Both the position numbers and the translations under genes were made by a program. A DNA stretch of 34,922 bases from a candidate division WWE3 bacterium (GTDB taxonomy: Bacteria > Patescibacteriota > WWE3 > UBA101185 > UBA10185). The DNA lies in assembly GCA_012798315.1 (NCBI GenBank), contig JAAZNL010000058.1:1-34922 (forward strand), in the 5' to 3' direction. This document shows, piece by piece, positions 1 to 34,922 of this stretch; the first letter of the stretch is position 1; each line of letters starts with the position of its first letter. The notes below the pieces were generated by a model. The model was not told the DNA's origin, made no database searches, and saw nothing but the letters and a program-made list of their open reading frames with translations.

Positions 1-520
1 AGAATTAGCAAAAGAATCGGCAACTAAAAATAATATTTCAATTGATTATAGAGTAGGGGACGCTTGTGCTTTGGAATTTGCGGACAACTCGTTTGATAAT
101 GCTCTTTTTTCGTTTAATGGTTGGTCAATGATCCCGACTAAGGAAGCCCGATTTGAAGCCGCGAAAGAGATTTACAGAATCTTAAAACCCGGGGGCTATT
201 ATATTTTTACGGCACACAAACGTACTTTTTTTGGACAGGAATTAATCTGGATTACCCAATTTGTGCGATTGTATTTATTAAAACCGTTAGGTTACAAAAC
301 TTTAGAAAAAGATTTTGGAGATTATTATTTTAAACGTGATTCCGAAACAACATACCCGATAGAACAATTTGTTAGCTTTATGAATGTGAACGAAGTAAAA
401 AAAATGCATGAAGAACTAGGGTATGAGATTGTATTAATGAAAATGCGCAGTGAAATAACAAACGAAGATGAAACACTAACCAGCGGCAATGTAATGTTTT
501 TTGTATGTAAAAAGAAATAA
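1..520 (+). CDS. SAM-dependent methyltransferase, class I (5' truncated)
   Basis: The frame is open from base 2, so the gene begins outside the window and only about 170 C-terminal residues are present. A GDA-x-x-LEF-x-D-x-SFD segment at the left edge is the motif II region of Methyltransf_11-type enzymes. It is followed by a conserved EIYRILKPGG segment, typical of the strand after the SAM pocket in small-molecule or lipid methyltransferases. The glycine-rich SAM-binding loop (motif I) is cut off. The first in-frame TTG at 71 falls inside the fold and is not a credible start. The substrate cannot be told. It ends 9 bp from a convergent acyltransferase gene, so no operon partner is visible downstream. 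Confidence 0.8.
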   Translation, partial: ELAKESATKNNISIDYRVGDACALEFADNSFDNALFSFNGWSMIPTKEARFEAAKEIYRILKPGGYYIFTAHKRTFFGQELIWITQFVRLYLLKPLGYKTLEKDFGDYYFKRDSETTYPIEQFVSFMNVNEVKKMHEELGYEIVLMKMRSEITNEDETLTSGNVMFFVCKKK

Positions 521-528
521 TCTTATAT

Positions 529-1632
529 CTATTTGTGCAAACTTATTTTCTTAACTATCCGATTAAAGATTATTCCGATTAATATAAGTACAAATAAATA
601 AACTAGAGTAGCAATACCTGCGGGTACGTGTTTGTAAATAAAATCATATCTATACATTAAGGGCCATTGGATCAAATAAATTTCATATGAGTAAATTCCC
701 AGCAATACTAGAAATTCCGATTTATATCGTTTTAACAAAAATAATGCGACAAAAGATAAAGTGGTAATCATACTCATTATTTGTTCAATTTTTAAATTCT
801 GCCCTATTCCTGAGTTTATAGCTGTGTAATAAATAGCATAAGACAAAACTGCCATTAATACGTACCTTAAGATATAAATAATTTTCTTGTGTGATTCCCT
901 AAGGAAGTAAAAATTCGCACGAATTTCACTTAATGGTTTAAGATGCAAAAAAGTTGCAAATATCATACCAAAAGGAAAGGCTAGGGTATGAAGAATATAA
1001 AGCTTCTGAACGTCAAAGACCACAGGCAGTTTAAAACTCAAAAGAACGGTTGTAATTAAAAATAACGTAAGAGCCGATACGGAAGGATATTTTTTTACAA
1101 AGATCCAAGGATAAACCAAATAATAGAAAAGTATCCAGGTAAAATACCAAAGCGGCGAATTTATGTCTATAAAAATATCTGCACGTGGATAAAAACCCAA
1201 ATAGTTTTTTAAGAGTAGAGAATTTGGATGCCACTTTTGAAAAAGGATTAAGTCCATTACTAAGATAACAGTTAGCACCAACCACATAGGTATGAATATT
1301 TGAGGTAAACGTTTCTTGTAAAACGCCCATGGGCTCAACTTTTTATTAAGCATTGAAACAGTAATACCGAAACCGGACAAAAAAAGAAAAATATTTACTC
1401 CTACGCCGGCTCCTATCGACAAGGGAAATAAAAATCTATTATCACTCGACAAAAAATACCCTACATGGCCAAAAAGCACTAAAAGTATCGCGACACCTTT
1501 TAACTCGTTTGTATGACTAATCAACATCTCGTGTCGGTTAATATCTTTACGCAGAGTTACCAGGGTAATAAATAAAAACCCGAGAATAAAAATTTTTGTT
1601 TGGAGTATTGGATCCGATATACTAATCTGCAT
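529..1632 (-). CDS. Acyltransferase 3 family membrane protein (OafA/YrhL-like)
   Basis: A 367-residue polytopic membrane protein with about ten hydrophobic segments. Near residues 42-60 is the LKGVAILLVLFGHVGYF signature of acyltransferase-3 enzymes, with the conserved His of the R/K-x10-H motif, and an FLFLSGFGITVSM segment follows. The family moves acyl (often acetyl) groups across the membrane onto sugars of surface polysaccharides. Its start overlaps the end of the upstream SGNH hydrolase gene by 11 bp, so the two are translationally coupled. In many bacteria these two activities occur as one fused OafA-type protein, and here they are separate. Substrate unknown. Confidence 0.85.
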   Translation of the reverse strand: MQISISDPILQTKIFILGFLFITLVTLRKDINRHEMLISHTNELKGVAILLVLFGHVGYFLSSDNRFLFPLSIGAGVGVNIFLFLSGFGITVSMLNKKLSPWAFYKKRLPQIFIPMWLVLTVILVMDLILFQKWHPNSLLLKNYLGFYPRADIFIDINSPLWYFTWILFYYLVYPWIFVKKYPSVSALTLFLITTVLLSFKLPVVFDVQKLYILHTLAFPFGMIFATFLHLKPLSEIRANFYFLRESHKKIIYILRYVLMAVLSYAIYYTAINSGIGQNLKIEQIMSMITTLSFVALFLLKRYKSEFLVLLGIYSYEIYLIQWPLMYRYDFIYKHVPAGIATLVYLFVLILIGIIFNRIVKKISLHK

Positions 1633-2359
1633 TTATTATTTTAGACCAGAGCAGATAGCCTTTTGCTGAAGGGTGAAATAAATCTTCAGCATAATTATCA
1701 TCAGAAGCGTTTAAAACTTTTCTGCTATCTTTGTACAAATCAACCAGTTTTAAACGGTCATTCTGGGCTAATGACTTGATTATACTATTATATTGCTGAG
1801 TTCTCATATCATAATAGTGTGTTAGCGGAAACCTAATTAAATCGTTAGAGCCAAGATAAGGCACAGTAATTACCAGGATTTGAGCTTTAGTCTTAACCAA
1901 TAACTGGTTCAGAATATCGTTGTAATTGCTCCTAAAAGCCTCCAAAGAAACCTGATCGTGCATGTCGTTTATGCCTATAAATAACGTTACATAATCTGGC
2001 TTTTGGGCTATTGCCTGCGGCAGTTGGGCTTTCAAAACGTCTATACTTTCATCCCCGGGCCACGCCAAATTTACAACATTTACTTGCCAGTACTTTTCGC
2101 TAAGTTTTTCAGCATAAGAGTATACAAAAGTATCTTCAATTTTTCTGGCACCTACGCCTGCCGAAAGACTATCGCCCAAAGCTACATATTTAGCCTGGCC
2201 TTCATTGTTGCTATTTCCTACAGTAAAAGTGTTAGAAACAAAAGGACTTGAAAGATGTTTTTCTCCTATTACATTATAAATACGTGAGTATGAGGCCCAA
2301 AGGTAAATGTAGCCAAATAGACAAAGCAGCAAAAATACAAGCAGTAATTTTAGTTTCAC
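1622..2359 (-). CDS. SGNH/GDSL hydrolase, membrane-anchored
   Basis: A 245-residue protein with one N-terminal hydrophobic segment (about residues 3-21) and an extracytoplasmic SGNH domain. Block I is ALGDSLSAG with nucleophile Ser64, the Asn block is GINDMHD near residue 130, and the catalytic Asp/His pair is in DLFHPSAKG near residue 228. It probably works with the coupled acyltransferase as an O-acyl transferase or esterase on a cell-surface polymer. The start is GTG at 2359, with a TATAAT box 8 nt upstream and no Shine-Dalgarno sequence, implying a leaderless or nearly leaderless mRNA. Divergent from the His-rich gene at 2429. Confidence 0.85.
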   Translation of the reverse strand: MKLKLLLVFLLLCLFGYIYLWASYSRIYNVIGEKHLSSPFVSNTFTVGNSNNEGQAKYVALGDSLSAGVGARKIEDTFVYSYAEKLSEKYWQVNVVNLAWPGDESIDVLKAQLPQAIAQKPDYVTLFIGINDMHDQVSLEAFRSNYNDILNQLLVKTKAQILVITVPYLGSNDLIRFPLTHYYDMRTQQYNSIIKSLAQNDRLKLVDLYKDSRKVLNASDDNYAEDLFHPSAKGYLLWSKIINAD

Positions 2360-2428
2360 AGTAAGTTATTATATACACTAAGATGTAAAATATATAAGTA
2401 ATAAATTTTTTAAAGGAGGTGAGTTTGT

Positions 2429-2659
2429 ATGGAACCAGAATTTGACGACGAATCAGAAACGAAAGGAAATGATAAAAAATTTCATGGGCGCCATCACGAT
2501 AGAGATGGAGAGTGTGAGCACGACCATCCTCATCATGGACCGGGCCACGGGCCACGACCTGAACTTCCTCCCCATTTGTTTAGAGAAATCATGGATATGA
2601 AGGAAAAAATCGGAAAGCTTGAAGGGATGGTGGAAGTTATTCTAAAGAAATTAGATTAA
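2429..2659 (+). CDS. Small His-rich, acidic protein with C-terminal coiled coil
   Basis: A 76-residue protein not recognised as a named family. The N-terminal half is charged and His-rich (GRHHDRDGECEHDHPHHGPG within residues 17-45, one Cys), suggesting metal binding. The last 30 residues (MDMKEKIGKLEGMVEVILKKLD) have heptad spacing of hydrophobics and look like a short coiled coil or oligomerisation helix. The start is secure: a near-perfect anti-16S match AAAGGAGGTGA lies at 2412-2422, 6 nt from the ATG, much stronger than most genes here. No signal peptide, so cytoplasmic. The divergent arrangement with the SGNH gene suggests separate control. Metal binding is inference. Confidence 0.8.
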   Translation: MEPEFDDESETKGNDKKFHGRHHDRDGECEHDHPHHGPGHGPRPELPPHLFREIMDMKEKIGKLEGMVEVILKKLD

Positions 2660-2704
2660 CGTTGATTGATCATCGTGTGGTAAAAGTTTATTATCTATAT
2701 ATAC

Positions 2705-4948
2705 ATGGATGAGACTCAAGATACACCGGTAGTACAACCGGATCCGCGAAAAGAACAGGTAAAAAAGCATGTGAATTTAGTTGTTCTTGCTTTGGTGGCC
2801 TTTTTGTTACTCTCGGGCATAGCTGTTTTATACACAAATTTTCAACTTAAACGTCCTTCGAGAAACATGGGTAAAGAAACCGTAGCCGAAGATCTCAAGA
2901 AAGATGAAACAAGCCAAAATGCGGGACCCGCAGAACCCTTCGACGGAGTGTCGAATTTATCAGATGTAACTAATATAAGCGATTATAATTTCAGTAAAGA
3001 CGCCGGGGAGTTATTAGTCAAGAATAATTTTGTAGTAGTGCCCGCGCAAGATAAAGAGTTCTTTCCTTTTTACGAATCCAACCGTTACAGTATGTATCCA
3101 AACTTTATAACTACTGATGCTGTTTTACACAATTATCATCTTGTATTTAACTTTATACTTAAAAAATTGGAGCAAGATCAGCTTTATGAAATTGTCAAAA
3201 CTTTAAACTCAGAAATGCTAAACAAGGCAGTAAGTCAGTACAATATAGCGAGGGGTACTGACTGGGAAAATGCCGCAAAACGAAACGTTGCCTTTTTTGC
3301 TGTAGGCAGTAAGCTGTTGGATTCCAAAGTGAGCGTGCCAGCCATAGTAAACGATGTAGTAAATCAGGAACTTTCCCTTATAGAAAAGCACGACGGAATT
3401 ACCGAATCACCTGTCTTAAATCTTGGAGCAAATATTTCTGATAAGATTTCCACACCGCAGGGGGATTTATCCTTAGAAGGTTTAAAAGAAGATTATACAC
3501 AATATGTTCCCCGCGGTCATTACGATCAAAACGAGACACTTAAAGCATACTTTAAAAGCATGATGTGGTACGGAAGAGCAACTTTCAGACTTAAAAACGA
3601 AGACGAAACTAAATCCGCCATCTTGATTAGTATCGCGCTAAACAACAGTAACTCTAACCAAAAATGGACAAAGATTTTCGATACTGTTAACTTTTTCGTT
3701 GGACAAACTGATGACATAAACTATACCCAGTACAAAAAACTCATAGCGGAAAGCTTTGGTGATCCTGCAAACGAGGCCAGTGTTATAGCAAACAAGGAGG
3801 GTTTTAAAACCTTTTTAACAAAAGCGGCATCATTGGAATCTCCTCAAATAAATTCCATACCAATTTTAGACCGTATGTTACAACCGGATAGGGATAAAGA
3901 AATCAAAGGTTTTAGATATATGGGTCAGCGGTACACAATAGACGCGTCAGTTATGCAAAAACTGGTTTACAGAGATGTATTAAAAAACCCCAACGAAAAA
4001 TTACGATATTTACCAAAAGGTTTAGATGTTGCAGCTGCGATGGGATCAGAAGAGGCGTATAACATTTTAAAAGATATGAAGGAGACAGATTACAAAGGTT
4101 ATCCGGAAAATATGCAAAAACTCCGGGATCATATCCAAAATAATATACCTCAATCCGTTTGGACTTCTAATTTATACTGGAGCTGGATGTATACGCTTAA
4201 TACTTTAGTCGGGGCGGTATCGGAAAAGTCACCATCATTTATGAAATCAACAGCGTGGCTTCACAAACAGTTAAACACATATTTAGCAAGCTGGACCGAA
4301 CTTAAACATGACACTATATTGTACGCTAAACAAGTTTATGCGGAAATGGGCGGAGGGCAGCCGGAAGAAAAAGATGATAGAGGTTATGTTGAGCCAAATC
4401 CGGAACTTTACAAGCGTTTAGGAAATTTAATAGAGCTGACAAACACGGAACTAACTAAACGAAACATGCTTTCATCTGCTACAGGGGATATTTTATCGAA
4501 AATGCAATTATTGGTGAACAACCTGGAAACAATCTCTAACAAAGAATTAAACGGCCAGGAACTAAGCGAAGCAGATTATAACGTTATTCGCGATTTTGGC
4601 GGCTCCATAGAACACTTTTGGTATGAAGTAAATAAAGAGGACATTGGTGATCAAAACACCGGAAGCTATCTCGATGACAATCCCTCGTCTCTTGTGGCGG
4701 ACGTGGCTACCGATCCGAACGGCGAGGTTTTAGAGGAAGGCACCGGAAGAGTTTTTCATATTTATGCTATAGTACCCGTGGACGGGAAACTAAGAATAGC
4801 CAGCGGGACTGTATTTTCTTATTATGAATTTCCTTGGCCAATTAACGACCGTCTGACCGACAAAAAGTGGAACGAAATGCTTGATTCGAAGAATGCTCCG
4901 GAATTACCAGAATGGACAAAAACCTTTATCGGAAAATCGCTTTATTAA
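2705..4948 (+). CDS. DUF3160 domain protein, membrane-anchored
   Basis: A 747-residue protein with a short cytoplasmic N-terminus, one transmembrane helix near residues 25-46 and a large extracytoplasmic domain. The segment FPFYESNRYSMYPNFITTD followed by AVLHNYHLVFNFILKKLE is the recognisable start of DUF3160, a family of large secreted or anchored proteins of unknown function common in CPR bacteria and some archaea. The C-terminus (FHIYAIVPVDGKLRIASG, then SYYEFPWP) also fits DUF3160. Its 3' end overlaps the CapA-like gene by 37 bp, so the two form an operon and may act on the same cell-surface material. Function unknown. Confidence 0.85.
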   Translation: MDETQDTPVVQPDPRKEQVKKHVNLVVLALVAFLLLSGIAVLYTNFQLKRPSRNMGKETVAEDLKKDETSQNAGPAEPFDGVSNLSDVTNISDYNFSKDAGELLVKNNFVVVPAQDKEFFPFYESNRYSMYPNFITTDAVLHNYHLVFNFILKKLEQDQLYEIVKTLNSEMLNKAVSQYNIARGTDWENAAKRNVAFFAVGSKLLDSKVSVPAIVNDVVNQELSLIEKHDGITESPVLNLGANISDKISTPQGDLSLEGLKEDYTQYVPRGHYDQNETLKAYFKSMMWYGRATFRLKNEDETKSAILISIALNNSNSNQKWTKIFDTVNFFVGQTDDINYTQYKKLIAESFGDPANEASVIANKEGFKTFLTKAASLESPQINSIPILDRMLQPDRDKEIKGFRYMGQRYTIDASVMQKLVYRDVLKNPNEKLRYLPKGLDVAAAMGSEEAYNILKDMKETDYKGYPENMQKLRDHIQNNIPQSVWTSNLYWSWMYTLNTLVGAVSEKSPSFMKSTAWLHKQLNTYLASWTELKHDTILYAKQVYAEMGGGQPEEKDDRGYVEPNPELYKRLGNLIELTNTELTKRNMLSSATGDILSKMQLLVNNLETISNKELNGQELSEADYNVIRDFGGSIEHFWYEVNKEDIGDQNTGSYLDDNPSSLVADVATDPNGEVLEEGTGRVFHIYAIVPVDGKLRIASGTVFSYYEFPWPINDRLTDKKWNEMLDSKNAPELPEWTKTFIGKSLY

Positions 4949-6615
4949 TATTCTTTCTTTTAATTCTCATAACTGCCGGTATATTTTTTAATATCCAAAA
5001 ATTCGACCGATCCAAAAGTACCGCGATTACAGCCGACACTACTAACGCACAAGAGTTAAGTCTTCAATTTTTAGAATTTAAAAAAAACAAACTTGCACTT
5101 CTAAACACAGAAACAACTGCGTCCTTTATTGCCGTAGGGGATATTTCTTTTTCTCGCGGTGTGGAAAGAGTTGTTAAATATCAAAAAAACATAAATTTTC
5201 CTTTTTTAAAAACTAAGGAAATTTTAAGTAACGCTGACATAACTTATGCCAACCTGGAGACACCTATAACCTACGGACCGGAAGTTCCGGACGGTTCCAT
5301 GATTTTCAGATCAAATCCCGGAACGGAACTGGCATTAAAATGGGCGGGGATCGACGTTGTAAATTTAGCAAATAATCACAGTTATAACTTTGATAAGGAA
5401 GGCCTGAGGGATACTTTCAAATTTTTGCGAGATGCCGATATTCAGTACGCCGGGGCGGGGGACAATAGTACACAGGCATACACACCGGTGCTTATTCAAA
5501 AAAACGGAATCAAGTTTGCATTGCTTTCGTACGAATCTATGGATATTGTTCCAAATGAATACGAAGCAGAAGAAAATAAACCGGGCATTGCATTTATGCG
5601 AATTGATAAAATGCAGGAATCGGTGAAAAAGGCAAAAACTTTGGCCGATGTGGTTATAGTAGCTATGCACGCGGGGGAAGAATATGTTCCGTTAGGAAAT
5701 GATTTACAAACAAATTTTGCTCACGCTGCCATAGACGCCGGAGCAGAAGTTGTAATAGGAGATCATCCGCATGTTATTCAAAATGCAGAAGTTTATAAAG
5801 AAAAAATTATTTTTTACAATTTGGGTAATTTTGTTATGGATCAAATGTGGTCAGATGATACACGCAGAGCATTAATATTTGAAGGAATATTTACAAAAAA
5901 GGGGTTAGAAAAATTTTATGTTACTCCGGTACAAATTGAGCATTATTCTCAGCCAAATCCTGTTACAGGAGAATTAGCCGATACAATTGTAAATAGACTA
6001 CAGCTCAGCATGCAAAAGGAATACACAGTAGATTACGATAAAATTCTAGAATCGTATGTAAAAACACCAAAATTTGCATACACAACAGTTCTAGGAAATA
6101 CCACAAAAGATCGGACACCTTCAGAAAAGAATATTATTACAAATTTAGACAAAGATACAGATTACGAAAATATATTGCTTAAAAATGGGCAGGTGCAAAT
6201 TATATCTGGTAAACAATTGTTGTGGACCTCACCGGAAAATTGGTGGGTTGATGATGTGATAGTTGAAAAATCCCTGAACGACGAAAGAACTCTAGTTAAT
6301 ATGTCAGTTTGGAAAGAAGGTAATTTTGGAAAGTCTAAACCTTTGTGGGAAACAGAAGACGATAACTCGATTAAAAATCATATGTTTGTATTCGCTCTGG
6401 AAAATAAAATGCTAAAACATATATGGCAGTCGTCAAATCTCCCGGTTCCAAACTGCAAAATAGAATTTAGGGATATAGAAGGGGATGGATCAGTGGAACT
6501 CATTGCGTACGAAGGCGATTACCAAAACGCTCCATTATGTACTGCAGCACACATTGCAGTGTTTAGATGGAAAGAATGGGGATTTTATAATCAGTGGCGT
6601 GAAAGTATAAATTAG
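4912..6615 (+). CDS. CapA-family protein (PGA_cap metallophosphatase fold) with C-terminal extension
   Basis: A 567-residue protein with an N-terminal membrane anchor (about residues 8-26). Residues about 70-350 form the CapA/PGA_cap domain: FIAVGDISFSRGVE, then ANLETPIT, NLANNHSYNF, AMHAGEEY and GDHPHVIQNAEVY followed by LGNFVMDQ. These carry the Asp, Asn and His metal ligands of the calcineurin-like fold. CapA is linked to poly-gamma-glutamate capsule export or anchoring, but most CPR members have no proven substrate. The last roughly 200 residues resemble no capsule protein I know and may form a beta-rich domain. It overlaps the upstream DUF3160 gene by 37 bp; ATG at 4912 is the first workable start. 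Confidence 0.85.
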   Translation: MDKNLYRKIALLIFFLLILITAGIFFNIQKFDRSKSTAITADTTNAQELSLQFLEFKKNKLALLNTETTASFIAVGDISFSRGVERVVKYQKNINFPFLKTKEILSNADITYANLETPITYGPEVPDGSMIFRSNPGTELALKWAGIDVVNLANNHSYNFDKEGLRDTFKFLRDADIQYAGAGDNSTQAYTPVLIQKNGIKFALLSYESMDIVPNEYEAEENKPGIAFMRIDKMQESVKKAKTLADVVIVAMHAGEEYVPLGNDLQTNFAHAAIDAGAEVVIGDHPHVIQNAEVYKEKIIFYNLGNFVMDQMWSDDTRRALIFEGIFTKKGLEKFYVTPVQIEHYSQPNPVTGELADTIVNRLQLSMQKEYTVDYDKILESYVKTPKFAYTTVLGNTTKDRTPSEKNIITNLDKDTDYENILLKNGQVQIISGKQLLWTSPENWWVDDVIVEKSLNDERTLVNMSVWKEGNFGKSKPLWETEDDNSIKNHMFVFALENKMLKHIWQSSNLPVPNCKIEFRDIEGDGSVELIAYEGDYQNAPLCTAAHIAVFRWKEWGFYNQWRESIN

Positions 6616-6655
6616 CATATATTAAAATTATTTAGTAAAATAGACTAACGCCTAT

Positions 6656-7069
6656 ATGAAACTACGCGTTAGACTTATAGTTTTACTTATATTCATCTTC
6701 GCAATAGCTCTGTCTGGGTTTGCCGTTTTGCGTTCCGAGCAGGAAAAAAGACTACGAAAATATTTGGCTGAGAAGGATTATTATTCCAGCCAATACAATG
6801 CTTGGTTAACATACAAAAAAGAATACCAGGATCAAATTACCAGACTGGCCGAGGAAAACAGAACCACAATGGCCAAAACTAAAGCAGATTATGAAATGTT
6901 ATTAGCACAACAATCGGACTTGATAAAAGAACACACCAGAACACAATTGGACGGCACTCAAAACACGGCATCTTCACAAGGCGGTTCGATTACTTCCTCC
7001 AATCAGACATCAACCCAAACAGTAAAAGTAACAAGGCCGGTCTCTAAGCCAAAAACAAGGACCTCATAA
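6656..7069 (+). CDS. Hypothetical single-pass membrane protein with coiled coil
   Basis: A 137-residue protein of unknown function. Residues 5-25 form a transmembrane helix preceded by basic residues (N-in). Residues 28-95 are rich in Glu, Lys, Ala and Leu and read as a coiled coil. The last 40 residues are a Ser/Thr/Gln-rich tail ending in basic residues, probably disordered. A TAAAAT box lies at 6636-6641, so this is likely the first gene of the operon running to 10195; the next gene starts 1 bp after its stop. The topology suggests an extracytoplasmic scaffold, but no family could be assigned. Confidence 0.65.
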   Translation: MKLRVRLIVLLIFIFAIALSGFAVLRSEQEKRLRKYLAEKDYYSSQYNAWLTYKKEYQDQITRLAEENRTTMAKTKADYEMLLAQQSDLIKEHTRTQLDGTQNTASSQGGSITSSNQTSTQTVKVTRPVSKPKTRTS

Positions 7070-7070
7070 T

Positions 7071-7571
7071 ATGAAAAATAAAACAAATAAATTAATATTT
7101 AATGTCTTATTCCTTTTTATGCTTTTGTTCGTCGTGTTGCTAAAACAATCGGTCTCCGATTCAAAAAGCTTTTTGTCGACAAATAAGATTTCTTTTTTAG
7201 GCAAGGTGTTTGCTGAGGATGATGATGAGGAAGAGGATGAAGAGGACGAAGACGAGGAAGATAAAGATGATGACGACGAGTATGAAGAAGAAATAATATA
7301 CGAAACTGTCGAAATTCCCGTAGTCCCTTTTGTACCTATACAAAGATATGTAACCGTAGTGGACCAGGGATACGACATAGATACAGATAAAGACGGGCTA
7401 GTAGATGCTTTGGACCCACACCCCGCAGTTCACGAAAAAGAATTGTTTACTGACGAAGATAACGACGGGATACCAAATGCGTTGGATAAATACAAGAACG
7501 AAGATGACTTTTTATTCATAGATTTCTCAGATGAAAATGATAATGGTATTCTTGATGCCTTTGAATACTAA
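7071..7571 (+). CDS. Secreted acidic protein with thrombospondin-type-3-like Ca-binding repeats
   Basis: A 166-residue protein. An N-terminal hydrophobic segment (about residues 8-26) acts as signal or anchor. Residues 50-75 are almost pure Asp/Glu. Then come three D-x-D-x-D-G-type loops: DTDKDGLVDALD, DEDNDGIPNALD and DENDNGILDAFE, the pattern of TSP3/EF-hand-like calcium-binding repeats. It follows the 6656 gene by 1 bp and precedes the ApbE gene by 6 bp. The same repeat type recurs at the N-terminus of the membrane protein at 8509, suggesting that the two assemble in the same Ca2+-dependent surface complex. No enzyme domain is seen. Low-complexity acidic codons make the opposite strand open too, but that is an artefact. 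Confidence 0.75.
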   Translation: MKNKTNKLIFNVLFLFMLLFVVLLKQSVSDSKSFLSTNKISFLGKVFAEDDDEEEDEEDEDEEDKDDDDEYEEEIIYETVEIPVVPFVPIQRYVTVVDQGYDIDTDKDGLVDALDPHPAVHEKELFTDEDNDGIPNALDKYKNEDDFLFIDFSDENDNGILDAFEY

Positions 7572-7577
7572 ATCCCA

Positions 7578-8525
7578 ATGAAAATAATTGAACGTGTTCT
7601 AAAAAACAAAATAATGGCTACGGACGTCTATATTTGTTTGGCCTCGGAAAAAATTCCTGAAGACGAGATGCAGGCAGACGCGGATAAAATAATAGACCAA
7701 ATGAAAGACTTTGAACAAAAATACAGCAGATTTATTCCGAACAACTATCTCTCAAATTTAAACGAGTCCGAAATATTTGAGGCATCGGAAGATCTTTTAG
7801 AACTAATTGAAGCAGGCGAAAGCTATTATAAAAAAACGCAGGGTTTATTTGATCCGACAATACACAACTATTTGGTAAATGAAGGATACAATGTCAGCAA
7901 AAATCAAGGTTTTTACGACAAAAGTATAAAACCCATTGAGGAAATTAAAAAATTTAATTTCTCCGATATCAATATAAATTACCAAACAAAAATAATCAGA
8001 AAACCTAAAGGTTTAAAAATAGACTTCGGAGGTATCGGAAAAGGCTATATTGTAGATAAAACAACAAAATGGGTAAGCCAAAAATATATGGATTTTTGCA
8101 TTGATGCTGGAGGAGATATGTTTTTAGGAGGTACTGACAGGATAAACAAATATCCGTACTGGGCAATAGAAATAGAAAATCCGCTAGAAGAAAAACCCGA
8201 TACGCTTTTACCGACACTATTAGTAAAGGATCTTGCTATAGCCACTTCGGGAATCGGCAAACGGGTATGGCAAAAGGACGGAGAAACAAAAACTCATATT
8301 ATAGATCCCAAAACACACAAAAGCGTTCAAAATGATTTATTGTCCGTAACAGTAATAGGCAATAATACGGTGTACGCGGACATTTACGCTAAAACATTGC
8401 TATTGCTCGGGGGTAAAGATGGTTTAAAATATTGTAATATCGGAAAAATACCTGCGGTATTTTTAACGAAATTTGGCGAAGTGTTAATTTCGAAAGAAAT
8501 GAAAAAATATGTATGGCAAAAGTAA
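7578..8525 (+). CDS. apbE: FAD:protein FMN transferase (ApbE family)
   Basis: A 315-residue protein. ApbE signatures in order: RFIPNNYLSNLNES near residue 55, LKIDFGGIGKGYIVDK near residue 145, FCIDAGGDMFLGG near residue 170, the THIIDPKTH motif near residue 240 and the Mg-binding ADIYAKTLLLLGG segment near residue 270. ApbE splits FAD and attaches FMN through a phosphoester to Ser/Thr of partner flavoproteins. No signal peptide or lipobox is visible, so a cytoplasmic enzyme is likely, unlike many ApbE lipoproteins. It lies in a tight operon with a heme-type membrane reductase and an FAD reductase. No obvious FMN_bind domain partner is in the window, so the target is unknown. Confidence 0.88.
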   Translation: MKIIERVLKNKIMATDVYICLASEKIPEDEMQADADKIIDQMKDFEQKYSRFIPNNYLSNLNESEIFEASEDLLELIEAGESYYKKTQGLFDPTIHNYLVNEGYNVSKNQGFYDKSIKPIEEIKKFNFSDININYQTKIIRKPKGLKIDFGGIGKGYIVDKTTKWVSQKYMDFCIDAGGDMFLGGTDRINKYPYWAIEIENPLEEKPDTLLPTLLVKDLAIATSGIGKRVWQKDGETKTHIIDPKTHKSVQNDLLSVTVIGNNTVYADIYAKTLLLLGGKDGLKYCNIGKIPAVFLTKFGEVLISKEMKKYVWQK

Positions 8526-9489
8526 AACAATTACTCTAGTACTGTCTGCATTAGTGATTCTTATACTTGGATTTTATGGAACTTACTCCCTGGCTCAGGA
8601 GTCATCCGGTTCAGCCGCAGTTTATGAAAAAGATACCGATTTTGACGGTATTACGGATAAAGCCGAGTTGGAAAAATATAAAACAGATCCTTTTAACGCG
8701 GACACCGACGGTGATTCAATTTTGGATTATCAGGAAGTGGTAGATGGTTCTGACCCGTTAAACCCTAAATCAAACATAATTGCGCACGAAGAAGAAACAA
8801 CAAAATTCTTACCTGCGGGAGGAATTCCTACTTTTTGGTATATCGGAAGGATTGCCGGAATTTCTGCATTTATTATGTTTACATTTGTAGTAATTTTCGG
8901 GTTGTTAATGACTTCTAAGTTCTTATTAAAATACAGAATAATAAGCGCTCCGGACGCTTTGGAAACACATAGTTTTAACGCAACTTTTATAGCACTTACT
9001 CTGGTAATAATTCATTTTTCTTCGTTTTTGTTCGATGATGTTCTGCACATGACTTTGAAAGAAGCCTTGATTCCGTTTGCGTTAGTCAGACCGGACTTAA
9101 GGTCTGCAGTCGGACTTGAATTAGGCATGCCGATTGCATTAGGAATATTCGCTCTCTATGTAAGTCTGATTTTGGTAGCAACTTCCAGATTAAAAAATAA
9201 GTTAATATCCGCAAAGAATTGGCGAAAAGTGCATTATCTAAGTTTTTTATTTTATCTGCTTTTTATGGTACACGCTATACTGGCTGGAACTGATAGTACT
9301 GAGTGGTGGATGATAACAATATATGCTTCCTCGGGTATCACAGTAACAGTGTTAATTTTGCTTCGTATTTTTGGTAAAAAATATTTTATAAATTCAATCA
9401 GGGCTACGGCTAAACCGATACCAACAAATATTCCTACATCAGCCCAAAATCAAAATTCAGAGCCTATCTCCCAAATAGCGAATTCGTAG
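8509..9489 (+). CDS. Ferric-reductase-like transmembrane protein with N-terminal Ca-binding repeats
   Basis: A 326-residue protein. A signal or anchor segment (residues 7-27) is followed by TSP3-like loops DTDFDGITDKAE and DTDGDSILDYQE (about residues 43-80). Residues 105-300 hold about six transmembrane helices resembling Ferric_reduct/YedZ-type domains. Candidate heme-ligand His residues occur in ETHSFN and LVIIHFSSF in one helix region and in RKVHYLSF and LFMVHAIL in another. The C-terminal tail is Pro/Ser-rich. It overlaps apbE by 17 bp and is followed 1 bp later by the FAD reductase, its probable electron donor. Together they would move electrons from NAD(P)H across the membrane. The Ca-repeat/reductase fusion is unusual; the electron acceptor is unknown. 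Confidence 0.75.
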   Translation: MYGKSKTITLVLSALVILILGFYGTYSLAQESSGSAAVYEKDTDFDGITDKAELEKYKTDPFNADTDGDSILDYQEVVDGSDPLNPKSNIIAHEEETTKFLPAGGIPTFWYIGRIAGISAFIMFTFVVIFGLLMTSKFLLKYRIISAPDALETHSFNATFIALTLVIIHFSSFLFDDVLHMTLKEALIPFALVRPDLRSAVGLELGMPIALGIFALYVSLILVATSRLKNKLISAKNWRKVHYLSFLFYLLFMVHAILAGTDSTEWWMITIYASSGITVTVLILLRIFGKKYFINSIRATAKPIPTNIPTSAQNQNSEPISQIANS

Positions 9490-9490
9490 T

Positions 9491-10195
9491 ATGTTTATAA
9501 GACCGCAAAAATTTGAAGCTATCGTAGCCAAAAAAGACTACCTAAACCCTAATACAGTCGAACTAACCTTAAATCTTCATAATCCAAACTCAATAGATTT
9601 TCAATCCGGACAGTTCGTTTCTTTAGAAGTGGCTGAAAACGAATATCGCGCTTATTCTATATCATCAGAAGAGAACAGCCACAGCAAAATACGACTACTT
9701 ATTGAGGTATCGCATTCCGGCAAAGGAGCCGATTTGGTAAAAAGAATAAATGTCGAAGAAAAAATTACATTTATCGGGCCTTCAGGAAAATTTACTCTAC
9801 CTAACGAATTGCCAAACAAAATAGTGTTTATTGCAACCGGAGTAGGATTCGCACCGTTTGAATCTATGTTACATAAGCTGGAGGATTTAAAGTTTTCAGG
9901 AGTGATCGAGTTTTTCTTTGGTATTAGAAATCCCGAAAATCTATTTAAAGAAGAATACTTAAAAAAGTATTCAGACCAAAACAATCTATTTAAATATTAT
10001 TTGTGCTTTTCTCAGGGCATCGGAAGAGTAACTAAGGTCCTACCGTCTAAATTAGATTTATCTAGGGAAAAGAATACTTTATTTCTAATTTGCGGTAATC
10101 CCAATATGATCCACGAAATGAACGATACCTTGATAAAAAACGGAATTAATGAAAAAAACATACTTCACGAAAAATTCACCTACGCTGCTATTTAA
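9491..10195 (+). CDS. FAD-dependent NAD(P)H oxidoreductase (ferredoxin reductase-type)
   Basis: A 234-residue soluble protein. The FAD-binding beta barrel (residues 1-100) carries the RAYSIS motif (RxYS) and GPSGKF. The NAD(P)-binding half carries IATGVGFAPFESM (normally ATGTGIAP), FFFGIRNPENLF and CGNPNMIHEM near the C-terminus, where the nicotinamide cap forms. It starts one base after the stop of the heme-type membrane protein and is probably its cytoplasmic electron donor, like the C-terminal half of NOX or ferric reductases as a separate subunit. There is no [2Fe-2S] domain. The last 8 bp overlap the convergent YbaK gene. Confidence 0.85.
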   Translation: MFIRPQKFEAIVAKKDYLNPNTVELTLNLHNPNSIDFQSGQFVSLEVAENEYRAYSISSEENSHSKIRLLIEVSHSGKGADLVKRINVEEKITFIGPSGKFTLPNELPNKIVFIATGVGFAPFESMLHKLEDLKFSGVIEFFFGIRNPENLFKEEYLKKYSDQNNLFKYYLCFSQGIGRVTKVLPSKLDLSREKNTLFLICGNPNMIHEMNDTLIKNGINEKNILHEKFTYAAI

Positions 10196-10628
10196 CAAGC
10201 ATCTTTTGTAACTCTTCTAGAGTTGTTTCAAAGTTTGCAAGCGCGGAACCGGCCGCAGCGTATAAGGGATAGTCATTTGAAAAAGCCGGGTGAATATGAG
10301 TTTCTATACGTGTTTTATGACCGAATGGAGGAACTCCTCCTATTGAATATCCAGTTACCTTTTTTACTTCGTCGGCATTTGCCATGCGCACTTCGCTCGC
10401 GTTAAATTCTTTTTTTATTAAATCAAAATCCAAACGCACATCGCCTGGTGTTAAATATATAACAAATCTGTCATCTACTTTTACCAACAGCGATTTAACT
10501 ATAGAACCAACCGGAACGCCATGGACTGCGGCCGCTTCCTTAGCAGACTTAGTAGTGCTTGGAGCTTCTATAATTTTTATATCAATACCTTTATCCAATA
10601 TATATTTTTTAAAAGTTTCTACCGACAT
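10188..10628 (-). CDS. YbaK/EbsC-family aminoacyl-tRNA deacylase
   Basis: A 146-residue protein spanning the YbaK/ProX editing domain. Characteristic segments are EAAAVHGVPVGSIVKSLLVK, with the conserved Lys that contacts the tRNA end, YLTPGDVRLD, VTGYSIGGVPPFGH and the C-terminal AAGS loop. The family hydrolyses mischarged tRNAs such as Cys-tRNA(Pro), Ala-tRNA(Pro) or others; the exact specificity cannot be read. It follows the 10646 gene by 17 bp on the same strand, so the two may be co-transcribed. The 3' end overlaps the FAD reductase gene by 8 bp. Confidence 0.88.
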   Translation of the reverse strand: MSVETFKKYILDKGIDIKIIEAPSTTKSAKEAAAVHGVPVGSIVKSLLVKVDDRFVIYLTPGDVRLDFDLIKKEFNASEVRMANADEVKKVTGYSIGGVPPFGHKTRIETHIHPAFSNDYPLYAAAGSALANFETTLEELQKMLVK

Positions 10629-10645
10629 ATTTTGTGGAAATAAAT

Positions 10646-11245
10646 TTATTTGTTGGTCTGATAAGGTTCTATTACATCGATAAGTAAGACTGGTTTTTTG
10701 TTATACTTTTTTAAAGCGTTATAGTCTGCTGTACTAAATGTAATTCCCCACATACTGGATACCTCATCAACGTTAAAGTATTTTACAGTACCCTCTAATC
10801 GTAATTGTCTTTTATCTTCACCCAACGCTATCATCCCGTCAGGGGCGTGTTCGGGAAGGGAGAATTGTTCTTTTCTAATTACTAGTAACGAACCAGAAGG
10901 GGTGCTCGTTCCGCTGGGGGTCTTTACGGGGACATCCGTAACGATAAAAGCCCTATCGGTTACCCACCCACGACTTAAAACTTTAAGTAAAATTACACGT
11001 TTGTTTTCGTACACATTGGGTCTTTTTGCGATGTCAGAAATGGTCAAAGCCTGATGTAAGCTGGGGTCTTCTGCGGCTTTTGAAGCCGTTGTTTCCTTTG
11101 TCTTTGCTGCATCACCTGTTAATTTGGGCTTAATGTTCTTAAAGACTAAAACGTAAACACCTACGCCAACAATTATTAAAAACGCGATTCCCAATATCCA
11201 GTTGGAAGCACTGCCTGTATTATCTTTTATAGCTTTTTTTAGCAT
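10646..11245 (-). CDS. Membrane-anchored hypothetical protein with OB-like domain
   Basis: A 199-residue protein of unknown function. One transmembrane helix (about residues 16-35) is followed by a Lys/Thr/Ala-rich linker (40-62) and a beta-rich domain from about residue 65: ISDIAKRPNVYENKRVILL, RAFIVTDVP, LRLEGTVKYF. The VYENKRVxLxKVLSRGWVTDRAF pattern resembles small OB-fold domains of stress proteins, but this is only a fold impression. On the minus strand a TATAAT box (11255-11260) lies 9 nt before the ATG, giving a very short leader. Divergent from the pseudopilin gene; likely operon with the YbaK gene. Confidence 0.6.
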   Translation of the reverse strand: MLKKAIKDNTGSASNWILGIAFLIIVGVGVYVLVFKNIKPKLTGDAAKTKETTASKAAEDPSLHQALTISDIAKRPNVYENKRVILLKVLSRGWVTDRAFIVTDVPVKTPSGTSTPSGSLLVIRKEQFSLPEHAPDGMIALGEDKRQLRLEGTVKYFNVDEVSSMWGITFSTADYNALKKYNKKPVLLIDVIEPYQTNK

Positions 11246-11289
11246 AGCAAGGTAATTATAAGCGCCACCAAGGGTTTTGAAAAGGAGCT

Positions 11290-11318
11290 TTGACTTTGTA
11301 ATGCTTCAGACATAACAT
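11290..11318 (+). promoter_or_regulatory. Promoter of the pseudopilin gene
   Basis: TTGACT (11290-11295) and TAACAT (11313-11318) are separated by exactly 17 bp, close to the sigma-70 consensus. Transcription would start about 6 nt before the ATG at 11331, leaving almost no leader and no Shine-Dalgarno site. Confidence 0.6.
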
Positions 11319-11330
11319 TTAGTTACTGCC

Positions 11331-11774
11331 ATGAAAAAAATATCCCTAAATCAACGCGGATTTACTCTTGTTGAACTGTTAGTAGTAATTTCAATTTTAG
11401 CTATTATGGCATCGTTTTCTATTGTTGTACTCAACCAAAAACGCCATGTTGGCACTGCCCGAAACGTTCGTCGTAATTTGGACGTCCAAACTTTTGCCTT
11501 GGGTTTTTACCAATACGCCCTTGATAATAAAGGGGATTATCCAAACGGCCTCTCAGGTACACCTGTCTACCTTTGCCGGTTTGACGCATCAGACTGCACC
11601 GGTTTATACGATGTTAATTTTTTATACGGAAAGTATATAACGATGCCGCTCTGGGACCCTTTAGAATTAAATACTAACAGTACGGGTTATACAGCTGTCC
11701 TAAATCCTGACGGACATGTGGTAGTTAATGCCCCCTTAGCGGAAAATGGGCAGTCGGTTTATGCCCGAAGATAA
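11331..11774 (+). CDS. Type IV pilin-like pseudopilin (GspG-type)
   Basis: A 147-residue protein with a classic class III signal peptide: a short basic leader (MKKISLNQRG) cut by prepilin peptidase before FTLVELLVVISILAIMASFS, with Glu at position +5 of the mature protein. The hydrophobic helix is followed by a helical spacer and a small globular domain. Two Cys (about residues 81 and 87) could form a disulfide, and the WDPLELNTNSTGY region resembles the calcium-site end of GspG-like pseudopilins. No assembly ATPase or peptidase gene is in the window, so it must use machinery encoded elsewhere. A second pseudopilin lies at 20782-21231. Confidence 0.85.
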   Translation: MKKISLNQRGFTLVELLVVISILAIMASFSIVVLNQKRHVGTARNVRRNLDVQTFALGFYQYALDNKGDYPNGLSGTPVYLCRFDASDCTGLYDVNFLYGKYITMPLWDPLELNTNSTGYTAVLNPDGHVVVNAPLAENGQSVYARR

Positions 11775-11792
11775 ACCGTGTAAAATATTCGT

Positions 11793-12482
11793 ATGTCAAA
11801 GAAACAAAACATATTAGTTTTTGGAATTTTCACGATTCTGGTAACCATGGGTGTAACTTCCAACATAATGCAGCAAAAGGCAGTAGATCGTTCTAAATTA
11901 CCCACGAAAATAGAACAAAGCAAAGGGTTTCAACGATGGATCACAAATCTCAAAAATAAAGACCTTAAAACCGAGGCAGACGAATTTAGACTGCAGGAAG
12001 AAGTAGAGTTATATAACTCCAAATGGACAAATGTAACGTCAATAGAACAACCAGGAGAACAGGAAAAATTTAACGCTGTTATAGCCGCGCATCAAAATAT
12101 TAAAAAACAGGTTGTTTTTTCACCCAGCAAACGGGAATTTTTAGATTTACGGAACATAGACCGTGACGGATACAAATCTAACGAAGTACGTTTTTACGGG
12201 CAAAAAGAGGACAAGGTAATCGACACAAAAATACTGGACTGTTCTCTGCTAGCTAATTGTTATTTCGACCGGGGCTACTTTTTAAATAATGATGTGTTTG
12301 TAGTATCAGAGTTTTCCAGAAATATTGATAAAAAGGATCAAAATCCGCCGGTGTGTCCGATAGATAAGGAATGCGAATACACTATCAAAATTCATGTTAT
12401 AGATTTAATTAACAATTCACGGCTGGTATATGTTTCAAAACCGTTTAATGCAGTTTTAGAAACGCTTATTCCGCAGTTATAA
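11793..12482 (+). CDS. Hypothetical membrane-anchored protein
   Basis: A 229-residue protein not recognised. An N-terminal hydrophobic segment (about residues 6-25) gives an anchor with the rest outside. The exported part is charged, with four Cys in its C-terminal half (DCSLLANCYF, PVCPIDKECEY) that could form disulfides or bind metal. A TAAAAT box at 11781-11786 lies 6 nt before the ATG with no Shine-Dalgarno sequence, so it probably has its own leaderless transcript despite the 18 bp gap to the pseudopilin. It is followed by tRNA-Pro. Confidence 0.6.
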   Translation: MSKKQNILVFGIFTILVTMGVTSNIMQQKAVDRSKLPTKIEQSKGFQRWITNLKNKDLKTEADEFRLQEEVELYNSKWTNVTSIEQPGEQEKFNAVIAAHQNIKKQVVFSPSKREFLDLRNIDRDGYKSNEVRFYGQKEDKVIDTKILDCSLLANCYFDRGYFLNNDVFVVSEFSRNIDKKDQNPPVCPIDKECEYTIKIHVIDLINNSRLVYVSKPFNAVLETLIPQL

Positions 12483-12529
12483 TAGTCAAACTTGTGATAG
12501 AATAGGGTAGTTCTGGCACTATTGCGCGT

Positions 12530-12605
12530 CGGGGTGTGGCTCAGTTGGTAGAGTGCGCGGTTTGGGACCGTGAGGTCGGCGGTTCGAGTCCGCCCACCCC
12601 GACCA
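12530..12605 (+). tRNA. tRNA-Pro (anticodon TGG)
   Basis: Cloverleaf by eye: acceptor CGGGGTG pairs with CACCCCG, discriminator A, CCA encoded. D-stem GCTC/GAGT with GTTGGTA loop; anticodon stem CGCGG/CCGTG around loop TTTGGGA (anticodon TGG); T-stem GGCGG/CCGCC around TTCGAGT. A TAGAAT -10 box lies at 12498-12503. The last 16 bases (12590-12605) reappear with one mismatch at 15235-15250. Confidence 0.95.
12590..12605 (+). repeat. Direct repeat, left copy: tRNA-Pro 3' end (attL-like)
   Basis: CCGCCCACCCCGACCA is the T-stem, acceptor and CCA end of tRNA-Pro. It matches 15235-15250 at 15 of 16 positions in the same orientation. Integrases commonly use tRNA 3' ends as attachment sites and duplicate them on insertion. 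Confidence 0.6.
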
Positions 12606-12644
12606 GATATCCTGGAGCAACCGTGTGTATGTTAGCGCGGTATT

Positions 12645-13367
12645 TTACTTACTGTTATAATCAATAAACGAGTGAATATCTACATTTTTATCGAATAGAT
12701 ATTCTTTCCATTTAGGTAATAGATTCATTTCAATTTCACGTAAGTACGCATGGCCTACAACTTCTCCATTGCAGATAAAATATTCGCCACCATTATTTAA
12801 TCTAACGCGCAATTCATTATCTGTTATAAGCTCAATAACAGCATGTTCTAAATCCGAACTCGAAAAAACACCGTGTAGATACTCATGAGCTAAATATACT
12901 AGACTATAATTAGGCCAATCTTCTTCATGACCCCACGCAAATTTGTATCTGCCCAAATGTCTTCCAATATGAACTAAATTCCCCATAACATAAACTGTAA
13001 AAGTATCTTTTGGTAAATCCACTTTCATAATGTCCTTAAGTTCTTTTTCTACTTTTTCTTTATTGTTCATCCATTCTTTTTCTAGCCAGGTTTTATACTC
13101 CTTTGCGTTTTGTAATAGTAGGAGAAACTTGTCCGATTTCATTCCTTCACTCATAAGTAGTTTTACTTCTTCTGTAGCTTTCTCTAGAACTCTCTCTGAA
13201 TCTTCTGTCGCAAAGATACTTTCCGCATTCCCTTGGAGTAGTTGGTAGCCCAGCCGGTATTTATCCCACAACTCGTTTTGTAAATCAACCCAACCTTCGA
13301 TTTTTGCACTTTTTATTAGTGCTGTTACAAAAAGTGCTTGTTTTGAGATAACGAATTTTAATTCCAT
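12645..13367 (-). CDS. Putative zinc metallopeptidase-like protein (HExxH)
   Basis: A 240-residue protein with no family I can name. The LAHEYLHGVF segment holds an HExxH zinc site (His161, Glu162, His165), and Glu179 in VIELITDNELR, 14 residues downstream, is a plausible third ligand as in gluzincins. No signal peptide or transmembrane segment, so cytoplasmic. A TACAAT box (13374-13379) lies 6 nt before the ATG without a Shine-Dalgarno sequence, indicating its own leaderless promoter. It lies inside the repeat-bounded island next to the Cys-rich peptide and radical SAM gene, so it could be the peptide's leader protease, but its separate promoter weakens that link. Confidence 0.6.
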   Translation of the reverse strand: MELKFVISKQALFVTALIKSAKIEGWVDLQNELWDKYRLGYQLLQGNAESIFATEDSERVLEKATEEVKLLMSEGMKSDKFLLLLQNAKEYKTWLEKEWMNNKEKVEKELKDIMKVDLPKDTFTVYVMGNLVHIGRHLGRYKFAWGHEEDWPNYSLVYLAHEYLHGVFSSSDLEHAVIELITDNELRVRLNNGGEYFICNGEVVGHAYLREIEMNLLPKWKEYLFDKNVDIHSFIDYNSK

Positions 13368-13399
13368 ATAATAATTGTAAACTAATTTTAAAAAGTATA

Positions 13400-13441
13400 A
13401 GTGTGTTTACATTGAATCTTCCGAAACTATGTAAACACACT
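13400..13441 (-). terminator. Hairpin terminator after the Cys-rich peptide gene
   Basis: AGTGTGTTTACAT (13400-13412) and ATGTAAACACACT (13429-13441) form a perfect 13-bp stem with a 16-nt loop. Read on the minus strand, it is followed by TATACTTTTT, a weak U-tract. It lies just after the peptide gene's stop and before the HExxH gene's promoter. Confidence 0.6.
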
Positions 13442-13457
13442 CTTGGCAAAAATGCCG

Positions 13458-13610
13458 TTACGCCTGATCGGGTTTGCAGATGCTGTCCGGTTGGCATTCC
13501 TTGCTAGGGCTGCAGTTGATCGGATGGCATGTGGGCTGACACGAAGCACATGCTGGTGCAACTGTAACCAACTCGATTGTGGGCTCTTCCACAACATTTT
13601 GTGTGTTCAA
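13458..13610 (-). CDS. Cys-rich small peptide, putative RiPP precursor
   Basis: A 50-residue peptide starting at TTG (13610), chosen because AAGGAGGTGAG lies at 13617-13627, 6 nt upstream. The frame also runs back to a TTG at 13667 inside the radical SAM gene, but that start has no ribosome site. The first 19 residues (MNTQNVVEEPTIELVTVAP) are Cys-free and acidic, like a leader. The rest has six Cys with growing gaps (CX2CX3CX4CX5CX5C), and five of the six are in C-x-P units (CQP, CHP, CSP, CQP, CKP). It lies directly downstream of a radical SAM/SPASM gene on the same strand. It is probably the substrate for thioether formation or a related Cys modification; the mature product is unknown. Confidence 0.72.
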   Translation of the reverse strand: MNTQNVVEEPTIELVTVAPACASCQPTCHPINCSPSKECQPDSICKPDQA

Positions 13611-13656
13611 GTAAATCTCACCTCCTTCCAACACATAGTGTAGTACAGCGTGTTTA

Positions 13657-15051
13657 CTAATGCGCAACTTGGGCGGTCACCGATTCGGACATAGTACGAG
13701 CAACTTCTTGGATTTCAGCTGCCAAAGTCCGATCGTAGAATGCATATCCCAACTCATCAACTTTCCATAAACCTTGCCCCCATTCTCCAGTGTAAGGGTT
13801 GTATGTACATCTTGGATATGGAGCAGTGAGATAGCCTGCATTTCCAGCGGAAGCACCTTCGGATAGCGGTCTGCAATCAAAACAGACGTATCTGTACTCA
13901 CAATCACGACAGACCATAACCCCATCTTTTGTTGCACGCCAAATACGAGTAAGTACAGGTTCTCTCAGGACACTTTCTAGGCTTGGTGCAACAAGCACAT
14001 TTCCCACGACATTGTCATGTGAAAAGATGCATGGTAAAACCTCACCAAACTCAGTCACCGTTATCTTACCCAATAGGCACGAGTGCCCAGAGGAGTAGTG
14101 GGAAACAGTATCGGTCTCGGCAGTAAAGTTTGGTTTTAACATCAAACCATAACGTACCACGTACTCAAAGTCAGGCTGAAGTAGTGGATTTACTCCACGG
14201 CCTTTTGGACGCAGTGGATCTGGATGTCGACCGACAACGTCAAGCGTTTCTTTAAGAGCTGTGGTTTCTGCTATCGTTTCCTGATTCCTCTTCATCAGTA
14301 CTGTTTCAACGCGCAATGGGACACTAGCTTCCTTGAGCCATTGGATCGCTCGCATGGTTTTGGCATGGCTTCCGGGTGTTCGCGTTACGAGATCATGTGT
14401 AGACGGATCACTTGAATACAGCGAAATTGCTACATGCACGCCGAGGGTTTTTATAAGCTTCACCTTCTCAGGTGTTAACAAGGTGCCGTTGGAGTAAATT
14501 TCAACACGTGTGTAACCAAGCTCCACCAAGTACTGAGCAAGATCCAATAATGTTTCTCCATTTTCACCTTTGTACAAAAATGGCTCGCCACCGATAAGCT
14601 GACCAGCCCGGCAACCGAGATCGTAGGCTTCTTTCATCAATCGTAGCCAATCGGAGTGTCGCATCTTCTTACGTTCAGGTTGTGCTATCAGCTCTTGTAG
14701 TGCATTTTCAGCAAAACCCATCTCTTTGCGATAAGTCCTTGGCATTGAACCGGCGTAGCAATGTTCACAACACTCGTTGCAGTCATCCGTTACCACTTCA
14801 AACCACACGAATTTTAATCTTTCGGTGTCTTTCAGTGGTTGAATCGCGGAAATCCCGGGGGACGATACACAGGTTTCTGCGAGACCCATTTGTACCAATT
14901 GCCCCCAATATGTATTGTTCTCTGAGCGATAATTGACTATCTGGCAGGCTATTCCATTTACGGAATAGACAAGACCGGAATTTGTATCAAGAATCGCACC
15001 TCTTGTGGCACCTTCTACCAAATAAACTCCGTCTTTAAGCCTGTAAGGCAT
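13657..15051 (-). CDS. Radical SAM/SPASM peptide maturase
   Basis: A 464-residue protein. Residues 1-60 (DGVYLVEGATRGAILDTNSG) resemble the small N-terminal recognition region of peptide-modifying radical SAM enzymes such as the grasp-with-spasm type. The radical SAM site is CX3CX2C (Cys91, Cys95, Cys98), followed by GGEP at 154-157. A SPASM-type C-terminus has Cys325, Cys341, Cys381, Cys384, Cys390, Cys393 and Cys415, enough for two auxiliary [4Fe-4S] clusters. SPASM enzymes modify ribosomal peptides, and the Cys-rich peptide follows 46 bp downstream. AAAGGAG precedes the ATG. No transporter or dedicated protease is adjacent. It appears richer in G+C than its neighbours, suggesting transfer. 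Confidence 0.88.
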   Translation of the reverse strand: MPYRLKDGVYLVEGATRGAILDTNSGLVYSVNGIACQIVNYRSENNTYWGQLVQMGLAETCVSSPGISAIQPLKDTERLKFVWFEVVTDDCNECCEHCYAGSMPRTYRKEMGFAENALQELIAQPERKKMRHSDWLRLMKEAYDLGCRAGQLIGGEPFLYKGENGETLLDLAQYLVELGYTRVEIYSNGTLLTPEKVKLIKTLGVHVAISLYSSDPSTHDLVTRTPGSHAKTMRAIQWLKEASVPLRVETVLMKRNQETIAETTALKETLDVVGRHPDPLRPKGRGVNPLLQPDFEYVVRYGLMLKPNFTAETDTVSHYSSGHSCLLGKITVTEFGEVLPCIFSHDNVVGNVLVAPSLESVLREPVLTRIWRATKDGVMVCRDCEYRYVCFDCRPLSEGASAGNAGYLTAPYPRCTYNPYTGEWGQGLWKVDELGYAFYDRTLAAEIQEVARTMSESVTAQVAH

Positions 15052-15089
15052 TTTCGTCTCCTTTCGTATTTCGTATGACCATTTTGACT

Positions 15090-15116
15090 AATTAGTTACC
15101 CGAATAGTAACTAATT
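15090..15116. promoter_or_regulatory. Inverted repeat upstream of the radical SAM gene, possible operator
   Basis: AATTAGTTAC (15090-15099) and GTAACTAATT (15107-15116) form a perfect 10-bp inverted repeat with a 7-nt spacer, about 40 bp before the radical SAM start. On the minus strand a weak -35/-10 pair (TTGCAT, 17 bp, TACTAT) would overlap it. Either an operator or a 5'-UTR hairpin; no regulator is identified. Confidence 0.45.
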
Positions 15117-15234
15117 TGCTGTGGTTATGCAACTTACCATAGGCAGTAAGATAATAAACGATGGCTATAAGAAAAGTTTTTTTATACCGTCTCATTTGTC
15201 TCATTTTCATCCTCGAGAAGTAAAAGTTCCACTA

Positions 15235-15250
15235 CCGCCCACCCCAACCA
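15235..15250 (+). repeat. Direct repeat, right copy of the tRNA-Pro 3' end (attR-like)
   Basis: CCGCCCACCCCAACCA differs from the tRNA-Pro 3' end only at the last acceptor base (A for G). The bases before it (AGTTCCACT) also resemble the T-loop side (GGTTCGAGT) with a one-base insertion. The rest of a tRNA is absent. The repeats enclose about 2.6 kb with three genes. The wider non-coding stretch 15052-15348 otherwise holds the radical SAM leader, the inverted repeat and a terminator. Confidence 0.6.
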
Positions 15251-15283
15251 AAAGATTTATACTAATAGTTTTAAAATACAAAT

Positions 15284-15322
15284 AAAAAAAGGCCTCGCAT
15301 GAATAAAATACACATACGAGGC
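15284..15322 (-). terminator. Rho-independent terminator of the 15349-15846 gene
   Basis: On the minus strand GCCTCGTATG (from 15322) pairs with CATGCGAGGC, with one G-U pair and a roughly 11-nt loop, followed by seven T. It ends transcription of the small gene just upstream and separates it from the radical SAM operon. Confidence 0.8.
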
Positions 15323-15348
15323 TTCAAAGAACCAAGTCCGAATAAACT

Positions 15349-15846
15349 TCAATCGCTGAGCACAAAAATGAAGTTGTTTTTACTAGACCACTTACTACCG
15401 GGGTAACGAAACCAAGTATCTAGTGATGGCCTGTAATCCTTATGCGACAAAGTAAATAGATAAGGAGTACCGTAAAAGTCGGATATCGGCTTCATGGCGA
15501 TAACATCCCATTCACTATGAGGCTGATCTTTGTATCGCTGCCGCAGAACAGGCCCGACTTCGGCTGGACAGAGCGATAACCCCTGCATCTTGGCAGCTTC
15601 AAACACCTTTTCGTAAGTGGAAACTCCAAGCAGAGGGCCGGTAACGAGCACCAGATTCAAAGTTTTCCTGTTCTTGGCAAATCTAACCTTATCGAGGAGC
15701 ACTTGTGCGTTTCCCGTGACGCGCATACCGGCACCTACTATAGCGGCCAACATTGCTCTCGGTGTTGTATCCAAACCACCAATTTCAACAGTACGCCAAT
15801 CACACCAAGGTTTTGGACTTTTACCAAACGAAGTTTGAGGAAGCAT
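15349..15846 (-). CDS. Hypothetical soluble protein (CPR-type small accessory gene)
   Basis: A 165-residue protein, family not recognised. The N-terminal part contains KSPKPWCDWRTVEIGGLDT and a GAGMRVTGNAQVLLDK segment. The second half has GLSLCPAEVGPVLRQRYKDQ and AMKPISDFYGTPYLFTL, a compact alpha/beta-looking domain. No membrane segment. AAGGAG lies 8 nt before the ATG, an extended -10 (TGCTATAAT) lies at 15889-15897, and it has its own terminator, so it is a stand-alone gene. The same gene style is seen at 15943-16272, 22428-22631 and 25341-25956. Function unknown. Confidence 0.7.
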   Translation of the reverse strand: MLPQTSFGKSPKPWCDWRTVEIGGLDTTPRAMLAAIVGAGMRVTGNAQVLLDKVRFAKNRKTLNLVLVTGPLLGVSTYEKVFEAAKMQGLSLCPAEVGPVLRQRYKDQPHSEWDVIAMKPISDFYGTPYLFTLSHKDYRPSLDTWFRYPGSKWSSKNNFIFVLSD

Positions 15847-15888
15847 TGGTTTTTCTCCTTTTTTAGTGGGATAAGAAATTGTGAAACG

Positions 15889-15897
15889 ATTATAGCA
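15889..15897 (-). promoter_or_regulatory. Extended -10 promoter of the 15349-15846 gene
   Basis: Minus strand TGCTATAAT, a perfect extended -10, lies about 43 nt before the ATG at 15846 and would give a leader of roughly 35 nt carrying the AAGGAG site. Confidence 0.6.
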
Positions 15898-15920
15898 TCT
15901 TCACCCTATAGTCTACCAAG

Positions 15921-15953
15921 AAAAAAAGCCGGAGATAAATAATTATTCCGGCT
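15921..15953 (-). terminator. Rho-independent terminator overlapping the 15943-16272 gene end
   Basis: On the minus strand AGCCGGA (15953-15947) pairs with TCCGGCT (15933-15927), followed by seven T. The TAA stop of the gene lies in the loop, so the last codons form the left arm of the stem. Confidence 0.8.
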
Positions 15954-16272
15954 TGGTGACGACAATAAAGTCATCAAGTAATGGACCGATGTAGTCAACC
16001 ACCCAATCCAACGATAGACAAGCTTTGTTTATTGGGTTTAAAACACGACAGGTTACAGGAAAGCCATGATCGTAAGTGTCTCTCCACATCATAAACCTAT
16101 TTACCACTTCCCAACTAATGGCCGATTCTGGCGCGATTTGAAACATCAGGGGAGGCACGTTAAACAAGGCTAAAAAATTTGTTGCCCAGTGAACCATGCC
16201 TTTGAATTCAAAAACAACAGTCTGATTCCTACGCAAAGAGATCAGCTTAACACGAAACTCATCACCGTCCAC
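15943..16272 (-). CDS. Hypothetical small soluble protein
   Basis: A 109-residue protein of unknown family. The start is set at GTG 16272 because AAAAGGAG lies 8 nt upstream; an in-frame TTG at 16302 would place the ribosome site inside the gene. Recognisable stretches are VVFEFKGMVHWATNFLALFN and WEVVNRFMMWRDTYDHGFP; aromatic and Met-rich, no transmembrane helix. A minus-strand TATAAT box is at 16318-16323 and a terminator overlaps its 3' end, so it is transcribed alone. Divergent from the histidine kinase. Confidence 0.65.
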   Translation of the reverse strand: MDGDEFRVKLISLRRNQTVVFEFKGMVHWATNFLALFNVPPLMFQIAPESAISWEVVNRFMMWRDTYDHGFPVTCRVLNPINKACLSLDWVVDYIGPLLDDFIVVTKPE

Positions 16273-16317
16273 TTTATCTACTCCTTTTTGTGAGAATTCC
16301 AAACGTCAGTTACAGCC

Positions 16318-16323
16318 ATTATA
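16318..16323 (-). promoter_or_regulatory. -10 box of the 15943-16272 gene
   Basis: Minus-strand TATAAT in the 137-bp divergent region between this gene and the histidine kinase, about 45 nt before the GTG start. Confidence 0.5.
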
Positions 16324-16394
16324 CACGCGTAACAAACCACCTGAAGAAAGGGCCAGAATCAGGAATTGTTACGTATCTTCCAGTCTTTAAAAAA

Positions 16395-16403
16395 TGCTAT
16401 CAT
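16395..16403 (+). promoter_or_regulatory. Extended -10 promoter of the histidine kinase
   Basis: TGCTATCAT ends 6 nt before the ATG at 16410, so transcription should begin at or next to the start codon. No Shine-Dalgarno sequence is present. This placement decides the start of the kinase. Confidence 0.55.
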
Positions 16404-16409
16404 TTTATT

Positions 16410-17915
16410 ATGGATGCTGCCCCGCAAACTGAAGCGGTTGTAAACGTGTTAAACGACAATCCGGCGTTACTTAAGTTAATCGGTAACTACTATCGTGATT
16501 TTATTGGTATTCTTGATAAAGATAATAACTTTATTTACGCTTCTCCTGCATCACACACCCTTTTTGGATACAAACCCGATGAGTTGATCGGTCACAAAAT
16601 ATTTGAGTATTTCCACAAAGACGATTTAAATGAATTAAAAGTTACAAAAGAATTCCAGAGGGCAGTGCCTGGGTATTTTACTCTTTCCTACAGATTTTTA
16701 AGACTAGACGGGGGATATAGCTGGGTCGAATCAGAAAACTTTCCTATAAAAGATCCAGTTCTTGGTACCGGGCAGTTTATCTTAACTTTAATTAAAGATA
16801 TTACCGACAGAAAAAGCTCAGAAGAAATGGTTAAAAAATTCGTACAGGCAGTAGAAACCGCATCGGATTTTATTGTTATGGCCAACGGAGACCGAATCGT
16901 GATGTATGCAAACCCCGCAACAAAAGCTATTACCGGGTTCGAACCGCCGGAAATTATTGGTAAAGATGTAAGCACTCTTTGGAGCGGTGAAATGGATGAA
17001 AAGTTTAAAGAGGAAATGTGGAACACATTGGGTGTTAAGAAAAAGCCATTCAGAGGAGAAATTATTAACACAAAAAAAGATGGTTCTAAATATGTTCTGG
17101 AAACCCAAATATCTCCTATTTTGGATGAAAAGGATGACGTTTCGTTTTATGTAGGAATCTCAAGGGATATAACTAAGGCTAAAGAAGTTGATCGTATGAA
17201 AACTGAGTTTATCTCGCTGGCATCTCATCAATTAAGAACACCTCTTACTGCAATGAAATGGTACATGGAAATGCTACTCGACGGGGATGTCGGAGATTTA
17301 TCACAGGAACAAAGGGAGTACATTGTAAGTATTAACCAATCCAATGAGCGAATGATAGAACTTGTTAACGCACTTTTAAACGTCTCGAGAATTGAATCCG
17401 GAAGAATAATGGTCGATCCAATTCCCACTCATTTGGGAGACTTGGTCCAAACTGTGCTGGACGAACTCCAGGTGAAAATAAAAGAAAAAGAAATTAACAT
17501 GGTAGTAAGTATTAACGGGCACCTACCAAAAATAAACATTGATCCCAAACTTATACGTAACGTTTATTTAAATTTACTTTCCAACGCTATTAAATACACC
17601 CCACGGGGTGGGGAAGTGGACATTTTTATATCAAATAACGGCAAAGAAGTTATTTCACAAATTTCTGATTCTGGATATGGTATACCTAAGAGTGAGTTTC
17701 ATAGGGTATTCGAAAAATTCTACCGGGGAGAAAATGTGGCTAAAGTAGAAACAGATGGGACGGGTCTGGGACTTTATCTTGTAAAAGCCATTATCGAATC
17801 ATCAAACGGAAAAATCTGGTTCGACAGCGAGGAAGGAAAAGGTACGACCTTTTGGTTTAGTCTGGATTTAAAAGGAGTTAAAGCAAAAGCCGGGGAGGTA
17901 ACTATTACCCCTTGA
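16410..17915 (+). CDS. Cytoplasmic PAS-PAS sensor histidine kinase
   Basis: A 501-residue protein; the frame is open further upstream (to 16290), but the ATG at 16410 behind the -10 box is preferred. Two PAS domains (about residues 20-135, with SPASHTLFGYKPDELIG, and 145-260, with ANPATKAITGFEPPEIIG), HisKA with phospho-acceptor His273 in ASHQLRTPLTAMKW, then HATPase_c with N box NLLSNAIKYTP, G1 box SDSGYGIP and G2 box GTGLGLYLV. No transmembrane segment, so it senses an internal signal. Two receiver-only proteins follow within 500 bp and are its likely partners. Confidence 0.92.
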   Translation: MDAAPQTEAVVNVLNDNPALLKLIGNYYRDFIGILDKDNNFIYASPASHTLFGYKPDELIGHKIFEYFHKDDLNELKVTKEFQRAVPGYFTLSYRFLRLDGGYSWVESENFPIKDPVLGTGQFILTLIKDITDRKSSEEMVKKFVQAVETASDFIVMANGDRIVMYANPATKAITGFEPPEIIGKDVSTLWSGEMDEKFKEEMWNTLGVKKKPFRGEIINTKKDGSKYVLETQISPILDEKDDVSFYVGISRDITKAKEVDRMKTEFISLASHQLRTPLTAMKWYMEMLLDGDVGDLSQEQREYIVSINQSNERMIELVNALLNVSRIESGRIMVDPIPTHLGDLVQTVLDELQVKIKEKEINMVVSINGHLPKINIDPKLIRNVYLNLLSNAIKYTPRGGEVDIFISNNGKEVISQISDSGYGIPKSEFHRVFEKFYRGENVAKVETDGTGLGLYLVKAIIESSNGKIWFDSEEGKGTTFWFSLDLKGVKAKAGEVTITP

Positions 17916-17955
17916 TAATGAAAATACTACTTAATATGATTAAAAGGAGAATAAT

Positions 17956-18351
17956 ATGACCGACGATAAAAAACCATTAATAATGATTGTAGAAGACGAA
18001 ATTATGCTGTTAAATGCAATCTGCATTAAGCTAAATAAACGTGGCTATGACACTGTATCGTGCACGTCGGGACGTCAGGCATTGGATTATTTAAAAAGTC
18101 TTCCAAAACTTCCTAATGGTATTTGGCTGGATTATCAGCTTCGGGATTTAAATGGACTCGAAGTTATGGCCGCAATCAAAGAAAGCGAGTATTGGAACAG
18201 TGTACCCGTATTTGTAGTCAGTAATTCAGCTTCACAGGAAAAAATGCTGAATATGCTTGCTCTTGGTGCTAAAAAATACTTTTTAAAAGCTGAGCATAAG
18301 CTTGACGAAATAATTGACGGTATTTCAACTTATCTTAATAACGGAATTTAA
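17956..18351 (+). CDS. Single-domain response regulator (receiver only)
   Basis: A 131-residue CheY-like receiver. Acidic pocket EDE at 13-15, phospho-acceptor Asp59 in IWLDYQL, signalling Ser/Asn in VVSNSAS, Lys111 in KKYFLKAEH. No output domain, so it must act through protein contact. AAAAGGAG lies a few bases before the ATG, and the gene follows the histidine kinase by 40 bp. The WLD motif (usually LLD or LMD) is shared with the next gene. Confidence 0.92.
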   Translation: MTDDKKPLIMIVEDEIMLLNAICIKLNKRGYDTVSCTSGRQALDYLKSLPKLPNGIWLDYQLRDLNGLEVMAAIKESEYWNSVPVFVVSNSASQEKMLNMLALGAKKYFLKAEHKLDEIIDGISTYLNNGI

Positions 18352-18371
18352 AAAAGGTTTATAATACGATC

Positions 18372-18821
18372 ATGGCCGAAGAAATAATAGAACCTAATCA
18401 ACCTGACTCAGGTAAAACAGTTCTTGTGGTAGAGGATGATAATAATTTTGTACGTATTATCAACGCGAAACTCGGTAAAAATGGTATTAAAACTTTGGTT
18501 TCCAGTACGGCTTCCGGCGGGCTACAAATGTTGGAACAAAATAAAGTGGACCTGATTTGGCTTGACCATTATTTAGTCGGAGAGCAAACTGGATACGATT
18601 TTGTAGCGGCGGTTAAAAAAGATAAACGTTTTAACAGAATTCCGATTTTTTTGGTAACAAATTATGACGACTATGGTAACACAGTTGTTTTTTTAGAAAG
18701 ACTAACTACGGAAGAAAAACCAAAAACCTATCTTGAATACGGAATTGATAAATACTTTGTTAAGTCGAATACAAGTCTGGATACCATAATTTTAGAAATC
18801 AGAAAAAAGCTAGGGCTTTAA
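18372..18821 (+). CDS. Single-domain response regulator with insertion
   Basis: A 149-residue receiver: EDD at 21-23, Asp65 in IWLDHYL, Thr in LVTNYDD and Lys131 in KYFVKSN. Between beta 4 and beta 5 there are about 20 extra residues (roughly 100-122, rich in Thr, Glu and Lys), where ordinary receivers have a short helix. No output domain. A TATAAT box at 18360-18365 lies 6 nt before the ATG without a Shine-Dalgarno sequence, so it may be transcribed separately from the preceding regulator although only 20 bp apart. Confidence 0.9.
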   Translation: MAEEIIEPNQPDSGKTVLVVEDDNNFVRIINAKLGKNGIKTLVSSTASGGLQMLEQNKVDLIWLDHYLVGEQTGYDFVAAVKKDKRFNRIPIFLVTNYDDYGNTVVFLERLTTEEKPKTYLEYGIDKYFVKSNTSLDTIILEIRKKLGL

Positions 18822-18835
18822 CGGAAATTTCTACT

Positions 18836-19327
18836 GTGAACAATTTTAGAAATAACAAATCAATCAAATCAGGATTAAGTTTTGGATTTACTTCAGGGGT
18901 CATTACAACTCTCGGATTAATTCTCGGGTTAAGTGCCAGTACCGAATCTAAACTTGCAATAATAGGGGGTATTCTCACGATTGCTTTCGCCGATGCTATG
19001 TCGGATTCTCTTGGTATTCATGTGTCGCAGGAATCTGAAGGAATAAAACGACAGAAAGAACCATGGCTAGCAGCATTCTCCACCTTTATAACAAAATTGA
19101 TATCTGCGTTAACTTTTGTAGTACCGTTTCTTTTGTTGCCGATTTTTTCGGCGGTAATTGCATGTGTGATCTGGGGTTTGTTTTTACTGGTACTTTTTAG
19201 TTACACCTTGGCAAAAGAAACGAACGAAAAACCATTTCTAGTAATTAGGGAGCACGTTTCTATAAGTATTATCGTTATCATCGTATCAACTCTCATTGGT
19301 GAAATGTTAAAAAAGTATTTTGGGTAA
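18836..19327 (+). CDS. VIT1/CCC1-family-like membrane protein
   Basis: A 163-residue membrane protein starting with GTG at 18836. The segment FGFTSGVITTLGLILGLSAS resembles the first helix of VIT1/CCC1 Fe/Mn transporters, and GGILTIAFADAMSDSLGIHVSQESE resembles the second helix, where acidic residues bind metal in the family. It is shorter than typical members (about 230) and has four or five transmembrane helices. Proposed role: export of Fe2+ or Mn2+ from the cytoplasm. It follows the second response regulator by 14 bp; whether the kinase controls it is unknown. Confidence 0.65.
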   Translation: MNNFRNNKSIKSGLSFGFTSGVITTLGLILGLSASTESKLAIIGGILTIAFADAMSDSLGIHVSQESEGIKRQKEPWLAAFSTFITKLISALTFVVPFLLLPIFSAVIACVIWGLFLLVLFSYTLAKETNEKPFLVIREHVSISIIVIIVSTLIGEMLKKYFG

Positions 19328-19365
19328 GTTTCAAATGTGCTAATCTAAAAGCACTTAATACTATT

Positions 19366-20196
19366 ATGCCAAATAAAAAACGTGTATTCTTTTTAAAAAA
19401 TGGCAGAGAGTTGAAAAACTCTATCGCTGATTGTTTCATCCGACAAAATGAATCTATTACATCTTTATTTGATTCGACTGCTATTTCTTCTGTGATCTCT
19501 AAAAGCAGTCAAATAATTAAGCCGGGTATTTTATTTAAACTTGGAAAAGAACTTTCCAAAAGTAAAAACGTTTTAAGCAGTTTAACACGCAACTATAAAC
19601 CCGCACATATATGGGCGTTTTCTTCTTTTTTTATGTTTACCGCAGCTACACTAATTTTTTTATTATTACCGTGGAAAGTTAAGCCGTTACAGCAAGATAA
19701 ATACTCAATATATGCGTCTACACCTTTAACCTTAAAGGATATGTCGTATTCTATTTATACCAGAGACTCCCGAGCTCAAAAGATTAATGCTGTTTTTAAA
19801 GAGTACAAATGCCCGTTGGAGGGCTTGGGCGAAGTTTTTGTCTACGAAGCGGATAAATACAATATTCCATGGTGGCTGGTTGCAGCCGTATCGTTCCAGG
19901 AATCAACCTGCGGCAAACGTACGCCTGAACCATCCGGTTTGGAGTCGTACAATGCGTGGGGTTGGGCAGTTTACGGGGATAATGTTCAGACGTTTGATAA
20001 CTGGGTAAGGGGAATTGAAACCGTTTCAGAATACATGTCTGAAAACTTCTATCAAAAAGGTGTGACCGAGCCATGTGAAATTATGAAGACATACACACCA
20101 CCATCCAAAGGTTCCTGGTGCGAAGGCGTAATGAATTTTGGCGATCAAATTCAGAATTATTCCACATCGGAAGAATCCGAAATAGTCAGTCTATAG
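19366..20196 (+). CDS. Membrane-anchored lysozyme-like (putative peptidoglycan hydrolase) protein, copy 1
   Basis: A 276-residue protein. About 80 charged cytoplasmic residues precede a transmembrane helix (about 83-102). The outer domain (from about 140) has IPWWLVAAVSFQESTCGKR, the ES-x-CG pattern of SLT/glucosaminidase-type lysozyme-like domains with Glu as candidate catalytic acid, then YNAWGWAVYGDNVQTFDNW and YTPPSKGSWCEGV. Likely cleaves glycan strands of peptidoglycan. The next gene is a clear paralogue of the outer domain. The long cytoplasmic N-terminus of copy 1 is unusual for such an enzyme. Confidence 0.7.
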   Translation: MPNKKRVFFLKNGRELKNSIADCFIRQNESITSLFDSTAISSVISKSSQIIKPGILFKLGKELSKSKNVLSSLTRNYKPAHIWAFSSFFMFTAATLIFLLLPWKVKPLQQDKYSIYASTPLTLKDMSYSIYTRDSRAQKINAVFKEYKCPLEGLGEVFVYEADKYNIPWWLVAAVSFQESTCGKRTPEPSGLESYNAWGWAVYGDNVQTFDNWVRGIETVSEYMSENFYQKGVTEPCEIMKTYTPPSKGSWCEGVMNFGDQIQNYSTSEESEIVSL

Positions 20197-20234
20197 CATT
20201 TGCCTGTACCCTATAGTAATGATATAATTATCCC

Positions 20235-20804
20235 ATGAAACATTCATTAAAGGCTGTAATATCAGTATTACTGCCTGTTATCACGATACTTACCAGTTTG
20301 GTAGGCATCGACATTATAATAAGAAAAGAAGAAGCCAGGAAGCTTGCCAAGGCGGGAATTGTGTATTCTATTGAGTACAACAAAGTAGACAAGCAGCAAG
20401 TATTAGAAGAGTTCTTTGCCAAGTACAACTCACCTTTAAAGCCTTATGCCAAAGACTTTATTAAGGTCGCCGAAAAGTACGATATGGATTACAGGCTTTT
20501 GCCTTCTATATCCTGTATAGAATCATCCTGTGGTAAAAGACTAATACCCGGATCTTACAACCCTTTCGGGTGGGGGATTTATGGTACTAAAGTTACTACG
20601 TTTGATTCGTACTCTGAAGCCATTGAGGTAGTGGGTAAGGGTCTAAACGATAACTACATTAAAAAAGGTTACGATACGGTGGATAAAATAGCACCTATCT
20701 ATACGCCACCCGCTCACGCTCACTGGGCTAACTCGGTAAATTACTTTAGTAATCAAATTACGGCTATCGAAACAAAAGAGACTACGGACACAAGTCGTCT
20801 GTAG
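20235..20804 (+). CDS. Membrane-anchored lysozyme-like protein, copy 2
   Basis: A 189-residue paralogue of the preceding gene's outer domain. One N-terminal transmembrane helix (about 7-26), then LPSISCIESSCGKR with candidate catalytic Glu, NPFGWGIYGTKVTTFDSY and IYTPPAHAHWANSV, matching copy 1 in order and spacing. It lacks copy 1's long cytoplasmic region. A TATAAT box at 20223-20228 lies 6 nt before the ATG, so it has its own leaderless promoter. Its 3' end overlaps the convergent pseudopilin gene by 23 bp. Confidence 0.7.
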   Translation: MKHSLKAVISVLLPVITILTSLVGIDIIIRKEEARKLAKAGIVYSIEYNKVDKQQVLEEFFAKYNSPLKPYAKDFIKVAEKYDMDYRLLPSISCIESSCGKRLIPGSYNPFGWGIYGTKVTTFDSYSEAIEVVGKGLNDNYIKKGYDTVDKIAPIYTPPAHAHWANSVNYFSNQITAIETKETTDTSRL

Positions 20805-21231
20805 GTACAGCCGTACTACCGCACTCACGGACGCGTTTTCCCCAAGGTGTAGAAGACCTATACTTGTAAATGCGTCCGTCAGAGCGAGCTACAACTAATC
20901 CAAACACGGTATTTCCTGAGTCAACATAGTTATATTGAGTAGCAGCTGTCGGGCGGCCATCGGGCCAATCGGCTACAAACTGGTGTATGTTTACATTAAC
21001 AACGTCGTTGGTAGGATCACCATTCCCATCTGTATCTACCGGCAGTTTTCGTTCAATTTGTCTATACGCCTCTAATCCTTCCGCTAATTTTTGAATATTT
21101 GCCAATCTAATCGCGTCTTCAGCCCGAAGTTTGGCGGCACGCGGATTTAAAATACTATATCCGACACCTCCCAAAATTGCGAGAACCGAACTGGCTATCA
21201 TAATTTCGATCATGGTAAAACCTTTGGACAT
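20782..21231 (-). CDS. Type IV pilin-like pseudopilin
   Basis: A 149-residue protein with a very short prepilin leader (MSKG) before FTMIEIMIASSVLAILGG, with Glu at +5. The globular part contains KLPVDTDGNGDPTNDVVNVN and a Cys pair near the end (ECG and LCP) that may close a disulfide loop as in pilin D-regions. A minus-strand TATATT box (21238-21243) lies 6 nt before the ATG, with no Shine-Dalgarno sequence. Second pseudopilin of the window; assembly genes are elsewhere. Confidence 0.85.
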   Translation of the reverse strand: MSKGFTMIEIMIASSVLAILGGVGYSILNPRAAKLRAEDAIRLANIQKLAEGLEAYRQIERKLPVDTDGNGDPTNDVVNVNIHQFVADWPDGRPTAATQYNYVDSGNTVFGLVVARSDGRIYKYRSSTPWGKRVRECGSTAVPTDDLCP

Positions 21232-21314
21232 GTTTTAAATATACATTATTAAATGGGACTGTACCATGTAGATTAATTGGCCTATTTCTGTTATTAATAA
21301 CATGTGGTTTAAAT

Positions 21315-21398
21315 GGGCGAGTGGTGGAATGGCATACACGTACGGCTTAGAACCGTATTCCGCAAGGATTGGAGGTTCGAGTCCTCTCTCGCCCACCA
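21315..21398 (+). tRNA. tRNA-Leu (anticodon TAG)
   Basis: Class II tRNA of 84 nt. Acceptor GGGCGAG pairs with CTCGCCC, discriminator A, CCA encoded. Anticodon stem TACGG/CCGTA with loop CTTAGAA (TAG); long variable arm around TCCGCAAGGA; T-stem GGAGG/CCTCT around TTCGAGT. Confidence 0.93.
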
Positions 21399-21405
21399 AA
21401 GCATC

Positions 21406-22323
21406 CTAATTAACAACGTTAATCGGGTTACCTTGAACAACAGAGCAAATACACTCGACCCAAATACGAAAATCCTCTTTAAACGCTTCTTTTGTATACC
21501 ACGCTATATGCGGTGTAATTAGAATGTTTGATTTCGAATCAATCATTTTTCTTCTATCGTCGTCTAAAGCCATACCGGCAATCTGCCCACTAGTAGTTTT
21601 TTGGAAAAGGTAATCGAAATCCCACACATCGTCCCCCGATATATTAATTACATAAGATTCTTTTTTCAATAAATCAGCTTTATCCTTTGAAAAGAATTTT
21701 TTAGTCTCAGGACCTTCAGAAATAGTGAGAAAAATGTAGTCGCTGTTTTTTATTAATTCGTCTAGTTCTACATATTCAAATCTTGGATCTTTTGATTTTC
21801 GAGACCAGTAGAACGTTTCCATTCCCAGTGCGCTCCCCAACTCCAAAACTCTTTTTCCGATATCTCCCAAACCAATTACACCCATTTTAGATCCCTTAAT
21901 CTCTCGACCCATATGTTTGTCATAATCAAGTTTCCAACCCTCGTTAACAATCATAGGCAATTTCTTCGATAGGCTGAGCATTAATAAGATACAATGTTCC
22001 GCAACTGATTCTGTAGAGTATTTCGGTACGTTAGTCAAAATTATTCCCTTTTTTCTCAAATACTTTCCGTCAATCCATTCGTACTTAGTTGTAGGCAGAC
22101 AAACTGCTTTTAAATTTTCTATTTTATCTATGGTTTCATTCGGAAACGACCATTCAGAAATTCCAGGATCTAGAGCAACAATTTTTTCTCCCGGCAGATA
22201 AAACTCCTTAGTTGACTTAAATTCTTCAGGAGTCTCTATAAATACTAAACTGCCAAGATTTTCTAATTTCTGAATTTGTTCCTCAGAAAACTCACTTTTT
22301 TTATTTACCACAATTATTTTCAT
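21406..22323 (-). CDS. Divergent D-isomer-specific 2-hydroxyacid dehydrogenase fold protein
   Basis: A 305-residue protein of the 2-Hacid_dh family, started at ATG 22323; a TTG nine bases earlier is in frame, but TGCTATAAT ends 8 nt before this ATG. The NAD-binding GVIGLGDIGKRV is intact. The usual catalytic Arg motif (N-x-x-RG) is replaced by INISGDDVWD, and the Glu region (LDVFExEP) by ALDDDRRKM; the catalytic His is kept in TPHIAWYT. It may be a non-catalytic or altered-reaction relative, such as a sensor of NAD or an acid. Downstream end lies 7 bp from tRNA-Leu. Confidence 0.78.
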   Translation of the reverse strand: MKIIVVNKKSEFSEEQIQKLENLGSLVFIETPEEFKSTKEFYLPGEKIVALDPGISEWSFPNETIDKIENLKAVCLPTTKYEWIDGKYLRKKGIILTNVPKYSTESVAEHCILLMLSLSKKLPMIVNEGWKLDYDKHMGREIKGSKMGVIGLGDIGKRVLELGSALGMETFYWSRKSKDPRFEYVELDELIKNSDYIFLTISEGPETKKFFSKDKADLLKKESYVINISGDDVWDFDYLFQKTTSGQIAGMALDDDRRKMIDSKSNILITPHIAWYTKEAFKEDFRIWVECICSVVQGNPINVVN

Positions 22324-22427
22324 ATGCTGCAATTATAGCATCAGAACAATCTAGGGGGCATAACTAACCAAAAGAAAAAACCTGTAGTATAATAACGTCC
22401 AAAATCCAAAAGAAGGAGGCAGTGACA

Positions 22428-22631
22428 ATGATTGTACAGGCTAAAGGATCTGTGCCGTTTCCCTTTGGAGTATGGATGTGCGCTAAACTTGGCGTAACCA
22501 TCATTGTTAAAGACGCGGAGAAAGGAGTTATTGAAACGCCGGATCGTGCTGCAGCCCTTAAGATCGTGGAATTTCTTAAGGCCAACGGCTATCCGTATGC
22601 AACAATTGAAGAAAAGCCGCAAAGACGATGA
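22428..22631 (+). CDS. Small hypothetical protein (67 aa)
   Basis: Family not recognised. AAGGAGG (22413-22419) lies 8 nt before the ATG at 22428; an in-frame GTG at 22422 is too close to it. A TATAAT box lies at 22388-22393 and a strong terminator follows, so it is a stand-alone gene. The protein has a hydrophobic first half (VPFPFGVWMCAKLGVTIIVK) that looks like beta strands rather than a membrane helix, and an alpha-helical second half (DRAAALKIVEFLKANGY). A small alpha/beta domain of unknown role. Confidence 0.65.
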   Translation: MIVQAKGSVPFPFGVWMCAKLGVTIIVKDAEKGVIETPDRAAALKIVEFLKANGYPYATIEEKPQRR

Positions 22632-22638
22632 GATCTCC

Positions 22639-22684
22639 AAAACCCCGCTTTTAACAGATATGTTTTGAGGCGGGGTTTTCTTTA
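22639..22684 (+). terminator. Rho-independent terminator after the 67-aa gene
   Basis: AAAACCCCGC (22639-22648) pairs with GCGGGGTTTT (22670-22679), a perfect 10-bp stem, followed by a T-rich tail (TTTTCTTTAT). Confidence 0.88.
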
Positions 22685-22720
22685 TATCAAACTCTATTTA
22701 TTCAAGTTATAATTTTACTA

Positions 22721-23245
22721 ATGATCAGCCTTTACGACACCAGCGACAATATCTCGAATTTAGAAGAAAATGAGAAAAAGGGTGTAAGCGCATTTCGCTT
22801 TATTATTATGAGTATCCAATTTTTAATTTTTGGAAGTTTGCTCCTTTTCTTTTTTGGCGCAGGTACGTATATGATTCTCAGTTACACAATGTTTATTGAT
22901 TACCCTAATAATTGCTATATAAAAGTCGATAAAGACATTCTTAAGGGCAACCGCGAAACTGTTTTTAAGGCTTTAACCAGCATAAAAAATAATGATTCAC
23001 AGGCATATACCGATATATGTAAGTACGTGGATACTATTTCGGAAGCATCTTGTCTGCTAGGTGAATCTAAGTCCGGAAAACTGCACCCGATCGCCACTGA
23101 TGGTTGCTATATCCGCGGTACAAAAACCATTTTCATAAAGCCGGATAGTTCTAATACTGACAACGCGGTATCACTAAGGAAAGAACAGATTTTAAAATAT
23201 AGCGTGATGAGCAAAGAATACTGGTCAAATTCTGCAAATCAATAA
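22721..23245 (+). CDS. Hypothetical membrane protein, paralogue of the convergent HExxH protein
   Basis: A 174-residue protein with one transmembrane helix (about residues 29-58). The outer part aligns by eye with the convergent protein at 23239-23673: CYIKVDKD with YYCSIKVLP, AYTDICKYVDTISEASC with QYMCANVSTISKDMSC, and GCYIRGTKTIFI with GCYYTEQRRTLYI. Where that protein has its HELCH metal site, this one has AVSLRKEQILKYSV, so no zinc site. It may be a degenerate or regulatory partner. A TATAAT box at 22708-22713 lies 7 nt before the ATG. Confidence 0.6.
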   Translation: MISLYDTSDNISNLEENEKKGVSAFRFIIMSIQFLIFGSLLLFFFGAGTYMILSYTMFIDYPNNCYIKVDKDILKGNRETVFKALTSIKNNDSQAYTDICKYVDTISEASCLLGESKSGKLHPIATDGCYIRGTKTIFIKPDSSNTDNAVSLRKEQILKYSVMSKEYWSNSANQ

Positions 23246-23673
23246 GAATACAGTCCGTTAAGATAAGAAGCACCTTTTTGGTAGCATTCAGACTCTATTA
23301 AAGGTCTGCCTTCGTTATTTTGTCTGGCATGACACAACTCGTGAATAATTACAGCTGTAGTAACCGCGATATTATCCTGGTCGTTGCCTATATAAAGGGT
23401 ACGCCGTTGTTCGGTATAGTAGCATCCTCCATCAAAACCACCACAGGACATATCTTTGCTTATAGTGGAAACATTTGCACACATATATTGATACTCTTCC
23501 GGAGCGGTCTGCTTTAACATTTTAAAAACCTTGCGGAAATCCCAATTGCTAGGTTGAAAACTAGGTAAAACTTTAATTGAACAGTAGTATTGTTCGTCAG
23601 TATACACAAAACTTTTATATACAAACGCTCCAATAACAAGCAAAACAAATAGTAGTTTAAACCACTTCATCAT
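23239..23673 (-). CDS. Membrane-anchored putative metallopeptidase-like protein (HELCH)
   Basis: A 144-residue protein, started at ATG 23673 just before the transmembrane helix (residues 5-20); the frame runs further upstream, but across the tig promoter region. AVIIHELCHARQ carries an HExxH site (His111, Glu112, His115), with Glu127 or Glu129 (LIESECYQKG) as candidate third ligand, as in small secreted zincins. Four Cys before the motif (two in the CANVSTISKDMSC stretch) may form disulfides outside. A TATAAT box lies about 20 nt upstream. Tail-to-tail with its paralogue, overlapping 7 bp. Confidence 0.65.
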   Translation of the reverse strand: MMKWFKLLFVLLVIGAFVYKSFVYTDEQYYCSIKVLPSFQPSNWDFRKVFKMLKQTAPEEYQYMCANVSTISKDMSCGGFDGGCYYTEQRRTLYIGNDQDNIAVTTAVIIHELCHARQNNEGRPLIESECYQKGASYLNGLYSY

Positions 23674-23748
23674 ACATAATAAGCGTAGCAAATTATACGT
23701 CTGATAAATAGTCAAAGTTTTGGTTTTATGATAATATTTCCGGGTAAT

Positions 23749-24651
23749 ATGCAAACACAAGTCGAAAAACTACCAAAATCAACATTAAATATTAAAGTTA
23801 CAGTTCCCGTAGATAAAGTAAAAGAAACCTACGAGCTGCTTGTCGTAAAAGCCATAGAAGAAACCGAAGTAGAAGGTTTTAGGAAGGGCAAAGCTCCCCG
23901 GGATATTGTAATAGACAAAGTCGGAGTTTCTAATCTATACGGAGATCTAGTTAACGCCCTGCTAAAGGCTTTTTACCCTCAGGCTTTAAAAGAAACATCA
24001 GTTTCACCTGTATCTAACCCTAAAGTAGAAATTAATGAGTTTGATATTGATAAGGATTTTGTTTTTACTGCCACTGTAGCTGTCAGGCCTGAAATCAAAA
24101 TCGGGGATTATCTTTCACCTTTAAAACAGTCATATCAGACTCAGCTCGACGAAAAAACAAAGGAAAACCAAGAAAAGATAGCTAAAGGTGAACAAATTCA
24201 GGAGATTCACCTGCATTTAAGCCCTAACGAGGTCATTGATCAGATAGTTAAAGTGTCTGAGCTGGAAGTACCGGATTTACTGGTTGATGAAGAAACTGAC
24301 AGAATGCTGTCTAAATTGATAAATCAGGCTCAATCAATAGGGTTGTCGTTAGACCAATATTTAAAATCACAGAACAAAACATCTGATGAGTTAAGAAACG
24401 AATACAAGGTTATTGCTGAGAAAAATATCAAAGCGGAGTTTGCATTAGGTCAAATAATTAAGGATAAAAACGTGGATATTTCGGACGAACAGATTTTAGA
24501 GACTCTAAAAGCAGGTGGCTTTGAAAACCCGGAAAGCCGCATGGATAACCTGTACGAAAAGCTTTACGTAAAAAGTATTCTTCAAAAAAATAAAGTTATC
24601 TCCGAAATTATTGAGGAGATAGAAGGAGAAAATCATCATGAGCACCAATAG
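23749..24651 (+). CDS. tig: Trigger factor lacking the PPIase domain
   Basis: A 300-residue protein; the start is set at ATG 23749 (MQTQVEKLPKSTLNIKVTVP), since the seven residues before it are not family-like. The N-terminal ribosome-binding domain has the EGFRKGKAPRDIV signature near residue 47, which contacts L23. After residue 115 it goes straight to the helical chaperone arms (EVIDQIVKVSELEVPDLLVD). The FKBP-type PPIase domain of about 90 residues is absent; common trigger factors have about 430 residues. Helps nascent chains fold. Overlaps clpP by 14 bp, the usual tig-clpP operon. Confidence 0.88.
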   Translation: MQTQVEKLPKSTLNIKVTVPVDKVKETYELLVVKAIEETEVEGFRKGKAPRDIVIDKVGVSNLYGDLVNALLKAFYPQALKETSVSPVSNPKVEINEFDIDKDFVFTATVAVRPEIKIGDYLSPLKQSYQTQLDEKTKENQEKIAKGEQIQEIHLHLSPNEVIDQIVKVSELEVPDLLVDEETDRMLSKLINQAQSIGLSLDQYLKSQNKTSDELRNEYKVIAEKNIKAEFALGQIIKDKNVDISDEQILETLKAGGFENPESRMDNLYEKLYVKSILQKNKVISEIIEEIEGENHHEHQ

Positions 24652-25252
24652 AAGAAACGATACTCTGGTTCCGATCGTCGTAGAAAAAGAACCAAACGGA
24701 TATGAGAGATCTTACGATATATATTCCAGACTTCTAAAAGATTTTATAGTTTTTGTTACAGGACCAATAGATATGGGTGTTGCGAACACATTTATTGCTC
24801 AAATGTTGTTTTTAGAAAGTCAGGACCCTGAAAGAGACATAGAGGTGTATATTAACAGCCCCGGCGGGGAAGTATATGCCGGAATTGCTATGTACGATAC
24901 CATTAAACACGTTAAAAACGACGTTGTTACAATTAACGTGGGGTTGGCTGCTTCGGCGGCTTCACTTTTGTTAGCGAGCGGTTCAAAAGGCAAAAGGCAT
25001 GCCTTGCCAAACACATACACCTTAATCCACCAGCCTTTAATAGGCAACACCGGCGGACAGGCTACAGACATAGAAATTGAAGCTAAACACATGATAAAAC
25101 TTAAACATCAGTTTGCAGAGATTATCGCTCAAAATAGCGGTAAAACTGTAGAAGATACATTAAGGGATATGGAACGTGACTACTGGATGGATTCAAAAGA
25201 AACATTGGCTTATGGTATTGTCGACAAAATAATGGAATCTAAGAAAAAGTAA
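24638..25252 (+). CDS. clpP: ATP-dependent Clp protease proteolytic subunit
   Basis: A 204-residue protein with the full ClpP fold and catalytic triad: Ser106 in VGLAASAAS, His131 in LIHQPLIG and Asp181 in ERDYWMD. The oxyanion and handle regions (INSPGGEVYAGIAMYDTI) are typical. The N-terminus is short and fits the pore loops without a long propeptide. It forms the protease barrel and depends on ClpX or ClpC encoded elsewhere. Translationally coupled to tig by a 14-bp overlap; a bidirectional terminator follows. Confidence 0.95.
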   Translation: MSTNRRNDTLVPIVVEKEPNGYERSYDIYSRLLKDFIVFVTGPIDMGVANTFIAQMLFLESQDPERDIEVYINSPGGEVYAGIAMYDTIKHVKNDVVTINVGLAASAASLLLASGSKGKRHALPNTYTLIHQPLIGNTGGQATDIEIEAKHMIKLKHQFAEIIAQNSGKTVEDTLRDMERDYWMDSKETLAYGIVDKIMESKKK

Positions 25253-25279
25253 TAGTTTTTAGCCAATCGAGAAAAAAAG

Positions 25280-25317
25280 AAGACGGCACTTTCCGTATAG
25301 GTTAGATGCCGTCTTTT
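25280..25317. terminator. Bidirectional terminator between clpP and the zinc-finger-like genes
   Basis: AAGACGGCA (25280-25288) pairs with TGCCGTCTT (25307-25315), flanked by an A-run before and a T-run after, so it serves clpP on plus and the 25341-25709 gene on minus. Confidence 0.85.
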
Positions 25318-25340
25318 TGGTTTTGTTACCCCGAACGTAC

Positions 25341-25709
25341 TTATACCTCCTCGACCGAAGGGTCTTGTTGAGCAGCCTCAACGTGGGCATCCATATTAGA
25401 ATACCCGTGTCGGGCCTGAAGGTGTGCGCTGTAAAGCGTTCGGACAGTAAATCGAGCTTTGACGAGGTCAGCGATTAGGCCAGTGGTAATTTGTTGTTTG
25501 CACTCTTCGCATACTATTGTCGCCCTATACGGTTTCGTATTCGCTTTTACACGGCCTCTGGACGACTCTGAATGGGAGAGTTTTTTGTGCAGCTCGAACT
25601 GTCCCTTAGCGCTTTGGTATGCCGACCAATGGTTGCGAGCGGTAGCCGTAAATTTTTTTTTGCAAACAGGGCATAAAATAGAAGCCTCAAACATCTTGTG
25701 GTTGTCCAT
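25341..25709 (-). CDS. Small protein with two long C2H2-like zinc-finger motifs
   Basis: A 122-residue protein started at ATG 25709, 7 nt after AAAGGAG; the frame extends upstream, but those residues overlap the preceding gene. Two related units: CPVC, about 24 residues, then HKKLSH; and CEEC, about 25 residues, then HLQARH. Each is CX2C...HX4H, with a spacing longer than classical zinc fingers. The second unit (RTLYSAHLQARHG) matches the preceding small protein (RTLYAEHLVKHHG). Probably zinc-binding; nucleic-acid or protein binding is possible. Followed by a terminator. Family not known to me. Confidence 0.65.
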   Translation of the reverse strand: MDNHKMFEASILCPVCKKKFTATARNHWSAYQSAKGQFELHKKLSHSESSRGRVKANTKPYRATIVCEECKQQITTGLIADLVKARFTVRTLYSAHLQARHGYSNMDAHVEAAQQDPSVEEV

Positions 25710-25956
25710 GGCGCTGCTCCTTTGGGTATGGACCGGGTTCAGTAACTTCGTCTGTGCTGGTCGGTCGAACAAGTCCTGCAATGAGTCGGGCGGACCATTC
25801 TCCAAGTCCGTGGTGTTTCACAAGGTGTTCAGCATACAACGTACGGAGGTCGGCCGCTGCTTCGGCGGAGGTATGACCAACACCTTCAATCTCTTCCTTG
25901 CAATTGCGCTTCGAACACATGAAATAAGCCAAGTAGTACATTACTTTCGCGCGCAT
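25687..25956 (-). CDS. Small protein with one C2H2-like motif
   Basis: An 89-residue protein started at ATG 25956, 6 nt after AGGAG. It has CSKRNC, about 24 residues, then HLVKHH (CX4C...HX4H), resembling the finger units of the next gene. The C-terminal 25 residues are Pro/Glu/Gln-rich and probably disordered. Its 3' end overlaps the start of the 25709 gene by 23 bp in another frame, so the two are translationally coupled. The pair looks like a duplicated finger cassette; appears richer in G+C than neighbouring core genes. Confidence 0.6.
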   Translation of the reverse strand: MRAKVMYYLAYFMCSKRNCKEEIEGVGHTSAEAAADLRTLYAEHLVKHHGLGEWSARLIAGLVRPTSTDEVTEPGPYPKEQRHGQPQDV

Positions 25957-26090
25957 ATTCAACTCCTTTCTATTCGTATTTTAAGTTCAAGATACTTTGG
26001 ATTTTACCATTTTGCACTATAAGTTCAAAATTTTACCGGTAGCGTTATTACTAAAAAATGGGTAAAATATGGCGGTAACAAGGATGGTTT

Positions 26091-26167
26091 GGGCTCCTAG
26101 CTCAGTTGGTTAGAGCGTCACATTGACATTGTGGAGGTCACAGGTTCGAGCCCTGTGGAGCCCACCA
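26091..26167 (+). tRNA. tRNA-Val (anticodon GAC)
   Basis: Acceptor GGGCTCC pairs with GGAGCCC, discriminator A, CCA encoded. Anticodon stem TCACA/TGTGG with loop TTGACAT (GAC). T-stem CACAG/CTGTG around TTCGAGC (CAGG TTCGAG CCTG region). A TAAAAT box lies at 26063-26068. Confidence 0.93.
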
Positions 26168-26189
26168 AACTTTTGCTATACTTTTTGTA

Positions 26190-27092
26190 ATGCATACACC
26201 TGCTTATTACATAAAAACAGTAACGATAGTTGTTTTAACCTTTTTCCAAACATATCTGCTGTCCTGGCTTATTTTGGATTACGTTTCCAAGGGTAATTTT
26301 TTCTCTTTTGATACTTTTTTTGCTCTTTTGGTAATTTTTTTAATGGTGTTAATTTCGTGGACTTTTTCTATTAGTGTTGGTGCGTGGGGTAACGGGATGC
26401 AGTATTTGGTTGTACCTGTACCAACCGGAATGGCTATGTTTATGGTTCTAGCACCTCAGAACCTAACTTATGCCGTAATTACATCGGCCGCAGTAATTGT
26501 CATGCTTATGTACGACGTGTGGAAATCCACTAAATTAAGAGATCTTCTTATTAAATTTGAACCTACCATAATATTAAAATTTTCTACAAACGGACTTTTA
26601 TTTCTATTCTCGGTTTTTGCGGGTGTATTGGTTATGGTAAACACGGGCAAGACGCATGAACTAAATTTGGGTAAACAAACAGCGGATCTGGTCGGAAGCG
26701 CTTTGGACTCGGCTATACAGACACAAATTAAAAACACACTTCAGGGGACTCCTCAGGGATATTTAAGCCAGGTTGACCCTTCAGTAGTAAATATGTTGGA
26801 ACAATTTGGTCTTCCTACTGATTTAAATGACCCGGCATTTACAAATCCCCAAAATTTAGGTATTGATACAAAAGAAATTGTAGAGTCGCAGGTAAACGCC
26901 TTAATAGAACCATATAAAAACTTTATTAAACCGGTAATGGCCTTACTGCTTTTTGGAATCTTTCAGTTTTACGCGTATATAGCCTATTTGATATTTAGTT
27001 TAACCGTAAATGGTATTTACTGGATAGCTAAAAAAATAAATTTTCTAAGGACGGAGATAATTCAGGTTGATAAAGAAATATTGAAATTTTAG
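26190..27092 (+). CDS. Hypothetical polytopic membrane protein
   Basis: A 300-residue protein with about six or seven transmembrane helices: five within residues 1-155 and one or two in 245-285. Between them lies a soluble region (about 160-240) rich in Gln, Asn and Thr with LGKQTADLVGSALDSAIQTQ. No transport or enzyme motif recognised. An extended -10 (TTGCTATACT, box 26177-26182) lies 7 nt before the ATG with no Shine-Dalgarno sequence, so it is read as a leaderless mRNA right behind tRNA-Val. Role unknown. Confidence 0.65.
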   Translation: MHTPAYYIKTVTIVVLTFFQTYLLSWLILDYVSKGNFFSFDTFFALLVIFLMVLISWTFSISVGAWGNGMQYLVVPVPTGMAMFMVLAPQNLTYAVITSAAVIVMLMYDVWKSTKLRDLLIKFEPTIILKFSTNGLLFLFSVFAGVLVMVNTGKTHELNLGKQTADLVGSALDSAIQTQIKNTLQGTPQGYLSQVDPSVVNMLEQFGLPTDLNDPAFTNPQNLGIDTKEIVESQVNALIEPYKNFIKPVMALLLFGIFQFYAYIAYLIFSLTVNGIYWIAKKINFLRTEIIQVDKEILKF

Positions 27093-27104
27093 TCTGTAGA
27101 CAGG

Positions 27105-27806
27105 TTAAAAACGCAAATCCTCAATTTTTACCGAATCCTCAATTTTATGGTTCCCAATGGCGATTCTTACAAGCTTTGATACAACCGCTTTTGTCTGTAA
27201 TGCAACCGCTAAATCTTCGGCCAAAGTTCTTATGTAAGTACCGCTCGAGCATTTAACATGCCAAGCCAGTACGGGTAATTTTACTACTCCCTGGTCAGTT
27301 ACTATTGATTGTTCTGTACAACCCTTGTAGTTTAGCTCGTAAATAGTAACTGTAAACTTGGGTAATGATGACAATGTTTTTTCTTTGGTTTCTTGGTCAG
27401 AAGAGCGTGCCACAGAATACAACCTTTGACCATTTACTTTTTTGGCCGAAAATATTGGCGCGGTTTGTTCAATTTGACCAACGAATCGTCCGGAAAGTTG
27501 CGGCGCTAATTCCTTTATCTTTTCGATATTTGGGGCGTTTACATACTTTGGAAGACTTTCTAAATCAGCGGATGGCGTGGTAACACCGGCAATAAACTCA
27601 AAATAATATTCTTTGGGTAAATCCCTAAAAGTATCTTGAATTTTAGTGTCTTTTTCCGTTAAAACAATCAATACACCTTCGGCTAATGGATCCAGCGTTC
27701 CGGAATGTCCTACTTTTTTAGTTTTAGCCAAATTTCGTACTTTTGCAACTATATCAAAACTTGTCCAGTTTTTTGGTTTATATACATTTATTATCACTTT
27801 GCCCAT
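27105..27806 (-). CDS. truB: tRNA pseudouridine(55) synthase TruB
   Basis: A 233-residue protein (start set at ATG 27806, giving MGKVIINVYKPKNWTSFD, the usual TruB N-terminus; a TTG five codons earlier is in frame). Catalytic Asp lies in GHSGTLDPLAEGVL, with motif KxYxF-like YYFEFIAG and a C-terminal CSSGTYIRTLAEDL. It makes the T-loop pseudouridine in tRNAs. The C-terminal PUA domain is short or absent. Divergent from the thrS leader; TTGACA lies 16 bp before a TACAAT that overlaps the start codon, so the true promoter may be further upstream. Confidence 0.92.
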   Translation of the reverse strand: MGKVIINVYKPKNWTSFDIVAKVRNLAKTKKVGHSGTLDPLAEGVLIVLTEKDTKIQDTFRDLPKEYYFEFIAGVTTPSADLESLPKYVNAPNIEKIKELAPQLSGRFVGQIEQTAPIFSAKKVNGQRLYSVARSSDQETKEKTLSSLPKFTVTIYELNYKGCTEQSIVTDQGVVKLPVLAWHVKCSSGTYIRTLAEDLAVALQTKAVVSKLVRIAIGNHKIEDSVKIEDLRF

Positions 27807-27883
27807 TGTATCCGAACCCAATACGGTGTCAACGAAGCCTGTGTTTTTACGGACATAGGCTTACCAAAGACAAAGAAATGTAT

Positions 27884-27889
27884 TAAAAT
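27884..27889 (+). promoter_or_regulatory. -10 box of the thrS leader transcript
   Basis: TAAAAT with a weak -35 (TTACCA, 27861-27866) at 17 bp. It lies 7 nt before the first codon of the Thr-rich leader frame, so transcription would begin at its ATG, about 130 nt before thrS. Confidence 0.6.
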
Positions 27890-27896
27890 AGGCTTG

Positions 27897-27971
27897 ATGT
27901 TACCAATGGTCACAAAACTAACAACTGTTTTAACAACCACAACCCCGAAAGGGGATAACTATGATTTTTAA
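27897..27971 (+). CDS. Threonine-rich leader peptide of thrS (putative attenuator)
   Basis: A 24-codon frame: MLPMVTKLTTVLTTTTPKGD and then NYDF. Seven of 24 codons are Thr, and codons 13-16 are four in a row (ACA ACC ACA ACC). ATG 27897 lies 7 nt from the TAAAAT box, the spacing used by leaderless genes in this window. It lies just upstream of threonyl-tRNA synthetase, the enzyme whose product the Thr codons would sense, as in classic amino-acid leader peptides such as thrL. Ribosome stalling during Thr-tRNA shortage would change access to the CCCC-GAAA-GGGG hairpin that follows the Thr run. Inference from sequence only. Confidence 0.7.
   Translation: MLPMVTKLTTVLTTTTPKGDNYDF
27943..27954 (+). 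promoter_or_regulatory. GNRA hairpin in the thrS leader
   Basis: CCCC-GAAA-GGGG forms a 4-bp stem with a GNRA tetraloop immediately after the Thr codons. Its right arm (AAGGGG) would also be the Shine-Dalgarno site of the small frame at 27961, so pairing and ribosome stalling may switch its use. No U-tract directly follows, so it is not a normal terminator. Confidence 0.5.
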
Positions 27972-28026
27972 CCCATATTGCGAACGATTTTCATTAAATT
28001 TACAATATAAAACAAAGGATAACTAA
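27961..28026 (+). CDS. Second short upstream frame before thrS
   Basis: A 21-codon frame (MIFNPYCERFSLNLQYKTKD, then Asn) whose ATG overlaps the end of the Thr-rich leader and whose TAA ends 1 nt before the thrS ATG. AAGGGG lies 6 nt upstream. The three frames are staggered (27897, 27961, 28028), which would allow ribosomes to pass from one to the next. The peptide has no recognisable function; it may be only a coupling device or chance. Confidence 0.35.
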   Translation: MIFNPYCERFSLNLQYKTKDN

Positions 28027-28027
28027 C

Positions 28028-29827
28028 ATGAAAAAAGTAAAAGTAATAGAAAAACTAAAAGAAGACCCTTTAATGCCCATGCGCCATTCCGCAGAACACG
28101 TGATGCAATTAAGCGTAGAGGCCTTGTACAAAGGGGCTAAAAAGGTAATGGGTCCTCCTATTGAAGATGGCTTTTACGGGGATTTTGACTACGATGGAAA
28201 AATCTCAACAGAAGACCTGCCAAAAATTGAGGCTTACATGAAAGACATTATTAAGGCAGATCTAAAACTTGAGATGAAAGCTGTTACTAAGGACGAAGCC
28301 TTAAAAATATTCAAAGATAATCCCTATAAAGTAGAACTTGTTAATGAAATTGCTACTAAAGGTGAAAAAATTACCGTTTGTGAAACAGGCAAAAAAGGAG
28401 ATAAATATTACGACATTGATTTGTGCGGGGGACCTCACGTAGCAAGTACCGGAAAAATAAAAGCTATTAAATTGCTTAATGTGGCCGGGGCCTATTGGCG
28501 AGGCGATGAGAAAAACAAAATGCTGCAGAGGATATATGCCACAGCCTTCGCATCAGAAGAGGAGTTGAATGCTTACCTGGAACGCCTGGAAGAGGCCAAA
28601 AAGCGTGATCATAGAAAGTTAGGAAAAGATCTGGATCTTTACGTAATTTCGGATGAAGTTGGCCCCGGGCTGGTTTTATGGACGCCTAACGGCACAATTA
28701 TCCGCGACGAATTGGAAAACTGGGCAAAAGAAACTGAAGAAGCCTGGGGTTATAAACGCGTTGCAACCCCTCATATTGCCAAACATACTTTATACGAAAC
28801 TTCCGGTCATTTGCCTTATTACAAAGATGATATGTACGCGCCTATGATGATTGACGAGGAAGAGTACTACCTTAAAGGTATGAATTGTCCTCATCATCAT
28901 ATTATTTTCAACTCATCGCCAAAATCTTATCGCGACCTCCCGTTAAGGTATGCCGAGTACGGTACAGTTTACCGTTACGAACAGTCTGGAACTCTTTTTG
29001 GGTTGATGAGGGTTAGATCAATTGCTCAAAATGACGCTCACATATATTGCACTTACGATCAGGCAGAGGATGAGTTTGTGAAATCCTTAGAACTGCATGA
29101 TTATTACTACAAAACCTTAGGCTTAACCAAAGATGATTATTTTGCTGTTTTAGGACTTCCGAGTGAAGAAAAGAAAGCAAAATACCACGGAAATAAAGAA
29201 ATGTGGGATTTAGCGGAGAAAATGACCAGAAACGCGATGAAAAGATTTGGCATTAGGTTTGTAGAAGACTATGGTGGGGCCGCTTTTTATGGTCCGAAAA
29301 TCGACATTAATATCAAATCTTCCATAGGTAAGGAATACTCGATTTCCACCTCACAGCTGGATCTCTATATGCCAACCCGGTTTAACCTTGAATACACTGA
29401 TAGTAACGGCGAAAAGCAACTTGCAGCAGTTATTCATAGAGCACCTTTAGGTTCGCATGAAAGGTTTGTTGGATTTTTAATAGAACATTTTGGCGGGGCT
29501 TTTCCGGTCTGGCTTTCCCCTGCCCAGGCTGTAGTTATACCTATTGGTGAAAAACATCAGGAATTCGCGCAGAGAATCGCGGCAAAACTCAAAGAAAATA
29601 AAATCCGCGTCGAAGTTGATGATAAAGCCGGTTCCATGCAGTCAAAAATAAGGGATGCCCAAATGAAAAAAGTGCCTTATATGCTGATTGTTGGCGACCG
29701 TGAAATCGAAAGCGACTCCGCAAGTGTCAGACTCAGAAGCGGGGAAGACTTAAAAGCGGTCAAGGTAGATGAAATTGTCGCCAAAATATCTAATATTAGG
29801 TTGACCAAAAGCCTATTATTATGGTAA
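28028..29827 (+). CDS. thrS: Threonine--tRNA ligase (TGS-less)
   Basis: A 599-residue protein. It starts almost directly with the editing domain (HSAEHVM, the HxxxH site near residue 21, and DLCGGPHV near residue 138), so the N-terminal TGS domain of usual 640-residue enzymes is absent. Class II core: motif 2 RYAEYGTVYRYEQSG, LMRVRSIAQNDAHIY, Zn ligands Cys in MNCPHHH and His in HRAPLGSHER, then the C-terminal anticodon domain (PVWLSPAQAVVIPI). SD AAAGGA at 28014-28019. Led by a Thr-rich leader frame; first gene of the thrS-infC-rpmI-rplT string. Confidence 0.95.
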   Translation: MKKVKVIEKLKEDPLMPMRHSAEHVMQLSVEALYKGAKKVMGPPIEDGFYGDFDYDGKISTEDLPKIEAYMKDIIKADLKLEMKAVTKDEALKIFKDNPYKVELVNEIATKGEKITVCETGKKGDKYYDIDLCGGPHVASTGKIKAIKLLNVAGAYWRGDEKNKMLQRIYATAFASEEELNAYLERLEEAKKRDHRKLGKDLDLYVISDEVGPGLVLWTPNGTIIRDELENWAKETEEAWGYKRVATPHIAKHTLYETSGHLPYYKDDMYAPMMIDEEEYYLKGMNCPHHHIIFNSSPKSYRDLPLRYAEYGTVYRYEQSGTLFGLMRVRSIAQNDAHIYCTYDQAEDEFVKSLELHDYYYKTLGLTKDDYFAVLGLPSEEKKAKYHGNKEMWDLAEKMTRNAMKRFGIRFVEDYGGAAFYGPKIDINIKSSIGKEYSISTSQLDLYMPTRFNLEYTDSNGEKQLAAVIHRAPLGSHERFVGFLIEHFGGAFPVWLSPAQAVVIPIGEKHQEFAQRIAAKLKENKIRVEVDDKAGSMQSKIRDAQMKKVPYMLIVGDREIESDSASVRLRSGEDLKAVKVDEIVAKISNIRLTKSLLLW

Positions 29828-29866
29828 TTTATCACGTGCACCTAACAAATTGGGTGAGAATGGATG

Positions 29867-29872
29867 TATAAT
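29867..29872 (+). promoter_or_regulatory. -10 box upstream of infC
   Basis: TATAAT between thrS and infC, 26 nt before the infC start, so infC-rpmI-rplT can be transcribed apart from thrS with a short leader carrying GGAGGA. Confidence 0.55.
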
Positions 29873-29898
29873 ATCTTAGTGTTTGGAGGAAAACTAAT

Positions 29899-30405
29899 AT
29901 AAGCAAGTTCTACCTTATAAACGAAAAAATTAAGGAAAAAGAACTAAGGGTAATAACTGGTGATGGCGAAAACTTAGGAGTAATACCCACATACCAGGCT
30001 TTAACCGAAGCAAAAACTCGTGGTTTGGACTTGGTTTTGATAGCTACAGAAACCCAGCCTCCGGTAGCAAAGATATTGGACTTTAACAAATTCTTGTATC
30101 AGGAAAACAAGAAAAAGTCGGCCGCAAAGGCTAAGTCTAAGAAAAGTGAGCTAAAGGAAGTTCGCATAGGACCTTCCGTTGGAATGGGGGATGTGAATAG
30201 GTACTTAACCCGCGCAAAAGAATGGCTTGAAGACGGAAACCGGGTAAAAGTCACGGTAAGCATGAGAGGACGCGAGAATTTGTTTCCGGATAAAGCTTTT
30301 GAAAAGATTGATTTGTTTACCGAAGGCTTGGAAGAGGTCGCAAAACCTGAAGATGTTGCTAAGCGTTTAGGAAACATGATATCTATAGTGTTTATTGCTA
30401 AATAG
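29899..30405 (+). CDS. infC: Translation initiation factor IF-3 (AUA start)
   Basis: A 168-residue IF-3. The conserved N-terminus (SKFYLINEKIKEKELRVITG) is only reached from ATA at 29899, with GGAGGA at 29885-29890, 8 nt upstream; no in-frame ATG, GTG or TTG precedes it and the first ATG/TTG lies at about codon 42, inside the fold. infC in many bacteria uses a rare AUU, AUC or AUA start, which IF-3 itself discriminates against, giving autoregulation. Both domains are present: TETQPPVAKILDFNKF (linker start) and VRIGPSVGMGDVNRYL with VSMRGRENLFPDKAF (C domain). Followed by rpmI and rplT. Confidence 0.9.
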   Translation: MSKFYLINEKIKEKELRVITGDGENLGVIPTYQALTEAKTRGLDLVLIATETQPPVAKILDFNKFLYQENKKKSAAKAKSKKSELKEVRIGPSVGMGDVNRYLTRAKEWLEDGNRVKVTVSMRGRENLFPDKAFEKIDLFTEGLEEVAKPEDVAKRLGNMISIVFIAK

Positions 30406-30424
30406 CAACAAAAAAAGGAAATTT

Positions 30425-30634
30425 ATGAAAAACAAATTAAAAACAAGGAAAACATTAACAAAAAGAATTAGGGTGACTAACACAGGCAAACTGGTAAAAA
30501 AACAATCCAGCCAAGGTCATTTAAAGGAAAAAAGAGATACGAGCAGAAAGCTTAGGAAAAAGCACACGTTAGTGCAAAGTAACAAAGGTCATATAAGAAT
30601 TTTAAGAAGGCTGCTTGCAAAAGCAGGTAAATAA
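30425..30634 (+). CDS. rpmI: 50S ribosomal protein bL35
   Basis: A 69-residue basic protein starting at ATG 30425 (MKNKLKTRKTLTKRIRVTNT), with AAGGAAA just upstream; an in-frame ATG 30 bases earlier overlaps infC and is not family-like. The KKQSSQGHLKEKRDTSRKLR segment and C-terminal RRLLAKAGK fit bL35. Between infC and rplT as in most bacteria. Confidence 0.93.
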   Translation: MKNKLKTRKTLTKRIRVTNTGKLVKKQSSQGHLKEKRDTSRKLRKKHTLVQSNKGHIRILRRLLAKAGK

Positions 30635-30643
30635 GGAGCACAA

Positions 30644-30994
30644 ATGCCAAGAGTAAAAGGTAACAGAAAAGATCATAGAAAACATAAAGTCGTACTTAAG
30701 CTGACAAAAGGCTACAGAGGTACAAGGAGTAAACTTTTTAAAAGAGCTAACGAAGCTGCTGTAAGGGCGGGGGAACATGCTTTTGCCGGTAGAAAACAAA
30801 GAAAAAGAGATATGCGAAGACTTTGGATCGCGAGGATCAGCGGAGCATTAACATCTTTTGATATTAAATACAGCAGATTCGTAGATGGGCTAAACAAAGC
30901 CGATATCAAAATCGACAGAAAAATGTTGTCTGAGTTGGCAATATCCGACCCTAAAGCGTTCGAAGAGATTGTGAAAAAAGTAAAAAAAGCGTAG
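30644..30994 (+). CDS. rplT: 50S ribosomal protein bL20
   Basis: A 116-residue basic protein, full length for bL20: MPRVKGNRKDHRKHKVVLK, then GYRGTRSKLFKRANEAAVRA, RRLWIARISGALTS and LSELAISDPKAFEEIV. AAGGAG lies 6 nt before the ATG. It assembles the 50S subunit early and in many bacteria represses its own operon by binding the mRNA. Gap to rpmI is 9 bp. Confidence 0.95.
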   Translation: MPRVKGNRKDHRKHKVVLKLTKGYRGTRSKLFKRANEAAVRAGEHAFAGRKQRKRDMRRLWIARISGALTSFDIKYSRFVDGLNKADIKIDRKMLSELAISDPKAFEEIVKKVKKA

Positions 30995-31015
30995 CATCAC
31001 AATCATTCGACACAT

Positions 31016-32899
31016 ATGCCCGAGAACGAGACCCCAAATAACAACAATCAGGACAAATATCAAAAAATGTCTTTTAAGCAGTTTCTGCGTTTAAGCGTTT
31101 GGGTTGTAAAGTACGTATTTAAAATAGATAAAAAAAATACTCTCGCTTTTTTGATTGGCGGTTCGATAAATTCTTTACGTCCCATAATAAATACCTGGAT
31201 TTTCGCTAAATTGCTTGACGTTATTATACAAACGGCAACTAAGGAAAATGCCAGCATTACAGAACTCTACCCGTACTTAGCTGGTATGTTTTTCTACAAC
31301 ATTTTTGCCAGTACGGTTTCGTATGTTACAGGGGCATCACGTAGTATCGTCAGAACAAAATTTCAGGCTTTATCCAGAAAAACAATATATTCTCAGGTTA
31401 ACTCTATTGGTATTCAGACACTGGAAGATCCGGAAGTCGCCAACAAACTTCATCGTACAAACATGTATATGCAGGAAATTTTCAGCTTTTTTAGAGGCAT
31501 ACAGGACACTTTAAACAATATTGTTTCTTCAACGGGTGCTATTATTGCAGTAGCAACTTTTTCACCCTGGCTGGCATTGATTACTGCAGTATCGGTTCTT
31601 CCTGTGGTTTTAAACGATAAGAAATACAGATATATGATCTACAAACACGGGTATGAAAATACCGAAAAAAGCCGTTTGGCGTACGGGGCCTTTGAAGACT
31701 TAATGGACTCAAGGGACTTGCAGGAAATTAAAATAAATTCCGGTTACTCCTATTTAGATAAAAAGTTTATGGACTTTACGAATTGGTACACCGGAATCAC
31801 TCTGAGAATATTGCGAAAATGGAACCTTTCCGGTTACTTTTTGGATAATTTATCAGAAGTCATTTTGTACATAGGGTATATCAATATATTCACCAGGCTT
31901 ATAGCGCACGAAATCTCAGTAGGTTCTGCGACTTTTTATCAAAGAATGCTCGCGTCACTTCAGGGAAACATAACTAATATCTTTATGATGACTAATGATT
32001 TAATGGAAACTTCGTTAAGGTTAAAAGATACTTACGAGCTGTTTCAGGTAACCCCAAGCTTTCCGGATGGTACAAAGGAAATGTCGATTATTCATGAAGG
32101 CCCGGAAATTGAGTTTAAAAATGTCACATTCGAATACCCAAGAACCGGAAAAACGGTTATTAAAAATCTTAATCTAAAAATTAAAAAAGGAGAAAAAGTG
32201 GCTATAGTAGGCCACAACGGCGCGGGTAAAACTACAATGATTAGACTGCTATTAAGATTGTACCGTGTGCAACAAGGAGAAATTTTGGTAAACGGCATAA
32301 ATATAAACGATCTTAGTATTGATTCATTTTACAAAAACTCAGGCGTGCTTATGCAGGAATACAACACGTACCCTTATCTTACTGCGAGGGAAAATATTTT
32401 AATTGGGAGATCTGATATTCCGGTCGAGGAAGATAGAGTAATGAAGGCGGCTGAATCTGCGGACGCATTGGCCTTTATTAACGAATTTCCAAATAAATTT
32501 GATCAGATTTTAAGCGAAAAGTACAAAGGAGGAATCAGACCTTCTTCAGGTCAATGGCAAAAAATTGCCATAGCCCGATTATTTTACCGTGACCCGCCTT
32601 TAGTGTTGTTCGACGAACCTACCTCATCAATTGACGCTGTTTCGGAATACAACATTTTTAACAGAATTTATGAATTTTTTAACAACAAAACAGTCATTAT
32701 AATTAGCCACCGATTTTCTACCGTTAGAAACGCAGACAGGATAATAGTCATTAAGGAAGGTGAAATTTTGGAAGAAGGAACTCACGAACAATTAATTGCT
32801 TTAAACGGCGAGTACTGCAAAGCATTTTTGCTGCAAGCCCAGGGATATAGTACTACTACGACAATCGCTTCCGATGAAGATTCGGAAAATACGCGGTAG
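31016..32899 (+). CDS. ABC exporter (fused membrane and ATPase domains)
   Basis: A 627-residue half-transporter. Residues about 20-320 form an ABC_membrane-like six-helix domain (clear helices near 45-75, 95-110, 165-190 and 270-295). The ATPase has Walker A GHNGAGKTT near residue 400, Q-loop LMQEYN, signature PSSGQWQK (a variant of LSGGQ), Walker B LVLFDEPTSS and H-loop ISHRFS. Such proteins dimerise and export lipids, peptides or drugs. Inserted between rplT and pheS, where these genes are normally adjacent; 21 bp after rplT, so perhaps co-transcribed. Substrate unknown. Confidence 0.9.
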   Translation: MPENETPNNNNQDKYQKMSFKQFLRLSVWVVKYVFKIDKKNTLAFLIGGSINSLRPIINTWIFAKLLDVIIQTATKENASITELYPYLAGMFFYNIFASTVSYVTGASRSIVRTKFQALSRKTIYSQVNSIGIQTLEDPEVANKLHRTNMYMQEIFSFFRGIQDTLNNIVSSTGAIIAVATFSPWLALITAVSVLPVVLNDKKYRYMIYKHGYENTEKSRLAYGAFEDLMDSRDLQEIKINSGYSYLDKKFMDFTNWYTGITLRILRKWNLSGYFLDNLSEVILYIGYINIFTRLIAHEISVGSATFYQRMLASLQGNITNIFMMTNDLMETSLRLKDTYELFQVTPSFPDGTKEMSIIHEGPEIEFKNVTFEYPRTGKTVIKNLNLKIKKGEKVAIVGHNGAGKTTMIRLLLRLYRVQQGEILVNGININDLSIDSFYKNSGVLMQEYNTYPYLTARENILIGRSDIPVEEDRVMKAAESADALAFINEFPNKFDQILSEKYKGGIRPSSGQWQKIAIARLFYRDPPLVLFDEPTSSIDAVSEYNIFNRIYEFFNNKTVIIISHRFSTVRNADRIIVIKEGEILEEGTHEQLIALNGEYCKAFLLQAQGYSTTTTIASDEDSENTR

Positions 32900-32951
32900 C
32901 TACTAACCAAAAAGCCTTTAAATAGGCCACAAATAGTAATAAAATAAACCC

Positions 32952-33956
32952 ATGGACTCCGAACTAGAAGTTATTGAGAAAAATGCGACCCTAGAAATAA
33001 ATAGCTGTGTGTCTGCCGGCGAGCTAGACACTATTTATCTTAAGTACTTTTCAAAAACCCATGGAATAATTACAAACCTTTTAAAAAAACTCCCAAGTTT
33101 CACGATTGAAGAAAAGAAAACATTTGGACCAAAGGCTAACCAAGTTCAGAGTGATTTAAAAGCACTAATTGAAAAAAAACGAAATCTTCTGATTAACGAA
33201 CAGCTTCAAGACCCGATGATCGATATGACATATCCGTTGCCTGCTGAAAACGCCGGATACATGCACCCGATAAATCAGGTAATCGAACAAATGAACAGCT
33301 TTTTTAGGTATTATGGATTTTCAATAGGCGAAGGCCCGGAAATTGAAACAGCTGAATATAACTTTAGAAAACTAAATTTGCCCGAAGGGCACCCCGCTAC
33401 AGATTTGCAGGATACTTTGTTTATAAACGAGCCCGATTTATTGCTGAGGACACACACATCATCCATTGAATCGCGCATTTTGACCGATTACGAACCTCCG
33501 ATCCGGGTTGTTGTACCCGGCAAGGTTTACAGAAACGAAACGGCCAGTGCGACCAATCTGGCTTTTTTCCACCAATACCAGGGGTTTGTGGTCGACAAAG
33601 GAATTACGATTCAACACTTAAAAGGAACCTTGGAAGCCTTTCACAAATTTTTGTTCGGTAACGACGTAATACTACGTTTCAGATATAAATATTATCCCGA
33701 AGTTTCGCCGGGAATGGGAACTGACATTCAGTGTACGTTCTGTAAGGGCGCGGGCTGTACGGTGTGCAAATTCCGTGGGTGGATAGAGGTTTTGGGATCT
33801 GGAATGATTCACTACAACACTTTAAAAATGTGCGGAATAGATCCGGAAGTATACTCGGGTTTTGCCTTTGGCATGGGCTTGGATAGACTTGTTATGAACA
33901 AATTTGCTATTGATGATATTAGGAAATTGTATGGTGGAGGTTTAATTTACATTTAA
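32952..33956 (+). CDS. pheS: Phenylalanine--tRNA ligase alpha subunit
   Basis: A 334-residue class II synthetase subunit. N-terminal coiled coil (residues 1-90), then GYMHPINQVIEQMNSFFR, GEGPEIETAEYNF, LLRTHTSSIESRIL, motif 2 RVVVPGKVYRNETASATN and motif 3 GFAFGMGLDRLVM. Four Cys in CTFCKGAGCTVCKFRGW form a zinc-knuckle-like insert seen in many bacterial PheS. A TAAAAT box (32940-32945) lies 6 nt before the ATG without a Shine-Dalgarno sequence. Works with PheT just downstream. Confidence 0.95.
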   Translation: MDSELEVIEKNATLEINSCVSAGELDTIYLKYFSKTHGIITNLLKKLPSFTIEEKKTFGPKANQVQSDLKALIEKKRNLLINEQLQDPMIDMTYPLPAENAGYMHPINQVIEQMNSFFRYYGFSIGEGPEIETAEYNFRKLNLPEGHPATDLQDTLFINEPDLLLRTHTSSIESRILTDYEPPIRVVVPGKVYRNETASATNLAFFHQYQGFVVDKGITIQHLKGTLEAFHKFLFGNDVILRFRYKYYPEVSPGMGTDIQCTFCKGAGCTVCKFRGWIEVLGSGMIHYNTLKMCGIDPEVYSGFAFGMGLDRLVMNKFAIDDIRKLYGGGLIYI

Positions 33957-33973
33957 GCTATAAAATAACGAAT

Positions 33974-34922
33974 ATGAAAATACCTGTTGAATGGCTAAAA
34001 CAATATATTAAAACAGATAAAAGCACAGAAGAATTAGCAAAATCTTTTACCTTACTTGGGCTAATGCTAGACAAACCAGTTTCGGAATATCACGACGGTA
34101 AATACCAAACAGATATTTTGGATTTGGAACACAGAATGGACCGTTCCGATTGGTTGTCTATAACGGGATGTGCCAGAGATTTAGCCGCTTTTGAACGGGT
34201 AGATTTTATTTTTCCTGAGCTGTACACAAGAGAAGGTAAAAAACCTGAGGCAAATCAGCTTGTAAATATTAAAGTCGACTGCCCCGATATGGTTAACCGT
34301 TTTAACACACGGGTGTTTAGAAATATCAGGGTAGGGGATTCCCCGGAATGGCTAAAGAACAGATTACAGGCATACGGAATTCCTTCCATAAATAATATCG
34401 TAGATATAACAAACTACGTTATGGTTAAAACCGGTCAACCCATGCACGCCCAAGATCTATCAAAATTAAAGAAACAGGAAATTGTAATACGGAAAGCACG
34501 AAAAGGTGAGAAAATGGTTACTCTTTTGGGCGAAACCGTAGAACTCGATGATGGAAATTTTGTTTTAACCCAGAACGATGTCCCCACTGTGTTAGGGGGA
34601 ATTGTCGGAGGACAGTCAACAGGAATAGAAAAAACAACTACTGACATAGTTTTGGATGCAGGAAATTATAATCAAGTTGCAATACGTAAAGCGTCCAGAA
34701 GATTAAAAATTCAAAATGAAACAGTTTTACGTTATGATAAATTTTTGCATCCCGACCTTACCGAGCTGGCCATTCACCGCGCAACTAAGTTAATTTTGGA
34801 TTTAGCCGGCGGAATTTATTACACCAACATAGATTGGTATCCAAATCCTCAAACACACAAAAAGTATATTTTACGAATGGAAAGACTCGAAAAACTTAGT
34901 GGTATGCACTTTGTAAAAGATG
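33974..34922 (+). CDS. pheT: Phenylalanine--tRNA ligase beta subunit, partial, lacking the tRNA-binding OB domain
   Basis: Runs off the right edge; 316 residues visible. Starts MKIPVEWLKQYIKTDKSTEE, with LLGLMLDKP, then after about 45 residues passes straight to LDLEHRMDRSDWLSITGCARDLAA, which corresponds to the B1 continuation that in E. coli follows the 110-residue tRNA_bind (EMAP/OB) domain. So that domain is absent. B3/B4 region (NNIVDITNYVMVKTGQPMHAQD, then GGIVGGQSTGIEKTTTD) and the start of B5 (RMERLEKLSG) are present. A TAAAAT box (33961-33966) lies 7 nt before the ATG. Gap to pheS is 17 bp. Confidence 0.92.
   Translation, partial: MKIPVEWLKQYIKTDKSTEELAKSFTLLGLMLDKPVSEYHDGKYQTDILDLEHRMDRSDWLSITGCARDLAAFERVDFIFPELYTREGKKPEANQLVNIKVDCPDMVNRFNTRVFRNIRVGDSPEWLKNRLQAYGIPSINNIVDITNYVMVKTGQPMHAQDLSKLKKQEIVIRKARKGEKMVTLLGETVELDDGNFVLTQNDVPTVLGGIVGGQSTGIEKTTTDIVLDAGNYNQVAIRKASRRLKIQNETVLRYDKFLHPDLTELAIHRATKLILDLAGGIYYTNIDWYPNPQTHKKYILRMERLEKLSGMHFVKD

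Follow-up and report, generated by a model that had tools for sequence, protein, structure and literature searches.

The locus analysed here lies in a stretch of 34,922 nucleotides (hereafter, the window) from the 0.9 Mb genome of a candidate division WWE3 bacterium (G000, 98.6% complete), and it raises the question of whether a radical SAM/SPASM enzyme and the small Cys-rich peptide encoded beside it constitute a biosynthetic pair and, if so, of which kind. The reading supported below is that a cassette of three genes, encoding a maturase, a precursor peptide and an HExxH protein, represents a new family of radical-SAM/SPASM RiPPs with a candidate leader peptidase in CPR bacteria. This reading is considered likely, with a probability of about 0.75, in the absence of expression or mass data.

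The maturase gene (positions 13657 to 15051, reverse strand) starts with ATG and encodes a protein of 464 amino acids, for which membership in the radical SAM superfamily was established by a match to PF04055 (E 7.7e-20; 72.2 bits vs. a cut-off of 29.5). The motif C91-x3-C95-x2-C98 (14758–14781) and the motif GGEP at residues 154–157 (14581–14592) were located both in the sequence and in the alignment, as was a SPASM region (13807–14079) that contains exactly seven Cys between residues 325 and 415 (325, 341, 381, 384, 390, 393 and 415), all these features being on the reverse strand. The ligands of the radical SAM and SPASM clusters are invariant across 21 aligned sequences. The score against PF13186 (18.9 bits) was slightly under its cut-off (21.5), and assignment to the SPASM subfamily is met by the seven invariant C-terminal Cys and by fold matches to CteB and SuiB. 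An AlphaFold2 model (pLDDT 90.7) gave as best PDB folds SkfB (6efn, E 1e-17), SuiB and CteB (5wgg, 5why), with further matches to TigE, ChlB, EpeE and PqqE, and SkfB was also the best PDB match by sequence. All seven of these enzymes act on ribosomal peptides. Matches to anSME, MoaA and viperin were found as well, over the common radical SAM core. None of the NCBIfam equivalog cut-offs was reached, the nearest scores being those of heme b synthase (AhbD; 89.8 of 500 bits, a distant similarity with E 2.3e-25) and of the grasp-with-spasm maturase (TIGR04193; 72.9 of 175 bits). Among viral contigs, similarity to the maturase was limited to 26–27% identity in the radical SAM part, and the best rows from plasmids matched only in part, up to about 32%.

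The first 60 residues of the maturase (14872–15051, reverse strand) appear to be arranged as in RiPP recognition elements. In the model, strands at residues 9–13, 18–22 and 27–31 are followed by helices at 33–39 and 46–54, and matches to PqqD-type profiles were detected among family members, but these were weak (best E values 0.003 and 0.15), so that this domain is designated RRE-like and its binding of a leader is inferred. In CteB, the leader binds to an RRE-type domain as a beta strand (PMC8326336), and the alternating hydrophobic pattern of the stretch PTIELVT in the peptide described below would suit docking of this type.

The precursor gene of the window (13458–13610, reverse strand) encodes a peptide of 50 residues, with a TTG start at 13610 and a TAA stop at 13458, and is preceded by the ribosome-binding site AAGGAGGTGAG (13617–13627). 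Strong sites of a similar kind precede most peptide genes of the family. Residues 1–20 (13551–13610) form a leader with the conserved PTIELVT stretch, and residues 21–50 (13461–13550) form a core with six Cys spaced X2, X3, X4, X5 and X5, five of them in C-x-P. This number of C-x-P units was reached in only 6 of 200,000 shuffles of the same core. The closest relative of the maturase (82% identity) is encoded on contig QZJF01000017 of another WWE3 genome (locus L030, genome G022), where the ATG start of the peptide gene aligns with the TTG start in the window. Over the 16 comparable codons after the start, the two leaders differ by nine synonymous and no nonsynonymous changes, a pattern that shows purifying selection on the leader. 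An RNA hairpin with a 14-pair stem and a T-rich tail is predicted downstream of the precursor gene (13399–13442, reverse strand; −27 kcal/mol, z −5.5). It may be a terminator or a stabiliser of the 3′ end and, located as it is between the precursor and HExxH genes, it may set their relative expression.

To find relatives of this pair, CPR genomes were queried first with the enzyme and later with an alignment of ten members, in about 850 genome searches that included some genomes more than once. This yielded 21 unique full-length cassettes including that of the window, the relatives thus being found in 20 other CPR genomes, and all genomes with the cassette are apparently environmental assemblies. 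The maturases of 19 relatives in the alignment, from which locus L066 was omitted, are 37–82% identical to that of the window. Their distribution is sparse, as hits came from 11 of 380 genomes in a sample of the phylum (one of them with a divergent maturase, L047) and from 8 of 45 within the class, and it spans nine family-level groups.

A small open reading frame on the same strand and with C-x-P adjoins the full-length maturase in all 21 cassettes. In 19 of them it lies directly downstream, with gaps of −17 to 91 nt, and in the two loci with shuffled gene order (L023 and L026) it is found upstream, separated from the maturase by the HExxH gene. The rule had been fixed on the first 10 loci and was fitted by all 11 loci found later. 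A profile of the peptide detected one site in each of 9 out of 57 related genomes, and these were the same nine that carry a full-length maturase; as the profile was trained partly on the same peptides, independent evidence comes solely from the 48 remaining genomes, in which it detected nothing. Control loci around 12 other SPASM-like proteins had at most two C-x-P per small open reading frame. No transporter, heme, sulfatase or ATP-grasp gene was recurrent among the cassette neighbours. The sequence data therefore establish a 50-residue precursor gene with a selected leader and a C-x-P core, and a dedicated radical SAM/SPASM enzyme that always adjoins it. The genetic criterion for a RiPP system, namely linkage of a modifying enzyme to a dedicated precursor whose leader is conserved and whose core varies, is fulfilled, with modification of the core being inferred, and that the maturase and the C-x-P peptide are an enzyme–substrate pair is very likely, although no expression or mass data exist for it.

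Three loci deserve separate mention. The divergent maturase of L047 (35% identity) is not accompanied by a C-x-P array; a 48-codon frame (3000–3146) just over 100 nt downstream of it has a leader-like stretch, ANILLM, and a single C-x-P, was excluded from the counts and is possibly a diverged precursor. In L066, one TGA breaks the maturase frame (5465–6670) while the peptide and HExxH genes appear intact, for which an assembly error or recent decay are possible causes. L067 (108 bits) has no peptide and was used as outgroup.

An alternative to this enzyme–substrate pairing is that the maturase is a radical SAM enzyme with a function unrelated to RiPPs, such as an anaerobic sulfatase maturase or an enzyme of heme or cofactor synthesis, with the peptide being incidental. 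In its favour are the distant similarities to AhbD and to anSME structures mentioned above. Against it, scores for such enzymes are all far under the curated cut-offs, the anSME model is absent among the 25 NCBIfam models listed for the maturase, and neither a heme nor a sulfatase gene recurs near the cassettes. Furthermore, adjacency in 21 of 21 cases across nine family-level groups, with the order shuffled in two, argues against an incidental peptide. This alternative is thus strongly disfavoured and regarded as very unlikely.

The original prediction, made before any database search, had described the enzyme with its CX3CX2C, GGEP and seven C-terminal Cys, the TTG-initiated 50-codon peptide behind AAGGAGGTGAG on the same strand, its six Cys with their growing spacing, five of them in C-x-P, and the absence of an adjacent transporter, and all of this held for the window. 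It had also named two outcomes that would refute it, a peptide not conserved beside homologous enzymes or an enzyme belonging to a sulfatase-maturase or other non-RiPP family. Neither was obtained, as the peptide is conserved beside every full-length homologue and the enzyme met no named NCBIfam cut-off and folds like SkfB, SuiB and CteB. The reading as a RiPP is supported, whereas modification of the core, for which a loss of 2 Da per Cys had been anticipated, remains inferred without data. What did not hold was the growing Cys spacing as a signature, and the HExxH partner and the island-like boundaries described below had been missed.

Across the family, 136 of 141 core Cys are found within C-x-P, compared to 34 expected from shuffled cores, and the gaps between Cys range from 2 to 17, so that C-x-P, and not the growing spacing, is the conserved unit; the C-x-P repetition noted in the window is therefore the signature of the family. 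Nearly any residue is tolerated at x, D or N follows the Pro in 54 of 139 units, and no aromatic residue is conserved in the cores, conservation there falling on Cys and Pro. The number of units per peptide varies from 2 to 14 (the latter in L045), and the peptide of L058 has just two Cys, located in a Pro-rich tail, indicating that dense cross-linking is not universal. Among 8,942 stop-to-stop frames of 20–150 amino acids in the loci examined, only 21 had three or more C-x-P units and 20 of these were cassette peptides. The leader motif [PA]-[TE]-[IL]-x-L-V-[TS] is present in most members and eroded in L044, L046 and L060, and the likely start of the L024 peptide is GTG. Between the peptides of L062 and L066, dN was 0.028 and dS 0.223. 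None of 17 family peptides matched an NCBIfam model or gave a Pfam match above cut-off, and no report linking C-x-P to radical SAM or SPASM enzymes was found in the open-access literature searched, subscription papers being excluded. Thus, the precursor family is apparently undescribed, and its status as a new chemical class hinges on the type of linkage in a core whose modification is inferred.

A Cys-rich peptide of this kind could also be an unmodified, metallothionein-like metal binder that is sensed or repaired by the radical SAM enzyme, for which the presence of up to 14 C-x-P units in one peptide could be adduced. However, a short leader with a beta-strand pattern, a constant partner of maturase type, the invariant Pro and a number of Cys that falls to two all speak against this possibility, which is judged very unlikely.

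Returning to the peptide as substrate of the maturase, the third gene of the cassette (12645–13367, reverse strand) encodes a gluzincin-like HExxH protein of 240 amino acids (family A), a candidate leader peptidase with the motif HEYLH at residues 161–165 (12873–12887). It is shown that an HExxH protein usually adjoins precursor and maturase, as one does so in 17 of the 21 cassettes, from family A in six (including the window) and from a second family, B, in eleven, both families being absent from the other four. A single common family was rejected, as hhalign gave a probability of 1.8% for A vs. B. The HExxH motif and a downstream Glu are invariant and common to both. No Pfam family was matched by either, and nothing specific was detected above the NCBIfam or Pfam cut-offs. 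The model of family A (pLDDT 91.6) showed only a weak fold match to M4 (LasB) and M1 peptidases (E about 0.5). Family A is single-copy per genome among the 57 relatives and, in each of the six genomes with both, neighbours the maturase (hypergeometric 1.7e-4), and it also occurs in three genomes without a full-length maturase match. Family B was found in 2 of 145 genomes sampled from the phylum, beside the maturase in both. In one genome without a maturase match (L068), a family A gene (2563–3327) overlaps a different HExxH-like frame (3206–3970), so family A may have uses beyond the cassette.

In the maturase tree, the window groups with L030 as its sister (100/100), but their HExxH proteins belong to different families, A in the window and B in L030 (9803–10603), with no family A protein detected in G022 and no family B protein in G000. 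This is an apparent non-orthologous replacement, and the exchange of one HExxH protein for an unrelated one suggests the activity, most simply proteolysis, to be what matters. In the same sense, two families without detectable relationship that have HExxH plus a downstream Glu and occupy the same slot are indicative of metalloprotease activity. Removal of RiPP leaders by metalloproteases (families M1, M16, M50, M61 and M103) is known (PMC10885120), and in the cassettes HExxH or M16-type genes likewise lie beside the precursor, with the difference that neither A nor B matches a Pfam family. M16-like peptidase genes were observed near four maturase loci (L024, 5641–6897; L027, 2075–3367; L047, 2–1375; and L058, 2661–3962).

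Alternatively, rather than a leader peptidase, the HExxH protein might be a protease for immunity or detoxification, a protein targeted by the peptide or a further tailoring metalloenzyme. Location of its gene on the opposite strand in 12 of the 17 cassettes with family A or B would suit independent expression, and the resemblance of the family A fold to known peptidases is weak. On the other hand, the presence in one slot of two HExxH families without detectable relationship, the precedent of metalloprotease leader removal and the M16-like genes near four loci weigh against the alternative, which is given less credence than the preferred reading. A role as processing peptidase is favoured by a modest margin, as an inference whose support from fold comparison is weak.

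The cassette is bounded in the window by features reminiscent of an island. A tRNA-Pro (TGG) gene (12530–12605, forward strand), the presumed integration site, ends in CCGCCCACCCCGACCA (12590–12605), and a copy of this end matching in 15 of 16 nt, CCGCCCACCCCAACCA, is located just past the maturase gene (15235–15250, forward strand), as expected of direct repeats flanking a tRNA-integrated insert. Only three such sites were found in the whole genome at up to two mismatches, the third being on another contig. The 2.6 kb between the repeats contain the three cassette genes and no other substantial open reading frame, and no integrase frame was seen there. L030 is also near a tRNA-Pro, but a search around L030 and L029 for a repeat of the tRNA 3′ end gave none. 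The arrangement in the window looks like integration at the tRNA gene, an inference drawn from the repeat alone, without an integrase. Elsewhere in the window, two adjacent and apparently related small proteins (19366–20196 and 20235–20804) carry lysozyme-like motifs, ESTCGKRTPEPSG and ESSCGKRLIPGS.

Several known systems resemble the cassette in part. Ranthipeptides (PapA/PapB, SCIFF/CteA–CteB, NxxC) share with it a Cys-rich core, a short leader and a SPASM maturase, the differences being the CPR hosts, the HExxH partner and the absence of any matched NCBIfam family. PapB forms links between Cys and Asp within CX3D repeats (PMC9413430). The cassette cores show a tendency to C-x-P-[DN], but their constant partner is the Pro at +2 in place of an Asp at +4, and with position +3 being Asp or Asn in no more than the minority of units indicated above, the precursor does not match SCIFF, PapA-like or CX3D repeats. 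Sactipeptides (SkfA/SkfB, subtilosin/AlbA, ruminococcin C) also use Cys as donor, and SkfB is the closest structural match of the maturase; nevertheless, the latter did not meet the SkfB and AlbA equivalogs (47.2 of 300 and 46.8 of 850 bits), and sactipeptides are not known to contain a C-x-P repeat. The likeness to grasp-with-spasm systems covers residues 315–426, the SPASM end, below the cut-off, and lacks their recurrent ATP-grasp gene. Triceptides, GrrM-type cyclophanes and darobactin-type products are alike in having a three-residue unit and a SPASM enzyme (GrrM/OscB, 42.2 of 310 bits), but the cassette cores have Cys and no conserved aromatic residue at the first position, so they do not fulfil the sequence criterion of these groups. 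The cassette would work like ranthipeptide or sactipeptide systems, its modification being inferred, but it failed the sequence tests of membership that were run.

In the proposed mechanism, the leader strand (PTIELVT) would dock onto the RRE-like domain of the maturase, and the radical SAM cluster together with the SPASM clusters would generate a 5′-deoxyadenosyl radical for abstraction of hydrogen at an acceptor carbon close to each Cys. A thioether to the sulfur of that Cys would then be closed, one per C-x-P unit, with the Pro or a neighbour as acceptor, and the HExxH protein would finally cut off the leader. As Pro is the sole other invariant residue, it or the next residue is the most economical acceptor, though Pro might merely impose a turn. 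Cys-based thioether cross-links are on balance the better supported outcome, but they are inferred, unproven and without mass data.

An alternative to these cross-links is that the enzyme may modify the C-x-P peptide without forming thioethers, by epimerisation, by C–C or C–O bonds or by oxidation of Pro, leaving Cys as metal ligands or disulfide formers. This remains possible, given that SPASM-type enzymes also epimerise, with EpeE among the fold matches, that the invariance of Pro equals that of Cys (136 of 141) and that metal binding is feasible for Cys-rich peptides. Against it are the conservation of Cys throughout the family and the presence of the thioether-forming SkfB and CteB among the best matches. 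Cyclophane chemistry in particular is unlikely in the absence of a conserved aromatic residue, the window core having no W, F or Y at all. If thioethers are indeed formed, a bolder reading can be entertained as a possibility: a new RiPP class with repeated small thioether rings from Cys to the Pro at +2 or its neighbour, with interchangeable HExxH proteases, encoded by a cassette that is mobile among CPR. A Cys-to-Pro (+2) thioether linkage was not described in the open-access literature searched.

The invariant C-x-P unit offers a chemistry open to immediate test, and the interchangeable HExxH partners provide two new candidate families of leader-removing metalloproteases. Standard tools for finding biosynthetic clusters may report none in CPR bacteria, as was the case for the Patescibacteria in a study of deadwood (PMC11613949). 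CPR genomes are very small, and a recurrent compact RiPP cassette in them, if confirmed, would mean that these bacteria do produce dedicated modified peptides, possibly with a role in interactions with host cells or competitors.
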